NCBI RefSeq assembly: GCF_000337915.1 | Contig: NZ_AOJE01000011.1 | Location: 30,523-94,522, forward strand | Length of the DNA: 64,000 nt | Direction of reading: 5' to 3' | DNA from: Halorubrum saccharovorum DSM 1137 | GTDB taxonomy: Archaea; Halobacteriota; Halobacteria; Halobacteriales; Haloferacaceae | Part shown: positions 1 through 64,000 of the stretch, piece after piece | How positions within the stretch are numbered: the first letter of the stretch is position 1 | How the letters are laid out: the number at the start of each line of letters is the position of its first letter | Translations under genes and position numbers: made by a program | Notes under the pieces: generated by a model | Told to the model about the DNA's origin: nothing | The model's database searches: none | What the model saw: the letters and a program-made list of their open reading frames with translations, nothing else

Positions 1-507
1 GGTATAGCGAATTGGTGAAATAGTTGTTTATAAGCGATCGAGTGATGTTGCTATCGGCTGTTTATAAGTCTCTGACGACGTTGCGGTGAGGACCTCCAAA
101 GCCCCAGTCGCGACGGCTCGCGCGCCTTGCTGCGCTCCGCTCTCGGTCGCTCCGCTCCCTCGTTGCGGTGCTTGCTGCGGCGTGCTTCGCCCTCGCGGCT
201 GCCCCTTTGAGTCCCACCCGAACCGCACAGCACGCACCTCACACCTCCCCAACCTCGTCAGTCGCCCTCCGCGTTGCTTCGGGCGACTGACTCCAACGAG
301 GGACCCGAGGTCCCTCTGGCAGCCGGCGCTACGCGCCGGCGACCTCGCACGCGCTCCTCGTGGCCTCTCGGCCACTCGGAGGCGCGCGCCACCGCACAGT
401 GTCGGTTTATAAGCGATCGTCACCGTCGCTCATCACTATTTAAATACTCAATCACCACCTCAGATCTGCAACACCTACTCCCACTATCGATCGGGACGCT
501 CGCAATC
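1..507. repeat. Non-coding GC-rich block bounded by 15-base direct repeats
   Basis: No convincing gene lies here. The 15-mer GTTTATAAGCGATCG occurs at 26-40 and again exactly at 405-419, and a shorter copy of its left part (GTTTATAAG) sits at 60-68. Between them, about 85-400 is a GC-rich stretch with many short runs such as TGCGCTCCGCTC whose open frames on both strands give low-complexity Arg/Ala-rich translations, typical of non-coding repeat DNA. I infer a dispersed intergenic repeat or a small non-autonomous element. No transposase and no clear terminal inverted repeats were seen. Confidence 0.5.
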
Positions 508-1875
508 TCACGCGTACGCCTCGAACTCCTCGCCGAAGACGAGGAAGTAGCCGGTTCCGGCGATCCCGATCACGGCGGCGACGGAAAAGGCGACCTCGGG
601 GCTGACGAAGTCCCACAGGTAGCCGCCGATCGCGGCGCTCGGGATCACGAGCGTGTTCCGGAGCAGGTAGTAGGTCCCGGTGACGCGACCGCCGGCGCCC
701 CGGTCCGCGGGGCCGACGATGAGCGCCTTGTGCGAGGGGAGCCCGGCGAACCGGAGCCCGGAGAACGCGAACACGAGGACGAGCGCCGGTTGGAGCGAGA
801 GGATCGACGAGAGGAGCTCGGGGCCGAAGACGAGGACGACGGGGAAGGCGCCGTACACGAAGAAGCCGAGCGCGACGACCGGCTTGAGCCCGACGCGCTC
901 GGCCAGCTTCGCCGCCGGGACCATCGTCACCAGCGCGACGGCCATCTCGACGCCGAGCAGGTAGCCGAAGAACGCCTGCGGCGAGAGGTCCACGGCGTAC
1001 GAAAAGCCGCCGACCGCGACCGTCGTCTCCAGTCCGGCCGAGAAGACCTGCGTGACGACGAGCACGAAGAACACGTACACCATCCCGTTCGCGAACCGGA
1101 CGAGCGTATCGCCGATCAGCAGCGGGCGGAGCGGGTCGGGCATCTCGCGGAGGTCCCGCCGGATCCGAGCGATCCCCTCGAACCGCCCGCCGCCGACGGC
1201 GTCGCCGCTCGCGTCGTACAGGACGTGTTGGGCGAGCGTCCCGACGATCCCGAAGGCGATCGCGACCGCGAGCACGTACCGGAAGCTCACCGTAAACGCC
1301 GGGTGGAGGCCGATGAGGACCGCGGCGAGGACAGGACCGATCAGGAACGCGGTGCGTCGGAACGTCTCGGTGCTCGCGAACCCGGCCGCCAGCCGAGAGG
1401 AGTCCGTCGCCTGCTTGACCACGGCGAACGTCGCGCCGAGGCCGAACGACTTCCACGCCTGCGCGAGGACTAGCCCGACGAAGATCCAGATCCACGGCTC
1501 GACCGTCACGCCCGCGACCGTGACCGCCCCGACGCTCGGGGCGACGAACCAGACGGCGAAGCCGACGGTCGAGACGAGTCCGAAGGCGGTCAGCGCGTAC
1601 CGCGACCCGATCCGGTCGGAGACCGCGCCGCCCGGGTACGGGTACATCGCGGAGATGACGTTGCCGAACGTTCCGAACAGCCCGACGACGAAGCCGGACG
1701 CGCCGAGCGCCACCATGTACTCGGGGAGGAACCGGCTCGTCATCTGGAAGCCGAGGCTGAACGCGAACATCGCCAGCGACACCACCAGCACGTCCCGTTC
1801 CAAGGCGAAGAACTGACGGAACGTCGCTAGCGGGCCCGTTTCCTCCCGGCCGGCCGCCGATTGCTCCTTGCTCAT
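508..1875 (-). CDS. MFS-family transporter
   Basis: A 455-residue integral membrane protein of the major facilitator superfamily. Hydrophobic segments fill most of the chain in a 6+6 arrangement, with a soluble loop around residues 220-245 (ending near REMPDPLRPLL) between the halves. The motif following TM2, GGAVSDRIGSRYAL (around residues 82-95), matches the MFS signature GXXXDRXGRR. The cytoplasmic N-terminus is short and polar. The substrate cannot be read from the sequence; drug or metabolite efflux are options. It stands alone, ending against the repeat block on its left and diverging from the esterase gene on its right. Confidence 0.88.
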   Translation of the reverse strand: MSKEQSAAGREETGPLATFRQFFALERDVLVVSLAMFAFSLGFQMTSRFLPEYMVALGASGFVVGLFGTFGNVISAMYPYPGGAVSDRIGSRYALTAFGLVSTVGFAVWFVAPSVGAVTVAGVTVEPWIWIFVGLVLAQAWKSFGLGATFAVVKQATDSSRLAAGFASTETFRRTAFLIGPVLAAVLIGLHPAFTVSFRYVLAVAIAFGIVGTLAQHVLYDASGDAVGGGRFEGIARIRRDLREMPDPLRPLLIGDTLVRFANGMVYVFFVLVVTQVFSAGLETTVAVGGFSYAVDLSPQAFFGYLLGVEMAVALVTMVPAAKLAERVGLKPVVALGFFVYGAFPVVLVFGPELLSSILSLQPALVLVFAFSGLRFAGLPSHKALIVGPADRGAGGRVTGTYYLLRNTLVIPSAAIGGYLWDFVSPEVAFSVAAVIGIAGTGYFLVFGEEFEAYA

Positions 1876-2033
1876 CGTAGGGGAAAGAGAGCGGGACGCC
1901 GGGTGGAACTCGGGTGCGGTCGGCGGACACCGACGCCGTCCCTTCGTGTCGACGTGTCCGTCCGCTTCGTCAAATAGGTACTCACCCGCTCGCCGTCCCC
2001 AAGGCTTACTCTCACTTCGCCACAGGGTCGACC

Positions 2034-2972
2034 ATGCACGCCGACGAGATCGATCCGCAGGCGAGGGCGGCGGTCGAGCGCCAAGAGCGGGTCCCGATAC
2101 CGCACAGCCGGTGGGGGCTGAAGCTCACGCGACTGCTCACGGGGCCGGCGATGCGGATTCGGAACCGGAATCCGCCGACAGTGGGGGAGACCGTGGACGG
2201 GACGATTCCGGGGCCGGCAGGAGACCTCGACGCGCGGCTGTACCTCCCCGACGCCGACGGCCCGTTTCCCACGGTCGTGTTCTTTCACGGCGGCGGGTTC
2301 GTGCTCGGGAGCGTCGCCACTCACGACCGGCTCTGTCGCCGCCTCACGCGGGAGAGCGGCTGTGCCGTCCTCTCGGTCGACTACCGGCTCGCGCCCGAAC
2401 ACTCCTTTCCCGCGGCGGTCGCGGACGCGTACGCGGCGGTGGAGTGGGCGGCGGCCAACCCCGACGCGATCGACGGGACCGGGCGGGTCGCCGTCGCCGG
2501 CGACTCGGCGGGCGGCGCGCTCGCCGCCGTCGCCGCGCTCATGGCCGCCGAGCGCGACGGCCCCGAGATCGCGTACCAGGCGCTGTTGTACCCCGGCGTC
2601 GGCGTCGAGGCGGGCCAGCCGTCGATGGAGGAGCACGCCGGCATCGTTCTGGACGAGGCGGACTTGGAGTGGTTCTTCGACTGCTACTACGACCACGAGC
2701 TCCACGAGCGCAACCCGTACGCCGACCCGACGAACGCGGGGGACGTGTCGGGCGTCGCTCCCGCCACGGTCGTCACCGCGGGCTTCGACCCGCTCCGCGA
2801 CGGCGGGAGGGCGTACGCCGAGCAGCTGGTCCGCGACGGGGTGCCGACCCGCTACGAGAACTACGCGGACCAGGTGCACGGGTTCATGACGCTCAGCGAG
2901 GTGGACCGGGCGACCGAGGCCGTCGCGGACGTGGCCGACGACCTCGCCGGTGCGCTCCGGGCGGATTCGTAA
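2034..2972 (+). CDS. Alpha/beta hydrolase fold-3 (HSL-type esterase)
   Basis: A 312-residue serine hydrolase of the hormone-sensitive-lipase branch. The oxyanion-hole motif HGGGF is at residues 85-89 and the nucleophile elbow GDSAGG places the catalytic Ser at residue 158. A likely catalytic Asp lies in the FDPLRDGG segment and the His in VHGFM near the end, so the triad appears complete. The start ATG at 2034 (MHADEID) fits the usual N-terminal cap; a longer in-frame reading from 1914 has an Arg-rich extension unlike the family. It probably hydrolyses short acyl esters in the cytoplasm. Substrate unknown. Confidence 0.88.
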   Translation: MHADEIDPQARAAVERQERVPIPHSRWGLKLTRLLTGPAMRIRNRNPPTVGETVDGTIPGPAGDLDARLYLPDADGPFPTVVFFHGGGFVLGSVATHDRLCRRLTRESGCAVLSVDYRLAPEHSFPAAVADAYAAVEWAAANPDAIDGTGRVAVAGDSAGGALAAVAALMAAERDGPEIAYQALLYPGVGVEAGQPSMEEHAGIVLDEADLEWFFDCYYDHELHERNPYADPTNAGDVSGVAPATVVTAGFDPLRDGGRAYAEQLVRDGVPTRYENYADQVHGFMTLSEVDRATEAVADVADDLAGALRADS

Positions 2973-3019
2973 GCGATAGCGGCGAGCTTTCGGGTTCCGA
3001 GCCGAGCGCGCCATCGCCT

Positions 3020-3718
3020 CTATCGGGAATGGGCGTCCCGTCCGCCGCCCGCGACGAACTCGCGGATCACCGCGGCCTCGGCCTTCCGAATCAGTTCGCC
3101 CGCCGTGCTGGTCGAGCAGTCGAGAGCCGCGGCCACGTCCGCGATCGTCCCGTCGCGGGGGAGTTCGTAGTACCCCGCCTCGACCGCCGCCTCCAGCGCG
3201 GCCCGCTGTCGGTCGGTGAGCCGCGAGGGCGACGCCGACCGCTCGAACTCGTGGACCCGCTCGATGGCGACGTCGCCGAGGTCGGCGAGCGCATCGTGGA
3301 ACGCGCCGAGCGCCCCCGCTTCCCCGACCGCCTCGAACCGCACGGCGCCGGTCTCCAGAAAGGCGACCGGCGGGAGAAAGACCACGCTGGCGGCCGCGAT
3401 CGCGTCCAGCACCGCCGGCGCGAACTCGTAGCCGTCCTGCCGGAGGAACGCGTACGTCCCCTCCCCGTCCTCGACGAGTTCCGTCTCGACGAGCGAGTCG
3501 ACGGCCCGCACGACCGACGCCGTCGCGTCCGCGTCCGCGTCACACCAGAACAGCGTCGTCGCGTCCGCAGTGGGGCTCCACGTCAACAGTTCGGCGCGGG
3601 TGACCGGACCGGGGTCGGTCACCCGCCGGTGAAGCGGGTGGACGAGCCCGTCCGGATACGTCGCCGAGAACTGGACGCGTTTCATTTCGCCGTCGTACGA
3701 CCTTCGGGGAGCCGACAT
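3020..3718 (-). CDS. Bat-type HTH-10 transcriptional regulator
   Basis: A 232-residue haloarchaeal regulator. The C-terminus carries the bacterio-opsin-activator HTH: LTDRQRAALEAAVEAGYYEL followed by a recognition region reading DVAAALDCSTSTAGELIRKAE. The N-terminal 150 residues resemble the unnamed sensory part found in this family. The gene begins 15 bases after the stop of the upstream hydrolase on the same strand, so the two are probably co-transcribed. MKRVQF at 3685 is an alternative start and is the more typical N-terminus for the family. Target genes are unknown; the adjacent hydrolases are plausible. Confidence 0.85.
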   Translation of the reverse strand: MSAPRRSYDGEMKRVQFSATYPDGLVHPLHRRVTDPGPVTRAELLTWSPTADATTLFWCDADADATASVVRAVDSLVETELVEDGEGTYAFLRQDGYEFAPAVLDAIAAASVVFLPPVAFLETGAVRFEAVGEAGALGAFHDALADLGDVAIERVHEFERSASPSRLTDRQRAALEAAVEAGYYELPRDGTIADVAAALDCSTSTAGELIRKAEAAVIREFVAGGGRDAHSR

Positions 3719-3733
3719 TTCAACGCTCGTGTT

Positions 3734-4624
3734 TCAGTCGCCGAGGGTCGCGGGGACGGAGCGCAGCAGCGTCCCGAGGTGGTCCGCGCCGTCGAGCACC
3801 TCCAGCCGGGCGGTCGGGAGCGCCGCCTCGAAGCGTCGAACCGCCGCGATCGGGACGTTCTCGTCGTCGTCGCCGTGCCAGAGCCGCACCGGCGCGTCGA
3901 TGTCGCCGAAATCGACGTCCCACTCCGCCGCAGTCTGTCGGAACTCGGCCACCGCGCCGCTGCGGTGCCGGGCGAGCGCTTCGAGGAAGTCCCCCCGGAC
4001 GACCTCGGCCGCGCGGTCGGAGACGGCGGCGGTCGGATCGCCGGTGGTGTACTGGGCGACGACGAACGACGGGTCGCGGCGCGCCGCGACCCATCGCTGG
4101 GCGCGCAACAGCGCGGCGAGGACCGGCGGGGCCGTCGACCCGACCCCGCTCAGCACCCGCTGTACCGCGGGGGGCTCGTGAACGTACTCCGGCGGGGTCG
4201 CGCCCGCGACCGCGTCCACCCGATTCACCCGAGCCGGCATCCCCGCCGCGGCCGCGAACGCGTACGGCGCGCCGCCCGAGAACGCGACGAGGCGCGCGGC
4301 GTCGATTCCGGCGTGGTCGAGCACGGCGCGGACGATCGGTTCGCCGTCTCGTATCGATCGGCCGGGCCAGGGGTCGGAGCGGCCGTATCCGGGGCGGTCG
4401 GGCGCGAGCAGCCGGACGCCGCTGTCCCGCGCCGCCGGCTCGAACAGCTCCGCGAGCCGCCGCGACCCCGGCGTGCCGTGGAGGAACACCACCGGAGAGC
4501 CGGTTTCGACCCCGTACTCCGCGTACGCGATCCGGCGGTCGCCCTCCTGCCCCTCGGCCGGCGCGAACTGTACGTCGTCTCTCGTCGACGACTGTCTCGA
4601 CGCTGGAGATGCCTGCGCCGTCAT
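3734..4624 (-). CDS. Alpha/beta hydrolase
   Basis: A hydrolase of about 296 residues. It shows VVFLHGTPGSRR (oxyanion region), APDRPGYGRSD, a nucleophile elbow reading AFSGGAPYA, and near the C-terminus the acid motif LWHGDDDENVP and a His in GADHLGT. This is the classic alpha/beta hydrolase layout. The start at 4624 (MTAQASP) leaves a short disordered N-terminus; an upstream ATG at 4672 adds 16 residues, and an AT-rich box (about 4681-4687) could serve as promoter for the shorter form. The reading frame remains open far upstream but without family similarity. It precedes the HTH regulator in a likely two-gene unit. Confidence 0.85.
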   Translation of the reverse strand: MTAQASPASRQSSTRDDVQFAPAEGQEGDRRIAYAEYGVETGSPVVFLHGTPGSRRLAELFEPAARDSGVRLLAPDRPGYGRSDPWPGRSIRDGEPIVRAVLDHAGIDAARLVAFSGGAPYAFAAAAGMPARVNRVDAVAGATPPEYVHEPPAVQRVLSGVGSTAPPVLAALLRAQRWVAARRDPSFVVAQYTTGDPTAAVSDRAAEVVRGDFLEALARHRSGAVAEFRQTAAEWDVDFGDIDAPVRLWHGDDDENVPIAAVRRFEAALPTARLEVLDGADHLGTLLRSVPATLGD

Positions 4625-4831
4625 CGTGTCGAGAGACGGGTTCGACCCGTGTGGAGATGGTGCCGTATCCATCCGGTGGTTTTTAACTGACGGATCGGTT
4701 GGCGGTCCGATCGGCCTCTGCCGGCTCGACCGCGGCGCCGGCGAGGTGGGCCGCCGCTTCCCGGCGCACCGGCTGCCCCCGCCCCTCGCGGAACCGCAAC
4801 GCTTTCGTTCAGACTCGCTGTCACCTACGGC

Positions 4832-5689
4832 ATGCGACGCCGCCGATTCCTCGCGAGCGGAACCGCCCTCCTCTCCGTCGCCCTCGCCGGCTGCGGCCAC
4901 CCTTCCGTCGTCCTCGACCTGAACGCGGCGACCGCGGACGACATCGCGGACGAGGTGTCGATGGAGCCCGATCCGGGCTCGGAGGAGTACGACCTCGTCG
5001 CGTCGGCGATCGAAAACGGGTCCGCCACGCGGCGCGGGCGGTACGAGCTGTTCGACCGCACCGACACCGTCCGGGTCGACGGGGCCTTCTACGAGGTCTC
5101 GGAGACCCGGATCGCGAGCAGCGAGGTGACGGTGTACGAGGTGCTCGTCGACTTCGACCCGGAAGACGCGACGCCCGACCTGGGCGAGATCGCGTTCGAG
5201 GACCTCCCGGAGACGGACCGCGAGCGCCTCGAACCGATCCTCTCCGAGGCGGACCCGCCCCAGGGGGACGGCTACGACATCGGCGTCAGCTACGGGAGCG
5301 CCGAGGAGGTCGGGAACGACTCGGTGTTCGTGCCGGAGCGGCGGTACGACGTGCTCGTCTACGAGGGGGAGCGGTACCGAGTCGCGGTCGACTCGCGAAC
5401 CGCGCCGGAAGTCGAGTACCGGTACGAGACGACCGAGGTGGCGCCCGACGTGGAGACGTTCGCCGAGCAGGTCCGAGACCGGTACCTGTTCGTGCTCTCG
5501 GGGCTCTCCGACGCCGAGCGCGAGGTCGTCGAGGAGTCGATCGACGGCGCGTACTTCGAGGACGACGACGCCTTCCGATCGGTGGTCGAGCGGATCCGAG
5601 ACCACGAGGGGATCAGGGAAGACGACTTCTACGGGACGTGGCTCCTGGAGTACGAGGGCGCTACGTACCTCGCTTACGTCGAGTGGTGA
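4832..5689 (+). CDS. Tat-exported lipoprotein, function unknown
   Basis: A 285-residue protein. The N-terminus MRRRRFLASGTALLSVALAGC combines a twin-arginine motif, a hydrophobic stretch and a lipobox (LAGC) with Cys at residue 21, so it should be exported folded and lipid-anchored on the cell surface. The remainder is acidic, soluble and rich in Tyr and Glu, without a motif I recognise. The protein ends just before the epimerase gene on the same strand; whether they share a transcript is unclear because the epimerase has its own TATA-like box. Confidence 0.82.
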   Translation: MRRRRFLASGTALLSVALAGCGHPSVVLDLNAATADDIADEVSMEPDPGSEEYDLVASAIENGSATRRGRYELFDRTDTVRVDGAFYEVSETRIASSEVTVYEVLVDFDPEDATPDLGEIAFEDLPETDRERLEPILSEADPPQGDGYDIGVSYGSAEEVGNDSVFVPERRYDVLVYEGERYRVAVDSRTAPEVEYRYETTEVAPDVETFAEQVRDRYLFVLSGLSDAEREVVEESIDGAYFEDDDAFRSVVERIRDHEGIREDDFYGTWLLEYEGATYLAYVEW

Positions 5690-5751
5690 CTCGTCGCGAC
5701 CGGCGCTCGGAACGCACCGGTTTTACCCGGTCGCGGCCCAACCGGCCGCCG

Positions 5752-7011
5752 ATGGACGAGACGACACGCGAGGCGGTCCGAACGCGGGCGCGATCGCACC
5801 GGGCGCGGCTGCTCTCGGTCCTGCGCGTGCAGTACCCCGACGCGCTGACCGACCGCGGCTACCGTCTGCTCCACCCGACCACCGGCGACCCGTACGCCGG
5901 GGACCGCCGACACCTCGTCGCGACCTGTCGGTCTGTCGCCAACTTCGCGGTCGGCGCGCTCGCCGACGGCCCAGACTGGTGTCTCGACGCCGCCGAGCAC
6001 GGCCTGCGGTTCCTCCGCGAGGCGCACCGCGCCGACGACGGCGGGTACCGCCTCGTCGTCACCGGGGAGGGCGAACCGGTTGACCGAACGCGGTCGGCGT
6101 ACGGCCACGCGTTCGCCCTGCTGGCGTACGCCCGCGCGGTCGACGCCGGGATCGACGGCGCCGAGGCCGACCTCGACGCGACCCGGGACCTGATCGACGA
6201 CCGCTTCCGCGCCGACCGGGGGCTCCTCCGGAGCGACTGCGACGCCGACTGGACCGAGCGGGAGCCGTACCGCGGCCAGAACGCGAACATGCACGCCTGC
6301 GAGGCGTACCTCGCCGCTTACGAGGCGACGGGCGATTCGGAGTACCTCGACCGGGCGCGGCGCGTCGCCGAGGCGATCGCGGTCGATTTCGCCGCCGACA
6401 CCGGCGGCCTGCTGTGGGAACATTACACCGCCGACTGGGAGCACGACTTCGCGTACAACGAGGACGAGCCGCGCCACCAGTTCCGACCGCCGGGGTACCA
6501 GCCGGGCCACCACGCGGAGTGGGCGAAGCTGCTCGCGCTGCTCGATCGGTACGAGCGCGGAGAGGGCGAGGACGGGGCGGGCGGCGATACGTCGGCGAGC
6601 CCCGACTGGTACGCCCGCGCCCGCGAGCTCTTCGACGCCGCCGTCGACCACGGCTGGTCGGAGAACGGGTTCGTGTACACTCACGCGGCCGACGGGTCGC
6701 CGATAGTCGAGGACCGGTACGGGTGGGCGCTCGCGGAGGCGATCGGCGCGTCCGCCGCGCTCGCCGAGCGCGCGGCGGCCCGCGGCGACATCGACGAGGC
6801 CGATCGGTTCCGGAACTGGCACCGGCGGTTCCTCGTCCGGACCGACCTGTTCCGCGGGCCAGCGGGCGTCTGGTACGAGAAGCGGCTGCCGCCGGACGCC
6901 GACGGCGACCTGGTCGCACAGGACCCGCCGGGCGTCGAGCCCGACTACCACCCCGTCGGCGCCTTCTTCGAGGGGTGGCGGTCGGCGCGGGCGGAGCTAT
7001 CGAACGAGTGA
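5752..7011 (+). CDS. AGE-family epimerase/isomerase
   Basis: A 419-residue protein resembling N-acylglucosamine 2-epimerase / mannose isomerase (alpha6/alpha6 barrel). Supporting blocks are RSAYGHAFALLAYARAV, YRGQNANMHACEAYLAAYEA, WEHYTADWEHDF, FRPPGYQPGHHAEWAKLLA and GVWYEKRLPPDG-like YEKRLPPDAD, which carry the conserved His/Arg/Glu residues of the barrel. It likely interconverts aldose and ketose sugars in the cytoplasm; the exact sugar cannot be assigned. The start ATG at 5752 has a TTTTAC box about 26-31 bases upstream, consistent with a leaderless transcript. A longer in-frame ORF upstream is an artefact of GC-rich DNA. Confidence 0.87.
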   Translation: MDETTREAVRTRARSHRARLLSVLRVQYPDALTDRGYRLLHPTTGDPYAGDRRHLVATCRSVANFAVGALADGPDWCLDAAEHGLRFLREAHRADDGGYRLVVTGEGEPVDRTRSAYGHAFALLAYARAVDAGIDGAEADLDATRDLIDDRFRADRGLLRSDCDADWTEREPYRGQNANMHACEAYLAAYEATGDSEYLDRARRVAEAIAVDFAADTGGLLWEHYTADWEHDFAYNEDEPRHQFRPPGYQPGHHAEWAKLLALLDRYERGEGEDGAGGDTSASPDWYARARELFDAAVDHGWSENGFVYTHAADGSPIVEDRYGWALAEAIGASAALAERAAARGDIDEADRFRNWHRRFLVRTDLFRGPAGVWYEKRLPPDADGDLVAQDPPGVEPDYHPVGAFFEGWRSARAELSNE

Positions 7012-7044
7012 GGAGTGAGACAGCGTCGGTTCGGCCGACGCCGC

Positions 7045-7809
7045 TCAGAGCGCGGACGCGATGTGGCGGTCGATCCGAGAGACCAGTTCCGGGCGGAACG
7101 TCCAGAAGCCGTCCCACACGTTCGGCTCGTCTTCGAGGGCGACGAGCGCGGCGGGGCGGCCGACATCCGACTCCGGCGGCGTGAAGACGACGAACCACGA
7201 TCGGCGGTAGGGGTACGACCGACCCCGGTGGACCGTCACCGGGAGCGACGCCGACGGGTCCGCGTCGCCGATCCCGTAGACGTGGACGTCGACGCCGGCG
7301 TTACCGAGGGCCTCGTACACCTTTCGGGTCCCGCGTTCGTCTCGGATCCGGGAGAGGCGCTGGAAGGACGCGCGGAGCGTCCCGCCGCCCGCCTCGGCCG
7401 CGATCCGCTCGATGACGCGGGAGACGACGACCAACAGCAGCTTCTCCTTGTTCGAATGGGGGTACCCCCGGAGCCGGAAGGGGACCTCGTCGAGGCGGGC
7501 GAGCACGTCCGGGAGAACGACCTCGTCGAGGTCGATCGCGCCGGTCTTGAACAGGTCGGAGTTGATCAGCAGGACCGAGTCGAGCAGGTCGTCGAGCGTG
7601 GAGCGAGCGATCACCTCGCCGTCCTCGACGAGGATGACGACGTCCGAGTCGGTGTCCGGGATGTCGCGCTCGGTGATCGCGACCGACTGCTCCTCGAGGA
7701 GGGAGTCGAGGAGGCTCCGAACCGGCTCCGGCTCGGTCCGGTTGACGACGACGAGCGACCGGCTCGGGGCGTCGATCTCGTCGAAGAAGCCGCGCAGGGA
7801 GTCAGTCAT
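7045..7809 (-). CDS. DICT sensory-domain protein
   Basis: A 254-residue protein. The segment from about residue 112 (RLRGYPHSNKEKLLLVVVSRVIERIAAEAG) through FQRLSRI and YEALGNAGVDVHVYGIGD matches the DICT domain, a presumed sensory domain in diguanylate cyclases and two-component systems. The first 110 residues form a haloarchaea-specific N-terminal half of unknown role. No kinase or HTH domain is attached, so database labels calling such proteins histidine kinases would be misleading. It stands alone between the epimerase (convergent) and the CinA-like gene. Confidence 0.78.
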   Translation of the reverse strand: MTDSLRGFFDEIDAPSRSLVVVNRTEPEPVRSLLDSLLEEQSVAITERDIPDTDSDVVILVEDGEVIARSTLDDLLDSVLLINSDLFKTGAIDLDEVVLPDVLARLDEVPFRLRGYPHSNKEKLLLVVVSRVIERIAAEAGGGTLRASFQRLSRIRDERGTRKVYEALGNAGVDVHVYGIGDADPSASLPVTVHRGRSYPYRRSWFVVFTPPESDVGRPAALVALEDEPNVWDGFWTFRPELVSRIDRHIASAL

Positions 7810-7938
7810 CGGCGAGGACTCGACGCGGCGCGTCGCTCGCTCGGGCCACTCGTTCCGGCGGAGTGAGACATCGACATTGGGGCCCCGTGGACGGGTCGTG
7901 GTAGGGTAGCGTCGCCGACAGTAATAAATCCCGCACCG

Positions 7939-8688
7939 TCACTCCTCGCCCCACTCGCGCCGCACCGGCGTCTCGCTGGCATCGACGTTCGCCAGCAGCC
8001 ACGCGGTCGCCTCGTCGAGCGCGTCCGCGTCGGTCGCCGTCACCTTCAGCCGGTTGTGCGCCGCCTCGCGGTCCGGGTAACAGCCGACCGCGACGTCGAA
8101 TCGCTCGCCCGCCGCCTCCAGCGCGGGGACGATGTCCGACTCGGGCTCGACCGTGTAGAGGAACCGCGACCGCCGGTCGCCCGCGAACTCGTCGGCGACC
8201 GAGTCGAACATCGCCTTCAGCTCATCGGGGATCCCCGGCATGACGTAGACGCCCTCGACGACGCAGCCCGGCGCGAGCCCGGGGTCGTTCAGGAGCGGGC
8301 GGCTCCCGGTCGGGACCGCGGCCTCGGCCTCGACGTCCACGTCGACGTCGCTGTCGGGGAGGCGCTCGCGGATCTCGGCCAACCGCCGCTCGACCGCCTC
8401 GCGCGTCAGGTCGGTCGGGGCCAGCTCGCGGTCGAACGCGTCGGCGACCGCCTCCATCGTCACGTCGTCCGGAGTCCCGCCGAGTCCGCCGGTGACGATC
8501 ACGGCGTCGAACGCGTCGGCGTACGCCCGGACGCGCTCCGCGATGACGGCGCGGTCGTCAGGCACGGAGAGGACCCGTTTCACGGCGACGCCACGGTCGC
8601 TCAGCTCCCCGGCGAGCCAGTTGGCGTTCGTGTTCACCGTGTCGCCCGCGAGCAGTTCGTCGCCGACCGTGATCAGCGCGACCTCCAT
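7939..8688 (-). CDS. Molybdopterin-binding / CinA N-terminal domain protein
   Basis: A 249-residue protein of the CinA/MoCF-biosynthesis family. MEVALITVGDELLAGDTVNTNANWLA is the family N-terminus and VTGGLGGTPDDVT is the conserved nucleotide/pterin-binding loop. LNDPGLAPGCVVEGVYVMPGIPDEL is the second signature. Relatives include CinA and ADP-ribose pyrophosphatase-type proteins; the C-terminal NMN deamidase domain of full-length CinA is absent. Start chosen at 8688 because the 19-residue extension to 8745 is Arg-rich and not conserved in the family. Exact function is not settled for archaeal members. Confidence 0.87.
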   Translation of the reverse strand: MEVALITVGDELLAGDTVNTNANWLAGELSDRGVAVKRVLSVPDDRAVIAERVRAYADAFDAVIVTGGLGGTPDDVTMEAVADAFDRELAPTDLTREAVERRLAEIRERLPDSDVDVDVEAEAAVPTGSRPLLNDPGLAPGCVVEGVYVMPGIPDELKAMFDSVADEFAGDRRSRFLYTVEPESDIVPALEAAGERFDVAVGCYPDREAAHNRLKVTATDADALDEATAWLLANVDASETPVRREWGEE

Positions 8689-9012
8689 CGCCCGACCGTA
8701 GGGGCGGCGCACGGATGTGCGTTTCCCGTCGGCCGCGAAGCTCACCGGAATGATGATTAGTAGTAGTTGAAAACACGGCTATTCTATTCAGCAGCATCAC
8801 CTAGACTTCAATTCTTTTTAATTCTATACCATGAACGAATGAATCTGGCACTGTTTCACACTCTTTTTGTCTCTTTTTACAGACGATGTGGTGCTAATGT
8901 GATCGTCAACACCAACCCAGAACTCCTCATTCAAGTGTAGTTCACCAACAATCTCCATCTCACAAGCGTTGGAAAGAAAGAGGACTGGAGCGTGTTTTAA
9001 TGCCGGTTAGTC
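8689..9012. other. AT-rich intergenic region with a possible small ORF relic
   Basis: This 324-base stretch is clearly lower in GC than its left flank. On the minus strand an open frame of 44 codons runs from ATG at 8958 to TAG at 8824, beginning MEIVGELHLNEEF; the same frame stays open further upstream to a stop near 9006 without another ATG. The translation looks protein-like rather than Arg/Ala low complexity, but no ribosome-binding site or promoter was seen. It may be a decayed gene fragment. It marks the left edge of the AT-richer accessory patch. Confidence 0.35.
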
Positions 9013-9672
9013 TTATTCGCCGTTGACTGTCTGGTTCTCTGGAGGCAGGTCGATCCTGATAATCTCTTCTGAGGGGACGGTCGTGGTGGTTTCGTCGTCG
9101 TCTTCGACTTCGAAGGTGAAGGTGCCGTCTCCCCCACGTTCAATCGATCTGTCGTTCAGCTCTATCTGGGTGGCTTGGTCAGCTGTGAGTCTCGTGGCGT
9201 TTTCTTCATTGTTCGTGTTCTGACTGTGTTCCGTATCGTTGAGATCGTAGTCGGTTGCGTCGATCGTGATGGCGTTGGAGGCGTTGAGTTTCACCGGTTC
9301 ATCGATGTCGGTGACCTGCTTCGTTGAGAGGTTGACGTCGGTGATGACCCGTGTCTCGTCCGGCTCCTCAATCGGAGCAACCTTGACGTAGATCACATTC
9401 TCGTCCAACCCGGAGGCCCATACCTCGAAATGAACGGCAGCTACCTCATCGAAGTAACTCCGGACTGTCTGGTTCGCCCAAGCTGTCTCGATGGCCTGAT
9501 CGACCTCTTCATCGCTCACCTCTCCGGGGTTGATGACGTCAACGGTGTAGTTGGCTGGCAATGCATCATCCGACGCTGTGTCGGCCGTAGGAGTGTCCAT
9601 TGCGGCGACGACACTACCCGTACCGAGGGCGAGCAGTGCGGCGACCGCGAGGACGGCAAGTTTCGTGCGCAT
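9013..9672 (-). CDS. Secreted protein of unknown function, relative of the gene at 10574
   Basis: A 219-residue protein with a signal peptide (MRTKLAVLAVAALLALGTGSVVAA) and about seven N-glycosylation sequons, so it is probably exported. A helix-like block reading SDEEVDQAIETAWANQTV is followed by a strand block ending TDVNLSTKQVTDI; this pattern recalls PepSY-like folds. Comparable blocks occur in the secreted protein at 10574, also 219 residues. The C-terminus GTFTFEVEDDDETTT is very acidic. GC content is lower than in neighbouring genes. It lies in the opposite orientation to its presumed relative, on the other side of a membrane-bound regulator. Function unknown. Confidence 0.72.
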   Translation of the reverse strand: MRTKLAVLAVAALLALGTGSVVAAMDTPTADTASDDALPANYTVDVINPGEVSDEEVDQAIETAWANQTVRSYFDEVAAVHFEVWASGLDENVIYVKVAPIEEPDETRVITDVNLSTKQVTDIDEPVKLNASNAITIDATDYDLNDTEHSQNTNNEENATRLTADQATQIELNDRSIERGGDGTFTFEVEDDDETTTTVPSEEIIRIDLPPENQTVNGE

Positions 9673-9693
9673 AGTTCGTCAATCACCTGGTAG

Positions 9694-9745
9694 CGTGGAG
9701 ACACCACCGAAACCCCCAAACCCTGGAGGAGGGGTGCTCTCCACG
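9694..9745 (-). other. Leader hairpin upstream of the secreted-protein gene
   Basis: CGTGGAGA at 9694-9701 and its exact reverse complement TCTCCACG at 9738-9745 extend inward (CACC/GGTG with one bulged base) to a stem of about 12 pairs. It sits between the operator-like site at 9782 and the start codon at 9672, so the transcript would carry it in its 5' leader if transcription starts near the site. It may control translation or stability. No homology to a known riboswitch is recognised. Confidence 0.45.
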
Positions 9746-9781
9746 TAGACCGTTAGATGAAAGACCTGAAAGTGATTGATT

Positions 9782-9817
9782 GGAAACGCATTACGGAACC
9801 GGTTTGGAACCCGTTTC
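9782..9817. promoter_or_regulatory. Operator-like site A (shared with site B)
   Basis: The site contains GAAACG at 9783-9788, the palindrome AACCGGTT at 9797-9804 and CGTTTC (reverse complement of GAAACG) at 9812-9817. The same pieces, including the exact run GAAACGCATT, recur at site B upstream of the regulator gene and its divergent neighbour. It lies about 110 bases before the start of the secreted-protein gene at 9672. I infer a binding site for the winged-helix regulator encoded at 9838. Confidence 0.55.
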
Positions 9818-9837
9818 AGCCGGTAGTTCACCGAAGA

Positions 9838-10425
9838 TCATGTGAGGACGACGACGTTACCCATCCCTTTGCGTTTCCGCTCGACCAGGCCCTTGCTTTC
9901 GAGGGTATCCAAGGTTCGGCTGACCGTAGCCTTAGACAACTCGGTTCCCTCGACGATATCCCGCTGTGGAAGTTCACCATCGGCTTCAAGCACGACGGTG
10001 TAGATTATTTCCTCGTTGTTGTGTAACCGGTCAACCGTCTCCTCCCACCGTTCCTCAGGGGCCGTTGTGTTGTGCTGGACAGCGCCGCTGCCGTGTCCGT
10101 CACTGACCGCTTGTCGTGTCGGTGGGTGTTCTCCGTCGTTTGCGATGGGATGCGGTGTCGCTGACTCGGTTGTCGGGACTGTGGTGGTGTGGTCGTGGAG
10201 TAAGAGGTAGGTGCCGCTGGCACCGAGGAGGGAGGCTGCGACAGTGATGAGGGCGACGTCGGTGTACGTGAAGTACTGGCCGAGCTGGGTGGTTTGCGCG
10301 CCGTTGTCACCGATCGAGACCATAACCGGTGAGGGGGTGATCAGTTGGATGGCAAGCACGAGGACCGCGGCGACGAACGCGGACGCCGCGATAAGGCGCC
10401 TGCCGCGGAGGGCTGACACGTCCAT
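9838..10425 (-). CDS. Membrane-anchored winged-helix transcriptional regulator
   Basis: A 195-residue protein with two transmembrane segments at about residues 10-28 and 51-72, separated by a short external loop, then a flexible polar linker of about 50 residues and a C-terminal winged helix of the haloarchaeal TrmB/MarR-like (DUF7343) type: QRDIVEGTELSKATVSRTLD then LESKGLVERKRKGMGNVV. The DNA-binding domain should be cytoplasmic and the loop external, the layout of a one-component membrane sensor. Start chosen at 10425 (MDVSALRG); a longer frame to 10668 runs across the promoter region. It is flanked on both sides by genes for secreted proteins and by operator sites A and B, suggesting it controls them and itself. 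Confidence 0.83.
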   Translation of the reverse strand: MDVSALRGRRLIAASAFVAAVLVLAIQLITPSPVMVSIGDNGAQTTQLGQYFTYTDVALITVAASLLGASGTYLLLHDHTTTVPTTESATPHPIANDGEHPPTRQAVSDGHGSGAVQHNTTAPEERWEETVDRLHNNEEIIYTVVLEADGELPQRDIVEGTELSKATVSRTLDTLESKGLVERKRKGMGNVVVLT

Positions 10426-10486
10426 ATGAACAGGGTAATGAGCACTCCGTCTAATGCGTATCGCTCTTTCGCTGTAAAACCGGGAT

Positions 10487-10533
10487 GAAACGCCTGTGAA
10501 ACGCATTTCCAACCGTTTCCCAACCGGTTTCAC
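10487..10533. promoter_or_regulatory. Operator-like site B in divergent promoter region
   Basis: Two direct GAAACG copies (10487-10492, 10498-10503), an inverted CGTTTC (10514-10519), the palindrome AACCGGTT (10522-10529) and an outer inverted repeat GTGAAAC/GTTTCAC (10496-10502, 10527-10533) are packed into 47 bases. This lies midway between the divergent regulator gene (start 10425) and secreted-protein gene (start 10574). The sequence shares GAAACGCATT and AACCGGTT with site A. I infer that the regulator binds here. Confidence 0.6.
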
Positions 10534-10573
10534 GCAGTACTGATGTGGTCTTTCACCTAAGTCCAAAACACGA

Positions 10574-11233
10574 ATGGCATCCGATCTACAGTCCCGTCTC
10601 ACCCTGTTGGTGGTCCTTGCCGTTCTCGGTGTCGGGCTTGCTGTCATCGGCACCGCGGTCGGTGACACTACTCCTCACGACCCTTCCGGGCCGGGTACAG
10701 CGTTCGTCGTGTCTGAAGACAACGTCACCGTCGAACAGGGTGATCAGCAGGTTACCGTCGTCGACAACATGACCCGGGTCGACAGTATCGAAATCGAACA
10801 ACAAGGAAGTGGAACCTATCAGGTGAACACGGAGACCGAGGACCCACTGACGGACAGCGAACGCAGCCACGCCAAAGCGATCGCCCATGACAACGCGACC
10901 GTACAGCAGGTACTTCAGGACGTGGAACAGTACGAACTGACCGTTGAACCGATCCACAAACTGACCGTGGACTCTGTCCAGACCACGACCTTCACCGGCC
11001 TCAATAGTACCTCGACGGAAAATGAGACAGCCGAGGGAGCGGAGACGTTCACCCTCACAGTCGAAGACAGTGACGAGACAGGTACGGTCACCGTCGACCG
11101 TCATCCCGAATACGTCAAAGGCGAGGCCGCCATCAGGATCCGCAACCCTTCCACCGACGAGATGTATTACTCTGCCACAGTCGACCTCGAAAACGAGACT
11201 GTCACAGATATCACCGACTGGCGTTCGGATTAA
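10574..11233 (+). CDS. Secreted protein of unknown function, relative of the gene at 9013
   Basis: A 219-residue protein with an N-terminal hydrophobic segment (LTLLVVLAVLGVGLAVIG) that is a signal peptide or anchor, then an acidic, Thr/Val-rich extracellular part with several N-glycosylation sequons. The block LTDSERSHAKAIAHDNATV aligns in spacing with SDEEVDQAIETAWANQTV of the gene at 9013, and the last strand YSATVDLENETVTDI with TDVNLSTKQVTDI, so the two look like diverged relatives with PepSY-like features. It is transcribed away from the membrane-anchored regulator, sharing operator site B. No enzymatic motif is visible. Confidence 0.72.
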   Translation: MASDLQSRLTLLVVLAVLGVGLAVIGTAVGDTTPHDPSGPGTAFVVSEDNVTVEQGDQQVTVVDNMTRVDSIEIEQQGSGTYQVNTETEDPLTDSERSHAKAIAHDNATVQQVLQDVEQYELTVEPIHKLTVDSVQTTTFTGLNSTSTENETAEGAETFTLTVEDSDETGTVTVDRHPEYVKGEAAIRIRNPSTDEMYYSATVDLENETVTDITDWRSD

Positions 11234-11261
11234 CGCTGGTCGTCCTACAGGAGAGAGCCAC

Positions 11262-11575
11262 TGTGGCGGGATTTCAACGGTAGCTGTCGATTCGCAACAG
11301 CAGACGACGAAGTGGTACATCAACGCGTACCTCCACGCCGACCGGGACGATGTCCTCCCGCTCGACGAGAGCGCCTTGGATGGCCTCCAGTTCGGCGGGA
11401 ACGCAACTACGGCTACGGCATCACGCGGCTGAAAGACACGCAGGTTGTAGACCTGGAGGCGTTGGACTACTCGCGTCTCGAAGGCGGCGAGGCGTTCATC
11501 CTCAAACTCGTGACGCCGTTCGTGTTGAAGTCGGAGGACCCGAACGCTCACGACCAAGACGTGCCGTGGTGGTGA
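11262..11575 (+). pseudogene. Frameshifted gene remnant
   Basis: Two consecutive reading frames together read like one protein fragment. The first gives KWYINAYLHADRDDVLPLDE and then LQFGG; after a one-base shift near 11398 the second gives RNYGYGITRLKDTQVVDLEA and continues to PNAHDQDVPWW before the stop at 11575. There is no start codon or upstream part, so this is the 3' end of a lost gene. The GG(E)RNYGYG loop and FILKLVTPFVLKS strand recall Gly-rich loops of RAMP-type (Cas7/Cmr-like) proteins, but that assignment is weak. It adds to the picture of a gene-turnover spot at 8.7-11.6 kb. Confidence 0.5.
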
Positions 11576-11675
11576 AGGAGGACCGCCGCCCGCGTTCAGG
11601 CCCACGCCCGTTCCCGAACTGCGGCGCGGGTGAGCGGGAGAACGGAGAACGATCGGGCGGCGAATCGGCAGCGGT

Positions 11676-12995
11676 CTAGTCGGGCGCGGTCGCCGCGTCC
11701 GCCTCCAGCCCGGAGCCGCTCGGCGGTCGGAGGAGGAGCGCCGCCAGCCCCGCGGCGATCGCGAGGCCGCCCCCGAGCGCGAACGTCGGGACCCAGCCGG
11801 CCGTCGCGACGAGGTAGCCGGTCACGGTGCCGGCGAAAATCCCCCCGCCGACCTTCGCGGTGTAGAGGACCGCGTAGTTGCCGGAGGAGTTACGCGACCC
11901 GTAGTAGTCCGCGATCACCGACGGGAAGTAGACGAACAGCGGCGAGGAGAAGAACATCGCCGCCATCACCAGCGCGACGAACGCGACCCCGGCCTCGGCC
12001 CGCCCGGCGCCGATCAGCGCGAGCCGGAACACCCCGGCGAGCACGAAGGAGGCGGCCATCACCTTCTTCCGGTCGAAGCGGTCGGAGGCCTCCCCGAGGA
12101 TCATCCGCGAGACGCCGGCGGCGACGGGAAGCAGGGTCGCGGCCGCGGTCGCGACGACCGCCGCCAGGCCGAACTGCTCGGCGAATCTGACGACGTTGGC
12201 GATGACGATCAGGTCGGCCCCGGCCATCGCGACGAACATCGCGTACAGCAGCCAGAACTGCCACGTCGACAGCATCTCGCGGGTCGTGTACGCGCGCCCG
12301 CGAAGCGAGGCCGCGATCCCCTCGTCGTCGCCGTCGTCGTCGCGGTCCTCCAGCCCGAGCCAGTCGTCAGGCGGGTCCCGGAGGAGGTACGCGCCGACGA
12401 GCGTCACGACGAGGATACCGATCCCGACGTTCCGGAGCACGTCGCTGTAGGCGGCCACGGTGGCGTTCGCGCGGACGTACGGGACCACGAGCGCGCTGCC
12501 GCCAGCGAACGCCATCGTCCCGACGCCCGTGGTGAGCCCCGTGCGGTCAGGGAACCACTTGACGGCGGTGTTGACCGCGACCGTGTACACGATCCCCACG
12601 CCGATCGCGCCGAGCGAGTACAGGAGGTAGAGCTGCCAGAGGGTCGTCGCGTACGCGAGGCCGATATACCCGCCGCCGGCGAGCAGGGCGGCGAGGAACG
12701 TGAGCGCACCCGGCCCGCGGCTGTCGCGCCACTTCCCGGCGGGGAACTGCGAGAGCGACTGGAAGACGACGTAGAAGGAGAACACCGCGCCGAGCGCCGG
12801 GAGCGCGAGGTCGAGACTCTCGGCCAGCGGCTGTTCGATCGACGACCAGACGTACTGATAGGGGCTCACCGCCGCCATCATCCCCGCGGCGGCGACGATC
12901 TGCCACCAGCGCGAGAAGCCGAGGATGTCGGCGGCCCGCCCGGCGTAGTCGACGCCTGCGTCCTCCGGGGGAGCGCCGCCGTCAGTCATCGTCAC
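11676..12995 (-). CDS. MFS transporter, OFA (oxalate/formate antiporter)-like
   Basis: A 439-residue membrane protein with about 12 transmembrane segments. Blocks such as GAVFSFYVVFQSLSQFPAGK, VNTAVKWFPDRTGLTTGVG and STWQFWLLYAMF follow the OFA-type branch of the MFS, which exchanges small carboxylates, although the substrate cannot be predicted. A central acidic loop (LEDRDDDGDDEG) is a halophilic insertion. MTMTDGG and MTDGG (two codons later) are both possible starts. The gene diverges from the FAD oxidoreductase gene at 13221. Confidence 0.87.
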   Translation of the reverse strand: MTMTDGGAPPEDAGVDYAGRAADILGFSRWWQIVAAAGMMAAVSPYQYVWSSIEQPLAESLDLALPALGAVFSFYVVFQSLSQFPAGKWRDSRGPGALTFLAALLAGGGYIGLAYATTLWQLYLLYSLGAIGVGIVYTVAVNTAVKWFPDRTGLTTGVGTMAFAGGSALVVPYVRANATVAAYSDVLRNVGIGILVVTLVGAYLLRDPPDDWLGLEDRDDDGDDEGIAASLRGRAYTTREMLSTWQFWLLYAMFVAMAGADLIVIANVVRFAEQFGLAAVVATAAATLLPVAAGVSRMILGEASDRFDRKKVMAASFVLAGVFRLALIGAGRAEAGVAFVALVMAAMFFSSPLFVYFPSVIADYYGSRNSSGNYAVLYTAKVGGGIFAGTVTGYLVATAGWVPTFALGGGLAIAAGLAALLLRPPSGSGLEADAATAPD

Positions 12996-13220
12996 CGTCG
13001 GTCGCGCGTCCGGTCGTGTCGTGGGTCATGGGAGTGTCGGAGGCCGGCCCGTCCGCCCGTCGGGCCGCGGTTCGTGTCCGCACGCTGTCGGCACGCGGGA
13101 ATAAAACGCCTCGTCGGGGTGGTTCTTGCCTGCTCGGCTGCGGGTCGAAGCGGCGTCGCTCCCGACGGGAGAGTCGATCGCGAGCGACCGATTAAGTGAC
13201 TGCGCCCCCTTCGCGAGACC

Positions 13221-14255
13221 GTGACACACATCGGCATCGTCGGCGCGGGCGCGGGGGCGGCGGCCGCGGCGTTCACCGTCGACGGCGCGCTCCCGGACGC
13301 GGACGTGACGGTCTTCGAGAAGTCCGGCGGGCTCTGCGGCCGCGCGGCGACCCGCCGCCACGGAGAGTTGACGTACGACTACGGCGCGAACTACCTGAAG
13401 GCCGACGACGAGCGCGTCGTCGAGCTGATCACGGAGACGCTCGACGACGAGGGGCTCGTCGACGTCGCGGAGCCGGTCCACGTCTTCGACGCCGACGGCG
13501 AGGTCTCGCCCGGCCGCGAGGCGGACGAGCACAAGTGGAGCTACCGACGAGGGCTCACCCAGATCGCGAAGCGGCTGTTCGGCCGGACCGACGCGACGGT
13601 CCACCGGCGGACGCGGATCGAGACGGTCCGCCGGGTCGGCGACCGGTGGGAAGTCGATGACGCCGACGGCGCGACGCGCGGCCCGTTCGACGCCCTCCTG
13701 TTGAACCCGCCCGCGCCGCAGACCGCGGCGCTGCTCCGAGACGCGGAGTGGGACTCGCCCGTCCGCGAGGCGCTCGTCGACGCGGTCGGCGACGTGCCGT
13801 ACCGCACCGTCTGGACCGCGGTGTTGCGCTACCCCTTCTCGCTGGACGTGCCCTACTACGGCCTCGTCAACACCGACAAGGAACACGCGATCGGGTGGAT
13901 ATCCCGCGAGGAGTGCAAGCCCGGCCACGTTCCGGAGGGAGAGAGCCTGCTCGTCGTGCAGGCGAACCACGAGTGGTCGGTCGAGCGCTACGACGCGGAC
14001 CCAGCCGAAAACGTCGCGGCGCTCGCGGACCACGCCGCCGAGATCGTCGGCGACGACCGACTGGCGGACCCGGCGTGGACCGACCACCAGGGCTGGCGGT
14101 ACGCGCAACCGGAGGCGGGCGTCGCTCACGGGCCGATCGACTCCGCCCGTCGGGAGGGCCTGTACCTCCTCGGCGACTGGGTCGCCGGCGAGGGGCGGCT
14201 CCACGCCGCGCTCGCGAACGGGCTCGACGTGGGCGAGCGGGTCGCCTCCGTCTGA
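13221..14255 (+). CDS. FAD-dependent amine-oxidase-like (renalase-type) oxidoreductase
   Basis: A 344-residue flavoprotein. The N-terminus IGIVGAGAGAAAAAF is the GxGxxG dinucleotide-binding fold, followed by VFEKSGGLCGRAATRR, which matches the E-x-x-G-R segment of amine oxidase/renalase-like proteins. The C-terminus has the second FAD block GLYLLGDWVAGEGRLHAALANG. The reaction is unknown; relatives oxidise amines or dihydronicotinamide isomers. The start is a GTG at 13221, directly after a GC-rich leader; a slight AT-rich box (ATTAAG) lies about 27 bases upstream. Confidence 0.85.
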   Translation: MTHIGIVGAGAGAAAAAFTVDGALPDADVTVFEKSGGLCGRAATRRHGELTYDYGANYLKADDERVVELITETLDDEGLVDVAEPVHVFDADGEVSPGREADEHKWSYRRGLTQIAKRLFGRTDATVHRRTRIETVRRVGDRWEVDDADGATRGPFDALLLNPPAPQTAALLRDAEWDSPVREALVDAVGDVPYRTVWTAVLRYPFSLDVPYYGLVNTDKEHAIGWISREECKPGHVPEGESLLVVQANHEWSVERYDADPAENVAALADHAAEIVGDDRLADPAWTDHQGWRYAQPEAGVAHGPIDSARREGLYLLGDWVAGEGRLHAALANGLDVGERVASV

Positions 14256-14334
14256 TTCGGGCGCCGCAAAGAAGAGGGGAAACGCCTGTTCCTCCGGGCC
14301 GGACCGACTCGCGGTGGTCCGACGCGTCGCGTCG

Positions 14335-14613
14335 TCAGCTTCGGGTGAATCGGTACTCGACGGTGCCCAGTCCGGGGATACTGACGCGGCCGACCGTCTC
14401 GCGGTCGACGTGGCGGGAGAGCGAGCGCGCCAGGATCGCGAGGGCGACGACGCCGGTCAGGACGCCGAGCGAGACGAGCGGGTACGCGGCCACGAGAACG
14501 CCCAGGGCGACGAGCGCGAGGAACGCGAACGAGGCACGGACGCTGCCGTCGGGGGAGGCGTTGGGTCCCGGCGAGCGGCCGGCGGACGAGGGGCCGTTCT
14601 TCATCGGTTGCAT
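14335..14613 (-). CDS. Small two-TM membrane protein
   Basis: A 92-residue protein with two adjacent hydrophobic segments (FAFLALVALGVLVAAYPLVSLGVLTGVVALAIL, about residues 29-60) flanked by polar ends, and a C-terminal tail RVSIPGLGTVEYRFTRS. A TATA-like stretch at about 14635-14645 is centred 26 bases before the ATG at 14613, favouring that start with no leader; an ATG three codons later is an alternative. Function unknown. Confidence 0.68.
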   Translation of the reverse strand: MQPMKNGPSSAGRSPGPNASPDGSVRASFAFLALVALGVLVAAYPLVSLGVLTGVVALAILARSLSRHVDRETVGRVSIPGLGTVEYRFTRS

Positions 14614-14924
14614 AGATACGCGTACGAACCACCTGGGTAAAAACTTTCATATCACAAATATGTTCTGAGAAGTGGTACCACGGTACGCGCCTTCAAACGG
14701 TCTAAAACGTTCGTTAATGCGGTGTAATTGTTGTCATGGTACTGTTTCATACACCCGTAAGATATCTAGTACGTATGGCCGTGTTTCGCGGGATCGACGC
14801 CGCGAGGAGCGTTCGGAGAGGCGTTCCGAAGGGCCTCCGGAGGGGAAGGGGTAGAGCGGGAATCCGGACCGGATACCGATCGGGTATCGGAAGGCCTCTC
14901 CCGCTCGATCGCCACCCTCCGACT
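14614..14924. other. Intergenic region with divergent promoters
   Basis: This 311-base gap separates two divergent small membrane-protein genes. The left part (14635-14770) is AT-rich and holds the TATA-like box of the minus-strand gene and several further AT runs. The ten-base palindrome GTGGTACCAC lies at 14672-14681. The right part (14775-14920) is GC-rich; an open frame crosses it in phase with the next gene but gives an Arg-rich translation, so I treat it as untranslated. Confidence 0.4.
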
Positions 14925-15326
14925 ATGACTGGTGCTCCGGCGTCGGGCGGGCGAGAGGACGTCACCTTCTGGACGACCGTCGCCGTCGCCGCGCTGTATC
15001 TGCCGGCGTCGATCGCCGCCCGCGCGCTGGTCGATCCGACGTACGCCGCCGGGCGGAGCGTGCCCCCGGGAGTCGTCGACGCGGCGGGCACGCTCTCCGC
15101 GACGCTCGTTGCCGGAGCGCTGTGGCTCGCGGTCGCCGGCGGGTTCCTGTACGCCTTCGCCGCGGAGCTCGACGCGATGGGGACCCGGACCGCGTGGTCG
15201 CCGCCGGCCAAGGGGTACCTGATCCTCGCGGCCGGCTCCCTGCTGGCGCACCCGCTCACGGGGACCCCCCTTCTGTTCCTGCTCGTTCCCGCGTACACGC
15301 TCCACCGCGGGCTGCGGGTCCGATAG
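14925..15326 (+). CDS. Small multi-TM membrane protein
   Basis: A 133-residue protein with about four hydrophobic segments: TVAVAALYLPASIAARALV, LSATLVAGALWLAVAGGFLY, GYLILAAGSLLAHPL and LLFLLVPAYTLH. No catalytic motif. The start at 14925 (MTGAPASGG) gives a short polar N-terminus; upstream in-frame ATGs exist at 14736 and 14775, but the added residues are Arg-rich and unlikely. Function unknown, haloarchaea-type hypothetical. Confidence 0.65.
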   Translation: MTGAPASGGREDVTFWTTVAVAALYLPASIAARALVDPTYAAGRSVPPGVVDAAGTLSATLVAGALWLAVAGGFLYAFAAELDAMGTRTAWSPPAKGYLILAAGSLLAHPLTGTPLLFLLVPAYTLHRGLRVR

Positions 15327-15398
15327 CGGGACGCGCACGACGTCTCGCGGCCCGTACTTTTATTCCGATGCGATTCGTGATGTAGATACGAACAGTCA

Positions 15399-15701
15399 AT
15401 GTCAACGACTCACGATACCCCTTCCGAACGGACGGAGACGGTCTCGACCCCGGAACGCCGCCGAGTCATCGCCGGGCTCGCGGACGGAACCGTCGGGACG
15501 GTCGCGGACTTGCAGGTCCGTGGGCGAGCCGACGAGATCGCGGCCGAACTCCGCGAAACCCATCTCCCCGCGCTGGAGGAGGCGGGATACATCGAGTGGG
15601 ACCGCGAGGAGGAGACGATCGAGCCCGGTCCGAACTTCGATGAGGTGGCCGAGCACCTCGCCGACCTCCCGAATCCGGACGGGGAGCCCGCCGACGACTG
15701 A
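15399..15701 (+). CDS. DUF7344-type winged-helix protein
   Basis: A 100-residue soluble protein. ERRRVIAGLADG begins the fold and ETHLPALEEAGYIEWDREEETIEPGPNF is the recognition-helix/wing region typical of the haloarchaeal DUF7344 regulators, which often sit as stand-alone predicted DNA-binding proteins. The acidic tail is typical of halophiles. An AT-rich stretch (TACTTTTATTCC near 15352-15363) lies about 35-45 bases upstream. Target unknown. Confidence 0.78.
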   Translation: MSTTHDTPSERTETVSTPERRRVIAGLADGTVGTVADLQVRGRADEIAAELRETHLPALEEAGYIEWDREEETIEPGPNFDEVAEHLADLPNPDGEPADD

Positions 15702-15837
15702 CCGCATCGGTACGAGACCGCGTCCGTACCCCTCGACTGTCCGCGACCCGCGTCCGTAGCCTTCCGACCCGCGTCCGTAGCCCTCCGCCCCGCGCCCGAG
15801 ACGTTTTTACGCCGCGGCGGGCGACCCCAGACATCGC
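15702..15837. repeat. Short GCGTCCGTA direct repeats
   Basis: Three degenerate copies of a motif built on CGCGTCCGTA occur between about 15718 and 15785; the last two are near-identical (GACCCGCGTCCGTAGCC) and separated by four bases. The final 30 bases carry GTTTTTAC at 15803-15810, a TATA-like box about 30 bases before the methylase start. The repeats could be regulatory or simply slippage in GC-rich spacer. Confidence 0.45.
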
Positions 15838-16758
15838 ATGGCCGAGCCGATACTGAAGTGGGCCGGCGGGAAGCGGCAGCTCCTCGACGAGCTGTACGCC
15901 CGGTTCCCGGCGACGTACGGCCGCTACCACGAGCCGTTCCTCGGCGGCGGCGCCGTGTTCTTCGACCTCGAACCGCCGGACGCGACGGTCAACGACGCGA
16001 ACCCGCGACTGGTGAACTTCTACGAGCGGGTGCGCGACGACCCCGAGGCGCTGATCGAACGGCTGGAGTCGTTCGCCGATCCCGACGCCGAGCCGGACTC
16101 CGCCCTTCCCTACGCCGAGGAGACCGCTCGGGGCCGCGACGTGGAGAGCTACTACTACCAGCAGCGCGCGCGGTTCAACAGGCGCCCGTACGAGGGCGAG
16201 TTCGACCCGCTGGAGGAGGCCGCGCTCCTCCTGTACCTCAACCGCACCTGCTACAACGGCCTCTACCGCGAGAACGCCGACGGCGGGTTCAACGTCCCCG
16301 TCGGCCGGTACGCGAACCCCGACTGGGTCCAGCGCGACCGGATCCGGCGCGCGAGCGACGCGCTCGCGGACTCGACGGTCCGAAACGACGACTTCGCGTA
16401 CGTCCTCGACGCCGCGGATCCGGGCGACCTGGTCTACTTCGATCCCCCCTACGAGCCGATGAGCGCGACCGCGAGCTTCAACGAGTACAGCGCCGAGGGG
16501 TTCGACCGCGAGGACCAGCGCCGACTGCTCGACGTGGCGGCCGAACTCGACGAGGCGGGCGTGTGGGTCGTCCTCAGCAACAGCGGCGTGATGTACGAGC
16601 CGTACGCGGAGGCGGGGTTCCGCGTCGATCGCGAGGGCGCGACCCGCGCGATCAACAGCGACGCGGGGAACCGCGACGAGGTCGACGAGATCGTCGCCAC
16701 CAACGTGCCGCCGGCCGAGCGACGCGAGGCCGGACAGCGCGACCTCGCGGAGTTCTGA
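15838..16758 (+). CDS. Dam-type DNA adenine-N6 methyltransferase
   Basis: A 306-residue class-alpha adenine methylase. The N-terminus ILKWAGGKRQL and EPFLGGGAVFF are the SAM-binding motifs of the Dam/DpnM group, NRTCYNGLYRENADGGFNVP is the characteristic middle block, and the catalytic motif DPPY is at residues 202-205. It should transfer a methyl group to adenine in a short target, likely GATC or a related site. No restriction endonuclease is adjacent, so it looks like an orphan methylase. A TATA-like box 28-35 bases upstream suggests a leaderless message. Confidence 0.92.
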   Translation: MAEPILKWAGGKRQLLDELYARFPATYGRYHEPFLGGGAVFFDLEPPDATVNDANPRLVNFYERVRDDPEALIERLESFADPDAEPDSALPYAEETARGRDVESYYYQQRARFNRRPYEGEFDPLEEAALLLYLNRTCYNGLYRENADGGFNVPVGRYANPDWVQRDRIRRASDALADSTVRNDDFAYVLDAADPGDLVYFDPPYEPMSATASFNEYSAEGFDREDQRRLLDVAAELDEAGVWVVLSNSGVMYEPYAEAGFRVDREGATRAINSDAGNRDEVDEIVATNVPPAERREAGQRDLAEF

Positions 16759-16853
16759 GGGCGGGCGCTCCGATCGTCCGCTCGCTCGCGCGTCCGCCTC
16801 GGCGGCGACCGCAGAGGGCGGGCTTTTTGCCCTCCCCCGCCGACGACTCGCGT

Positions 16854-17303
16854 ATGACCGATCTCGACATCGACCTCGTCCTCGTGTCGGTGGACGGCAG
16901 CGAGGAGTCCCACGAGGCGGTCGACTACGCGATCGCCGTCGCCGCCGAGTACGGCGCGAGCGTCCACGCCCTGTACGTGCTCGACGAGGACGTGGTCCGC
17001 GCCATCGACCACGGCGTGGTCGACGAGAGCGACGTGGCCGACGACACCGAGGCGTTCACCGACTCCGTGGCGCGGCGCGCGGAGGCGGCGGGCGTCTCCC
17101 ACAGCAACTCCATCGCCTACGGCTTCTCCACGACGGTGAAGACGGTTCACCCCGGCAGCGTCGTGCTCGACACCGCCGAGGAGCTGGAGTCAGACTTCAT
17201 CGTCGTCCCCCGCGAGCCCGTCTCCGGCGACCCCGGCGAGGTGCTCGGGAAGGCGGCCGAGTACGTCCTCCTGTACGCCAGCCAGCCGGTGCTGTCCGTC
17301 TGA
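16854..17303 (+). CDS. UspA-family universal stress protein
   Basis: A 149-residue single-domain Usp protein. LVLVSVDGSEESHEAVDYAI is the family N-terminus and the last strand is YASQPVLSV. The usual ATP-binding G-x2-G-x9-G(S/T) motif is replaced here by a REPVSGDPGEVLGKAAEYV segment, so nucleotide binding is uncertain. A TTTTT-containing box at 16821-16830 is correctly placed for a leaderless start at 16854. Its stop overlaps the first base of the DUF63 gene, indicating translational coupling. Confidence 0.87.
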   Translation: MTDLDIDLVLVSVDGSEESHEAVDYAIAVAAEYGASVHALYVLDEDVVRAIDHGVVDESDVADDTEAFTDSVARRAEAAGVSHSNSIAYGFSTTVKTVHPGSVVLDTAEELESDFIVVPREPVSGDPGEVLGKAAEYVLLYASQPVLSV

Positions 17304-18118
17304 TGGTCGGCGGCCTCCCCTTCCTCCCGGCGGGAACGACGCTGCCGCCCGCGCCGTACCTCCTCGCCGTCCTGCTCGCGACCGGCGGGGTCGTCGCCGC
17401 GCTCCGCCGGCGGCGCCCCCGAGTCACCGGCCGGCGCGTGCTCGCGCTCGCCCCGTGGATGGCGCTTGGCTCGGCGGCCCACGTCCTCTACGTCGTCGAC
17501 GCGCTCCCGCCCGTCCTCGCCCCCTTCGCCGGCTCGCCGACCGTCTACCTCACGGTGGGATCGCTGGCGGGCGCGGCGTGGCTCGCCGCCGACGCCGCCC
17601 GCCCGGACCGCGTGGCGGAGACCCTCGCGGTCGCCGGCGCCCTCTGCCTCGCCCCGGTCGTCGCGGTCGCGGTCTCGACCGGGCTCTCGCCGGCGGGCGC
17701 GCGCTGGTCGACGGTCGCGCTCGCGCTCACTCTCCCGATCGCGGGCGCCGCCTGGGTCGGCCTGACGCGGTTCCGCCCCGAGACCGCGATCACCGGCGGC
17801 GTCGGTGCGCTCGCGGTGTTCGGCCACGCGCTCGACGGCGTCTCGACCGCGGTCGGGACGACTCAGCTCGGCTTCGGCGAACGCACGCCGCTCTCGCGGA
17901 TCCTGCTGGAGTTCGACTGGATCCCGTCGGTCCCGGTGATCGGCGAGGGGTGGCTGTTCCTGCTGGTGAAGCTCGCGGTGGCGAGCGCGGTCGTCTGGCT
18001 CTTCGCGGAGTACGTCCGTGACCGGCCGACGGAGGGGTACCTGCTCCTGGGGTTCGTCGCGGCGATGGGGCTCGGCCCGGCGGCGCACAACCTGCTGCTG
18101 TTCGCGGTCGCCGGGTGA
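17303..18118 (+). CDS. DUF63-family membrane protein
   Basis: A 271-residue membrane protein with about seven or eight transmembrane segments. GHALDGVSTAVGTTQLGF, EFDWIPSVPVIGEGWLFLLVKL and GLGPAAHNLLL are conserved blocks of the archaeal DUF63 family, whose function is unknown. The start codon overlaps the UspA stop codon by one base, so the two genes form a coupled pair. The conserved His and Asp inside membrane segments hint at an enzymatic or transport role, but that is inference. Confidence 0.85.
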   Translation: MVGGLPFLPAGTTLPPAPYLLAVLLATGGVVAALRRRRPRVTGRRVLALAPWMALGSAAHVLYVVDALPPVLAPFAGSPTVYLTVGSLAGAAWLAADAARPDRVAETLAVAGALCLAPVVAVAVSTGLSPAGARWSTVALALTLPIAGAAWVGLTRFRPETAITGGVGALAVFGHALDGVSTAVGTTQLGFGERTPLSRILLEFDWIPSVPVIGEGWLFLLVKLAVASAVVWLFAEYVRDRPTEGYLLLGFVAAMGLGPAAHNLLLFAVAG

Positions 18119-18133
18119 GGTTCCCAATCAGAT

Positions 18134-18616
18134 TCACAGGACGGAGAGGGCGAACACGACGGCGACGCCGGCCAACATGACCGCTTGGACGAACGGGCCG
18201 GCGAAGACCCCGACCACCGCGTACACCGACCGCCGGACGGCGACACGCGGCTCGCCGGCGTCCTCGTAGAGGCTCTCGAGAAACGCGGCCCCGCCCACCC
18301 CGACCACCAGACCGATCGGGCCCACGACGAACAGCAACAGGATACCCGCCAGGGTGCCGACGGCCACGGCACGCGTCGACGCGCCGCCGAGTCTCCCGGA
18401 GATCAGCCCCGCCAACAGCTCCGCCGCGGACGCCAGAAGCGAGACAAGAACGAGCGCGAGCAGAACTCCGAGGCCCGGCTCGGCGAAGCCGGTGGTGTAC
18501 GCGTAGCCGACGACGGTCAGCGCCGCGAGGACGCCGCTCGGCACGAACGGGACGAACGAGCTGACCGTCCAGCCGGCGAGCAACACGATCGCTATTCCGG
18601 CCGCTGAGGGGGCCAT
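18134..18616 (-). CDS. DUF456-like membrane protein
   Basis: A 160-residue protein with about four or five hydrophobic segments. The Gly-rich motif SGRLGGASTRAVAVGTLAG followed by GPIGLVVGVGGAAFLESLYE matches the DUF456 family, which has repeated glycine zippers. The C-terminus is hydrophobic. It is convergent with the DUF63 gene, only 15 bases apart. Function unknown. Confidence 0.8.
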   Translation of the reverse strand: MAPSAAGIAIVLLAGWTVSSFVPFVPSGVLAALTVVGYAYTTGFAEPGLGVLLALVLVSLLASAAELLAGLISGRLGGASTRAVAVGTLAGILLLFVVGPIGLVVGVGGAAFLESLYEDAGEPRVAVRRSVYAVVGVFAGPFVQAVMLAGVAVVFALSVL

Positions 18617-18644
18617 ACGGGGGTAACGTCACGTGAGTTCAAAA

Positions 18645-18783
18645 CGGTTCATCTCGGACGAACCGCTTCGCAGTCACTGCGGGCGTTCGGTGGGCCGGAA
18701 GCCGCGAAAGCGATCGAAACGGGGATCCGAGGGGTACGGAAAATGCGGAGGTTGCGAGGGGTGCAGAAAGTGCGGGATCCGAG
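18645..18783. repeat. Inverted repeat and imperfect 20-base direct repeats
   Basis: CGGTTC and GAACCG flank a nine-base centre at about 18645-18665. Next to it are two 20-base imperfect copies (GAGGGGT-C-GAAA-TGCGG pattern) at 18729-18748 and 18756-18775, enclosed by GGGATCCGAG at 18722-18731 and 18774-18783. The region lies between the DUF456 start and the DUF2150 stop. It may be a terminator/regulatory spacer; no function is established. Confidence 0.4.
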
Positions 18784-18811
18784 AGAGGCGGGATCGAACC
18801 GACCGCCGCGC

Positions 18812-19396
18812 TCAGCCCTCTTCCTCTTCGACGACTTCCGGGTCCTCGATGGCGGACTGCAGCGAGTCCAGCCCGTTGACCCACTCGGAGACGAGCCCGT
18901 ACTCCAGGTCCTCGACGAGGTCGATGTCGAGGGCTTCGCCGTCGATGATCCGGGTTCCGGCCTGCACGACGTAGCCGAGCGCGGCGTCGAGGTCGTCGTC
19001 GGCCTCCGCGTCGGCGGCCGCGCGCACGAACTCGCTCACGTCGCCCTCGACGACGCCGCCGACGACGTACTCCTCGGCCGCGTAGAAGACGGGGACGAGC
19101 GAGGTCTGGACGCCGTCGATCAGCATGACCTTGTCCTCGTCGTCGAACTCGACGTCGGCGAGCACGATGTCGCGGACGGTGCGGATCTCCTCGACCGCGC
19201 GGTCCTCGTCGATTCGCCCGTCGTCGAGCGCCGCGAGCACTTTCACGACCGCGATCGCGGCGTCGTCTTGGAGGTTCAACAGGAGCCGCGCGGAGTCCTC
19301 GTTTTCTGGGTCCAAATCCTCCTCTTCGAGCCTGTCGAGCCAGTTCTGCCACCGTTCGTCGGTATAGAAGGTCTCGACGGCGTCGTCGTCGGTCAT
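18812..19396 (-). CDS. DUF2150-family protein
   Basis: A 194-residue acidic soluble protein. The sequence FYTDERWQNWLDRLEEEDLDPENEDSARLLLNLQDD at the N-terminus and VMLIDGVQTSLVPVFYAAEEYV in the middle identify the haloarchaeal DUF2150 family. Helical throughout, with no catalytic motif. The start at 19396 (MTDDDAV) is nine codons inside the longest frame and fits the family N-terminus. Function unknown. Confidence 0.87.
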   Translation of the reverse strand: MTDDDAVETFYTDERWQNWLDRLEEEDLDPENEDSARLLLNLQDDAAIAVVKVLAALDDGRIDEDRAVEEIRTVRDIVLADVEFDDEDKVMLIDGVQTSLVPVFYAAEEYVVGGVVEGDVSEFVRAAADAEADDDLDAALGYVVQAGTRIIDGEALDIDLVEDLEYGLVSEWVNGLDSLQSAIEDPEVVEEEEG

Positions 19397-19494
19397 GTAC
19401 CGTACGTCGCCCGTACTACTCAAATGTCTTTCCTATCGATCGTCGCCCGAGACGCCCTCTCACCCGCTCGACGGCGGGATTCGGGCGTCGCGGC

Positions 19495-20352
19495 TCAGGC
19501 CTCTCGATCCAGCGTCGCCTCGGTGTCGATCCCGTACACGGCGCGGGGGGTCTCGACGTGAGCGGTGCGGACCGCGTCGTCGTACCCCTCCTCCAGCAGC
19601 CAGCGGACGCGGCGCGGGACCGTCTTCGGGCCGAGCACCATCCCCGGCTTCTCGGGGTCGTCGACGAAGTCGGTCTCCATCAGGAACGGCGCTCCCGACT
19701 CGGCGGCGCGCTCCAGCCGGTCCTTCTCGCTCATCACGCTCGGCGTCGGCCCCGCGAGCCGTCCCTCGGCGTAGTGTTTCACGACGTTCGTCGGGTCGAG
19801 TCCGGACTCCTCGGCGACCGCCGCGAGGTCAGTCAGATCTTCGCTGGCCTCGGTGTGCAGTTGGACGGCGCAGCCGATGGCGGCCCCCAGCTCGAACGCG
19901 CGCCGGGTGACCGCGTTCGAGGCGTCCCAGACCGCGTCGCTCACCTCGTAGTGGGGGCGTCCCGACTTGAGCGCGAGCGCGTCTCCGTCGGCGACGAACT
20001 CGCTCGCGACCTCGATCCCGCCCTGCATCAGGTCGCGGGCGTCCTCGGGCGAGAACCCCCGTTCGTCGACGAGCCGGCTAATCAGGCCGGGGTGGACGCC
20101 GAGGACCGGCCACGCGCGCCCCGGGAGGACCTCGTTCGCGTTCGCGACCGCCTCGATCGTCTCCTCGAAGACGGGCCGGAAGTCGGCGGGCTCGTCGGGC
20201 TCGACCCCGAGGTGCCACGACGGCTTGTTCACCACGAGCAGGTGGGTGCCGCCGAGCCGGACGAAGTCCTCGACGGCGTCGATCCCGCGACCGTGACGCG
20301 GATCGAGGTGGAGGTGGTTGTCGAGCACCGGCGTGTCGAGGTCGTCGGTCAT
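19495..20352 (-). CDS. TatD-related metal-dependent hydrolase
   Basis: A 285-residue TIM-barrel hydrolase of the amidohydrolase superfamily. DNHLHLDP carries the HxH metal ligands, GVHPGLIS and LHTEAS and KHYAEG hold further His ligands, and METDFVDDP gives the late Asp. This is the archaeal TatD-like subgroup, related to DNases, though DNase activity is not established for it. The gene ends 98 bases after the DUF2150 start on the same strand and may be co-transcribed with it. Promoter: AT-rich TTTATAAG on the minus side just upstream of 20352. Confidence 0.88.
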   Translation of the reverse strand: MTDDLDTPVLDNHLHLDPRHGRGIDAVEDFVRLGGTHLLVVNKPSWHLGVEPDEPADFRPVFEETIEAVANANEVLPGRAWPVLGVHPGLISRLVDERGFSPEDARDLMQGGIEVASEFVADGDALALKSGRPHYEVSDAVWDASNAVTRRAFELGAAIGCAVQLHTEASEDLTDLAAVAEESGLDPTNVVKHYAEGRLAGPTPSVMSEKDRLERAAESGAPFLMETDFVDDPEKPGMVLGPKTVPRRVRWLLEEGYDDAVRTAHVETPRAVYGIDTEATLDREA

Positions 20353-20435
20353 AGCGGAGAGAGAGGGCGGGCGATGCTTATAAACAACGGCTGCGGGCGT
20401 CGCGCGCGATCCCCGCCGAGCGCCGCCGATAGCGT

Positions 20436-21290
20436 TCAGTCGCCGTCGGGTGTGCGGTACAGGAGGTCGTACTGGTGTGCGACGTAGATGAGTTCGCCGC
20501 CCCGCAACTGCCTGCGCCGGGATTCGAGCCAGTCGCTACCGCGGTCGACATCGGCGTTCGAGAGCGCGTCGGCGACGAAATCGAGGATCCGTTCGAGGAA
20601 GTACGACTCGTCGGCGGGGTAGCCGTGGCCCCGAGGTCTGACGATCCAGTCGGAACTCTTTATGCCGAGGAGCGTCCCCGCCCGCCGTCGACACAGGTCG
20701 GCGAGGTGGCGCCCCGCGTGGACGTCCCGGTCCGGCCGGGTGTCGATGGCCGCGTGGTACGCGCGTTCGACCGCGCGGTCGGCCGGGTGGTCCGGCTGGA
20801 AGATGCTCCCGCCGTCGAAGGTTATCGGGAGGTACGCGAGCCCGCCGGGCCGGAGCGCCGATTCGGCGGCGTCGATCAGCGTACCGGGATCGACGAGGTC
20901 GGCGAACGCCTGCGCGACGACGAGGTCCGCCTCGGATTCCGCGTGGAGCGCCGCGAGCGCGTCGCCCGTCTCGAAGGCGGCGGTCAGGTCGCCCACCGAG
21001 AGCGTTCCGTCGGCGACTCGCGCGTCGTACCCGCGGCGACGCAGTTCCCGGGGCCGCACGGCCCGAGCGAAGTCGACGACGCCGGGGTCGCTGTCGATAC
21101 CGAGATACGTCGCGGCGTCGACGCCCCACTCGAGCAGCGTCGGGACGGTGACGCCGGTCCCGCAGCCCGCCTCGACGACGCGCGGCGCCTCGGGAAGCGC
21201 GGCGAGCAGGCGGTCGCGCACTCGCGGCGAGCGCGCGCGCTCGTCGACGGACCGCTTGGATTCCAGGTACCGCGTCGCCGCGTGGTTCAT
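20436..21290 (-). CDS. SAM-dependent methyltransferase (cluster member)
   Basis: A 284-residue class I methyltransferase. VVEAGCGTGVTVPTLLEWG is the SAM-binding motif I, YLGIDSDPGVVDFAR motif II and DLVVAQAFADLVDP a later motif. LRPGGLAYLPITFDGGSIFQ follows the classical motif VI. Its start overlaps the PTPS stop by four bases (ATGA), and it is the last gene of the minus-strand cluster beginning at 26435. The substrate is unknown, presumably the product of this cluster. Confidence 0.85.
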   Translation of the reverse strand: MNHAATRYLESKRSVDERARSPRVRDRLLAALPEAPRVVEAGCGTGVTVPTLLEWGVDAATYLGIDSDPGVVDFARAVRPRELRRRGYDARVADGTLSVGDLTAAFETGDALAALHAESEADLVVAQAFADLVDPGTLIDAAESALRPGGLAYLPITFDGGSIFQPDHPADRAVERAYHAAIDTRPDRDVHAGRHLADLCRRRAGTLLGIKSSDWIVRPRGHGYPADESYFLERILDFVADALSNADVDRGSDWLESRRRQLRGGELIYVAHQYDLLYRTPDGD

Positions 21291-21691
21291 CCGTCGAGCG
21301 CGCGGCGATGGCTGGCCCACGCGAAGTCGTCCTCCCAGATGCGGACGGCCAGCGCCTCGGGGTTCGGATCCACCATCGCGTCGGCGACTCGGTCGCCGAA
21401 CAGCCTCGCGAAGTGCTCGACGCTCGGGTTCAGTCCCTCGAACTCCGGGAGGTCGTTCAACAGCGCGTCCCGATACCGCTCCTCGAGGTCGTCTACGGTC
21501 GACTCGACGGCGTCGATATCGACGAGATATCCGTATTCCCCGAGTTCGGGGCCGGCAAAACGGACCTCCACGGTAAACTGATGGCTGTGGACTTCCCCCT
21601 CCGGCGGTTCCGGATCCGGAACCGTGAGGTAGTGCTGTGCGACGAACTCGCGCGTGACCGTCAGTCGGTATTGGTGTCGGGGGTCTGTCAT
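21287..21691 (-). CDS. 6-pyruvoyl tetrahydropterin synthase family, Glu-type (PTPS-III-like)
   Basis: A 134-residue protein of the PTPS/QueD fold. Zinc ligands are His20 (AQHYL), His35 and His37 (HSHQF). The catalytic Cys of classic PTPS/QueD, four residues before the first His of HxH, is replaced by Glu31, and the protein contains no Cys at all. In the literature a Glu here marks PTPS-III, which forms 6-hydroxymethyl-dihydropterin from dihydroneopterin triphosphate. NPSVEHFARLF and the final WEDDFAWASH are the other conserved parts. Overlaps the methyltransferase gene by four bases. Function in this cluster is inferred. Confidence 0.85.
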   Translation of the reverse strand: MTDPRHQYRLTVTREFVAQHYLTVPDPEPPEGEVHSHQFTVEVRFAGPELGEYGYLVDIDAVESTVDDLEERYRDALLNDLPEFEGLNPSVEHFARLFGDRVADAMVDPNPEALAVRIWEDDFAWASHRRALDG

Positions 21692-21745
21692 GGTCGGTGT
21701 GTTCCGTTTCGATGGCCGGGGGGGTTTCAGTTCGATACCGGTCGA

Positions 21746-22753
21746 TCAGTCGTAGGTGAGCAGCACCTGCAGGGGGTCGTCCGTCTGCTCGTGGAGCAGT
21801 CGGTAGGCCGACTCGGCCTCGTCGAAGGGCACGCGGTGGGTCACGAGCGAGTCGAGATCGAGGCCGGTGAGACGCGACAACGCGGTGTCCATCCGACGGC
21901 CCTTGGTCCACCGGCCGCGGGTTTCCGGGGCGAGCGTGCTGACCTGGCTGGACTCGACGGAGATGCGGCCGCGGTGGAAGTCCGTTCCCAACTCGACGGT
22001 CGCCTCCTTCTCGCCGTACCACGAGCCGACGACGACGCGCCCGTCGTACCCCGCCGTATCGATCGCGCTATCGAGCGTCGCCGGGCGCCCGGACAGCTCG
22101 TACACGAGGTCCGCCCCTCCGGGGTCGGGCCAGTCGGCGACGAGACCGTTGACTTCGTCCGGGCGGACCGCGCGGTCGGCACCAAGGTCGACGGCGCGCT
22201 CGCGGCGCGCGTCGATGGGGTCGACGGCGACCAGCCGGTCCAGCGGGAACGACGACAGGACGCCGACGGTGCAGAGCCCGATGACGCCGGCGCCGAAGAC
22301 GACGACGCGCTCGCCGATTCTTGGGCGGCCGTCGAGGACGAGCGAGGTCGCCGTCTCGACCGAGGGGGCCATGGCCATCACCTCGGCGCTCACCTCGTTC
22401 GGAACTGGAACGAGCGCGTCCGTCGTCGTCGCGAACCGCGACTCGTGGGGGTTGAACGCGAAGACGGCGCGGTCGAGCCACTCGTCGGCGACGGCGGCCC
22501 CGGTGGCGATCACGTCGCCGACGGCCGCGTACCCGTACTTCACCGGATACGAGAGGTCGCTGTCGAGCGCGTCCAGCGTCTCGTCGGCGGGGACGTCGGT
22601 CGGTGCCTCGCCGCGGTAGATGAGCAGTTCGGTCCCCGAGCTGATCGCCGAGACCCGCGTCTCGACGACGACTTCGTCGGCCGAGGGGTCGACGGGTGTC
22701 CGCCGTCGGTCTACGGTCTGCGGCCCGGTGAAGTACAGCGACGTGCGGTTCAT
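21746..22753 (-). CDS. Zinc-type (MDR) alcohol dehydrogenase-like protein
   Basis: A 335-residue medium-chain dehydrogenase/reductase. ISSGTELLIYRGEAP starts the catalytic domain, and VVVFGAGVIGLCTVGVL is the NAD(P)-binding GxGxxG. The usual catalytic zinc Cys is missing from ISSGTE-LLIY (Cys replaced by Ser), as in the group including chlorophyllide/bacteriochlorophyll-type and sugar-alcohol MDR relatives. The start codon overlaps the ArfA stop by one base. Substrate unknown. Confidence 0.85.
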   Translation of the reverse strand: MNRTSLYFTGPQTVDRRRTPVDPSADEVVVETRVSAISSGTELLIYRGEAPTDVPADETLDALDSDLSYPVKYGYAAVGDVIATGAAVADEWLDRAVFAFNPHESRFATTTDALVPVPNEVSAEVMAMAPSVETATSLVLDGRPRIGERVVVFGAGVIGLCTVGVLSSFPLDRLVAVDPIDARRERAVDLGADRAVRPDEVNGLVADWPDPGGADLVYELSGRPATLDSAIDTAGYDGRVVVGSWYGEKEATVELGTDFHRGRISVESSQVSTLAPETRGRWTKGRRMDTALSRLTGLDLDSLVTHRVPFDEAESAYRLLHEQTDDPLQVLLTYD

Positions 22754-23535
22754 CAGTCGTCGGCGCTCACCCCGTCGAGGCCCTGGACGCGCGTCCCGGT
22801 CTCTCGGCAGACCTCGAGGGCCTCCTTGGCCCCGTGACCGGCCTCGTGGGCCGTTTCGCCTCGACTGACCCCGACCTGTAACTCGATTCCGGTCGCCTCG
22901 CGGACCCGCGAGACGGCGCGGTCGAACGCGCTCGCGTCCAGGTCGGGACAGACGGCGATCACGTTGTCGCCGCCGACGAAGTGAGCGATGCTGTCGTGCG
23001 CGTCGCGCAGGTGGGTCGCGAGCTCCAGGGTCGCCCGCCGGACGGCGAGCGTCGCGTCGACGGCGTTCTCGCGATCCGTGAGCGACCCGGTGGCGTCGAC
23101 CACGTCGAAATGCGCCACGGTCACGCGCTCGCGCGCGTTCGCGACAGGGTTCGTCTCGCCGGTCGCGAACGCCTCGCGACGGTCGGCCGACTGCGCGCTC
23201 CCGGTGGCTTGGAGTCGCTCGCTCGCGAGCCCCAGCGCCGCGACCGGAGTGGCTGCGCGGCCGACGCCGACGCTGACGGTCACCGGATAGCGGTTCCGGA
23301 CCCGCTGTTGGAACCGGCGGTGGCTCTCCGCGTCGCGTCCGTTCGTCACGGCGACCATGTTGTCGAAGCGGTTGTAGAACGCGTAGCCGTCCCGCTCGCC
23401 GACGAACGAGGCGAAGTCGGCGTACAGGTCGGCCTGAAGCGACTGGAGGTCGGTCTCCCGACGGACGCTCGGCGTGACCGTCCACGGTCCGTACTCGTCG
23501 ATCTGAACGAGCGCCATTTGTATCGCGTCTGTCAC
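22753..23535 (-). CDS. arfA: GTP cyclohydrolase III (IIa), ArfA
   Basis: A 260-residue enzyme of the archaeal GTP cyclohydrolase III family, which opens the imidazole ring of GTP to give a formylaminopyrimidine nucleotide for riboflavin and coenzyme F420 synthesis. Supporting blocks are ALVQIDEYGPWTVTP, YAFYNRFDNMVAVTNG, SVGVGRAATP and HFVGGDNVIAVCP, the last two corresponding to the paired ferredoxin-like catalytic sites. Length fits the family (about 250-270). A second Met (MALVQIDEY) is an alternative start. It overlaps the dehydrogenase gene by one base. Whether it feeds flavin/F420 or the local cluster product is unresolved. Confidence 0.9.
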   Translation of the reverse strand: MTDAIQMALVQIDEYGPWTVTPSVRRETDLQSLQADLYADFASFVGERDGYAFYNRFDNMVAVTNGRDAESHRRFQQRVRNRYPVTVSVGVGRAATPVAALGLASERLQATGSAQSADRREAFATGETNPVANARERVTVAHFDVVDATGSLTDRENAVDATLAVRRATLELATHLRDAHDSIAHFVGGDNVIAVCPDLDASAFDRAVSRVREATGIELQVGVSRGETAHEAGHGAKEALEVCRETGTRVQGLDGVSADD

Positions 23536-23592
23536 TGAATACGTGTCATCAGGATTACTCCCTCATTACTGTTCGGGCCACTCGCGCGGGAC

Positions 23593-24432
23593 TCACCCGT
23601 CATCAGTGCCCGGCGACAGGCGGCCCGAGACGACGAGGTAGTCGCGCGCGAACACCGCGAGCGACGGAGCGAGAACGACGGCCGCGAGCGCTCGCACGGT
23701 CGCAGCCGGCAGGACCGGCGCGAGCGCGATCGAGATAAACGCCATCTGGACGCCGGCCAGCGGGCGACGGACCGCGCTCGGCGGGAGGTCGTACACCGGT
23801 CGCCCGCTGGCGCGACGGTAGCCGCGTCCGGCCTTGAACAGGTAGCGAGCGGCCGACAGCGACAGGTACCAGACCGGGAGACGACCCCAGACGACGGCGA
23901 CGACCGGCGCGACCAGGAATCCGAGCGTGTCGACGGCCATATCGAGTTTCGCGCCGAGAATCGTCGTGCGGCCGCGCAGCCGCGCGATAGCGCCGTCCGC
24001 GAGGTCCAGCACGCAACCGGTCCCGTAACAGACGGCGGGCAACCAGACCACCCGGCCCGCCGGGTCGACGGCCACGAACCCCGCGACCGCCGCGAACAAC
24101 CCCCCGCGCCCCACCGTCACGGCGTTCGCGACGCCGAGCGTCGCGTACGTCGACGGCGATTCGCCTTCGGCGCTCGACCGCTCTTCGCCAGCGTTCGCCG
24201 TCGTGTCGTGACGATTCGCGTCGAGGTGGCGCCGGCAGAACCAGACGACGAACCCGCCGGTCGCGGCGGTCGGGACCGCCCACTGGACCGCGGCGCTGTC
24301 GGTCAGTCCGGGTAGCCGCGGTAGCGCGGGCGACGCGTCGAGGCTGATTCCGGCGGTTATCAGTGCCGCCGCCAGCGCGACGGTGACGCCGCGCCACTGT
24401 CGGCGCAGTCGCGGCGACCGCCCGTCGGTCAT
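23593..24432 (-). CDS. CDP-alcohol phosphatidyltransferase family membrane enzyme
   Basis: A 279-residue integral membrane enzyme. The family signature D-x2-D-G-x2-A-R-x8-G-x3-D-x3-D is complete: Asp143, Asp146, Gly147, Ala150, Arg151, Gly160, Asp164, Asp168. It transfers a phosphatidyl-type group from a CDP-activated lipid to an alcohol or sugar. An N-terminal hydrophobic segment (15-30) and a polar loop (66-95) precede the core. The start ATG overlaps the stop of the oxidoreductase fusion by four bases. Substrate may be an unusual headgroup made by the cluster. Confidence 0.9.
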   Translation of the reverse strand: MTDGRSPRLRRQWRGVTVALAAALITAGISLDASPALPRLPGLTDSAAVQWAVPTAATGGFVVWFCRRHLDANRHDTTANAGEERSSAEGESPSTYATLGVANAVTVGRGGLFAAVAGFVAVDPAGRVVWLPAVCYGTGCVLDLADGAIARLRGRTTILGAKLDMAVDTLGFLVAPVVAVVWGRLPVWYLSLSAARYLFKAGRGYRRASGRPVYDLPPSAVRRPLAGVQMAFISIALAPVLPAATVRALAAVVLAPSLAVFARDYLVVSGRLSPGTDDG

Positions 24433-26435
24433 CGTTCGAAATCGGAGTCGGCGAGCGACGCGATACGCTCGCGGTCCCCCGCCGAGAGTTCGACCCGTGT
24501 CGCCGCGACGTTTTCGACGACGTGCTCGGGGTCGGTGCTCGACGGGATCGGGACGACCCCGCGGTCGACCTGCCAGGCGAGCGCGGCCTGCGCCGGGGTG
24601 GCGTCGCGGTCGGCGGCGACCTCGTGCAGAGCCGGGTCGTCGAGGAGCCCGGGCGCCGAGAGCGGGGAGTGTGCCACGACGCGGATCCCGCGCTCGTGGC
24701 ACCACTCGACGAGCTCTTCCCGGGGCAGATAGGGGTGCGATTCGACCTGGACGACGGCCGGGAGCACGTCGGCCTCCGCTGCGATGCGTTCGAGCTGGTC
24801 GATGCCGACGTTGCAGACGCCGATCGTCCGTGCGAGACCGCGCTCGTGAACGCGTTCCAGCCGCGTCCACGTCTCCGTCAGAGACGCGTCGACCGTCTCC
24901 GGATCACCGTCGTCGTCGGTGGGGAACGTCAGCGCCTCCTGTTCCGCCGGCGGCCGTTCTGCCAAGTCCCGCAGCGGGCCCTGGTACGCCCAGGCGGTCG
25001 GCCAGTGGAGCATGTAGCAGTCCAGGGCGTCGACGCCGAGGGCCTCGAGGGTCCCCTCGCAGGCCTCCGCCACGTGTTCGTGGTTCGTGTTCCAGACCTT
25101 GCTCGCGAGGAACAGCCCCTCGCGGTCCGGGCTTCCGGGCGCGGCGAGCAGGTCGCCGATCCGCGCTTCGTTGCCGTACAGCTCGGCGGAGTCCAGCAGT
25201 CGGTACCCGGCGTCCAGCGCGGTCGCGACCGAGCCCATCCGGTCGACGTACTCGCCGTCGCGGTACCGGGAGCAGCCGAATCCGACGGGCGGGAGCCTGA
25301 CCGCCGCCTCGCGGGACGCGCCGCCTCCCGCCCCGAGGGCGGCCCCTGCGCGCCCGGTCTCCCGTCCGTCGCGGTGCGGTCGGACCGGCGGCGGGGACAG
25401 GTCGGGTGAGGCGACCCCGTGCGCGTCGACGGTCACGGGGCCGCAGTCCGCGGCCGCGGACTCGACGGCGTTGCAGACGGCGACGACGTGTGTCGACCGA
25501 CGCGCGCTCGCGACCGGCCGGCGGCCGGACGCCACGGCGGCCGCGACGCGCGCCGGTCCGTCGACGTACCGCCTCTCCCGTCGCGGTGCCGGATGCGGCG
25601 CGTCGACGTATCTGCGACCGTCGCCCCCCACCCTCACGGTGTCGGAGTCGGCGGCGAGTGCGCCGCTGTCTGCGAGATACAGTGACCCGTCGTCGCCGTG
25701 CAGTTCGAGGCTGTTGAACTCGCGACTCCGGTGGGGCGCGTACAGGCTCGCGGTGAGGCGGACCGTCGGACCGGTCCGAAACTCCAGGGTGGCCTCGACG
25801 TGGCTGTCCCGTCCGGGCGTCTCGGTCTCCCGGTCGGGCCAGGGAGCGAACCCGTCCGCGACTCTGACGCGCCCGATCGGTCCGAACCAAGAGATAAGAC
25901 AGTTCAGGGGGTAGACGGCGCCGTCGTACAGCGGTCCGACCGCCAGGAACGACGCCGGATCGTCGTGCCACTCCGTGACCCTGCCGACGTGCGCGTGAGC
26001 GTAGCCGAGGCGGATCGGCCCGAGTCGCCCGTCACCGAGCAGCCAGCGGACGTGACGCTGCGCGTCACAGCGATGGTTTATCGGTGCACAGGTTAGCGCC
26101 AGCTCGCGGCGTTCGGCGGTCGCGACGAGGTCGGCGGCCTCCTCGGCGTCGAGCGCCAGCGGTTTCTCGCTGAACACGTGCCTGTCGGCCAACAGCGCTC
26201 GTCGGGTCACCGACGCGTGGGAGCCGTGGCTCGTCAGATTGACCACGAGCGGCGCCGCGACGTCGGCGAGCATCGCGTCGACATCCTCGTAGGCCGCCGC
26301 GTCGTGACGGTTCGCGAGGCTGCGTGCCCGACCGCCGTCCAGGTCACACACCGCCGCCAGTTCGAGCCTCGACCCGTCGATTCCGGCCGCGTATCGGCGT
26401 GCGACCGAACCGGCACCGATGAATGCGCACTCCAT
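24429..26435 (-). CDS. Gfo/Idh/MocA oxidoreductase fused to aldo/keto reductase
   Basis: A 668-residue two-domain protein. Residues 1-330 read as a Gfo/Idh/MocA NAD(P)-dependent oxidoreductase: MECAFIGAGSVARRYAAGI, then HVFSEKPLALDAEEA (the EKP motif). Residues 380-668 are an aldo/keto reductase: VGFGCSRYRDGE, DAGYRLLDSAELYGNE (Asp and Tyr of the tetrad), LASKVWNTNH (Lys), DCYMLHWP (His), and VPIPSSTDPEHV (NADPH-binding). Both active sites look intact. Start at 26435 is the Rossmann-fold Met. Fusion of these two families is unusual. It heads the operon and may carry out two successive redox steps on a sugar or cyclitol. Confidence 0.88.
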   Translation of the reverse strand: MECAFIGAGSVARRYAAGIDGSRLELAAVCDLDGGRARSLANRHDAAAYEDVDAMLADVAAPLVVNLTSHGSHASVTRRALLADRHVFSEKPLALDAEEAADLVATAERRELALTCAPINHRCDAQRHVRWLLGDGRLGPIRLGYAHAHVGRVTEWHDDPASFLAVGPLYDGAVYPLNCLISWFGPIGRVRVADGFAPWPDRETETPGRDSHVEATLEFRTGPTVRLTASLYAPHRSREFNSLELHGDDGSLYLADSGALAADSDTVRVGGDGRRYVDAPHPAPRRERRYVDGPARVAAAVASGRRPVASARRSTHVVAVCNAVESAAADCGPVTVDAHGVASPDLSPPPVRPHRDGRETGRAGAALGAGGGASREAAVRLPPVGFGCSRYRDGEYVDRMGSVATALDAGYRLLDSAELYGNEARIGDLLAAPGSPDREGLFLASKVWNTNHEHVAEACEGTLEALGVDALDCYMLHWPTAWAYQGPLRDLAERPPAEQEALTFPTDDDGDPETVDASLTETWTRLERVHERGLARTIGVCNVGIDQLERIAAEADVLPAVVQVESHPYLPREELVEWCHERGIRVVAHSPLSAPGLLDDPALHEVAADRDATPAQAALAWQVDRGVVPIPSSTDPEHVVENVAATRVELSAGDRERIASLADSDFER

Positions 26436-26506
26436 TGGCGGACCTTCGGCTAAACCCACAAAAGCGTACGGGAGAGATTAACATGAGGTAGTCCTAATCC
26501 CGTGTC

Positions 26507-27622
26507 ATGGCTCGGGTGGCGGTGTTGCACAACACGCTCGACTTCCAGGGAGGCGCCGACGCGGTCTGCCTCGCGACCTGCGAGGCGCTCGCGTCGGCGC
26601 ACGACGTGACCCTCGTCACCGCCTCGGAGACGGAGCCCGCGGCCCTGGCCGACCGGTTCGGATACGACCTCGACGGCGTGGCGGTCCACGTGCCGCCCCT
26701 CGGGCGGGCGGTCGCTGGGGTGCTGTCGGTCGCGGCCCCTCGGATCGGTCCGCAACTCGCCGCTCGGAGCGCCTTTCTGCAGCGCTCGTTCGAGCGGATC
26801 GCCGACCGGTTCGACGTCGCGATCAGCACCGCGAACGAGCTCGACCTCCCGATCCCGTCGGTCCAGTACGTCCACTACCCGCAGTTCCGACTCGATCGGC
26901 TCCCGGACGGGGACCCCGGTCGCCTCGACCGACTCTGGAGTCGCCTGTCCGCGCCGTCGGACGACACGCTCATGGGTCCGGACGTGACGCTGCTCGCGAA
27001 CTCCGCGTGGACCGCCGACGTCGTCGACCGGCTCTACGGCACGCGCCCCGCGGTCGTCCACCCGCCCGTCGACCCGGTGGAATGCGAAACGCCGTGGACC
27101 GACCGCGAGAACGGGATCGTCACGGTCGGCCGCTTCGCACCCGACAAGCGACCGCTCGACGCGATCCGTATCGTCGACGAGGTCCGCGAGCGCGGGCACC
27201 GCGTCCACCTCCACGTCGTCGGGTCGGCGCCGCGAGCGTACCGCGACTACGCCGCCCGGATCGCGGCCGCGGCCGCCGAACGACCGTACGTCACCGTCGA
27301 ACGAGACGTCGGGCGCGCTCGCCTGGAGACGCTTCTGTGTACCCATCGCTACGGGCTCAACACGAAACCCGAAGAGCACTTCGGGATGTCCGTCGCCGAG
27401 TACGTCGCGGCGGGGATGGTCGCGTTCGCCCCCGACAGCGGCGGCCAGCGCGAGGTACTCGACGAGCGCGAGGACCGCCTGTTCGATTCGGTCTCCGACG
27501 CCGCGGACCTCGTGAGCGACGCGGCCAGCGACGGCGAACCGCCGTCGACGGCCCGCGACCGTTTCGCCCGCGACCGCTTCGGCGCGGCGCTCCGCGACGC
27601 CGTGGACCGAACCGTGGATTGA
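26507..27622 (+). CDS. GT4-family glycosyltransferase
   Basis: A 371-residue GT-B glycosyltransferase. VLHNTLDFQGGADAV is the N-terminal start, TVGRFAPDKRPLDAIRIVDE the donor-domain entry, and EEHFGMSVAEYVAAGMVAFAPDSGGQREV the E-x7-E nucleotide-sugar motif. It is divergent from the minus-strand cluster with a 71-base gap containing AT-rich promoter boxes (ATTAACATGAGG and TCCTAATCCC). Probably adds a sugar to the lipid or headgroup product of that cluster, or to a glycoprotein. Substrate unknown. Confidence 0.88.
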   Translation: MARVAVLHNTLDFQGGADAVCLATCEALASAHDVTLVTASETEPAALADRFGYDLDGVAVHVPPLGRAVAGVLSVAAPRIGPQLAARSAFLQRSFERIADRFDVAISTANELDLPIPSVQYVHYPQFRLDRLPDGDPGRLDRLWSRLSAPSDDTLMGPDVTLLANSAWTADVVDRLYGTRPAVVHPPVDPVECETPWTDRENGIVTVGRFAPDKRPLDAIRIVDEVRERGHRVHLHVVGSAPRAYRDYAARIAAAAAERPYVTVERDVGRARLETLLCTHRYGLNTKPEEHFGMSVAEYVAAGMVAFAPDSGGQREVLDEREDRLFDSVSDAADLVSDAASDGEPPSTARDRFARDRFGAALRDAVDRTVD

Positions 27623-27647
27623 ATACGCGCGTGCCCCATAGGCCGCT

Positions 27648-28016
27648 ATGTCAACTGATACCGCGACACAATCCCGCGTCGAGACCGGATCGCTGTCGAC
27701 GTTACATCTGGTCGGAGTCGCGCTGGCTGCGGTCTCCGGGGTATTGCACCTCTACCTGGCCGCGCTCTTCGTCCCGAGCCCGATGGGGCTGTCGTTCGCC
27801 GTCGCCGGGGTCGGCTTCTTGGCCGGTTGCGCAGCCGTCGTCGCGAACTACCGGCGGGCGCTCGTGTACCTCCTCGGGATCCCGTTCACGCTGGGACAGG
27901 TCGTCGTCTGGTACGTCGTCAACGCACCCGATTTCTCGGCGCTCGGATACGTCGATAAGGCCGCACAGGTCGGCCTCGTCGCGGTGCTCGTGGTTCTCTA
28001 CCGGCGTGAATCCTGA
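27648..28016 (+). CDS. DUF7475-like small membrane protein
   Basis: A 122-residue protein with four transmembrane segments, starting at HLVGVALAAVSGVLHLYLAAL and ending GLVAVLVVLYRRES. The loop NAPDFSALGYVDKAAQ before TM4 is typical of this haloarchaeal hypothetical family. It follows the glycosyltransferase gene by 25 bases and may share its transcript. No function is known. Confidence 0.78.
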   Translation: MSTDTATQSRVETGSLSTLHLVGVALAAVSGVLHLYLAALFVPSPMGLSFAVAGVGFLAGCAAVVANYRRALVYLLGIPFTLGQVVVWYVVNAPDFSALGYVDKAAQVGLVAVLVVLYRRES

Positions 28017-28048
28017 CTTCGTCGGGCACGGCGGCGACCGATAGTGCC

Positions 28049-28591
28049 CTATCGATCGGCGTCGTCTCGGTTCGAGCGCGGCTCTGACTGTCGGAGCGAC
28101 GGGTCCCACAGCTCCCGGAGCGGGCGATTCGAACGAGCCGCTCGCAGGAGGACCACACCGAGGACTCCCCAGAAGACGCACTCGAGGACGAACGACGGGG
28201 ACCAGAGGTAATAGACGAAGAACTCGCCCGGCGGGATCGCGAGCGGGTCCGGCGGGACGACGAGGGGCCAGCCCAGGAACAGCGCGTCGCCGGGGCGACC
28301 GTTGATGACGACGTGGAGGGCGTCGAGGAACAGGTGTGATGCCCACCCGGCGGCGAGCGCCCGACCGGTCGGGGACGCGAACGCGACCGTGACGGTCAGC
28401 GGCGCGAGCAGCGCCGTGTGTCCCACCGTGTGATACAGGTCGACGACGCCGAGCAGCGCCAGCGGCTTGTCGACGAGGTCCGGAAGGGCGGCGCCGACGA
28501 CGAGCCACGGGACGGACAGCCGCGACCACCGACCGAGAAGCGCCGCGGCGGCGAGGTGCGTCGGGAAGTACATGGCGAACGGTACGGTCAC
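28049..28591 (-). CDS. Membrane-bound metal-dependent hydrolase-like (YdjM/DUF457)
   Basis: A 180-residue protein with four or five hydrophobic segments carrying polar motifs typical of membrane-embedded metal hydrolases: PTHLAAAALLG, GAALPDLVDK, YHTVGHTAL and GWASHLFLDALH. The spaced His and Asp residues would form the metal site. MYFPTHL at 28573 is an alternative start. Substrate unknown; family members are linked to SOS or phospholipid metabolism in bacteria, not shown here. Confidence 0.78.
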   Translation of the reverse strand: MTVPFAMYFPTHLAAAALLGRWSRLSVPWLVVGAALPDLVDKPLALLGVVDLYHTVGHTALLAPLTVTVAFASPTGRALAAGWASHLFLDALHVVINGRPGDALFLGWPLVVPPDPLAIPPGEFFVYYLWSPSFVLECVFWGVLGVVLLRAARSNRPLRELWDPSLRQSEPRSNRDDADR

Positions 28592-28691
28592 GGCGCTGAT
28601 CCGTGTTCCGCCGGGCCCCGGCGACGCGGAGCGCGCGGCGACGTTCCGCTATCGATCACGTTTGCGACCCCTTCGATGACGCCCGCGACGG

Positions 28692-29093
28692 CTACTCCGT
28701 CCGGGCGTCGCCGTCGTCGCGGTCCCGACCGGTCACTTTCCGGATACACGAGGAGCCGAAGGGCCCCAGTTCCCCGGCGTCCAACTGCACGAAGTGGCCG
28801 GTCGTGATCGCCGTCCCGCAGCGGCGGCACTCGAACGAACCCTCGCGCTGAACGACCTGACTCTCGTAGTTCACGTACGTCCCGCCGCGTTGGACCCGGA
28901 GGCTGGCGTTCTCGCGCTCGATGACGCCGCGCTTCTCGGCGGCGTCGAGGATCTCGCGGGTGAGCGAGGGGCTCGTCGTCACCGTCTCGATCCGGTCGAT
29001 CGCGTCGGGGAGGGCCAGCTCCTCGTGTTCGAGGTGGGCCAACAGCTCGACGCCGAGCTCCAGTTTCTCCTCTCGCGAGGCCGACTCGTTCAC
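28692..29093 (-). CDS. DUF5830-family Zn-ribbon protein
   Basis: A 133-residue soluble protein. Residues 1-70 are helical with a winged-helix flavour (TREILDAAEKRGVIERENAS). The C-terminus has CRRCGTAITTGHFVQLDAG and then FGSSCIRKVTGRD, a zinc-ribbon-like Cys set. This matches the haloarchaeal DUF5830 family. The GTG start at 29093 is supported by a CTTAAG box at 29118-29123, about 25-30 bases upstream. An ORF reading further upstream on this strand is antisense to Pus10 and not coding. Confidence 0.83.
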   Translation of the reverse strand: MNESASREEKLELGVELLAHLEHEELALPDAIDRIETVTTSPSLTREILDAAEKRGVIERENASLRVQRGGTYVNYESQVVQREGSFECRRCGTAITTGHFVQLDAGELGPFGSSCIRKVTGRDRDDGDARTE

Positions 29094-29231
29094 GCCCGGC
29101 GAAACGACGCGGACCGCCTTAAGTCGGCCGGGAGTCGGCCGCGGCGGGTCGCGCTCGACGGCCCCGAGCGCGTCCGCGAGCGAGCCCCGCGATGTAGTAA
29201 GACAGTTACCACGGGCGACGCTGGGGACCGT

Positions 29232-30515
29232 ATGGACGTACTCGAGGTCGCGGCGCGGGCGACCGGGACGGGGCCGGTGTGCGACGCGTGTCTCGGCCGG
29301 CTCGTCGCCGACCGGAGCTTCGGGCTGTCGAACGCCGAGCGGGGATCGGCGCTGCGCGTCTCCCTCGCGCTGCGCGACGACGAGGACCACGAGCCGGTCG
29401 AGACGGCGGACTGCTGGGTGTGCGAGGGGCGCTGCACCGAGTTCGACGAGTGGGCCGAGCGTGCCGCCGAGGCGGTCGAAGGGGTCGAGTTCGCCACCTA
29501 CAACGTCGGCACCCGCCCGCCGCCGCTGATCGAGGAGAACGAGGCGCTGCTCCGCGCGGACGCCGGGCTCGACGACGACGCGGGCGAGCCGTTCAAGTCG
29601 GAGTTCAACCGCGAGGTCGGCAAGCGGTTCGGTCGGCTCACGGGGGCGGAGGTCTCCTTCGACCGCCCGGACGTGCAGTTCACGATCGACCTGGCCGAAG
29701 ACGAGGTCGACGCGAAGGTAAACTCCACGTTCGTGTACGGGCGATACAGGAAACTGGAGCGCGACATCCCCCAGACCGAGTGGCCCTGCCGGGAGTGCAA
29801 GGGCTCGGGGCGGCAGGGCGCCGACCCCTGCGACCACTGCGGCGGCTCCGGCTATCTCTACGACGACAGCGTCGAGGAGTACACCGCGCCCGTCGTCGAG
29901 GACGTGATGGACGGCACGGAGGCGACGTTCCACGGCGCGGGACGCGAGGACGTGGACGCGCTGATGCTCGGCACCGGGCGCCCGTTCGTGATCGAGGTCG
30001 AGGAGCCGCGGCGGCGCCGAGTCGACACCGATCGCCTCCAGAGCGACATCAACGCCTTCGCCGACGGCGCCGTGGAGGTCGAGGGGCTCCGGCTCGCGAC
30101 CTACGACATGGTCGAGCGCGTGAAGGAGCACGACGCCGCGAAGCGCTACCGCGCGCAGGTGGCGTTCGACGCCGACGTGGACGCCGACGCGCTCGCGGCC
30201 GCGGTCGAGGAGCTGGAGGGGACGACCGTCGAGCAGTACACCCCGAACCGGGTGGACCACCGCCGGGCGAGCCTCACCCGCGAGCGCGACGTGTACGAGG
30301 CGACCGCCGACCTCGACGACCCGCGCCACGCGACCGTCGAGATCCGCGGCGCCGGCGGGCTCTACATCAAGGAGCTGATCTCCGGCGACGAGGGCCGGAC
30401 GGAGCCGAGCCTCGCCGGCCTGCTCGGCGTCGGCGCCGAGGTCACCGCGCTCGACGTGGTCGTCGTCGAGGGCGAAGACGAGCCGTTCGAGCGCGAGGAG
30501 TTCTTCCGCGAGTGA
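29232..30515 (+). CDS. pus10: tRNA pseudouridine(54/55) synthase Pus10
   Basis: A 427-residue archaeal Pus10, which makes pseudouridine 54 and 55 in the T-loop of tRNAs. The N-terminal Cys cluster (CDACLGR, CWVCEGRC) binds zinc; a THUMP-like region follows. In the middle CRECKGSGRQGADPCDHCGG is the CxxCxGxG-type pair seen in archaeal members. The catalytic region is FHGAGREDVDALMLGTGRP, where the Asp of REDVDAL is the expected nucleophile. The C-terminus GLYIKELISGDEGRTEPSLAGLL is conserved. No other gene is directly coupled. Confidence 0.94.
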   Translation: MDVLEVAARATGTGPVCDACLGRLVADRSFGLSNAERGSALRVSLALRDDEDHEPVETADCWVCEGRCTEFDEWAERAAEAVEGVEFATYNVGTRPPPLIEENEALLRADAGLDDDAGEPFKSEFNREVGKRFGRLTGAEVSFDRPDVQFTIDLAEDEVDAKVNSTFVYGRYRKLERDIPQTEWPCRECKGSGRQGADPCDHCGGSGYLYDDSVEEYTAPVVEDVMDGTEATFHGAGREDVDALMLGTGRPFVIEVEEPRRRRVDTDRLQSDINAFADGAVEVEGLRLATYDMVERVKEHDAAKRYRAQVAFDADVDADALAAAVEELEGTTVEQYTPNRVDHRRASLTRERDVYEATADLDDPRHATVEIRGAGGLYIKELISGDEGRTEPSLAGLLGVGAEVTALDVVVVEGEDEPFEREEFFRE

Positions 30516-30545
30516 CAGCGCCGGACTCCGGACCAACGGGATTTA

Positions 30546-30561
30546 TCAGACGCACGTCTGA
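30546..30561. promoter_or_regulatory. Palindrome overlapping the UspA promoter
   Basis: TCAGACG and CGTCTGA (exact inverted repeat) flank a two-base centre at 30546-30561. The left arm overlaps the end of the TATA-like box (GATTTATC, 30540-30547), which is about 25-32 bases before the ATG at 30572, so a protein bound here would compete with transcription initiation. Confidence 0.5.
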
Positions 30562-30571
30562 CGGTAACGAC

Positions 30572-31273
30572 ATGAACGGGAGCGGCGCCGACGACGGGGG
30601 CGGCCGAGCTGCGGACCCGGAAATCAGTGGGGAGGCGGTTACGGACGATCTGAGCGCAAAAAACACGACGCTGGACGACGCCGCCGGCGAGCCGATCGTC
30701 GAGTCCGCCGTGACGGAGGCGCTCGCGGCGGCACCGGCCGCGGCCGACGCGACGCTCGAAGGGATCGACCGCGCGGCGCGTCCCGACCGCGTCTCGTCGA
30801 TCCTCGTCGCCGTCGGTCCCGGCCCGCACTCGGGAGCGACCGTCGACGTGGCGCGGGAGATCGCGGGCGCGACCGACGCGTGGCTCGAACTGTTCCACGT
30901 CGTCCCCACCGACGGTGCCCTCGCCGACGGTCCGGCGAGCGCGGACGGGAGCGACGCCGGGAGTGACGGGGACGCCCCGGATCCCGGAGACGGCGACGAC
31001 TACGCCGCGACCGGCGAGCGGCTGCTCGACGCCGCCCGCGACCGCCTCGGCGGGTTCGACCGTGCCGACCGCTGGCTCGTCGAGGACCGGTCGGCCGCGG
31101 GCGCGATCGTCGAGCAGTCCCCGTACTACGACCTCGTGGTCGTCGGCGCACCCACGACCGGCACCGTCGGGCGCTTCGTGTTCGGCTCCACCACCGACAC
31201 CGTGATCGACGACGCCGAGGTCCCCGTAGTCGTCGTCGAGGCGGACGGCGAAGCCGCCCTCGACCTCGCGTAG
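30572..31273 (+). CDS. UspA-domain protein with long N-terminal extension
   Basis: A 233-residue protein. The first 75 residues are acidic and low complexity; residues 76-233 are a Usp fold (SSILVAVGPGPHSGATVDVAREI, LELFHVVPT) ending in the nucleotide-binding motif VVGAPTTGTVGRFVFGSTTDTVI with GSTTD matching G-S/T of the family, then VPVVVVE. It may bind ATP under stress. A GC-rich acidic insertion (GSDAGSDGDAPDPGDGDD) splits the domain. Palindrome at 30546 suggests regulation. Confidence 0.83.
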   Translation: MNGSGADDGGGRAADPEISGEAVTDDLSAKNTTLDDAAGEPIVESAVTEALAAAPAAADATLEGIDRAARPDRVSSILVAVGPGPHSGATVDVAREIAGATDAWLELFHVVPTDGALADGPASADGSDAGSDGDAPDPGDGDDYAATGERLLDAARDRLGGFDRADRWLVEDRSAAGAIVEQSPYYDLVVVGAPTTGTVGRFVFGSTTDTVIDDAEVPVVVVEADGEAALDLA

Positions 31274-31403
31274 ACCGGGACCTTCTCGCGGCGATCCGTC
31301 GTCGGGACTCCGCGTTTCGCGGCGGAGCGTCCACCCGATCGGCGTGTTCGGACGCTGAAATCGACATACAAGCATAAAGTGGCTATGCCACGGATCCACC
31401 GGT

Positions 31404-31877
31404 ATGGCCGACGAAGCGATCGACGACGTGGACAGGGCGATCCTGTACGCGGTACAGGAGGACGCCCGAAACATGTCGTCCGGAGACATCGCGGAGCGTA
31501 CCGGCACGTCGGACAGCACCGTCCGCAAGCGCATCCAGCGGCTGGAGTCCGACGGGATCATCAAGGGGTACAGCGCCGAGATCGACTACCAGAAGTCCGG
31601 GTATCCGCTCCGGATGCTGCTCTACTGCACCGCCTCGATACCGGAGCGCGGCGAGATGCTCCCGGATATTCTGGCGATCGACGGCGTCATCTCGGTCCAG
31701 GAGCTGGTCACCGGCGAGCAGAACCTCCTCGTGACGGCGGTCGGCGAGTCGGACGACGACATCACGCCCGTCGCGCAAGAGCTCCTCGACATGGGGCTCA
31801 CCGTCGCCGACGAGGTCCTCGTTCGAAGCCACGAGGCCACGCCCTTCGGCGAGTTCGACGCCGAGACCGACTCGTAG
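31404..31877 (+). CDS. Lrp/AsnC-family transcriptional regulator
   Basis: A 157-residue regulator. The N-terminus DDVDRAILYAVQEDARNMSSGDIAERTGTSDSTVRKRIQRLE is the AsnC-type helix-turn-helix; the C-terminal half (YPLRMLLYCTASIPERGEM, VTGEQNLLVTAVGES) is the effector RAM domain. Haloarchaeal relatives often respond to metabolites. It lies upstream of the DAB pair in the same orientation, 359 bases away, and might regulate it. Start at 31404 (MADEAIDD). Target is inference. Confidence 0.9.
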   Translation: MADEAIDDVDRAILYAVQEDARNMSSGDIAERTGTSDSTVRKRIQRLESDGIIKGYSAEIDYQKSGYPLRMLLYCTASIPERGEMLPDILAIDGVISVQELVTGEQNLLVTAVGESDDDITPVAQELLDMGLTVADEVLVRSHEATPFGEFDAETDS

Positions 31878-31924
31878 ACGACGAACCGGTCGTCGTCGGG
31901 ATCGCGCGCCGGACGACCGCTGAC

Positions 31925-32026
31925 GGCTGATCGACCGGGTCGGCCGCTCGATCGGATCGGCCACTCGATCGGATCGGCCACTCGATCGGATCGGCCGCTC
32001 GATCGGGTCAGCCGCTCGACCGGGTC
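31925..32026 (+). repeat. 17-base tandem repeat, six units
   Basis: Six head-to-tail copies of a 17-base unit with consensus GGCCRCTCGATCGGRTC occupy 31925-32026; units 3 and 4 are identical, outer units carry one to three changes. The unit length is not a multiple of three and the array is non-coding. It lies between the lrp gene and the dab promoter. Confidence 0.8.
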
Positions 32027-32123
32027 GTGCGAGGCGCTCTCGAAGACGACGCGCGCCGCCCGGCCGCGAACGCGACAACGACAGATGATTATAATGTTCT
32101 TTAACGACATTCTAACGAACGAT

Positions 32124-32135
32124 TTGTGAACACAA
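32124..32135. promoter_or_regulatory. Inverted repeat TTGTG-AA-CACAA before dabB
   Basis: TTGTG and CACAA flank a two-base centre at 32124-32135, immediately before a TATA-like TTTAATAG (32141-32148). Another copy of the half-site, CTTGTG, follows at about 32161. The position upstream of TATA would suit an activator or an Lrp-type dimer. Function is inferred from position. Confidence 0.4.
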
Positions 32136-32236
32136 GTAGATTTAATAGGCAATCTGTTCTCTTGTGGGTGTAGAGACGACCAATATCGGTTCGCCGACTC
32201 GCGTCGGCTGCCGAGAGCGGTCGGATGGATTGAACG

Positions 32237-33730
32237 ATGGCAGGACGCACCTCGAAACCGACTGTCGGAGCGCTCCCGGACACGACGGCGGAATCGCCGC
32301 TCGTGCCCGTCGCACTCACGTGGCTCATCTGGTCGCTGTTCGCCGCGAGCGTCGCGGCCCTCGTCGGCCGGGTCCGATTCGGTTTCGCCCCGGAGATTCC
32401 CGGCGTGATCGCCGTCGACGGACTGACCGTCCTGATGTGGGTGGTCGTCACCTTCTTCGGCGGTATCGTCCACAGCTACTCGCGCCGCTACATGGCGGGG
32501 GAGGCCCACGAGACGGGCTTTTTCCTCGCCGTGTTCGGCTTCGCGACGATCGTGATGACGCTCGTCGCGGCCGACCACCTCGCCCTGTTCGGACTTCTGT
32601 GGTTGGCGATGGGGCTCGTGATGGCGAGGCTGATCGGCATCGTCGACGGGTGGAAGCAGGCGCAGGCGGCCGCGGCGGTCGCCCGTCGGTACTTCCTCGC
32701 CAGCAGCGCCCTCCTCGGCGTCGCGCTGACGGCGCTCTGGTGGGCGACCGGCGCGACGACGGTGTCCGGTATCGCCGCGAGCGCCGACACGCTCGGCGGG
32801 CCGGTGTGGGTCGTCGCCGCCGTCGCGCTCGTCCTCGCGGCGATGATCCAGTCCGCGCTCGTCCCGTTCCACGGCTGGCTGCTCTCCTCGATGACCGCCC
32901 CCACCCCGGCGTCGGCGCTGATGCACGCCGGGTTCGTCAACGCGGGCGGCGTCCTCCTCCTCCGCTTCGCGCCGGTCGTCACCGTCGACGGCACCCTCAT
33001 GCTCGGGATCGTCGCGATCGGCGCGGCCAGCGCGCTGCTCGGGAAGCTCTTCAAGGCGGTCCGCCCGGACGTGAAGAGCAAACTGGCCTGCTCGACGGTG
33101 GGACAGATGGGGTTCATGATCATGCAGGCCGGCCTGGGATTTTTCGGAGCCGCGATCACTCACCTGGTTCTGCACGGATTCTATAAGGCCTACCACTTCC
33201 TCAGCGCGGGCGGAGAGATCGAACGGAAGAGCCCGGGCAAGACGACGGACCACTCGACGAGCGTCGTCGACGTCGCCGTGACGCTGGCGACCGGACTGGC
33301 GGGCGGCGCGGTGTTCGCCCTGCTGACCGGAAAGGGAACGAGCGTCGACACCGGGCTCTTGCTCGCCCTGTTCGTGGCGTTCACGACCCTCCATGGAGCC
33401 CGCGGCGCGGTCCGGAACACGTCGCTTCCGGCGGCGGTCCGCTACGGAGCGGTTCCCCTCGTCTTCCTACCGGCGATCGCCGTGTACGCGCTCGTCTACG
33501 AGGGGATATCGGCGGTCCTGTCCGGGGTCCCGGTCGTCACGGCCCCGGCCGAACTGACCGCGGTCCACGGTCTCGTGGCCATCGCCTTCCTCGGCGCGTA
33601 CGTCGGCATCGAAGCCGGACTCTACGAACGCAGTCGTCGGCTCTACGTTACGCTTCTGAACGCGAGCCACCCGTCGTCCAGCACGGTCCTGACGAACGCG
33701 GAGGAGTACGACAACGGAGGATCCCAATGA
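32237..33730 (+). CDS. dabB: DabB-like proton-conducting membrane subunit (NuoL/MrpA family)
   Basis: A 497-residue membrane protein with about 12-13 transmembrane segments resembling the antiporter-like subunits of complex I. MIQSALVPFHGWLLSSMTAPTPASALMHAGFVNAGG is the family signature, with conserved Lys/His in the proton path (HGFYKAYHFLSAG). Directly followed by and overlapping the DabA gene by four bases. Together they match DAB (DABs accumulate bicarbonate), the inorganic-carbon uptake system first described in Halothiobacillus, where DabB couples ion flow to CO2 hydration by DabA. Start ATG at 32237. Confidence 0.9.
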   Translation: MAGRTSKPTVGALPDTTAESPLVPVALTWLIWSLFAASVAALVGRVRFGFAPEIPGVIAVDGLTVLMWVVVTFFGGIVHSYSRRYMAGEAHETGFFLAVFGFATIVMTLVAADHLALFGLLWLAMGLVMARLIGIVDGWKQAQAAAAVARRYFLASSALLGVALTALWWATGATTVSGIAASADTLGGPVWVVAAVALVLAAMIQSALVPFHGWLLSSMTAPTPASALMHAGFVNAGGVLLLRFAPVVTVDGTLMLGIVAIGAASALLGKLFKAVRPDVKSKLACSTVGQMGFMIMQAGLGFFGAAITHLVLHGFYKAYHFLSAGGEIERKSPGKTTDHSTSVVDVAVTLATGLAGGAVFALLTGKGTSVDTGLLLALFVAFTTLHGARGAVRNTSLPAAVRYGAVPLVFLPAIAVYALVYEGISAVLSGVPVVTAPAELTAVHGLVAIAFLGAYVGIEAGLYERSRRLYVTLLNASHPSSSTVLTNAEEYDNGGSQ

Positions 33731-36141
33731 GTACTGAATCCACCATCGAAGACGGTATCGACAGCGCGGCGAAGACGGTCGGGGCGGTCTGGCCGATCCA
33801 CTCGTTCGTGACGGCCAACCCCCTCTCGGGGTTCGAGGACGTGCCGTTCGGCGAGGCGGTAACGCAGGCGGCCGACCTGTTGGGCGGGCGCGGCTACCCG
33901 AGTCGGGAGACGTTCCGGGCGGCGCTCGACGACGGGCAGATCGACCGCGAGACGCTCGCATCGGAGCTCGCCGACCGCGGCTACGAGGGCGAGCCGGAGG
34001 CGCTGCTCGAACGCGTCGACACCGGCGTCGAGCCGGAAGCGCCGGACGACGAGGCCGAGCGGGCCGATCACGTGCTGACGAAGTGGCTGTCGGCCTTCCT
34101 CGACGAGGGACACGCCAAGTGGTCGATGCCGAACCGCGACGACGGGTTTTACGCCGCCTTCCGCGAGGTGGCCGAACACGACGGCGAAGTCCCCGACGGG
34201 GTCGCGGCGTCGCTCCCCGAAACCCCGACCGAGGCCATCGAGGCCGTCTTGGAACCGTATCCGGAGAGCCAGTGGGTACCGGTCTTCGAGGAACAGTTGG
34301 CCGCGCTCCCGGGGTGGACCGGCTTCATCAAGCAGCGTGACGACGACGGGGGGACGTGGCAGTCGGCCCACCCGATCACGCTGGCGGACTACCTCGCGGT
34401 CCGCCTCTCTCTCCTCGACGGGTTCGGTGCCGAGATCGAGCCGTCAATCGGCCCCGGGAGCGCCGGCTCCGACTCGGCCGACGAGATCGCCGAGGCGTTC
34501 CTGACCGCGTGGGAGGCGAGCTACCGGTCCGAGGTCGTCGACCGTGTCGCCGCCGAGAGCCGGAAGCGGGAGGAGAGCGAGTCGGCGGACCGCCCCGACG
34601 CGCAACTGGTGTTCTGTATCGACACTCGCTCGGAGGTGATCCGCCGCCACATCGAGGCGACGGGCGAGTACGAGACGCACGGCTACGCCGGGTTTTTCGG
34701 GGTCCCGATGGAGTATCAGGGGTACGACGCCGAGGTGTCGGTCGACGCCTGTCCGCCCATCCTCGACCCCCAACACCGGGTCAGCGAGGTCCCGACCGAC
34801 GGCGACACGCAGGACCGTCACGACCGGTGGTCTAGTCTCCGCGAGGCCGCGGGAGAGGTCGTCAAGACGCTGAAGACGAATCCGGCCAGCGCCTTCGGCT
34901 TCGTCGAGAACGCCGGGAGCGGCTACGGGGTAGCGCTCGCGGCGCGCACGCTCGTGCCGGGCCGCGTCCGCGATCTGTTGACTACCGCCGACGACGCGGT
35001 GCCGGACGGCCACGAGTTCTGCGACCAGATCGTCCAGCATCAGCACACTCACGCCGACGGGCTTCCGGTGGGGCTCACCCGCGAGGAGAAGGTGGAGTAC
35101 GCCGCGACCGCCTTCGAACTGATGGGGTGGACCGAGTTCGGTCGGCTCGTCGTGTTCACCGGCCACGCGAGCGAGACGGCCAACAACCCCTACGACTCGA
35201 GCCTGGACTGCGGCGCGTGCGCCGGCAACCCCGGCGGACCGAACGCGCGCGTCTTGGCGAACATCTGCGCCGACCCCGAGGTGAAGGCGGCGCTGCGCGA
35301 ACGCGGCTTCGACGTGCCCGGCGACACCGTCTTCCTCGCCGGCGAGCACAACACGACGACCGACGAGATCGAACTGTACGGCGACGTGCCCGAGAGCCAC
35401 GCGGACGATATCGAACGGTTACGCGCGGATCTCGACACCGCCCGCGAGAACGCGACCGCCGAGCGCGTCGAGTCGATGGGCGGTGACGCGTCTGCGAGCG
35501 TCGACGACGCCGAGCGCCGCGCCGCCGACTGGGCCGAGACGCGTCCCGAGTGGGGGTTGGCGGGCAACGCCGGCTTCGTCGTCGGGCCGCGCGAGCTGAC
35601 GAGCGACCTCGACCTGGACGGTCGCGCCTTCCTCCACTCGTACGACTGGGCGACCGACCCCGAGGGGGACGCGCTCGAAGCGATCCTCACGGGGCCGATG
35701 GTCGTCACCCAGTGGATCAACGCCCAGTACTACTTCTCGACCGTCGACAACGCGGTCTACGGCAGCGGGTCGAAGGTGACGCAGAACCCCGTCGGCAACG
35801 TCGGCGTCTACCAGGGCAACGGCGGCGACCTGATGACCGGGCTCCCGCTCCAGTCGCTGATGGCCGACGACGAGACCCCGTACCACCAGCCGCTCCGCCT
35901 CTCGACGGTCGTCCACGCGCCGGTCGAGCGCGTCACCGACGCCCTGGCCGACCACGAGGAGCTCACCCAGCTGTTGGACAACGGCTGGCTCTCGCTAACG
36001 GTCGTCGACCCGACGCAGGACCACCGCGCGTTCGAGTACGAGCGCGACATGGCGTGGGAGCCGGTGTCCGAGTCGACGGCGACCGAGCCGGCCGCGCCCG
36101 AGACGGAGCGGCCGGTCGCGCCCGCGGCCGCGGACGACTGA
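33727..36141 (+). CDS. dabA: DabA-like zinc protein of inorganic carbon uptake (DUF2309)
   Basis: An 804-residue cytoplasmic protein of the DUF2309/DabA family. The presumed beta-carbonic-anhydrase-like zinc site is visible as Cys297 and Asp299 (FCIDTRSEV), His480 (FTGHASE) and Cys495 (LDCGACAG), all expected from the literature on DabA. Other blocks: HGYAGFFGVPMEYQGY, ENAGSGYG, AGEHNTTTDEIELY, QNPVGNVGVYQGNGGDL. Its start overlaps the dabB stop. The pair probably converts CO2 to bicarbonate using proton- or sodium-motive force. Presence in a presumed heterotrophic archaeon suggests anaplerotic supply of bicarbonate. Confidence 0.92.
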   Translation: MSTESTIEDGIDSAAKTVGAVWPIHSFVTANPLSGFEDVPFGEAVTQAADLLGGRGYPSRETFRAALDDGQIDRETLASELADRGYEGEPEALLERVDTGVEPEAPDDEAERADHVLTKWLSAFLDEGHAKWSMPNRDDGFYAAFREVAEHDGEVPDGVAASLPETPTEAIEAVLEPYPESQWVPVFEEQLAALPGWTGFIKQRDDDGGTWQSAHPITLADYLAVRLSLLDGFGAEIEPSIGPGSAGSDSADEIAEAFLTAWEASYRSEVVDRVAAESRKREESESADRPDAQLVFCIDTRSEVIRRHIEATGEYETHGYAGFFGVPMEYQGYDAEVSVDACPPILDPQHRVSEVPTDGDTQDRHDRWSSLREAAGEVVKTLKTNPASAFGFVENAGSGYGVALAARTLVPGRVRDLLTTADDAVPDGHEFCDQIVQHQHTHADGLPVGLTREEKVEYAATAFELMGWTEFGRLVVFTGHASETANNPYDSSLDCGACAGNPGGPNARVLANICADPEVKAALRERGFDVPGDTVFLAGEHNTTTDEIELYGDVPESHADDIERLRADLDTARENATAERVESMGGDASASVDDAERRAADWAETRPEWGLAGNAGFVVGPRELTSDLDLDGRAFLHSYDWATDPEGDALEAILTGPMVVTQWINAQYYFSTVDNAVYGSGSKVTQNPVGNVGVYQGNGGDLMTGLPLQSLMADDETPYHQPLRLSTVVHAPVERVTDALADHEELTQLLDNGWLSLTVVDPTQDHRAFEYERDMAWEPVSESTATEPAAPETERPVAPAAADD

Positions 36142-36232
36142 CTCGGGCCGGCGGCCCTTCCTCCTCCGCTCTCCTTCCCCCGGATCCCTCTTCTCCTCGT
36201 CGCGTGCTATCGGTTCTCGGTCCGGCGACAGC

Positions 36233-36290
36233 GTTATACCGATGTACATACTTGTACATCATAACGCGAAACACTACATCGGTGTACACA
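36233..36290 (+). promoter_or_regulatory. trp promoter with three TGTACA boxes
   Basis: A TATA-like GTTATACC (36234-36240) is followed by the inverted repeat of GATGTACA and TGTACATC around a four-base centre at 36241-36260, containing TGTACA at 36243-36248 and 36253-36258, and a third TGTACA at 36283-36288 just before the ATG at 36291. A further inverted repeat ACCGATGTA/TACATCGGT (36238-36246, 36275-36283) spans the region. TGTACA is the TRP-box consensus bound by the TrpY repressor in Methanothermobacter. This strongly suggests tryptophan-dependent control here. Confidence 0.72.
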
Positions 36291-37322
36291 ATGAATATCA
36301 ACGACACGGTCGAGCACGTGACGAACGGGGCGGACCTGACGGTCGACGAGGCGCGCGAGGCCGCGCAGCTCGTCTTCGAGGAGGCGACGGAGGCGCAGAT
36401 CGGCGCGCTGCTCGCCGCGCTACGCGCGAAGGGCGAGACGGAGGCCGAGATCGCCGGGTTCGCACAGGGGATGCGCGACGCCGCTCGGACGATCGAGCCC
36501 GACCGGGAGCCGCTCGTCGACACCTGCGGGACCGGCGGCGACGACTACGACACGATCAACGTCTCGACGACGGCCGCGATCGTCGCGGCGGGCGCGGGCG
36601 TGCCGATCGCCAAGCACGGCAACTACTCGGTCTCCTCCTCGTCGGGGAGCGCCGACGTGCTGGAGGTCGCGGGCGCCGACGTGGAGGCCGAGCCGCCGGC
36701 GGTCGAGGAGGCGATCGAGCGGGACGGGATCGGGTTCATGCTCGCTCCCGTCTTCCACCCGGCGATGAAGGCCGTCATCGGCCCGCGAAAGGAGCTCGGG
36801 ATGCGGACGATCTTCAACGTGCTCGGTCCGCTCACCAACCCCGCCGGGGCCGACGCGCAGGTGCTCGGCGTGTACGACCCGGAGCTCGTCCCCCTCATCG
36901 CCCGGTCGCTCGCGCACATGCCCGTCGAGCGCGCCCTCGTCGTCCACGGCGCGGGGATGGACGAGATCGGGATCCATTCGGAGACGGTCGCCGCCGAGGT
37001 CGAGGGGGAGGAGGTGCGGGAGTTCACGATCACGCCCGAGGACCTGGGTCTCGACCGCGCCCCGATCGAGGCGGTTTCCGGCGGGACGCCCGAGGAGAAC
37101 GCGGCCGACCTCCGCGGGATCGTCGACGGCACCGTCACCGGTCCCAAGCGCGACCTCATCCTCGCGAACGCGGGCGCCGCGATCTACGTCGCCGGCGAGG
37201 CCGACACGCTCGCGGCGGGCGTCGAGCGCGCGGCCGAGGCGATCGACTCCGGCGCGGCCGCGGAGAAGTTCGCGGCGCTCTGCGGCGACTCGGTCGCAGA
37301 AGTCACCCCGGAGGACGACTGA
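36291..37322 (+). CDS. trpD: Anthranilate phosphoribosyltransferase
   Basis: A 343-residue enzyme that joins anthranilate and PRPP, step two of tryptophan synthesis. Motifs are DTCGTGGDDYDTINVST (PRPP-binding), KHGNYSVSSSSGSADVLE and GFMLAPVFHPAMKAVIGPRKELGMRT, all full-length. It opens the trpDFEG operon behind the TGTACA palindromes; its stop overlaps the trpF start by one base. Start ATG 36291. Confidence 0.96.
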   Translation: MNINDTVEHVTNGADLTVDEAREAAQLVFEEATEAQIGALLAALRAKGETEAEIAGFAQGMRDAARTIEPDREPLVDTCGTGGDDYDTINVSTTAAIVAAGAGVPIAKHGNYSVSSSSGSADVLEVAGADVEAEPPAVEEAIERDGIGFMLAPVFHPAMKAVIGPRKELGMRTIFNVLGPLTNPAGADAQVLGVYDPELVPLIARSLAHMPVERALVVHGAGMDEIGIHSETVAAEVEGEEVREFTITPEDLGLDRAPIEAVSGGTPEENAADLRGIVDGTVTGPKRDLILANAGAAIYVAGEADTLAAGVERAAEAIDSGAAAEKFAALCGDSVAEVTPEDD

Positions 37323-37966
37323 TGGCGCGGGTGAAGATCTGCGGGCTGACGCGGGGCGCCGATCTCCGGGCCGCGGTCGACGCCGGCGCCGACGCGGTGG
37401 GCGTCATCTCGGAGGTGCCGGTCGACTCCCCCCGCGAGGTCGACCCGGCGACGGCGGCGGAGCTGCTCGCGGACGTGCCGCCGTTCGTCACCGCGACGCT
37501 CGTGACGATGCCCGAGTCGGCCGAGCGCGCGGTCGAACTCCTGCGGATGATCACCCCGGACGCCGTCCAGCTCCACGGCGAGTGGACCCCCGACGAGATC
37601 CGGTTCATCCGCGCGGAGACGGAGCGGAAGGTGCTGCTCGCGGTCGACGCCGACGACCCGGGCCGCGCCGAGGAGTTCGACGCGGTCGCCGACGCCCTCG
37701 TGATCGACTCGACCGACGACTCCGGCGCGGGCGGCACCGGCGAGACCCACGACTGGGAGCGGGCCGGCGACCTCGCCGCCCGGCTCACCTCGCCGGTCGT
37801 CCTCGCCGGCGGACTCACTGCCGACAACGTCGCCGAGGCGGTCCGCGCCGCGGACCCGTTCGCTGTCGACGTTGCCTCCGGCGTCGAGCTGTCTGACGGG
37901 CGGAAGGACCACAACGCGGTCGCCCGCTTCGTGGCGAACGCGGGCCGGGAGATGGAGCTGGCATGA
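37322..37966 (+). CDS. trpF: Phosphoribosylanthranilate isomerase
   Basis: A 214-residue TIM-barrel isomerase, step three of tryptophan synthesis. MARVKICGLTRGADL holds the catalytic Cys, VQLHGEWT the substrate loop, and VVLAGGLTADNVAEAV and FAVDVASGVEL the phosphate-binding loops and catalytic Asp. Overlaps trpD by one base and trpE by four. Confidence 0.95.
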   Translation: MARVKICGLTRGADLRAAVDAGADAVGVISEVPVDSPREVDPATAAELLADVPPFVTATLVTMPESAERAVELLRMITPDAVQLHGEWTPDEIRFIRAETERKVLLAVDADDPGRAEEFDAVADALVIDSTDDSGAGGTGETHDWERAGDLAARLTSPVVLAGGLTADNVAEAVRAADPFAVDVASGVELSDGRKDHNAVARFVANAGREMELA

Positions 37967-39660
37967 CCGATCCTGCGACCCCGCTCGACCGCACGAAGGC
38001 GGAGTTCGTCGACCTCGCGGCCGACGCCGAGCGGCCGGTCGTGGTGCGCGCGTCCGCGTCGCTCGATGCCGACGTGACCCCGCTGTCGGCGTACGCGACG
38101 CTGGTGGGCGAGGGGCCGTACGGGTTCCTCCTCGAGTCCGGCGAGAAGGTCGCCTCCAGCGACCCCGACGGCGCGTTCACCGCCGACGGCGACGCCGACA
38201 AGCACGCCCGGTACTCGTTCGTCGGCTACGACCCAGAGGCGATCGTCTCGGTCCACCCCGACCGGACGGACGTGACCCGGCTGGGTCCGGCGGCGGAGTT
38301 CGTCGATGGGGGCGCGAAAGACGGCCTATCGCCGGACAGCGGCGACGCGATTGACCGGATCCGCGCGGCGTTCCCGGACGTGAGCCTGCGCGGCTTCCCG
38401 GACACCGACCGGCAGATCCTCTCGGGCGGGTTCGTCGGGTTCCTCGCGTACGAGGCCGTCTACGACCTCTGGCTGGAGGAAGTCGGCGTCGACCGCCCCG
38501 AGACGGAGTTCCCGGACGCCGAGTTCGCGTTGACGACCCGGACCGTCGTCTTCGACGACAAGGAGGGGACCGTCGAGCTCGTCTTCACTCCCGTGGTCGG
38601 CGTCGACGACGACCCCGCGGCCGTCTACGACGACCTCCTCGCAGAGGCGGAGCGGGTCGGCGCCGAACTCCGGGACGCCGAGCCGCCGGCGCCGGACGGG
38701 ATCCGCGTGGACGACGAGTCCGCCGGTCCCCGCGAGGAGTACGAGGAGGCGGTCCGGACCGCCAAGCGGCACGTCCTCGACGGCGACATCTACCAGGGCG
38801 TGATCTCGCGGAGCCGCGAGCTCCGCGGCGAGGTCGACTCGCTCGGGCTGTACGCGGCGCTGCGCGAGGTGAACCCTTCGCCGTACATGTACGTCCTGCG
38901 CCACGACGACCGCAGCATCGTCGGCGCGAGCCCGGAGACGCTGGTGTCGGTGCGCGGCGATCGGGTCGTCTCGAACCCGATCGCGGGCACCTGCCCCCGA
39001 GGGACGAGTCCGGTCGAGGACCGGCGGTTGGCCGGCGAGATGCTCGCGGACCCGAAGGAGCGCGCCGAGCACACGATGCTCGTCGACCTCGCGCGCAACG
39101 ACGTGCGGCGCGTCTCGGAGGCGGGCTCCGTCCGCGTCGAGGAGTTCATGAACGTGCTGAAGTACAGCCACGTCCAGCACATCGAGTCGACCGTGACGGG
39201 GACGCTGGCGGCCGACGCCGACGCCTTCGACGCGACGCGCGCGACGTTCCCCGCGGGCACGCTCACGGGCGCGCCGAAGGTACGCGCGATGGAGATCATC
39301 GAGGAGTTGGAGACGACCCCGCGGGAGGCGTACGGCGGCGGCGTCGGCTACTACTCGTGGACCGGCGACGCCGACTTCGCGATCGTGATCCGGACGGCGA
39401 CGCTCGACGAGTCGCCGCCGGACGCGAGCGGTCCGGACGAGACCGCGGTCACCGTCCGCGCCGGCGCCGGCCTCGTCGCGGACTCCGACCCGACCGCCGA
39501 GTACGAGGAGACCGAACAGAAGATGAACGGCGCGTTGGCCGCGATCGACCGGATCCGGAAGGGAGGCGGAGACGGCGGAGAGGGCAGCGGGGACGACGGC
39601 GACACCGGAACCGACGCCGCGGACGGCCCCCTCCCCGCCGGTACGGAGGTCGACGAATGA
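37963..39660 (+). CDS. trpE: Anthranilate synthase component I
   Basis: A 565-residue chorismate-utilising enzyme. YGFLLESGEK contains the LLES tryptophan-feedback motif, DGDIYQGVISRSRELRGE and GASPETLVSVRGDRVVSNPIAGTCPRG are core chorismate-binding motifs, and VHQ-like HVQHIESTVTG and TFPAGTLTGAPKVRAMEIIEELE finish the site. The C-terminal tail beyond residue 520 is an acidic Gly-rich extension. It overlaps both neighbours by four bases and pairs with trpG. Confidence 0.95.
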   Translation: MTDPATPLDRTKAEFVDLAADAERPVVVRASASLDADVTPLSAYATLVGEGPYGFLLESGEKVASSDPDGAFTADGDADKHARYSFVGYDPEAIVSVHPDRTDVTRLGPAAEFVDGGAKDGLSPDSGDAIDRIRAAFPDVSLRGFPDTDRQILSGGFVGFLAYEAVYDLWLEEVGVDRPETEFPDAEFALTTRTVVFDDKEGTVELVFTPVVGVDDDPAAVYDDLLAEAERVGAELRDAEPPAPDGIRVDDESAGPREEYEEAVRTAKRHVLDGDIYQGVISRSRELRGEVDSLGLYAALREVNPSPYMYVLRHDDRSIVGASPETLVSVRGDRVVSNPIAGTCPRGTSPVEDRRLAGEMLADPKERAEHTMLVDLARNDVRRVSEAGSVRVEEFMNVLKYSHVQHIESTVTGTLAADADAFDATRATFPAGTLTGAPKVRAMEIIEELETTPREAYGGGVGYYSWTGDADFAIVIRTATLDESPPDASGPDETAVTVRAGAGLVADSDPTAEYEETEQKMNGALAAIDRIRKGGGDGGEGSGDDGDTGTDAADGPLPAGTEVDE

Positions 39661-40268
39661 AGGTCGTCGTCGTCGACAACTTCGACTCGTTCACGTACAA
39701 CCTCGTCGAGTACGTCTCCGACCAGCCGCTCGACGGCGACGCGAGCGGGGAGCCGGAGCCGATCGAGGTCGAGGTGTTCAAGAACACCGCGTCGCTGGCC
39801 GAGATCCGCGACGCCGACCCGGACGCGATCCTCGTCAGCCCCGGCCCCGGCCACCCGAAGAACGAGCGCGACGTGGGCGTGACGATGCCGGTGTTGCGCG
39901 ATCTCTCGCCGGAAGTCCCGACGCTCGGCGTCTGCCTCGGCCTCGAAGCCGCCGTGTTCGAGTACGGCGGGACGGTCGGCCACGCGCCCGAACCGATCCA
40001 CGGCAAGGCGTTCCCCGTCGACCACGACGGCGAGGGGGTGTTCGCCGGGATCGATCAGGGGTTCCGCGCCGGGCGCTACCACTCGCTGGCCGCCACCGAG
40101 GTCCCCGACGCCTTCGAGGTAACCGCCACCACGGACCACGAGGGCGAGGAGATCGTGATGGGGATCCGCCACCACGAGCACCCTATCGAGGCGGTGCAGT
40201 TCCACCCCGAGAGCGTGCTGACCGCCGCGGGCCACGACCTGATCCGGAACTTCCTCGCGACGGTCTGA
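39657..40268 (+). CDS. trpG: Anthranilate synthase component II (glutamine amidotransferase)
   Basis: A 203-residue class I glutamine amidotransferase that supplies ammonia to TrpE. Catalytic Cys in GVCLGLEAAV (GVCLGHQ in most bacteria, a changed neighbour), and His/Glu in AVQFHPESVLT. VDNFDSFTYNLVEYV is the family N-terminus and VSPGPGHPKNERDVG the second. Last gene of the operon, four bases overlap with trpE. Confidence 0.95.
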   Translation: MKVVVVDNFDSFTYNLVEYVSDQPLDGDASGEPEPIEVEVFKNTASLAEIRDADPDAILVSPGPGHPKNERDVGVTMPVLRDLSPEVPTLGVCLGLEAAVFEYGGTVGHAPEPIHGKAFPVDHDGEGVFAGIDQGFRAGRYHSLAATEVPDAFEVTATTDHEGEEIVMGIRHHEHPIEAVQFHPESVLTAAGHDLIRNFLATV

Positions 40269-40300
40269 GGGGGACCAACCGCGACCGCGCCGTCACCGCC

Positions 40301-41029
40301 TCACTCGCCGTCGTCGCTCTCCGCGCCGTCCGCGTCCGCTTTTCCGTCGTCCTCACTCTCCCCTTCCTCCCCGTCGTCCACGCCTCGCCCCGCGAGCCCC
40401 ACGAGATGACCGACCTCCGGGAGGATCACTTCGTCAACGCCGAGTCGGACCGCGTTCTCGGAGCCGGGCAGACAGAAGACCGGGGTGGCGGAGACGATCC
40501 CCGCGACCGCCCGCGAGCCGATCGTGCGCGTCCCGACCTCCTCGTAGGAGAGCCGGCGGAACAGTTCGCCGAATCCGGGGAGCGTCTTGGCGAACAGCCC
40601 CTTGACGGCCTCGGGAGTCGCGTCGTCGGGCGTCACGCCGGTTCCGCCGGTGGTCACGACCGCGTCGGTGTCCTTCCGGCGCGCGAGCCGGTCGACGGTC
40701 CCCTGCACGCTGTCGTACTCGTCGGGGACGAGTTCGCGGACGACGACCTCGTGGCCGGCCTCCTCGAACGCCGAGACGAGGTACTCGCCGGAGGGGTCGT
40801 CGTCCAGCGACCGCGATGAGGACACCGTCACGACGCCGAACGCCACCGAGTCGACGTCGTGACCGTGGTGGTCGTGGCTGTGGTGGTGGTCCTCATCGTG
40901 ATGGTCCTCACCGTGGTGGTCCTCATCGTGATGGTCCTCACCGTGGTGGTCCTCATCGTGATGGTCCTCACCGTGGTGGTCCTCACCGTGGTGGTCGCTC
41001 TCCTCGTCGTGGTCGCGCGCGTCGCTCAT
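40301..41029 (-). CDS. MoaB/MogA-type molybdenum cofactor protein with His-rich N-terminal repeat
   Basis: A 242-residue protein. Residues about 60-215 are a MoaB/MogA molybdopterin-adenylyltransferase-like domain with TTGGTGVTPDDATPEAVKGL, YEEVGTRTIGSRAVAG and FCLPGSENAVRLG. The first 57 residues are a tandem repeat of HHGED and HHDED-type units; at the DNA level this is a perfect 30-base unit. A Asp/Glu/Gly tail ends the protein. The metal-binding repeat could store or deliver metal (Ni, Zn) to cofactor assembly, which is inference. Start ATG at 41029. Confidence 0.88.
   Translation of the reverse strand: MSDARDHDEESDHHGEDHHGEDHHDEDHHGEDHHDEDHHGEDHHDEDHHHSHDHHGHDVDSVAFGVVTVSSSRSLDDDPSGEYLVSAFEEAGHEVVVRELVPDEYDSVQGTVDRLARRKDTDAVVTTGGTGVTPDDATPEAVKGLFAKTLPGFGELFRRLSYEEVGTRTIGSRAVAGIVSATPVFCLPGSENAVRLGVDEVILPEVGHLVGLAGRGVDDGEEGESEDDGKADADGAESDDGE
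40891..40995. repeat. Perfect 30-base tandem repeat encoding His/Asp/Glu tract
   Basis: Three exact head-to-tail copies of a 30-base unit at 40891-40920, 40921-40950 and 40951-40980 plus half a copy to 40995. Each unit encodes ten residues (two HH(D/G)ED steps) in the MoaB-like protein. Perfect identity suggests recent expansion or slippage, so unit number may vary between strains. Confidence 0.9.
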
Positions 41030-41107
41030 GGTCCCACGTATCTCGTCGACGGTGAAAACACCTCTCCGACGCGGCGATCGATCGATTCGCGGACGCTGGA
41101 CACCGTA

Positions 41108-41524
41108 TTACGGCCAGTCGTCGCGCGAGGACTCCTCGGTGGTCTCCGTCTCCTCGTCCCCGGTGGCGAGGATCCAGCCCGCGGCGTCCGCCGCGTCCTC
41201 GACGTGGAGGAACTCCCAGCCGGTCGTCTCGGCCATCGCCTCGTCCTCCTCGTCGACGCCGACGAACACGTGCCGCTCGGTGTCGAACTGCTGGGCGATG
41301 TTCTCCAGGCTCTCCTCGACGCCGCGCGGCCCGGAGAAAAAGTCCTGGCGCACGCGGTGTTTGCGGGTGAAGTTCGTGACGACGTAGGTCGGCTTCTCGC
41401 TGACGACGCCGACGTACTCCGTCCACTGCCGGGCGTTGTTGAACACGTCGTTAGGGTCCGCGAGGGCCTTCAACGCCTTCAGCTCGAACGCCAGCGTCAT
41501 GTCGGTAGATCCGCCACTGTCCAT
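41108..41524 (-). CDS. DUF7124-like haloarchaeal protein
   Basis: A 138-residue acidic soluble protein. MTLAFELKALKALADPNDVFNNARQWTEYVG and YVVTNFTRKHRVRQDFFSG are the conserved N-terminal blocks, followed by WEFLHVEDAADAAGW and a disordered acidic tail. An AT-rich box at 41546-41554 is centred 26 bases before the ATG at 41524, so that start is preferred over the internal Met at 41500. Function unknown. Confidence 0.78.
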   Translation of the reverse strand: MDSGGSTDMTLAFELKALKALADPNDVFNNARQWTEYVGVVSEKPTYVVTNFTRKHRVRQDFFSGPRGVEESLENIAQQFDTERHVFVGVDEEDEAMAETTGWEFLHVEDAADAAGWILATGDEETETTEESSRDDWP

Positions 41525-41631
41525 GGTGAACCGTTCTCGCGGCGGGCGAAAACAACTTCGCTTCCGGGATCGCTCGCGTTTCGCGGGAACCGACCGCGAC
41601 GACCGACGGGGCGATCAACCGCGCGACCGGT

Positions 41632-41847
41632 TCAGCGCGCGCGAACCTCGTAGTAGTCGGTGAACTTCACCACGTCGCCGTCGTCGAGGTCGTTGACCTC
41701 CGGGGCCGTCCGCGGTCGCCCCGCGAGCTCTCGGACGGTCACCTGCGTCTCCTCGTCGAGCTCGTCGTAGTGGCGGACCCGCGCGTCGGCCGGGATAATT
41801 CCGGTTCGCCGGAGCCGCATGCGCCTGTCCGTCTCTCGGAGTGGCAT
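41632..41847 (-). CDS. Small conserved haloarchaeal protein
   Basis: A 71-residue basic-to-acidic protein (MPLRETDRRMRLRRTGIIPA...). Its C-terminus DVVKFTDYYEVRAR is beta-rich. It lies between the DUF7124-type gene and the histidine kinase, same strand as both. Met at 41820 is an alternative start. Its codon usage matches coding DNA, and no competing longer frame is convincing. Function unknown. Confidence 0.6.
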   Translation of the reverse strand: MPLRETDRRMRLRRTGIIPADARVRHYDELDEETQVTVRELAGRPRTAPEVNDLDDGDVVKFTDYYEVRAR

Positions 41848-41940
41848 ACGGTAACTAATAACATGGTAAATTGTGATAAATCCATCGGTGGTGTCGGCCT
41901 CCGCGGGAGACGCTCTCGTCGCCGCAGTCCGTCCGGTCCG

Positions 41941-44151
41941 TCACCGGTCGGACCGCGGAAGCGTGACCGTCACGACCGACCCGCGGGGCACCGCCTCGCG
42001 GACCGTCGCCTCGCCGCCCGACTGCTGGACCACCCAGTAGACGAGCCAGAGACCGAGCCCGCTGCCGTGGTAGAGGGCGTCGACGGCCTCGCCGGTCTCC
42101 AACACGTCTCGGTTCATCCCGGTCAACCCCGGGCCGTCGTCCGTGACGGTGATCGCGACCTCGTCGTCGGTCGCGGCGACCGCGATCTCGACGGTCGGGG
42201 ACTCGCGATCGTGGTGGACGATCGCGTTTCGGACCAGCTCGTCTATCGCCCGGTCGATCCACGCCGTCGCCGACGCGTAGACCGTCCCGTCCGGCGTCGA
42301 CGCGGTCACCGACGCCTCGGGGAACTCGTCGCCGGCCTCGGCCGCGAGCGTCCCGGCCGTGCGCGCGATGTCGACCGGCTCGGTCTCCGGCGGATCGCTC
42401 AACACCTCGGTGATCTGGTGGGCCTTCTCGCTCGTCGACAGCAGCGCCTCGGCCCGCGCGACGATGTCGTCGGCCGCCGTCGCGATCGGGTCGTCGCCTC
42501 CGGTCGCCCGCTCCTCGTCCGCGATTTCCTCGCGCGGTTCCGCGTCGGCGGCGATCTGCCGCGCCCGACCGCGGACCACGGTCATCGCGTTCCGGAGGTT
42601 GTGCTGGAGCACGCGGTCCACGACCCGGAGCTGGTGCGCGCGGTTCTCGCTGTCCGTCACGTCGCGGAGGACCCCGACGACGCCGACGACGCTATCGTCA
42701 CCCTCGTCGGGACCCTCCAGGGGATAGTACCGCACGTCGAACGTTCTGGTTCCGCGACCGGGGTGCGTCCGCGTCGCGCGGTATTCCACCGACTGCCCCG
42801 CGAGCGCCCGGGACACCTGCCGTCGCACGTCCGGGTAGCGGCCGTCGTCGACGACGTCCGACAGCGTGAGCCCGGTGACGTCCGCGTCGCCGATCCCGTG
42901 GTACGTCCGGTACCGCTCGTTCGCGAACAGGAACCGCCCGTCGCGGTCGACCGCGGCGATCAGATCCGTGGCGCCGTCGACCGCGCGCTTGAACCGCTCC
43001 AAGTCGATCTCCCGCTCCTTGATCTCGGTGACGTCACGACAGATCGCGAACGTCCCCGCGAGATCCCCGTCGCCGTCGTAGTACGGGTACCGCCGAGTGC
43101 TGAACGTCGCCTCGCGGCCGGTCCGCTCGAACGACGGCGACACCTCGTAGTCGGCCGGCTCCTCCGTCCGGAGCACCTCTCGTCGCCGCTCGTCGATCTC
43201 CGCGGCCGTCTCGGCGTCCATGAACGCGGTCTCGTCCTCCCCGTACAGGTCCTCGCGGGCGACGCCGGCGAACTCGCTCACCGCCTCGTTGAGCAGCTCG
43301 AACGTGCCGTCGCGGTCCTGCAACAGGATCGGGTCGTCGAGCCGCTCGACGATGTCGCGGTACTGTTTCAGCTTCCCCTCGGCCGCCTTCCGTTCCGTCA
43401 CGTCGGTCTGGATGGCGACGAACCGAGACACGCTCCCCGCGTCGTCGAACACGGGCGCGATCGTCTGATGGGCGTGATAGCGGCTCCCGTCCTTCCGCCG
43501 GTCCACGATCTCCTCCTTCCACACCTCGCCGGCGCGGAGCGTCTCCCACAGCGACGCGAAGTACTCGTCGGACATCTCACCGGAGTTGAGCACCGCCGGG
43601 GTCTCCCCGATCACCTCCTCGGGCTCGTAGCCGGTGTGGCGAGTGAACGCCGGGTTGACGTACTCGATCGTCCCGTCGGTGTCTGTGACGTAGATCGCGT
43701 GTCCCGCGTGTTCGACGAGGTTCCGGAACGTCCGGAGCTCGCGGTCCCGATCGCCCGCGCTCCGCTCGCGGAACACGGCGGAGTACACGGTCTCGCCGCC
43801 GGCCTCGTGCGCGTGGAACCGCGCCGAAAAGGTGCGCGTCTCCCCGTCGGCCGTCTTCAGCGGCACCGAAACGTCGCCCGCGTCGACGAGCCCCGCCGGG
43901 TCGCCGAGCCGAGCGCGGAGTGAGGCGGCCCGCTGCTCGGCGGTCTCGTCCGAGATCAGCTCGGCGAGTCGACCGCCCGTGAGGAACGCGGCGTCATGGC
44001 CGAGCGCGTTTTCCGCGGCGGGGTTGGCGTAGACGATCGACCCGTCTCCGTCGATCGAGACGATCGGGTCCGCGCTCCCCTCGACGACGGACGCGAAGAA
44101 CTCGCCGTCCGGCGGCGAGAAATCGCTACCGTCGTCGGTTTCCTGTGTCAT
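41941..44151 (-). CDS. Multi-PAS histidine kinase
   Basis: A 736-residue soluble sensor kinase. About four PAS units fill residues 20-520 (PIVSIDGDGSIVYANPAA, AIYVTDTDGTIEYVNPAF with the PAS-associated DGSRYHAHQTIAPVF, DPILLQDRDGTFELLN, LIAAVDRDGRFLFANERYR). The phosphoacceptor block is VVDRVLQHNLRNAMTVVRG and the ATPase has ELVRNAIVHHDRE (N box), VTDDGPGLT (G1) and SGLGLWLVYWVVQQSGG (G2). No transmembrane segments, so it senses an internal signal, possibly redox or a ligand. No response regulator is adjacent. Confidence 0.93.
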   Translation of the reverse strand: MTQETDDGSDFSPPDGEFFASVVEGSADPIVSIDGDGSIVYANPAAENALGHDAAFLTGGRLAELISDETAEQRAASLRARLGDPAGLVDAGDVSVPLKTADGETRTFSARFHAHEAGGETVYSAVFRERSAGDRDRELRTFRNLVEHAGHAIYVTDTDGTIEYVNPAFTRHTGYEPEEVIGETPAVLNSGEMSDEYFASLWETLRAGEVWKEEIVDRRKDGSRYHAHQTIAPVFDDAGSVSRFVAIQTDVTERKAAEGKLKQYRDIVERLDDPILLQDRDGTFELLNEAVSEFAGVAREDLYGEDETAFMDAETAAEIDERRREVLRTEEPADYEVSPSFERTGREATFSTRRYPYYDGDGDLAGTFAICRDVTEIKEREIDLERFKRAVDGATDLIAAVDRDGRFLFANERYRTYHGIGDADVTGLTLSDVVDDGRYPDVRRQVSRALAGQSVEYRATRTHPGRGTRTFDVRYYPLEGPDEGDDSVVGVVGVLRDVTDSENRAHQLRVVDRVLQHNLRNAMTVVRGRARQIAADAEPREEIADEERATGGDDPIATAADDIVARAEALLSTSEKAHQITEVLSDPPETEPVDIARTAGTLAAEAGDEFPEASVTASTPDGTVYASATAWIDRAIDELVRNAIVHHDRESPTVEIAVAATDDEVAITVTDDGPGLTGMNRDVLETGEAVDALYHGSGLGLWLVYWVVQQSGGEATVREAVPRGSVVTVTLPRSDR

Positions 44152-44200
44152 ATAAATCGAGGTCGGTGTCGAGCGGTGAAAACCTACTGACCGGCGCGTC

Positions 44201-44241
44201 GGGCGGGACGGGCGGGACGGGCGGGACGGGCGGGACGGGCG
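44201..44241 (+). repeat. G-rich 9-base tandem repeat with quadruplex-forming pattern
   Basis: Four and a half copies of GGGCGGGAC run from 44201 to 44241, giving nine or so GGG tracts with one- or two-base loops. That satisfies the classical G-quadruplex pattern twice over on the plus strand (C-rich on the transcribed minus strand). It sits 49 bases upstream of the histidine-kinase start, between it and the stop of the FAD oxidoreductase gene. Confidence 0.75.
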
Positions 44242-44335
44242 GTGTCGGTAGGGAGGTGTCGGTCGGATGGTGTCGAAGTCGGGTAGGACGGGCGGCGTCG
44301 TTCGAGCGGCGGTTCCCGACCCGTTCAGACGTCGC

Positions 44336-45577
44336 TCACTGCTGTTCGGTCGCGGCCGGGAGGTCGTCGACGGCGAAGCCGGGCTCCATGAGGAGCTCCG
44401 TCTGGTCGCTCACGTCGCGGCCCTCGCGCATGAGCTGTTTGAACGCCGACTGCGGCGAGAGGTCGCCGATGAGCACGCCCCCCACGATCTTCCCGTCTTT
44501 GAGGGCCACGCGGCGCCACTCGCCTTCAGCCGTGGTCGCCTCGACCGAGTCGTCGCCGAGCGTCGGGTGGCCGAAGGAGAGGAACGGGAAGTCGAAGTGG
44601 GTGATCGAGTACGAGGAGACCCACTCGAACTCCTCGCTGCCGTACTCGACCATGTTGCGGGCGGCGATCGTCCCCTGTTCCTTGGCCGACCCCCACGAGC
44701 CGTTCTTCGCCTGCTGGCCCAAGACCAGGTCGTTGAACGTGGTGATGTCGCCGGCGGCGAACACGTTGTCGACGTTGGTGCGCATGAACTCGTCGACGAC
44801 GATGCCGTTCTCGGTCTCCAGCCGCGTGTCCTCGACCAGTTCGGTGTTGAAGTCGAGCCCGATCGCGACGCCCGCGAAGTCGCACTCGTAGCGCTCGCCG
44901 TTCGGGTCTACCGCGGCCTCGACGTGGCCGTCGTCGTCGACCTCGAAGTGGTCGACCCCGGAATCGAAGACGGGCTCGACGCCGCGCTCGCGCATCGCGT
45001 CGTGCATGATCTCCGCGCCCTCCTCGGAGAGGGCGTAGCGCCACCAGTTGTCGCCGCGCATCAGGTACTTCGCCTCGACGTCCTGCGCGCCGCAGATCGC
45101 CGCGAAGTCGATGCCGAGGAGGCCGGCGCCGACGATGACGGCCCGTTCGGCGTCCTCGACGCTCTCCTTGATCTTGCGGGCGTCCTGGAACGTCCAGAAG
45201 TGGTGGATCCCGTCGGCGTCGGCGTTACCGACCGGGAGCTGTTGGGGGGTGCCGCCGACCGCGAGCAGGAGGGAGTCGTACTCGAACGTCTCGCCCTCGT
45301 GGGTGTGAATCGCGTCGTTCTCGATGTCGATGTCGACGACGACCGTGTTGAGCCGGAGGTCGACGTCGTGGTCGTCGTACCACGATTCCTGATGGATCGA
45401 AATCGGAGCCTCGGGGAGTTTCCCCTTCGCGTACTCCTTGATCAGGATCCGATTGTAGAGGGACTCCCCCTCGTCAGTGAGAACCGTGATCTCGGCGTCG
45501 GGCGCTTCCTCGCGGAGCGTCTCGGCCGCGGACGCCCCCGCGATACCGTCACCGACGATCACGTACGAATCGCTCAT
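44336..45577 (-). CDS. NAD(P)H/FAD-dependent oxidoreductase
   Basis: A 413-residue two-dinucleotide-domain flavoprotein of the pyridine-nucleotide-disulfide reductase/nitrite-reductase-like group. VIVGDGIAGASAAETLREEAP is the FAD-binding start, ERAVIVGAGLLGIDFAA the NAD(P) fold, and TNVDNVFAAGDITTFND the second FAD motif. No redox CxxxxC motif is present, so it is more like rubredoxin/ferredoxin or nitrite reductase-type NADH oxidoreductases. Start 45577 (MSDSYVIV). Partner unknown. Confidence 0.85.
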   Translation of the reverse strand: MSDSYVIVGDGIAGASAAETLREEAPDAEITVLTDEGESLYNRILIKEYAKGKLPEAPISIHQESWYDDHDVDLRLNTVVVDIDIENDAIHTHEGETFEYDSLLLAVGGTPQQLPVGNADADGIHHFWTFQDARKIKESVEDAERAVIVGAGLLGIDFAAICGAQDVEAKYLMRGDNWWRYALSEEGAEIMHDAMRERGVEPVFDSGVDHFEVDDDGHVEAAVDPNGERYECDFAGVAIGLDFNTELVEDTRLETENGIVVDEFMRTNVDNVFAAGDITTFNDLVLGQQAKNGSWGSAKEQGTIAARNMVEYGSEEFEWVSSYSITHFDFPFLSFGHPTLGDDSVEATTAEGEWRRVALKDGKIVGGVLIGDLSPQSAFKQLMREGRDVSDQTELLMEPGFAVDDLPAATEQQ

Positions 45578-45712
45578 ACGCGGGGGTTCGGATTCATGGT
45601 TAATGTGGGTTGTCATCCGCGCGTGACACAGTGTGAATTACCCGCAATGCCGCTCGACGAGGCGATTGACAGTCGCTCGGCACGGAGCAGTCCGACGACG
45701 ACCCGGCCCGCG

Positions 45713-46291
45713 TCAGCGGTCGGCGCCGGCGGGGGCTGCGGGGAACTCCTTCTCGCCCGCCTCGATCGCCACGTCCAGCCAGTTTTCCATCGGGATAAGC
45801 GGGCATTCGTACGCGTGGTTGTACGCGCACGTGGGGTTGTACGCCACGTTGAAGTCCACAACCCACTCGCCGTCGACGCGGTCGCGGTCGGGCTCTAAGT
45901 CGAGGTACCGCCCCGCCCCGTACGTCGCCTCGCCGTTGGTCTCGTCGCGGAATGGCACCCAGAAGCGGTCGCCGCCGTCGGTCGGGCGATACGCCTGTAG
46001 CGTCACGGACTCGCCGTCGACCTCGAACCGGAACTCCCCCCAGCGGCGATACGTCTGCTCGCCGTCCGCGGTCGTCTCGACGGTCACGGTCTCCTTCTCG
46101 TCGTGTTCGTGAAGCGAAAGGGCGAACCGATACGCCGGGTCCGGATCGAAGTACGCCAGCCCGGGGAAGTCGTCGCCGCGCATCGACGCCGGAAGCGGTG
46201 ACCGCGGGGAGTCCCGGAAATGCTCGCGTTTCGCCCGCCGCTGCGCCTCGATCTGTGCGGCCCAGTCGTCGTCGGGGCTCGTCTCGGTCAT
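45713..46291 (-). CDS. DUF1684-family protein (copy 1)
   Basis: A 192-residue soluble protein. FPGLAYFDPDPAYRFALSL, FWVPFRDETNGEATYGAGRYLDLEPD and DFNVAYNPTCAYNHAYECPL-PMENWL are diagnostic of DUF1684, with conserved Arg, Asp and Asn. A second, diverged copy lies at 63274. Start 46291 (MTETSPDDD). It follows the FAD oxidoreductase gene in opposite order, 135 bases away on the same strand. Function unknown. Confidence 0.88.
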   Translation of the reverse strand: MTETSPDDDWAAQIEAQRRAKREHFRDSPRSPLPASMRGDDFPGLAYFDPDPAYRFALSLHEHDEKETVTVETTADGEQTYRRWGEFRFEVDGESVTLQAYRPTDGGDRFWVPFRDETNGEATYGAGRYLDLEPDRDRVDGEWVVDFNVAYNPTCAYNHAYECPLIPMENWLDVAIEAGEKEFPAAPAGADR

Positions 46292-46420
46292 GCAGGTATA
46301 TTGGGCATTTCGTGCAATAACGCTTTCGTCCGGGGAGACCGGCGTCGGCGAAGCGCCGAGGATCGACGGGTGACGAGCGCCGCGCCACAGATTCAAGGTC
46401 GTCGCTCTCCAACAGCGGCT

Positions 46421-47017
46421 ATGAAGATCCGGCAGAACATCCGTCACTGGGCCGCGAAGAAGGCGTTGACGACGCCGGTCGTCGGCGACGTGGCGAACGA
46501 CAAGCTCGTCGATCTCCACACGAGCATCTTCCTCAACAAGGCCGACGAGGACCGCCGCGAGGAGCGCCGCGCCCACCTCGACAGCTTCTTCGACGCGACG
46601 ATGGACACCTACGTCGCCGCGCTGGAGGCCGGCTTCCCGGAGGCGGAGGCCCGCGAGATCACCCACGTACAGGCCAACTTCGACTTCTTCAACCACGGCT
46701 GGACGGAGATGATGGAGATCCCGGGCGACGAGCTGGAGCCGCACTACCGGCGCTACGAGTCTTTCTTCGCCGACCACGGGATCACGATCGACGACCCGCT
46801 CGGGGAGTTCCGACCCGCCGAGGGCGTCGTCGACGCTCCCGAGACGCCCGAGAAGCTGGAGACGGCGGAGTACGAGAACGCGCTGGCCGGCTTCGCAGAC
46901 GACGTGTACGTCGAGACCGACGACGGGGAGACGGTCGTCGGCGGCGATCGCGAGGAGCCGGACGAGGTCGACCCGTCCGCCGCGCCGGGGCTCGACGAGG
47001 ACGAGGCGAGCGCCTGA
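46421..47017 (+). CDS. DUF6149-like haloarchaeal protein
   Basis: A 198-residue soluble, mostly helical protein. MKIRQNIRHWAAKKALTTPVVGDVANDKLVDLHTSIFL at the N-terminus, then EITHVQANFDFFNHGWTEMMEIPGDE, characterise a haloarchaeal hypothetical family. The last 50 residues are acidic and disordered. No catalytic motif. Function unknown. Confidence 0.78.
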   Translation: MKIRQNIRHWAAKKALTTPVVGDVANDKLVDLHTSIFLNKADEDRREERRAHLDSFFDATMDTYVAALEAGFPEAEAREITHVQANFDFFNHGWTEMMEIPGDELEPHYRRYESFFADHGITIDDPLGEFRPAEGVVDAPETPEKLETAEYENALAGFADDVYVETDDGETVVGGDREEPDEVDPSAAPGLDEDEASA

Positions 47018-47080
47018 CCGGGGATCCGCGACTCGCCGGCTCCCGCCCACGTTTATACGTCGGCGGCGTGACCGACCGAC

Positions 47081-48121
47081 ATGAACCGCGGGCAATCGTT
47101 TCTCCTCCTCCTCATCGGCTCGGTCGCGCTCCTGACGCTGTTCGTCATCAGCCCGTTCATCGAGTACGTCATCGCCTCCGCGATCCTGGCGTACGTCCTC
47201 TACCCGTTTCACGTTCGGCTCTCGCGGCGACTCCGGAGAGCCCTCGCCGACCGGCTCCGCGAGTCGCTGTCGCGCCGGCTGGGGAACATGCTGTCCGCGC
47301 TGCTCCTCATTTTCTCGTCGATCGTCGCCGTCATCCTGCCGCTCGCGTACATCTCCTGGGTGTTCGTCCGCGACCTCACAGAGATCGCGCGGGGGAACAC
47401 CGGCATCGACGTCGCGGCCATCGAGGCGGAGATCACGGCGCTCACCGGGGAGCAGGTCGAGGTCGGCGACGTCCTCGCGACGATCGGCCAGCTGCTCGCG
47501 AACACGCTGTTCGGCGGGGTCGGCGGGATCGTCACCACCGCGATCCGCGCCTCGGTCGGGCTCTCGCTGGCGCTGTTTTTGGTGTACTACACCCTGCTCG
47601 ACGGGCCGGCGTTCGTGCGGTGGCTCCGGCTGACGAGCCCGCTCCCGTCGAACGTCACCGCGGACCTCGTGGACCGCGTCGACGCGATGACCCGCGGGGT
47701 CGTGATCGGGCACATCGTCGTGGCGCTGTTGCAGGCGCTGGTCGCCGGGATCGGCCTCTGGGCGGCCGGGATCCCCAACGTCGTCTTCTGGACCTTCGTG
47801 ATGGCGGTGCTGGCGCTGGTGCCGCTGGTCGGGGCGTTCTTCGTCTGGGGACCCGCGGTGGTGTACCTCGTCGCGATCGATCAGGTGACCGCGGGGGTCT
47901 TCCTCGCGGTGTACGGAGTCCTCGTCATCGCGATGGTGGACAACTACGCGCGCCCGATCGTCATCGACCAGCAGGCCCACCTGAACCCCGCGGTGATCCT
48001 CCTCGGGGTGTTCGGCGGGATCTACTCCGTCGGCTTCACCGGGCTGTTCGTCGGTCCCATCGTCATCGGCGTGCTCGCGGCCACGCTGGAGACGTTCCGA
48101 GAGGATTACGACGTGATCTGA
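47081..48121 (+). CDS. AI-2E-family (PerM/YdiK-type) membrane transporter
   Basis: A 346-residue membrane protein with about seven or eight transmembrane segments. The N-terminal pair LLIGSVALLTLFVISPFIEYVIASAILAYVL and the C-terminal blocks PLVGAFFVWGPAVVYLVA and NYARPIVIDQQAHLNPAVILLGVFGGI follow the AI-2E transporter family. Some members are Na+/H+ antiporters, so that is an alternative to export of autoinducer or metabolites. A GTTTATACG box 26 bases upstream supports a leaderless start at 47081. Confidence 0.87.
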   Translation: MNRGQSFLLLLIGSVALLTLFVISPFIEYVIASAILAYVLYPFHVRLSRRLRRALADRLRESLSRRLGNMLSALLLIFSSIVAVILPLAYISWVFVRDLTEIARGNTGIDVAAIEAEITALTGEQVEVGDVLATIGQLLANTLFGGVGGIVTTAIRASVGLSLALFLVYYTLLDGPAFVRWLRLTSPLPSNVTADLVDRVDAMTRGVVIGHIVVALLQALVAGIGLWAAGIPNVVFWTFVMAVLALVPLVGAFFVWGPAVVYLVAIDQVTAGVFLAVYGVLVIAMVDNYARPIVIDQQAHLNPAVILLGVFGGIYSVGFTGLFVGPIVIGVLAATLETFREDYDVI

Positions 48122-48167
48122 CGGCGCCTGAGGACGTTTTAAACCGGTCGGGCGCGTATCGCGCTTC

Positions 48168-48698
48168 ATGTCCACCTCCGCCGCGCGCCTCCCGGACCGC
48201 CGCGACGCACTGCTCGTCGTCGCCGCCGCGGTCGGGGTCAACCTGATCGGCGCGGTCGGCGTCCCCTTCACCGCCACCGAGAGCGCGTGGTTCGGCGGGC
48301 TCGACCTGCCCGCCTACTACCCGCCGAGCTGGGCGTTCGGCGTCGTCTGGCCGATCCTGTACGCGCTGATCGGCGCCGCGGCCGCGCTCGTCTACCTCGG
48401 CGGACGCGAGGTGGAGGGGAGCGCCGGCGAAGCGGCACGGCTCGGCCGCGACGCCCGGATCGCGCTCGGGCTGTTCGCCGTCCAACTCGCCGTCAACGTC
48501 GCGTGGTCGCCCGTCTTCTGGGGGCTCGAACGCGCCGACCTCGGACTCGTCGTCCTCGGACTCCTGCTCCCGCTCGTGGTCGCGGCGATCGTCGCGTTCG
48601 ACCGGGTCGACCGGCGGGCCGCGCTCCTTCTCGTCCCGTACCTCGCGTGGGTCTGCTTCGCGACCGCGCTCAACTACGGGATCTGGGCGCTGAACTGA
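48168..48698 (+). CDS. TspO/MBR-family membrane protein
   Basis: A 176-residue five-TM protein. PAYYPPSWAFGVVWPILYALIGAA and NVAWSPVFWGLERADLGL are the TspO signature, with the conserved Trp and Asn of the porphyrin-binding pocket. It probably binds tetrapyrroles and has signalling or scavenging roles. Stands 46 bases after the AI-2E gene and may be co-transcribed. C-terminus ALNYGIWALN. Confidence 0.92.
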   Translation: MSTSAARLPDRRDALLVVAAAVGVNLIGAVGVPFTATESAWFGGLDLPAYYPPSWAFGVVWPILYALIGAAAALVYLGGREVEGSAGEAARLGRDARIALGLFAVQLAVNVAWSPVFWGLERADLGLVVLGLLLPLVVAAIVAFDRVDRRAALLLVPYLAWVCFATALNYGIWALN

Positions 48699-48706
48699 CG
48701 GACCGG

Positions 48707-49333
48707 CTACTCCTCGCGCTCCCCGAGCCGCGCCGCGACGAACTCCCGCTCAACCGGGTCGAGGTCGCGGTCGCCGTCGCGGAAGGCGCGGAGCCCGTCG
48801 CGGTACCGATCGCCCGCGGTTTCGCTCCCTCCGGCACTCCCGCTCACCGCGGCCGGCTCGGCCGCGGGGCGCTCCAGCACCAGCTCGGCGATCCCCGTCG
48901 TCTCGCCCGTGTACGCGAAGCCGCACTTGGAGAGCGCCGCGTAGGCGAACGGGTTGTTGACCGCGATCTTCACCCGGTCGTACCCGTCGGTCGCGAGCCG
49001 CGAGACGGTCCGGTCGATCAGCCGCGGGCCGAGCCCCTCGCCGCGGCGCGCGACGTGAACGGTGACGTACCGGAGACGGCAGCAGTCGGGGTCGGTCCGG
49101 TCGGGAGAGAAGGAGACGGCCGCGACCACGTCGTCGTCGAACTCGCTCGCCTCGACGGTCGGCGGGAGGGGCTCGTCCGGCTCCCACTCGGGGACCGCCG
49201 GCGAGCCGTCGGGGGTCCGCAGCGCCGCCTTGCCCGGCGCGCCGACGACGAACTTGCCGGCGTAGGCGAACGCCCGGTAGTCGAGCCGCAGCGTCGCCCC
49301 CGAGCCCGGACCGCCGAGGAACGCGTACTCCAT
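48707..49333 (-). CDS. GNAT-family N-acetyltransferase-like protein
   Basis: A 208-residue protein. The core CCRLRYVTVHVARRGEGLGPRLIDRTVSRLATDG includes the GNAT motif A (R-x-x-G-x-G/A as RRGEGLG) for acetyl-CoA binding, then VNNPFAYAALSKCGFAYTGE. The C-terminal 45 residues are disordered plus a helix that may bind a partner. Substrate unknown. Convergent with the TspO gene by only eight bases. Confidence 0.83.
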   Translation of the reverse strand: MEYAFLGGPGSGATLRLDYRAFAYAGKFVVGAPGKAALRTPDGSPAVPEWEPDEPLPPTVEASEFDDDVVAAVSFSPDRTDPDCCRLRYVTVHVARRGEGLGPRLIDRTVSRLATDGYDRVKIAVNNPFAYAALSKCGFAYTGETTGIAELVLERPAAEPAAVSGSAGGSETAGDRYRDGLRAFRDGDRDLDPVEREFVAARLGEREE

Positions 49334-49416
49334 GGCGACCGGTACGGCTCGCCGATGTAAATGAGCGGGGGCTCGCCGCGAACGCCTTTTAAGTTCGTCC
49401 GCGACCGATCGCCGCC

Positions 49417-49992
49417 ATGTACGGCCTCGGCGACGTTGGCTTCTTCGACCGGATCGCGCCGCTGTACGACCGCGTCATGCCGCCGGCAGACGGCGAGGCG
49501 CTGGCCGCCGGGCTCGATCACGCGACGCGACCGATCGATCGACTGCTCGATGTCGGCGGCGGCTCCGGACGCGCGACGACCGCCCTGGCCGGTCCCGAGA
49601 TCACCGTCGTCGACGCCTCGCTCGTGATGTTGGCCCGCGCTCGGGAGCACCGGGGACTCTCGGGCGTCGCCGGGGACGCGGGCCGACTCCCGTTCGGCGA
49701 CGGGTCGGTCGACGCCGCGACGATCGTCGACGCGTTTCACCACCTGCCCGACCAGGCGGCCGCGATCGAGGAGGCCGCGCGCGTGATCGCCCCCGGCGGC
49801 GCGCTCGTGATCCGGGAGTTCGACCCGACGAACCCGCTCGGCCGGGCCCTCGTCGCGAGCGAGCACGCGATCGGGATGAAGTCCCGGTTCCGGGCGCCGG
49901 ACGCCCTCGCCGACGACCTCGCTGACGCCGGGTTCGACCCCCGAATCGTCGACCGCGGATTCGCCTACACGGTCGTCGGCGTGCGGGAGTGA
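49417..49992 (+). CDS. Class I SAM-dependent methyltransferase
   Basis: A 191-residue methyltransferase. DRLLDVGGGSGRATTALAG is SAM motif I and VVDASLVMLARARE motif II, VDAATIVDAFHHLPDQ motif IV, and ARVIAPGGALVIREF motif VI. The N-terminus FDRIAPLYDRVMPP resembles UbiE-like enzymes. A TTTTAAG box 26-30 bases upstream matches a leaderless start. Substrate unknown. Confidence 0.88.
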   Translation: MYGLGDVGFFDRIAPLYDRVMPPADGEALAAGLDHATRPIDRLLDVGGGSGRATTALAGPEITVVDASLVMLARAREHRGLSGVAGDAGRLPFGDGSVDAATIVDAFHHLPDQAAAIEEAARVIAPGGALVIREFDPTNPLGRALVASEHAIGMKSRFRAPDALADDLADAGFDPRIVDRGFAYTVVGVRE

Positions 49993-50145
49993 GGGTCGGC
50001 GGAGTGAGGAGAGGGCGCCGGCGGGGGATCCGGCCTCGCAAATCTGTCCGGTGACGAGGACGGCGTCGCCGCTCTCGTCGGAGCCGACGGTAACACGGGC
50101 CTCCACTAACAGGGTTATCGTGGTCACGACGCAACTCGCGACCGA

Positions 50146-51153
50146 ATGGACGACAGATCCACGCGGACCTCCAGGCGATCGGTGTTGGCTTCGGCGGGCG
50201 CGGCGCTCGCGGCGACGGCCGGCTGTCTCGGCTCGACCGAGAGCGGCCGCGAACGGCCGGCGGCGTACACCACGCCCGCGGCCGCCGAGTTCGACGGCGT
50301 CGTCGACAGCCAGTGGCTCGACTCGAACCTCGACGACGTGCACCTGCTCGACGCCCGCGACGAGGAGGCGTTCGGCGAGAGCCGGATCCCCGGCGCGTAC
50401 CACTTCCCGGACTCCGAGATGCTGGACACCTACGCCGAGGAGACCGAAGACGGGTTCGAGGTCTCCCCGGAGGCGATCGCGTGGACGCTCGCGGAGGCGG
50501 GGATCGAGCGCGGCGACGACGTGGTGGTGTACGGCGAGGAGGCGAACCTCTGGGAGACGTACGCGATCTACACCCTCAACGCCCTCGGCCACGAGGGGCA
50601 GGTGAGCCTGCTCGACGGCGGGTTCTCCGTCTGGGACGCCGCGGGCGGCGAGACCGTCTCGGAGGCGCCCGAGGCGCAGGAGGGTGAGTACGAGACCGAA
50701 CTCGACACCGGCGTGGTGGCGACGCGGCAGTTCGTCGCCGACAACGTCGACGAGGACGGCGCGGCGATCCCGATCCTCGACATGCGCTCGCCCGCGGAGT
50801 ACTGGGGCGAGGACCAGCGCGGCGACCTCGACCGCTTCGGCCACGTCACCGGCGCGACCAACCTCAACTTCGTCCAGAGCATCGACGACGAGGCCGGCCG
50901 GCTCCGGACCCCCGAAGAGCTGGAGACGCTGTGGATCGACGACGCCGGCCTCTCGCCGGACGAGACGGCGGTTGCCTACTGCCAGACCGCGATCCGCGCG
51001 TCCGTCGGCTGGTTCGTCCTCGATCAGCTCGGCTTCGAGGACGTGCGCAACTACGAGGGGAGCTGGGCCGACTGGGGGACGCTCTCGGAGGAGAACGGCT
51101 ACTACTACACCACCGGCGAGGACAGCGGAACGATCGTCGACACGTTCGCGTAA
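50146..51153 (+). CDS. Tat-anchored sulfurtransferase with two rhodanese domains
   Basis: A 335-residue thiosulfate sulfurtransferase-like protein. The N-terminus RRSVLASAGAALAATAGCLGS has a twin-arginine motif and lipobox, so it is exported and lipid-anchored. The first rhodanese domain (50-160) has no active-site Cys (VVVYGEEANLW), the second has YCQTAIRAS with Cys279, the active Cys of CRxGxR-like loops. It should move sulfur outside the cell, from thiosulfate to cyanide or thiols. Its acidic surface fits high salt. Confidence 0.9.
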   Translation: MDDRSTRTSRRSVLASAGAALAATAGCLGSTESGRERPAAYTTPAAAEFDGVVDSQWLDSNLDDVHLLDARDEEAFGESRIPGAYHFPDSEMLDTYAEETEDGFEVSPEAIAWTLAEAGIERGDDVVVYGEEANLWETYAIYTLNALGHEGQVSLLDGGFSVWDAAGGETVSEAPEAQEGEYETELDTGVVATRQFVADNVDEDGAAIPILDMRSPAEYWGEDQRGDLDRFGHVTGATNLNFVQSIDDEAGRLRTPEELETLWIDDAGLSPDETAVAYCQTAIRASVGWFVLDQLGFEDVRNYEGSWADWGTLSEENGYYYTTGEDSGTIVDTFA

Positions 51154-51191
51154 GTCGGAATCGACGCGCCTTCTGCGCTTTTCTCCGCGCG

Positions 51192-52595
51192 TCAGTCGTG
51201 CGAGTGGCTGTGCGCGCCGTGGTCGTGGGCGGCGTCGCCCTCGTCATCGTGCGTGTGGTCCTGCTCGCCCGAGTCCGTCTCGCCGAGCACCTCCGCGCCC
51301 TCGCCGTCGATCATGTCCATATTCTTGAGGTTATCCCGCTCTTCGAAGTCCTCGACGGCCTCCATCACGTCCTCCTGCGTGATCGTCATCCGGTCCTCGG
51401 TGAGCGCGCCGAGGACGGCCTCGCGCAGCACCATCCGGAGGTCCGAGCCCGTGAGCCCGCTGGTTCGGTCGGCGACCTCGTCCGGGTCGAAGTCGGCGAT
51501 CTGCATCTCGCGGGTGACGACCCGGAGGATGTCCGCGCGCATGTCGCGGTCCGGCTTGGGGAAGTTGACGATCTCGTCGAAGCGGCGCCACGCGGCCGCG
51601 TCGAGCTGGTCGGGGTGGTTGGTCGCGCCGATGAGGAGGACCTCGTCGCGCACGAGCGACACCTCGTCGATCGACTTGAGGAGGGTGTTGACCGCGCGCT
51701 TCAGGGCGGCGTGCTCGTCGGAGCGCCGGGTCTTCGCCACCGAGTCGAACTCGTCGATGAAGAGGATACACGGCGAGAGCCGCTTGGCGACCTCGAAGGT
51801 CTTCTCGACGTTCTTCGCGGTCTCGCCGAGGTACTGGCTCGTGATCATCGACATCTTCACCTCGACGAGCGGAATGCCGAGCTCGTGAGCGAGCGCGCGC
51901 GAGACGGTGGTCTTTCCGGTCCCCGGCGGGCCGACGAACAGGAGCTTCCCGATCTCGCGGAGGCCGATGCTCGCGAGGTACTCACGGTGTTCGATCGCCT
52001 TGACGATCTTCTGGATCTCTCCCTCCTGGTCGCCGGTGAGCACGAGGTCGGCGAGCGTCGTCTCGATCTCCTCGGGCGCCTGCACGTTGACGAGATCGAG
52101 CATCTCTCCGTCCTCGTCCTCGTCGAAGTACTCCTCCAGCAGGGCGTCGATCCAGACGCGGTCGGCCTGGATCGGGCGGACGCTGTCGCGCGCCGTCTCG
52201 TGGGTCACGGGCGCGTCGAGGTCCTCCGCGAGCTCGAGCGCGGCGACGATCGTCGGGTTCTCGGCGATCCGGTCGTCGTCCGCGTGGTCGCGGTACCACT
52301 CCAGCGCCATCGCGGGCTGGGTCAGGGATATCTCGCCGGAGAACTCCGTCCGCTGGGTGAACAGCAGGTCGGAGACGGCGTCCCACGGGTGGTCGACTCC
52401 CGTCGCGGTGCGGGTCGTCTCGCTCGTCGCCTTGAGCGGTCGCTCGACGCCGCCCGGTGCGTCGTCGGCGGCGTCGTCAGACCAGAACACCTGCCGGAAG
52501 CGCGGCGGCAGGTCGTTCTCGTCGAGGTCGCGGTTCTCGGTGTAGAGGTGCGTCGTCAACACGAACTCGACGACGTCGAGCGCCGGGTCACTCAT
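51192..52595 (-). CDS. AAA-family ATPase with His-rich C-terminus
   Basis: A 467-residue cytosolic ATPase. Residues 1-190 are an accessory N-terminal region, residues 200-430 the AAA core: LLFVGPPGTGKTTVSRAL (Walker A), CILFIDEFDSVAKTRRS (Walker B), LLIGATNHPDQLD (sensor 1) and arginine-finger region. It is of the proteasome/FtsH-like classical AAA clade. The last 40 residues are disordered with DHTHDDEG, HDHGAHSHSHD, likely metal-binding. Convergent with the sulfurtransferase gene. Function may be protein remodelling. Confidence 0.88.
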   Translation of the reverse strand: MSDPALDVVEFVLTTHLYTENRDLDENDLPPRFRQVFWSDDAADDAPGGVERPLKATSETTRTATGVDHPWDAVSDLLFTQRTEFSGEISLTQPAMALEWYRDHADDDRIAENPTIVAALELAEDLDAPVTHETARDSVRPIQADRVWIDALLEEYFDEDEDGEMLDLVNVQAPEEIETTLADLVLTGDQEGEIQKIVKAIEHREYLASIGLREIGKLLFVGPPGTGKTTVSRALAHELGIPLVEVKMSMITSQYLGETAKNVEKTFEVAKRLSPCILFIDEFDSVAKTRRSDEHAALKRAVNTLLKSIDEVSLVRDEVLLIGATNHPDQLDAAAWRRFDEIVNFPKPDRDMRADILRVVTREMQIADFDPDEVADRTSGLTGSDLRMVLREAVLGALTEDRMTITQEDVMEAVEDFEERDNLKNMDMIDGEGAEVLGETDSGEQDHTHDDEGDAAHDHGAHSHSHD

Positions 52596-52711
52596 CCGCG
52601 CGACGTAGCCGCGGGACGCGGTTAAGCGCGTCGGACCGCGGTCGCGAGCGGCGGCGATGAGGGGCGCGGCGGACCGACTCGCCCATCAGTCGGCGGAAGA
52701 TGTATCGAACG

Positions 52712-52718
52712 CTTATTA
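52712..52718 (+). promoter_or_regulatory. TATA-like box of idi
   Basis: CTTATTA at 52712-52718 lies 25-31 bases before the ATG at 52743, the position of a haloarchaeal TATA element for a leaderless transcript. Confidence 0.6.
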
Positions 52719-52742
52719 GCCCTGGTGATCGACCTACCTCGC

Positions 52743-53333
52743 ATGAGCTCCGAGGACGCGGCCGCGACCGGCGATTCCGCCGGTCAGGCCGACGCGGACC
52801 ACGAGAACGCGCTCCAGGACGTGATCGCCGTCGACCCCGAGGACGCCGAGCGGGGGACGGTGAACCGGCTCGACGCCCACACCGGCGACGGGATCCGCCA
52901 CCGGGCGTTCACCTGTCTCGTGTACGACACCGACGGCCGGATCCTGCTGGCCCAGCGCGCGCCCACCAAGCGGCTGTGGGACGCACACTGGGACGGGACG
53001 GTCGCATCCCACCCCGTCGAGGGGCAGTCACAGGAGGACGCGACCGAACAGCGCTTAGAGGAGGAGCTGGGGATCACCCCCGATCAGTACGACGACCTCC
53101 GGGTGACGGACAAGTTCGAGTACAAGCGCTACTACCCCAACGAGGGCGTCGAGTGGGAGGTCTGCTCGGTCCTGAAGGTGACCCTGGACGACGCCTCGCT
53201 CGACCCCGACGAGGAGGAGATCGGCGGCATGCTGTGGGCCGACTACGAGCACCTCCACGAGAACCCGGAGCTGTACCGGCAGCTCCGCCTCTGTCCGTGG
53301 TTCGAGATCGCGATGCGGCGCGACTTCTCGTAG
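52743..53333 (+). CDS. idi: Isopentenyl-diphosphate delta-isomerase, type I (Nudix), Cys replaced
   Basis: A 196-residue Nudix-fold isomerase that interconverts IPP and DMAPP in isoprenoid-lipid synthesis. LLAQRAPTKRLWDAHWDG, the Nudix-like VEGQSQEDATEQRLEEELG and FEYKRYY then EWEVCSVL give metal ligands and catalytic residues (Tyr127, Glu137, Glu139). In the bacterial enzyme a Cys in the CGHP-type loop is essential; here the loop reads TVASHP with Ala88. So the protein either uses another residue or is altered. Start chosen at 52743 because a TATA box fits. Confidence 0.85.
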   Translation: MSSEDAAATGDSAGQADADHENALQDVIAVDPEDAERGTVNRLDAHTGDGIRHRAFTCLVYDTDGRILLAQRAPTKRLWDAHWDGTVASHPVEGQSQEDATEQRLEEELGITPDQYDDLRVTDKFEYKRYYPNEGVEWEVCSVLKVTLDDASLDPDEEEIGGMLWADYEHLHENPELYRQLRLCPWFEIAMRRDFS

Positions 53334-53404
53334 GGCGCGATCGCCGCCGCGTCCCCGCGACCGAAGCGGCGACTTGAAGGCGCGCGGGCGATTCGGTTCG
53401 AGAC

Positions 53405-54160
53405 ATGACTGTCGTCGCCGTGCTTGCGAAGCCGCCCCGCGAGGGGCTCGTCGCGACCGGGCTCGCGGAGTCGACGCCGCTGTCGACCGCCGAGGCCGCC
53501 GACCTGTACGAGGCGCTGTTCCGCGACGCTGTCCTCGCGGTCGACCGCTCCGGCGGCGAGCTCCTCGTGAACTACCCCGTCGACGACGACCTCCCCGCAG
53601 AGCACCGCACCGACACGAGCCCCGAGGCCGAACTGCGCACCCTCGTCGCCGACACCCTCGGCGGCACCGACGAGGTCCGGTTCGAGCGACAGGTCGGGTC
53701 GTCGTTCGGCGCGCGCGCGGGCAACACCGTCACCCACCTGCTCCGCGAGGAGAACGCCGACTCCGTCGCGGTCGTCACCCCGCAGGCGCCGCTGCTCTCG
53801 CGGACCGTGATCGACTCGGCCGCGATGAAGCTCCGGACCAACGAGGTCGTGCTCGGCCCCTCCACCCGCGGACGCACCTACTTCGCCGGCTTCACCGCGC
53901 CGATCGACTTCGACGGCGCGTTCGAGGACCCCAGCCTCCCGACGCTCGCGGCGCGCGGCGCCGACGCCGACCTCGACGTGGAGTTCTTAGAGTCCTCTCC
54001 CGCGATGGTCGACGGCGACGACCTGCTCGACGCCGTGCCCGTCCTCCGCGCCCGGTTCGCCGCCGAGCGCGTCGTCCCCGACTACACCGCCGCGTTCGTC
54101 CACGAACGCGGACTGGACGTGGTCGTCGAGGACGGGAACGCGCGGGTCGTCCGGGACTGA
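53405..54160 (+). CDS. GT-A/CofC-like nucleotidyl- or glycosyltransferase-related protein
   Basis: A 251-residue protein with a Rossmann-like start (TVVAVLAKPPREGLVATGL) and AVVTPQAPLLSRTVIDSAAMKLRTNEVVLGPSTRGRTYFAGF in the middle, which resembles the CofC/DUF2064 group of GT-A-type nucleotidyltransferases. The canonical DxD metal motif is replaced by TPQAPLL, so activity is uncertain. Operon with the DUF5812 gene possible (70-base gap). Function unknown. Confidence 0.72.
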   Translation: MTVVAVLAKPPREGLVATGLAESTPLSTAEAADLYEALFRDAVLAVDRSGGELLVNYPVDDDLPAEHRTDTSPEAELRTLVADTLGGTDEVRFERQVGSSFGARAGNTVTHLLREENADSVAVVTPQAPLLSRTVIDSAAMKLRTNEVVLGPSTRGRTYFAGFTAPIDFDGAFEDPSLPTLAARGADADLDVEFLESSPAMVDGDDLLDAVPVLRARFAAERVVPDYTAAFVHERGLDVVVEDGNARVVRD

Positions 54161-54230
54161 CTCGCCGCCTCGTTGGTCGGTGCTGACGCGGCTCGAAACC
54201 CGGAAAAGGCTCGGTCGCCTACGATCGGTA

Positions 54231-54701
54231 ATGACCGACGAGAAGGAGAGCACGTTCCTCGTCACGCACGTCGAGAGCGACTCCGCGGTGTTGAAAGACG
54301 TCCACGACGGCCAGGTGCACACGCTGAGCTCGAACCCCGGGCTCGCGGTCGACGACGCCGTGGAGGCGACCGTCGCCCCGGACCCGCCGATGGAGGTCAC
54401 GTATCAGGTCGTCGAGGTCGCCGAGCGCCGCTCGCTATCGATCGAAGAGAGCGACGAGCCCCCGACCGTCCACGAGCGCGAGCTCGCGGCCGAGACGGAG
54501 ACCGGCGAGCTCGCACGCGAGGAGCGAGCGGGCGTCGGCGAGGTCCACGTGTTGACGCCGCCGGAAGCGGACACCGCGGACGCGGTCGCGGACGTGATCG
54601 ACGACCGCGAGGCGACGCTGTCGCGAGCGGCTCGGCTCGGCGTAAACCGCGTCGAGATCCGGTCGGAGCCGGGCGTGGTCAGCGTGCGGTACATGCCCTG
54701 A
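54231..54701 (+). CDS. DUF5812-family protein
   Basis: A 156-residue soluble protein: KESTFLVTHVESDSAVLKDVHDGQVHTLSSNPGL at the N-terminus is an OB-like beta segment, followed by an acidic linker and an alpha/beta half ending RSEPGVVSVRYMP. This is the haloarchaeal DUF5812 family. Start at 54231 (MTDEKEST). Function unknown. Confidence 0.8.
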   Translation: MTDEKESTFLVTHVESDSAVLKDVHDGQVHTLSSNPGLAVDDAVEATVAPDPPMEVTYQVVEVAERRSLSIEESDEPPTVHERELAAETETGELAREERAGVGEVHVLTPPEADTADAVADVIDDREATLSRAARLGVNRVEIRSEPGVVSVRYMP

Positions 54702-54738
54702 GCCGGTCCCCGGGCGGTCCCCGGAGTCGGTGAGCCGG

Positions 54739-55086
54739 TCACTCCCGATCGGCGGCCCCACTCGACGGCCCCGCCGCGCTCTGGACGCGCCAGCCCCCCT
54801 CGACGCCGCCGGCCCTCGTCTCGTAGTCGACCGCCGTCGCGTCGGTCACGACCGCCGCGTCGACCGGGTCGCCGTCGACCTCGATCCGCTCGACGCGGAA
54901 CGGCACGTCGAGGCTGTCGCCGCAACAGCCGACGTCGACGAACTCCTCGCGGGCGTCCCCGACGGCGACGCGGTCGAGGACCCGGGCGAAGTAGCCCCGA
55001 TAGCGGTCCGTTTCGACCTGATCGCGTCCCCAGTCGCTGAGCCCCTCCGGGTACGAGAGGACGACGCGGGTGGCGGTCGGTTCCAT
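54739..55086 (-). CDS. Small Cys-pair haloarchaeal protein
   Basis: A 115-residue soluble protein. RVVLSYPEGLSDWGRDQVETDRYRGYFARVLDRV is the N-terminal part, FVDVGCCGDSLDVPFRVERIEVDGD contains an adjacent Cys pair that is conserved in some haloarchaeal proteins. The tail is disordered. No domain recognised. Its start at 55086 is close to the promoter region of secF on the other strand. Confidence 0.68.
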   Translation of the reverse strand: MEPTATRVVLSYPEGLSDWGRDQVETDRYRGYFARVLDRVAVGDAREEFVDVGCCGDSLDVPFRVERIEVDGDPVDAAVVTDATAVDYETRAGGVEGGWRVQSAAGPSSGAADRE

Positions 55087-55202
55087 ACGTCACGGTACGG
55101 GGTCGGGACGCTAATTCGTTGCGGCGGGACGCGCCGTCGTTCGACCGGTCGACGGTGTGATGAGGGAGAGCGAATCGCGGGTGGCGGCGACACCGTAGAC
55201 GA

Positions 55203-55244
55203 GTACGAGGGATGAGTAAGAAGGTACGAGGGATGAGTAAGAAG
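55203..55244 (+). repeat. Two adjacent 21-base repeats before secF
   Basis: The unit GTACGAGGGATGAGTAAGAAG occurs exactly twice, 55203-55223 and 55224-55244, and the second copy runs straight into the TATA-like box (GCTTATTC, 55245-55252) of secF. It therefore covers the BRE/upstream activator position. Confidence 0.8.
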
Positions 55245-55276
55245 GCTTATTCGCGCCCGCGCAGGAAGCGGTATTT

Positions 55277-56158
55277 ATGGTAGCGATCGAGGTACCGGAG
55301 GTCAACTACACCGAGTACTCGAACCGGCAGCTCGTGGCGATCCCGCTCGCGGTCCTCGTTCTCGCTCTCGCGATCATCGGCGGGTGGTTCCTCGTCACCG
55401 GCGCGCCGGCGAATCTCGGGTTGGAGTTCACGGGCGGCGTGGAGCTCCGGATCGCCGACGACGGCGGCGACGTAGAACAGCAGATCGAGACCGCGTTCGA
55501 CCGGCAGCCCGACTCGGTCCGATCGATCCCCGCGGACGACGTGTACGTGGTGACGTTCCGAGCGGCCGACGAGGACCCGGAGGGCTTGGCCAACGACCTG
55601 TCGACACAGGCCGAGGAGGCCGGGCTGTCCACGAACGCGATCGACCAGGTGTCACCCAGCTTCGCGTCCGACACGGCTCGGACCGCGATCATCGGCGTCG
55701 CGCTCGCCTTCCTCGGGATGAGCGTCCTCGTGTTCGCGATGTTCCGGACGTTCGTCCCGTCGCTCGCGGTCGTCGCGTCGGCGTTCTCCGACCTGGTGGT
55801 CCCCATTGCGGTGATGAACCTCCTCGGGATCCAGATGACGCTCGGGACGATCGCGGCGCTCCTGATGATCATCGGGTACAGCGTCGACTCCGACATCCTG
55901 TTGAACAACTCCGTGTTACGCCGGACCGGTGAGTTCTACGAGTCGGTGAACCGCGCGATGCGGACCGGGGTGACGATGACGCTCACGTCGATGGCGGCGA
56001 TGATCGTGATGGCGATCGTCGCGGCGCTGTTCGGCGTCGACCTGCTCCGGAACATCGGGATCATCCTCTCGGTCGGCCTCTGTGCCGACCTGATGAACAC
56101 GTACCTGCTGAACGTCTCGCTGCTTCGCTGGTACAAGTTCGAGGGGGTGAAGCGCTAA
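55277..56158 (+). CDS. secF: Protein translocase subunit SecF
   Basis: A 293-residue six-TM membrane protein that assists protein export with SecD and SecYEG. FTGGVELRIADDG is the first periplasmic-domain start, GMSVLVFAMFRTFVPSLAVVASAFSDLVV and GYSVDSDILLNNSVLRRTGE are conserved. Its stop overlaps the secD start by one base. The TATA-like GCTTATTC is about 25-32 bases before the ATG at 55277. Confidence 0.94.
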   Translation: MVAIEVPEVNYTEYSNRQLVAIPLAVLVLALAIIGGWFLVTGAPANLGLEFTGGVELRIADDGGDVEQQIETAFDRQPDSVRSIPADDVYVVTFRAADEDPEGLANDLSTQAEEAGLSTNAIDQVSPSFASDTARTAIIGVALAFLGMSVLVFAMFRTFVPSLAVVASAFSDLVVPIAVMNLLGIQMTLGTIAALLMIIGYSVDSDILLNNSVLRRTGEFYESVNRAMRTGVTMTLTSMAAMIVMAIVAALFGVDLLRNIGIILSVGLCADLMNTYLLNVSLLRWYKFEGVKR

Positions 56159-57750
56159 TGCTCGAACCGATCAAGAACAACTGGCGGATCCTGCTGTTGG
56201 TCGTCGTCGTGCTCGGCGCGACCGTGGCGCTGTTTGCGCCGCAGTTCGGCCCGCAGACCGCGCCCGGAGAGAACGTCTCCGAGGCCCAACAGGGCGTCAC
56301 GAACCTCCAGTACGGGCTCGATCTGGCGGGCGGGACGCGGGTCCGAGCCCCCCTCATCGGCTACACCGCCACCGAGGTCGACTTCGGGGGCGACCAGCCG
56401 GACGAGGTCGCGCGCGCGGTCGCGGCCGAGCTGGAGAACGCTTCCGCACGGGACATCGGGGCGGTCCCCGAGGAGAACGCGGTCGAAGTGACGAACCCGA
56501 CGGTCACCGAGTCAGAGTTCCGCGCGGCGATGGACGCCTCGGGGTACGCCTACGAGGACATCCGCTCCGGCGTCACGCAGGAGACCCGCGACATCGCACA
56601 GGAGGTCATCACGAGCAAGATCAACGAGGCGGGCCTCTCCGGCGGGAGCGTCCAGCAGGTCCAGTCGCTCACCGGCGAGTACTTCATCCTCGTCGAGGTC
56701 CCCGGCGAGGGACGGGAAGACGTGATCGAGCTCCTCGAAGAGCGCGGGACCGTCCAGATCGACATCGCGTACGCGACAGAGAACGGGACGGCGATCCAAG
56801 AGGAGGTCCTGATCCAAGACGACTTCGAGGACATCGGCACCGCCGCTCAGGCCGATCGAGGCACCGGCGCGTACGTGCCGGTGACGGTCCGGAACACCGC
56901 GCCGGAGGGCGAGCAGTCGCCGGCCCATAGCTTCCAGCAGGCCGTCGACGACCGCGGGTTCGCCTCGGCGTACAACTCCAACCAGGACCAGTGCCGGTAC
57001 GCCAACGGCTCCCTCTCAGGCGAGCGCAACCCGTGCCTCCTGCTCACCGTCGACGGCGAGGTCGTCAACTCGTTCGGGATGGACGCGGAACTCGCGGACA
57101 GCATGGCGAGCGGGGGCTGGGCCACCGACGGCGGCTTCCGGCTGACGACGAGCGAGTTCAGCGAGGCCGAGCAGATCTCGATCAACCTGCGCGCCGGCGC
57201 GCTCCCGGCCGAGCTCGACATCAGCGGGCAGGGGACCTCCCGGTCCATCTCGGCGACGCAGGGTGAGAACTACAAGACCTACTCGCTGGTGACCGGGATC
57301 CTCGCCGTCTTCGCGGTCGCCGGGATGGTGTTCCTGCGCTACCGCGAGCCCGCGGTGGCGCTCCCGATGATCGTCACGGCGCTCGCGGAGGTGTACGCGC
57401 TGCTCGGAATCGCCGCGCTGTTGAGTTACCCGCTCGAGCTGGCCGTGATCGCCGGCTTCATCGCGGTCGTCGGAACGGGGGTCGACGACCTCGTGATCAT
57501 CGCCGACGAGGTGATGAGCGAGGGCGAGGTGAACTCTCGGAAGGTGTTCAACTCCCGGTTCCGGCGCGCCTTCTGGGTGATCGGCGCGGCCGCCGCGACC
57601 ACGATCATCGCGATGTCGCCGCTGATGGTGCTGTCGCTCGGCGACCTGTCAGGGTTCGCGATCTTCACCATCCTCGGCGTCCTGATCGGCGTCCTGATCA
57701 CCCGTCCCGCGTACGGCGACATCCTGCGTCGCCTGCTGACGATCCGGTGA
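56158..57750 (+). CDS. secD: Protein translocase subunit SecD
   Basis: A 530-residue six-TM export subunit. Large external domain follows the first TM: GLDLAGGTRVRAPL, VQQVQSLTGEYFILVEVPGEGREDVIELLEERG. The C-terminal membrane half contains YPLELAVIAGFIAVVGTGVDDLVIIADEV. This pair uses the proton/sodium motive force to help release exported proteins. Order secF then secD, unlike most bacteria, as in other archaea. Confidence 0.94.
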   Translation: MLEPIKNNWRILLLVVVVLGATVALFAPQFGPQTAPGENVSEAQQGVTNLQYGLDLAGGTRVRAPLIGYTATEVDFGGDQPDEVARAVAAELENASARDIGAVPEENAVEVTNPTVTESEFRAAMDASGYAYEDIRSGVTQETRDIAQEVITSKINEAGLSGGSVQQVQSLTGEYFILVEVPGEGREDVIELLEERGTVQIDIAYATENGTAIQEEVLIQDDFEDIGTAAQADRGTGAYVPVTVRNTAPEGEQSPAHSFQQAVDDRGFASAYNSNQDQCRYANGSLSGERNPCLLLTVDGEVVNSFGMDAELADSMASGGWATDGGFRLTTSEFSEAEQISINLRAGALPAELDISGQGTSRSISATQGENYKTYSLVTGILAVFAVAGMVFLRYREPAVALPMIVTALAEVYALLGIAALLSYPLELAVIAGFIAVVGTGVDDLVIIADEVMSEGEVNSRKVFNSRFRRAFWVIGAAAATTIIAMSPLMVLSLGDLSGFAIFTILGVLIGVLITRPAYGDILRRLLTIR

Positions 57751-57807
57751 GGCGGCGCGGGACGCCGGCTCACCCGGTTTATGTAGAGTGAAAAGGAAGA
57801 CGACAAA

Positions 57808-57830
57808 TTATTATTTTAGACTCCTCTAAA
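57808..57830 (+). promoter_or_regulatory. GDT1-gene promoter with inverted repeat TTTAGA...TCTAAA
   Basis: An AT-rich TATA-like stretch (about 57808-57818) is centred about 25 bases before the ATG of the short leader ORF at 57837. An exact inverted repeat TTTAGA (57815-57820) and TCTAAA (57825-57830), separated by four bases, covers the space between TATA and the presumed start site. This is a classic position for repression, perhaps by a DtxR/MntR-type metal regulator. Confidence 0.55.
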
Positions 57831-57836
57831 TCGTCC

Positions 57837-57962
57837 ATGTCGACGGACGGCCGACTCGAACCCCGGAGCTCGGCTGACACGTCAATCGGGGCGACAGCCG
57901 TCGCGCGAGCGGGCTCGCTCGGGCCAGCCTGCACCACTCAAAACGGAGACCGAAACGTATGA
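57837..57962 (+). CDS. 41-residue leader ORF coupled to the GDT1 gene
   Basis: ATG at 57837 opens a 41-codon frame (starting MSTDGRLEPRSSADTS) ending with TGA at 57960-57962, which overlaps the ATG at 57959 of the next gene (ATGA). The 5' ATG is placed about 25 bases after a TATA-like box, as expected for a leaderless transcript. So ribosomes initiating at this ATG would terminate exactly at the downstream start, suggesting translational coupling. The peptide has no recognised domain. Confidence 0.5.
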   Translation: MSTDGRLEPRSSADTSIGATAVARAGSLGPACTTQNGDRNV

Positions 57963-58705
57963 CAGCCTACTCGGAGATACTGATCGTCGCGTTCGTCGCG
58001 CAGCTCGCGGTGCTGCCGGGCGAGAAGGTGCAGTTCATGATCGCCGCGCTGTCGACTCGGTACGACCCGAAGGTGGTCGTCGCGGCCGCGGGATCGGCGT
58101 TCGCCGGCTGGACCGCGGTGGAGATCGCCTTCGGCCAAGCCCTGCAGGCGGCGCTCCCGGGCGTCGCGCTCGACGCAGTGACCGCGACGCTGTTCTTCGT
58201 GTTCGCGTACCTGCTGTACCGGTCGATGCCGGACCGGGAGCCGGAACGGATCGCCGTCGACGGGGACGACGATGGCCCGGAAGCGACCGAGTCGACCCCG
58301 GAGCCGAACGACGCGACCCTCGACGCGTTGGAATCTGTGACGCTTCCGAGGCCGCTCGAGCGATACGCCGGCTCGTTCGGCGGCTTCCTCCCGATCTTCG
58401 TGCTCATGGCCACCGGCGAGTTCGGCGACAAGACCCAGCTGGTGACGATCGGATTGGCCGTCCAGTACGGCGCGACCTCCGCCATCTGGCTGGGCGAGAT
58501 GCTGGCGATCATCCCGATCAGCCTCGCGAACGCGTACTTCTTCCACACCTTCGCCCACCGGTTCGACATGCGCCGGGCGCATCTCGCGTCCGCGGCGCTG
58601 TTCGCCTTCTTCGGCGCCGACACCGTGCTCTCGATCCTCACCGACTTCTCCGTCTGGGAGACGTTCATCGAGGCCGTGAGTACGGCGGCTGCCGGGGTAG
58701 TGTAG
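57959..58705 (+). CDS. TMEM165/GDT1-family cation exporter
   Basis: A 248-residue membrane protein with six or seven transmembrane segments. The family signature occurs twice: the second, ATGEFGDKTQL, is canonical (ExGDKT), and the first is degenerate, LPGEKVQF, having lost the GD pair. Family members export Mn2+ or Ca2+ in exchange for protons. A polar loop between residues 84 and 135 separates the two halves. The start at 57959 overlaps the leader ORF's stop codon. Confidence 0.88.
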   Translation: MTAYSEILIVAFVAQLAVLPGEKVQFMIAALSTRYDPKVVVAAAGSAFAGWTAVEIAFGQALQAALPGVALDAVTATLFFVFAYLLYRSMPDREPERIAVDGDDDGPEATESTPEPNDATLDALESVTLPRPLERYAGSFGGFLPIFVLMATGEFGDKTQLVTIGLAVQYGATSAIWLGEMLAIIPISLANAYFFHTFAHRFDMRRAHLASAALFAFFGADTVLSILTDFSVWETFIEAVSTAAAGVV

Positions 58706-58738
58706 GGCGAAGGGGGATCAGAGGGGCCGTCTCTCTCG

Positions 58739-59443
58739 CTAGAACTCGTCCAACCCGGACTGCTCGGCGGCCGCCAGCGCGTCCTCGCAGGTCGCCCACG
58801 TGCGCCGCGCGCAGTCGGGAACATCGCCGTGATCGTCGACGTACGCTCGAAGGAAGTCCCGCGTCGTCGGATCGCTCGGATAGCCGCTGCCGAGCCCGTC
58901 GTACGCGGGGTAGTCGGCGTCGATGTCCGCCATTCGCCGGTCGCGCGCCACCTTGGCGACGACGCTCGCGGCGCCCACGACCGGATCGTCTTCGTCGGCA
59001 CCGTGGGCGGCGGACACGTCGACGGTTGGGAGGCCGGGATCGCCGGCGTTGGTGTCCCGATCGGCGATAAACTCGCCGAGCCGCCGGGCGAACCGCGCCT
59101 CGCTGGTGTCACCCGCGTCGGCGACGACGCGGACCGGCCCGTTGAGGCCGACTGCGACGCCGCCGTCGAGCGCGGCCCGAACCGCCCGGGCCTGGCCGCG
59201 CACGGTGAGGGTGTTCATGTCCGTGTCCGGCCGGTCGATCTCGGCGGGTTCGACGAACGCGACGCCGACCGCGACGTCGGCGGCCTCCCGGATGGCGGCG
59301 TCGATCGACTCGCGGCGAGACGGGGCGATCCGCTTCGAGTCGTCGGCGTCGCTCGGGAGGTCCGAGGGGTCGGCGAGCACCGCCGCGGCGACCATCGGTC
59401 CGAGCACGGGACCCTTGCCGGCTTCGTCGACGCCGAGATACAC
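58739..59443 (-). CDS. rnhB: Ribonuclease HII
   Basis: A 234-residue enzyme that removes ribonucleotides from DNA and RNA primers. LGVDEAGKGPVLGPMVAAAV carries the first Asp-Glu pair of the active site, DDSKRIAPSRRE a conserved loop, and VVGAASVVAKVARDRRM and GSGYPSDPTTRDFL the late motifs. Metal ligands in VVADAGDTSEA. Full length for archaeal RNase HII. Confidence 0.95.
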   Translation of the reverse strand: MYLGVDEAGKGPVLGPMVAAAVLADPSDLPSDADDSKRIAPSRRESIDAAIREAADVAVGVAFVEPAEIDRPDTDMNTLTVRGQARAVRAALDGGVAVGLNGPVRVVADAGDTSEARFARRLGEFIADRDTNAGDPGLPTVDVSAAHGADEDDPVVGAASVVAKVARDRRMADIDADYPAYDGLGSGYPSDPTTRDFLRAYVDDHGDVPDCARRTWATCEDALAAAEQSGLDEF

Positions 59444-59513
59444 GCGTCGCTCGTCGTCTCGAACAGGTAAATAGGTTCAGAAAGCGGTCGGTCGTGAGGG
59501 AGCGGAAAGCCGT

Positions 59514-59885
59514 TCAGTCGAGGAGGACCGCGTTGACCTGCCCGGTCTGGCCGGGACGCGAGGTGACGCGGGCGCGGCCCGCGGACGTCTCGATGACGGC
59601 GCCCTTGGTGATGATGTTTCGGCGGGCGTAGTTGACGTTCGAGGGGTTGTCGGAGACGTTCTCGATCTCGGCCTCGCTGACCTCGTCGCCGTCGGCGACC
59701 TGCGCGACGTTCGTCGAGAGCGCGCGGACCTTCTTCTCGTTGCCGCGGGAGTCGATGTACTGGACCCGCGTCTCGCCGACGGTCGTCTCGGCCGGTTCGC
59801 GGCCGAGCTGGTGGCGCTTCTTGTTCGAGGCGTGCTTGAGTCGACCGCCCGTCCGCTTGCGCGTGGAGCGTCCCTGGTCTTTCAT
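59514..59885 (-). CDS. rps8e: Ribosomal protein S8e
   Basis: A 123-residue small-subunit protein found only in archaea and eukaryotes. MKDQGRSTRKRTGGRLKHASNKKRHQLGREPAETTVG is the basic N-terminus; NPSNVNYARRNIITKGAVIETSAGRARVTSRPGQTGQVNAVLL the conserved core. Near-typical length. Lies 70 bases from rnhB on the same strand. Confidence 0.97.
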   Translation of the reverse strand: MKDQGRSTRKRTGGRLKHASNKKRHQLGREPAETTVGETRVQYIDSRGNEKKVRALSTNVAQVADGDEVSEAEIENVSDNPSNVNYARRNIITKGAVIETSAGRARVTSRPGQTGQVNAVLLD

Positions 59886-59999
59886 ACAGGGACGAACAGC
59901 CAGCGAATACTTGAAGCGTTCGACTTGCTCCGGCGTCGAGCCCGCCGAGACCGACGGCGAGGCGGGGCGGACACCCCCGACTTGCCGCCCGGGGATCGG

Positions 60000-61634
60000 T
60001 CAGACGAACCGGCGCTCGAACTCCCGGATACCCTCGTCGGTGCCGACGACGACGAGCTCGTCGTCCGGCTCGATCCGCGTGTCGGGGCCGATCTCGGTCA
60101 CGGTCTCGTCGCCGCGCTCGATCGCGATGATGGTACAGCCGGTCGCCTCGCGGACATCCGCCCGGCCGATCGTCTTCCCGGCCAGCCTGGAGACGCGGCT
60201 CCTGACGACCTCGATCTGCTGGTTGAGCGAGAGCACGTCGCGGTCCTCGATGACGGTCGAGGCGGACAGCCGCCCGGTGACGGTGGCGAGCGAGAGCACG
60301 TAGTCGGCGCCCGCCCGGTGCATCTTCCGGACGCTCGCGGCCTCCTCGACGCGAGCGAGCACCTGCGTGTTCGGCGCCAGATCGCGGATCACGAGCGTCG
60401 CGAACTCCGTCGTGGTGTCGTCCGGCAGCGCGAGCACGACCGTCTGTGCCGTCTCGACCCCGGCGTCGCGCAGCGTCTCCGGATCGGTCGCGTCACCGAC
60501 CACGTCGACGCCCTCGGCGTCCTCCCGGTCCACGACCGTGACGGACAGGTCGGCGTCCGCGACCGACTCGGCGACGCTTCGACCGACCTGTCCGTACCCG
60601 ACCACCACGGTCTCTCCGGCGCCGAACCGCCGCCTGGCGGAGTTCGTCAGCTCGACGAGCCGCTCCAACTGGTCCGACCGTCCGGAGACGAGCAGGACCG
60701 TCCCGGCCGACAGCGTCGCGTCCGGCGGGGGCGCCGCATCGAACTCACCGTTGAACCACGCTCCGATCACGTTGACGCCGGCGCGCTCGCGGATCCCGCT
60801 GTCGGCGAGCGTCGACCCGGCGAGCGAGCTCCCGTGCGGGACCGACACCTCCGCGAGTTGGAGCGAGTCGCCGATCACGACCGCCTCGCCCAGGTCCGTC
60901 TGCAGGGCGGTCGTCACCTTCGCGGCGAGGCTCTCGCCGAGCAGCGACCGCGGCGAGAGCACCTCGTCGGCGCCGGCGAGCCGGTGGTAGCGCTCGCGCT
61001 CGGGATTCTCCACGACGCTGATGACCCGTATCTCCGGGTCCAGCTCTTTCGCGGCGAGCACGATACTCGCGTCGACCTGGTCGGACAGGTCCGTCACCAG
61101 CGCCCGCGCGTCGGTGAGGTTCGCGGCCGCCAGCCCCGCCGTCGACTCCGGGTCCGCGCGGACCACGGTCCGCCCTGCCTCGTGGAGCCGCACCGCTCTC
61201 TCGTCGTCCGGCTCGACGAACACGTACGGGATCGCGTGCGAGTCGAACTCCTCGATGAGCGCCGCCGACCGCGAGGTGTCCGAACAGACGACGACGTGAC
61301 CGGACAGATCCTCGTCCAGGGACCTGGGAACCGTCGTCGAGAACGCCTCCTCCAAGAGCGGCGTCACCACGACCGGCAGCGCGCCGATCAGGAGCACCAT
61401 GCCGACCAGGTCCATCACCGCGATAAACGCGTTCAACTGCTGGCTCTCCCACGGCGAGTCCCCGCCGAATCCGGTGGTCGTGAACATCTCGACCGAGAAG
61501 CGCAGCGCCTCGATCATCGTCCGCGGGTCCCCCTCGTACACCCGCATCCCGTAGCGGTAGACGACCGCGGTGAAGACCAGCACGAAGAGGACGAACGCCG
61601 AGTACCCGGCGACCCGCCGCTTCCACGAGTCCAT
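60000..61634 (-). CDS. Potassium channel with duplicated TrkA (RCK) domains
   Basis: A 544-residue protein. Two transmembrane segments (GYSAFVLFVLVFTAVVYRYG and LVGMVLLIGALPVVV) enclose the pore loop with filter TTTGFGGDSP, a variant of the TVGYGD signature. Two TrkA-N/RCK domains follow (HVVVCSDTSRSAALIEEF and TVVVGYGQVGRSVAESVADAD, the latter with an intact GxGxxG), each with a TrkA-C region (LAEVSVPHGSSLAGSTL, KTIGRADVREATGCTIIAI). It likely conducts K+ or Na+ under ligand control. Confidence 0.88.
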   Translation of the reverse strand: MDSWKRRVAGYSAFVLFVLVFTAVVYRYGMRVYEGDPRTMIEALRFSVEMFTTTGFGGDSPWESQQLNAFIAVMDLVGMVLLIGALPVVVTPLLEEAFSTTVPRSLDEDLSGHVVVCSDTSRSAALIEEFDSHAIPYVFVEPDDERAVRLHEAGRTVVRADPESTAGLAAANLTDARALVTDLSDQVDASIVLAAKELDPEIRVISVVENPERERYHRLAGADEVLSPRSLLGESLAAKVTTALQTDLGEAVVIGDSLQLAEVSVPHGSSLAGSTLADSGIRERAGVNVIGAWFNGEFDAAPPPDATLSAGTVLLVSGRSDQLERLVELTNSARRRFGAGETVVVGYGQVGRSVAESVADADLSVTVVDREDAEGVDVVGDATDPETLRDAGVETAQTVVLALPDDTTTEFATLVIRDLAPNTQVLARVEEAASVRKMHRAGADYVLSLATVTGRLSASTVIEDRDVLSLNQQIEVVRSRVSRLAGKTIGRADVREATGCTIIAIERGDETVTEIGPDTRIEPDDELVVVGTDEGIREFERRFV

Positions 61635-61734
61635 GGAACCGTCGTACGCCGCCCACCCACAAAAACGGGGCGCGTTCCGCGGCGCCGCGAGACGAAGTTC
61701 GATGCTTTAAGTCCCGGCAGTCGAACGGACACGT

Positions 61735-62118
61735 ATGGTGCGGGACTCGTCGCGCGAGGAGGATCCGCCGTCGGTAGGCGACGTGTTGGACGCGCTCGCA
61801 GACGACGACGCACGGCGGATCGTGACCGCGCTCTCCGAGCCGAAGACTGCCAGCGACATCTCGGAGGAGTGCGACATCCCCCTGTCGACGACCTACCGGA
61901 AGCTGGAGTTGCTCACCGACGCGTCCCTGCTGTCGGAGTCGACGGACATCCGCCGCGACGGGCAGCACACGACCCGCTACTCGGTCTCGTTCGAGACGGT
62001 CACCGTCTCGATCGACGAGGAGGACGACCGCGAGTTCGAGGTCGACTTCACCCGTCCGGAGCGCACCCGGGACGAACGACTGGCCGACCTGTGGTCGGAG
62101 CTCCGCGAGGAAACATGA
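61735..62118 (+). CDS. Winged-helix transcriptional regulator
   Basis: A 127-residue regulator. DALADDDARRIVTALSEPKTASDISEECDIPLSTTYRKLELLTDASLL is the ArsR-like helix-turn-helix, and the wing reads GQHTTRYSVSFETVTVSI. The C-terminal 25 residues are charged. A GCTTTAAG box (61704-61711) is correctly placed for the ATG at 61735. Its stop overlaps the start of the next gene by four bases, forming a two-gene unit. Confidence 0.87.
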   Translation: MVRDSSREEDPPSVGDVLDALADDDARRIVTALSEPKTASDISEECDIPLSTTYRKLELLTDASLLSESTDIRRDGQHTTRYSVSFETVTVSIDEEDDREFEVDFTRPERTRDERLADLWSELREET

Positions 62119-62393
62119 ATACGTACATCAATCTGTTCGTCATCGTCGCAAAGACCGCCATCCTAGCGCTCGGTGGCAGCATCACCTACTACGCGCTCCG
62201 GGCGTACGGCCGGACCGGCGATCCCTCGCTTCGGGCGCTCGGCATCGGCTTCGGCATCGTCACCGTCGGGGCGCTGATCGGCGGCGTCTCCCACCAGATC
62301 ATCGGGTCGAGCCTGGCCGTCGGGATCGCGATCAACAGCCTGCTGACAGCGGTCGGGTTCGGCGTCATCGTCTACTCGCTGACGGTGGAGTGA
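62115..62393 (+). CDS. DUF7521-like small membrane protein
   Basis: A 92-residue protein with three hydrophobic segments (INLFVIVAKTAILALGGSITYYALRAYGR, LRALGIGFGIVTVGALIGGVSH, VGIAINSLLTAVGFGVIVYSLTV). Coupled to the winged-helix gene by ATGA. Similar regulator-plus-membrane-protein pairs occur in haloarchaea and may be signal relays. Function unknown. Confidence 0.8.
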   Translation: MNTYINLFVIVAKTAILALGGSITYYALRAYGRTGDPSLRALGIGFGIVTVGALIGGVSHQIIGSSLAVGIAINSLLTAVGFGVIVYSLTVE

Positions 62394-62486
62394 GGTCGCA
62401 CGACGGCGTGTTCTCGGCCAGCTGTCGACGTTCGACGAACCCCGTTTTCGATAGTCTTTTGCGGCGTTCCGTTCTCGGATCGCGTC

Positions 62487-63188
62487 ATGAGCGACGCACG
62501 CGAGGAGCTCTCTCGCCGGATCGCCGGTGAGATAACGCTCAGCGACGACCCCGGAGCGACGCTGCGGAAGTGGCGGACCGACTTCGACGTCTCCCAGACC
62601 GAGCTGGCCGACCAGCTCGACGTCTCCTCGTCGGTCGTCTCGGACTACGAGAGCGGGCGCCGGGAGAGCCCGGGGATCGGCGTCGTCCGGCGGACCGTCG
62701 AGGGGCTCCTGGACATCGACGAGCGGCGCGGCGGCGGGCGGCTCCGACAGTACGCGCGCGTGCTCTCCGCCGGGTTCGAGAGCGACATCGTCCACGACCT
62801 CCGGGAGTACTCGACGGCGGTTCCCCTCGAAGAGTTCTACGAGGCGATGGGCGCGACGGAGATCGTGCGCGGCGAGCAGGACCACGTCAACGGCCACACC
62901 GTCATCAACTCGATCGAGGCGATCACCCGCCTGTCGAGCGAGGAGTTCTACCGGCTGTACGGCCAGTCGACGAACCGCGCGCTCGTGTTCACCCGCGTCA
63001 CGCGCGGCGAGTCGCCGCTGGTCGCGCTGCGCGTCGTGAGCCCGACGCCGAACGCGGTCGTGCTCCACGGGATCGAGGACGGCGACCTGTGGGACCACGC
63101 CGCCGACCTCGCCCGCGTCGACGGGTTCTCGCTGGCGACCTCCACTCGCGATCTGGACGACTGCTTGGCCGACCTGCAGGCGCTCTGA
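62487..63188 (+). CDS. XRE-like HTH regulator with C-terminal domain (COG1709-type)
   Basis: A 233-residue archaeal regulator. LRKWRTDFDVSQTELADQLDVSSSVVSDYESGRRESPGIGVVRRTVEGLL is the XRE helix-turn-helix near residues 28-80. The rest (VNGHTVINSIEAITRLSSEEFYRLYGQSTNRALVFTRVTRGESPLVALRVVSPTPNAVVLHGI) is an archaea-specific effector-binding domain. The start at 62487 matches the family. Target unknown. Confidence 0.88.
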   Translation: MSDAREELSRRIAGEITLSDDPGATLRKWRTDFDVSQTELADQLDVSSSVVSDYESGRRESPGIGVVRRTVEGLLDIDERRGGGRLRQYARVLSAGFESDIVHDLREYSTAVPLEEFYEAMGATEIVRGEQDHVNGHTVINSIEAITRLSSEEFYRLYGQSTNRALVFTRVTRGESPLVALRVVSPTPNAVVLHGIEDGDLWDHAADLARVDGFSLATSTRDLDDCLADLQAL

Positions 63189-63273
63189 GGCGGTCGCCGC
63201 AGGGGGGTTGGCCTCGTCGGCGATCCGCCCCCGGACCGCGACCCTGAAACCCCCGGCGACCCTCGACTCGGAC

Positions 63274-63819
63274 ATGACCGACGACTACGCCGAGCGCCTC
63301 CGCGCGAACCGCCGCGAGAAGGACGACTTTTTCGCCGAACACCCGCAGTCGCCGATCCCGCCCGAGCACCGCGACGACTTCGACGGCCTCGACTACTTCG
63401 CGCCGAACCCCGACTACCGGGTCGAGGCGACCGTCACCGTCCACGACGACCCCGAACCGGTCGAGATGGAGACCACCGCGAGCAACCCCGTCCGATACCT
63501 CCGGATCGTCACCTTCGCGTTCGAGGTCGACGGCGAGGAACACACCCTCGCGGGGTACCGGCAGGAGGGCGACGACGGCGCGGTCTTCGTCCCCTTCCGC
63601 GACAAGACGACGGGCCAGCAGACGTACCGCAACGGGCGGTACATGGAGCTTGAGCCGGACGGCGACCTCGCCGACGGCGACGCGGTGACGATCGACTTCA
63701 ACCTCGCGTACAGCCCCTTCTGCGCGTACAGCGAGACGTTCTCCTGCCCGCTTCCGCCCGAGGAGAACTGGCTGGAGATCGTCGTCCCCGCCGGTGAGAA
63801 GGCGCCGGACATCGAGTAG
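63274..63819 (+). CDS. DUF1684-family protein (copy 2)
   Basis: A 181-residue soluble protein, homologous to the gene at 45713. FDGLDYFAPNPDYRVEATV, FVPFRDKTTGQQTYRNGRYMELEPDGD and DFNLAYSPFCAYSETFSCPLPPEENWL correspond block for block. An in-frame upstream extension from 63208 is Pro/Arg-rich and not part of the family. Start 63274 (MTDDYAERL). Function unknown. Confidence 0.88.
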   Translation: MTDDYAERLRANRREKDDFFAEHPQSPIPPEHRDDFDGLDYFAPNPDYRVEATVTVHDDPEPVEMETTASNPVRYLRIVTFAFEVDGEEHTLAGYRQEGDDGAVFVPFRDKTTGQQTYRNGRYMELEPDGDLADGDAVTIDFNLAYSPFCAYSETFSCPLPPEENWLEIVVPAGEKAPDIE

Positions 63820-64000
63820 TTGGGAGACCTCAAGTAGACGAGGGTGTCTCAGAACTATTCGCAAGGGTTTGATTTCACCCGTGATTAGGTGAATCAGCCG
63901 TCAGAATTGACCTGCGTATCTTGCAGAGAGTGTCTCTCGTTCGGAACGCGATCACGGGAAACGATTTCGTGTGCCGAATCGAACTAGAGAAGTCTTCGAT
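63820..64000 (+). mobile_element. Possible insertion-sequence edge at window end
   Basis: From about 63840 the sequence is less GC-rich and begins GAGGGTGTCTCAGAAC, resembling the terminal repeats of IS5-like haloarchaeal elements. An open frame (LGESAVRIDLRILQRVSLVR) starts after a stop near 63886 and runs off the window, lacking a clear start codon; it could be the beginning of a transposase. The other end is not in the window, so this cannot be confirmed. Confidence 0.3.

What the first reader, a model, noticed from the sequence alone, without database searches (positions are those of the whole stretch)
9013..11233. Membrane-anchored regulator between two divergent, related secreted proteins
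Seen: a 195-residue protein with two TM segments and a C-terminal winged helix lies between two genes, transcribed away from each other, each encoding a 219-residue secreted protein. The two secreted proteins share spaced blocks (SDEEVDQAIETAWANQTV / LTDSERSHAKAIAHDNATV and TDVNLSTKQVTDI / SATVDLENETVTDI) and acidic C-terminal strands. Established: membrane one-component regulators sense outside signals, and PepSY-like proteins often act near membrane proteins or proteases. Inference: this is a surface-sensing unit in which the secreted proteins present or modify the signal and the regulator sets their amounts. I know of no named system of this kind.
Basis: partly seen in the sequence, partly recalled or inferred. 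Interest (0 to 1): 0.75.

Follow-up and report, generated by a model that had tools for sequence, protein, structure and literature searches.

The report
Mobile archaeal membrane sense-and-secrete cassette
Many salt-loving archaea carry the same three-gene unit, in which a DNA-binding protein fixed in the cell membrane appears to control only itself and two related secreted proteins; nobody seems to have described it, and it is small enough to test directly for how archaea pass a surface signal to DNA.

Summary
The window (a Halorubrum-like genome) holds a 195-aa regulator with two membrane segments and a C-terminal winged helix (Pfam DUF7343/MarR). Beside it lie P2 (9013-9672, -) and P3 (10574-11233, +), two exported proteins distantly related to each other. 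Among 146 relatives, all 21 genomes with a full-length regulator also have P3 next to it, and P2 lies beside it in all 21. About 40 further named haloarchaeal loci, several on plasmids, agree.

Two findings are new. First, both promoters carry an 11-bp-phased array of GAAAC/GTTTC boxes (130 seen, 13 expected), about 18 bp from a shared TCTTTCAnnYAA element. In the whole genome this combination occurs only at these two promoters, so the predicted regulon is the cassette itself. Second, every P2 leader starts with a long predicted hairpin.

In methanogen-like and DPANN archaea the older core is P3 plus regulator, and in peat MAGs a secreted Lon-like protease joins it. Best reading: an autoregulated archaeal co-component transmembrane transcription regulator, with P3 as tethered co-sensor and P2 as secreted output. 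That the regulator activates, and what it senses, are inferred. It is a new variant of a known kind.

The parts
9013..9672 (-). P2: exported protein, 219 aa, Sec-type signal peptide, one beta-alpha-alpha-beta4 domain (residues about 40-127) and a low-confidence acidic C-terminal tail
9292..9555 (-). P2 folded domain (residues 40-127), PepSY/amine-oxidase-N-like topology
   Evidence: AlphaFold pLDDT about 86-94 over most of it; VIA-align Z 7.5 to E. coli amine oxidase 185-281, 5.9 to YpeB, 5.2 to vibriolysin propeptide
9694..9745 (-). predicted 5'-leader hairpin of the P2 mRNA (20 pairs in the window)
   Evidence: stem starting in the first 8 nt in 50/50 leaders
9753..9764 (-). core promoter element TCTTTCATCTAA of P2
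9783..9817 (-). operator array 2 (P2 promoter)
9838..10425 (-). membrane-anchored winged-helix regulator, 195 aa
9844..10020 (-). winged-helix domain (DUF7343 / MarR), recognition helix LSKATVSR
   Evidence: dN/dS 0.09
10198..10263 (-). second membrane segment of the regulator (residues 55-76)
10339..10401 (-). first membrane segment of the regulator (residues 9-29); the conserved 25-residue outer loop lies between the two
10450..10456 (-). TATA-like CATTAGA of the regulator's own promoter
   Evidence: sequence; function inferred from position
10486..10532 (+). operator array 1, shared between the regulator and P3: boxes at 10487, 10498, 10515, 10527
10549..10560 (+). core promoter element TCTTTCACCTAA of P3, 25 bp before its ATG
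10574..11233 (+). P3: membrane-tethered exported protein, 219 aa
10811..10951 (+). P3 block homologous to the P2 domain (residues 80-126)

Best explanation
This is a self-contained, autoregulated archaeal co-component transmembrane transcription regulator. The regulator sits in the membrane with its winged helix in the cytoplasm and only about 25 residues outside, so it has no sensor domain of its own. P3, tethered by a conserved N-terminal membrane helix and carrying a PepSY-like outer domain, is its co-sensor. On a surface signal the P3-regulator complex binds the 11-bp-phased array of GAAAC/GTTTC boxes as an oligomer and activates the two promoters of the cassette. This raises P3 (re-setting the sensor) and P2 (a freely secreted PepSY-like protein, the output). 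A hairpin at the start of the P2 mRNA adds a post-transcriptional control step. Shown here: gene set, homology of P2 and P3, co-occurrence, the shared unique operator-like arrays and promoter element, predicted leader hairpins, purifying selection, and differing genomic locations of the cassette. Inferred: that the regulator binds these arrays, activation rather than repression, P3 contacting the regulator, P2 as the effector, a role for the hairpin, and the nature of the signal (my guess is proteolysis or a peptide at the surface).
For: Regulator and P3 co-occur in 21/21 genomes and are jointly absent from the other 125 of 146, counting full-length regulators (Fisher p about 1e-25, not corrected for relatedness). 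P2 adjoins in all 21. About 40 more named haloarchaeal loci agree. Boxes in the trio's gaps: 130 against 13.3 expected from flanks, spacing 11/22 bp and 7/18/29/40 bp. The array pattern and the box-18bp-TCTTTCAnnYAA pattern each match exactly only at the two cassette promoters in the 3.4-Mb genome. The recognition helix is LSKATVSR in nearly all aligned regulators. Membrane parts and outer loop of the regulator (pairwise identity 0.46-0.50) and the P3 anchor (0.45) are more conserved than linkers (0.21-0.23). P3-like plus regulator is an adjacent pair also in methanogen-like and DPANN archaea. Peat MAGs add a lipoprotein Lon_C protease directly upstream. Leader hairpins: 50/50, mean 25 pairs against 11 in shuffles.
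Against: No experiment links the three proteins. Whether the regulator activates or represses cannot be read from position alone, and transcription starts are not known. The P3 model is of low confidence (mean pLDDT 63), and the P2 fold match (Z 7.5) is within the range of common arrangements. Pfam PepSY does not match. Methanosarcina-like relatives of the regulator sit beside other secreted proteins instead, so P3 is not universal to the wider family.
Confidence: 0.55

Rival explanations
1. The regulator is an autorepressor: bound to the array it silences P2 and P3 (and itself), and a surface event relayed by P3 releases it. P2 and P3 are then an inducible envelope-stress response.
For: MarR/DUF7343-type winged helices are often repressors (established knowledge); the array lies between the divergent regulator and P3 genes.
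Against: The last box lies a nearly fixed 17-18 bp upstream of the core element at both P2 and P3 rather than over it, which fits an upstream activator better.
Confidence: 0.25
2. The cassette is a contact or antagonism module: P2 is a secreted antagonist or decoy for other cells or their enzymes, P3 the tethered immunity or receptor part, and the regulator its dedicated switch.
For: Patchy cassette with differing neighbours, on plasmids in other genera. P2 is the most divergent part and varies from 112 to more than 500 aa with repeated domains. Archaeal variable islands rich in secreted proteins have been proposed to serve conflicts (PMC4158269).
Against: P2 is under purifying selection with no excess of amino-acid change among close copies; no toxin or defence family match for P2 or P3; conserved pairing of P3 with the regulator in archaea without P2.
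Confidence: 0.12
3. P3/P2 bind an ion or small ligand outside (as the metal-binding PepSY protein UipA does), making the cassette a metal- or osmolyte-responsive system.
For: Strongly acidic exported domains (D+E 19-21%); metal binding by some PepSY proteins is cited in PMC12714742.
Against: Acidity is normal for haloarchaeal proteins; no conserved metal-ligand residues (Cys/His) stand out in the alignments.
Confidence: 0.08

Closest known systems
Co-component transmembrane transcription regulators ToxR/ToxS and TcpP/TcpH (bacteria); TTRs in general (PMC10269533)
   Same: DNA-binding protein working from the membrane, with a small membrane-anchored partner encoded next door that has an outer domain
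   Different: Here the winged helix is C-terminal and MarR/DUF7343-like, two membrane segments enclose only about 25 outer residues, targets appear limited to the cassette itself, and the partner has a PepSY-like topology; archaeal
ArnR/ArnR1 of Sulfolobus (membrane-bound regulators of the archaellum, PMC6396743)
   Same: Archaeal one-component regulator anchored by membrane segments
   Different: HTH lies in the N-terminal region (per PMC13286277); target is the archaellum; no adjacent exported partner pair known to me
DbfQ-DbfRS and related PepSY + two-component modules (PMC12714742)
   Same: A small exported PepSY protein encoded beside a membrane sensor binds and gates it
   Different: DbfS is a histidine kinase with response regulator DbfR; here there is no kinase, and P2/P3 do not match Pfam PepSY
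Pfam DUF7343 proteins
   Same: The C-terminal DNA-binding domain is a clear member
   Different: Domain of unknown function; says nothing of the cassette

Membership tests
Transmembrane transcription regulators (TTR) | DNA-binding domain and at least one membrane segment in one polypeptide | tested here: met
Transmembrane transcription regulators (TTR) | binds promoters while in the membrane | not testable with these tools
   needs ChIP and fractionation
ToxR/ToxS-type co-component pair | adjacent membrane-anchored partner with an outer domain, co-conserved | tested here: met
ToxR/ToxS-type co-component pair | N-terminal OmpR/PhoB-type winged helix | tested here: not met
   winged helix is C-terminal, DUF7343/MarR
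ToxR/ToxS-type co-component pair | partner controls regulator activity | not testable with these tools
   genetics needed
ArnR | N-terminal HTH followed by membrane segments | tested here: not met
   order is reversed
DUF7343 (PF24034) | score above the Pfam gathering cut-off | tested here: met
   49 bits against 27.6
PepSY (Pfam) | Pfam profile match for P2, P3 or long P2 forms | tested here: not met
   no PepSY hit at E up to 1
PepSY-like fold | beta-alpha-alpha-beta4 topology matching known PepSY structures | tested here: inconclusive
   P2 Z 5.9 to YpeB and 5.2 to vibriolysin propeptide, 7.5 to amine-oxidase N-domain; no Foldseek match at E 0.001
Rfam families | leader matches a known RNA family | tested here: not met

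The most novel reading that the evidence does not exclude
An archaeal kind of surface-to-DNA switch that has no kinase and no sensor domain in the regulator: a PepSY-like membrane-tethered co-sensor gates a two-pass winged-helix protein that oligomerises on a helically phased operator array found nowhere else in the genome, so the circuit controls only its own sensor and a secreted effector, whose mRNA is further controlled by a conserved 5' hairpin. The cassette spreads horizontally as a unit.
Probability: 0.35. Interest if true: 0.8.

Novelty: new variant of a known kind. Interest (0 to 1): 0.62.

Why it matters
How archaea turn a surface signal into transcription without kinases is poorly known. 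This unit is compact, has a predicted regulon of exactly three genes, a clear operator, and copies in laboratory strains (Haloferax mediterranei pHME505, Haloarcula hispanica pHH400), where it is annotated only as 'MarR family transcriptional regulator' and 'hypothetical protein'. It gives a direct test of whether membrane-tethered PepSY-like partners gate transcription factors, and it links such partners to a secreted Lon-like protease in other archaea.

Tried and rejected
Pairwise BLASTP of P2 and P3 does not show their relationship; it needed profiles. Pfam, NCBIfam, PHROGs and PADLOC give nothing convincing for P2 or P3; PADLOC hits of the regulator are generic wHTH matches to CARF/Csa3 proteins. 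No viral or phage relatives were found, so a virus origin is not supported. Foldseek on the P3 model gave only noise. Covariation of the leader hairpin on small MAFFT alignments was limited (1-7 pairs with double changes) because stems differ in length; I rely on presence of a stem in 50/50 loci and on shuffles, and single-locus shuffle tests are often not significant (17/50 at p<=0.05; window p=0.23). Literature searches found no description of this cassette, but the library lacks most subscription journals.

Full report
What is there. The window is part of contig C11 of a 3.42-Mb genome. Its genus-mates G018, G039 and G036 have contigs of the same lengths as the named records of Halorubrum persicum, H. 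aquaticum and Halorubrum sp. Hd13, so the genus is inferred to be Halorubrum. Three ORFs form the unit: P2 9013-9672 (-), regulator 9838-10425 (-), P3 10574-11233 (+). The regulator has two membrane segments with about 25 residues between them, a poorly conserved linker (pairwise identity 0.23) and a C-terminal winged helix of Pfam DUF7343/MarR type. P2 has a Sec-like signal peptide; P3 has a conserved N-terminal membrane helix. Close copies show purifying selection on all three genes.

Are P2 and P3 related? AlphaFold gives P2 residues 40-127 a confident strand-helix-helix-four-strand domain and P3 the same element order with a low-confidence insert (low overall confidence). The P2 domain matches amine-oxidase N-terminal domains (Z 7.5), the YpeB C-terminal domain (5.9) and a vibriolysin propeptide (5.2). 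These are PepSY/cystatin-like folds by my knowledge of those structures, but Z below 8 can be a common arrangement and Pfam PepSY does not match, so I use 'PepSY-like' as a description, not a family name. Long P2 relatives (328 and 507 aa) look like repeats of the domain.

Conservation. Among 146 relatives, 21 genomes have a full-length regulator, and the same 21 have P3 next to it. P2 lies beside it in all 21, by similarity or by position and promoter. Two further genomes (G110, G121) have diverged regulators beside other small exported proteins. A scan of named genomes found 56 loci, most of them across many haloarchaeal genera. P3 is found in all haloarchaeal loci apart from one cut by its contig end. 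P2 is found in nearly all; it is weak or missing at L106, L122 (contig end) and L132. Flanking genes differ between genomes. Two cassettes occur in Halorubrum Atlit-26R and Natrialba chahannaoensis.

Mobility. In genome G033 the two neighbours of the cassette (window 8730 and 11717) lie about 40 bp apart; in others a different roughly 290-aa gene sits there. A 94%-identical regulator with its partners is on a plasmid of Halobellus limi, with an IS6 transposase about 2.4 kb away, and further copies lie on plasmids of Haloferax mediterranei, Haloarcula and Halostella. No viral copies were found. Horizontal movement is inferred from these; I did not build trees.

Operators. The gaps between the three genes hold 130 GAAAC/GTTTC boxes in 21 loci against 13.3 expected from the flanks. 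Same-direction spacing is 11 or 22 bp; GAAAC-to-GTTTC spacing is 7, 18, 29 or 40 bp. This is a helically phased array with an inversion. Downstream, at 17-18 bp in most divergent-type loci, comes TCTTTCAnnYAA, at both P2 and P3. In those loci the element lies 21-26 bp before the P3 start (so P3 is probably leaderless) and 56-181 bp before the P2 start. In the whole genome the array pattern has two exact matches (and one with a mismatch elsewhere) and the box-element pattern two; all exact matches are in the cassette. The recognition helix of the regulator is nearly invariant. I infer that the regulator binds these arrays, and that its regulon is the cassette.

Leader. In 50 of 50 distinct P2 leaders the predicted fold has a stem that starts within the first 8 nt of the inferred leader and averages 25 pairs against 11 in dinucleotide shuffles. 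The distance from stem end to the start codon has a median of 11.5 nt. Mean folding z is -2.75; upstream regions of other genes, over a fixed 95 nt, average -0.32. The loci are related, so these are not independent tests, and the window alone is not significant (p 0.23). No Rfam family matches.

Older core. In distant archaea (peat methanogen-like MAGs, a Diapherotrites MAG, and further members of the phylum) the regulator is next to a P3-like protein on the same strand. A P3 to distant-P3 profile match covers the membrane helix and N-terminal part (E 1.5e-8). In the peat MAGs a lipoprotein lies directly upstream; the one tested has a Lon_C protease domain (E 1e-14) and the others look alike. 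Methanosarcina-like relatives have other exported partners (lineage named by inference).

Mechanism. Because the regulator has almost nothing outside the membrane, sensing by a partner is the simplest reading; P3 is the constant partner, and its membrane helix is conserved. This is how ToxR/ToxS and TcpP/TcpH are described (PMC10269533, PMC11323476), and a PepSY protein gating a neighbouring membrane sensor is shown for DbfQ-DbfS (PMC12714742). The nearly fixed array-to-promoter distance favours activation. The signal is unknown; proteolysis or peptides are my guess, from the fold and the Lon-like neighbour.

Limits. Genome G000 is a 72-contig draft (99.4% complete). G-handle names rest on contig lengths. 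Nothing here is experimental.

Noticed in passing
window 11260-11620 (best part 11382-11577): Decayed gene fragment beside P3, 82% identical to an intact 311-aa gene in another Halorubrum-genus genome (L152 1786-2721 -), which has weak Cmr3 (type III CRISPR effector) profile hits.
   Followed up: partly
window 8760-11676, between the MoCF/CinA-like gene and the MFS gene: Variable cargo site: empty in G033, a roughly 290-aa gene in G012, G015 and G040, the cassette here.
   Followed up: partly
L131, L133, L137, L138, L146 (upstream of the P3-like gene and regulator): Secreted lipoprotein with a Lon_C (S16) protease domain (tested in L133) in an apparent operon with the P3-like protein and regulator in peat-soil archaeal MAGs.
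   Followed up: partly
L197, L198, L201, L203, L205: More distant (Methanosarcina-like, by inference) relatives of the regulator are followed by a 280-290-aa exported protein and a repeat-containing lipoprotein instead of P3.
   Followed up: no
L189: Two regulator genes each with an exported PepSY-like neighbour in tandem, suggesting a duplicated cassette.
   Followed up: no
P2 leaders of many loci (e.g. L078, L080, L114, L107): A conserved GGTCCC(C)GC stretch recurs in the loop half of the leader hairpins outside the window's own clade.
   Followed up: no
window 7045-7809 (-): Protein with a DICT sensory domain two genes from the cassette.
   Followed up: no
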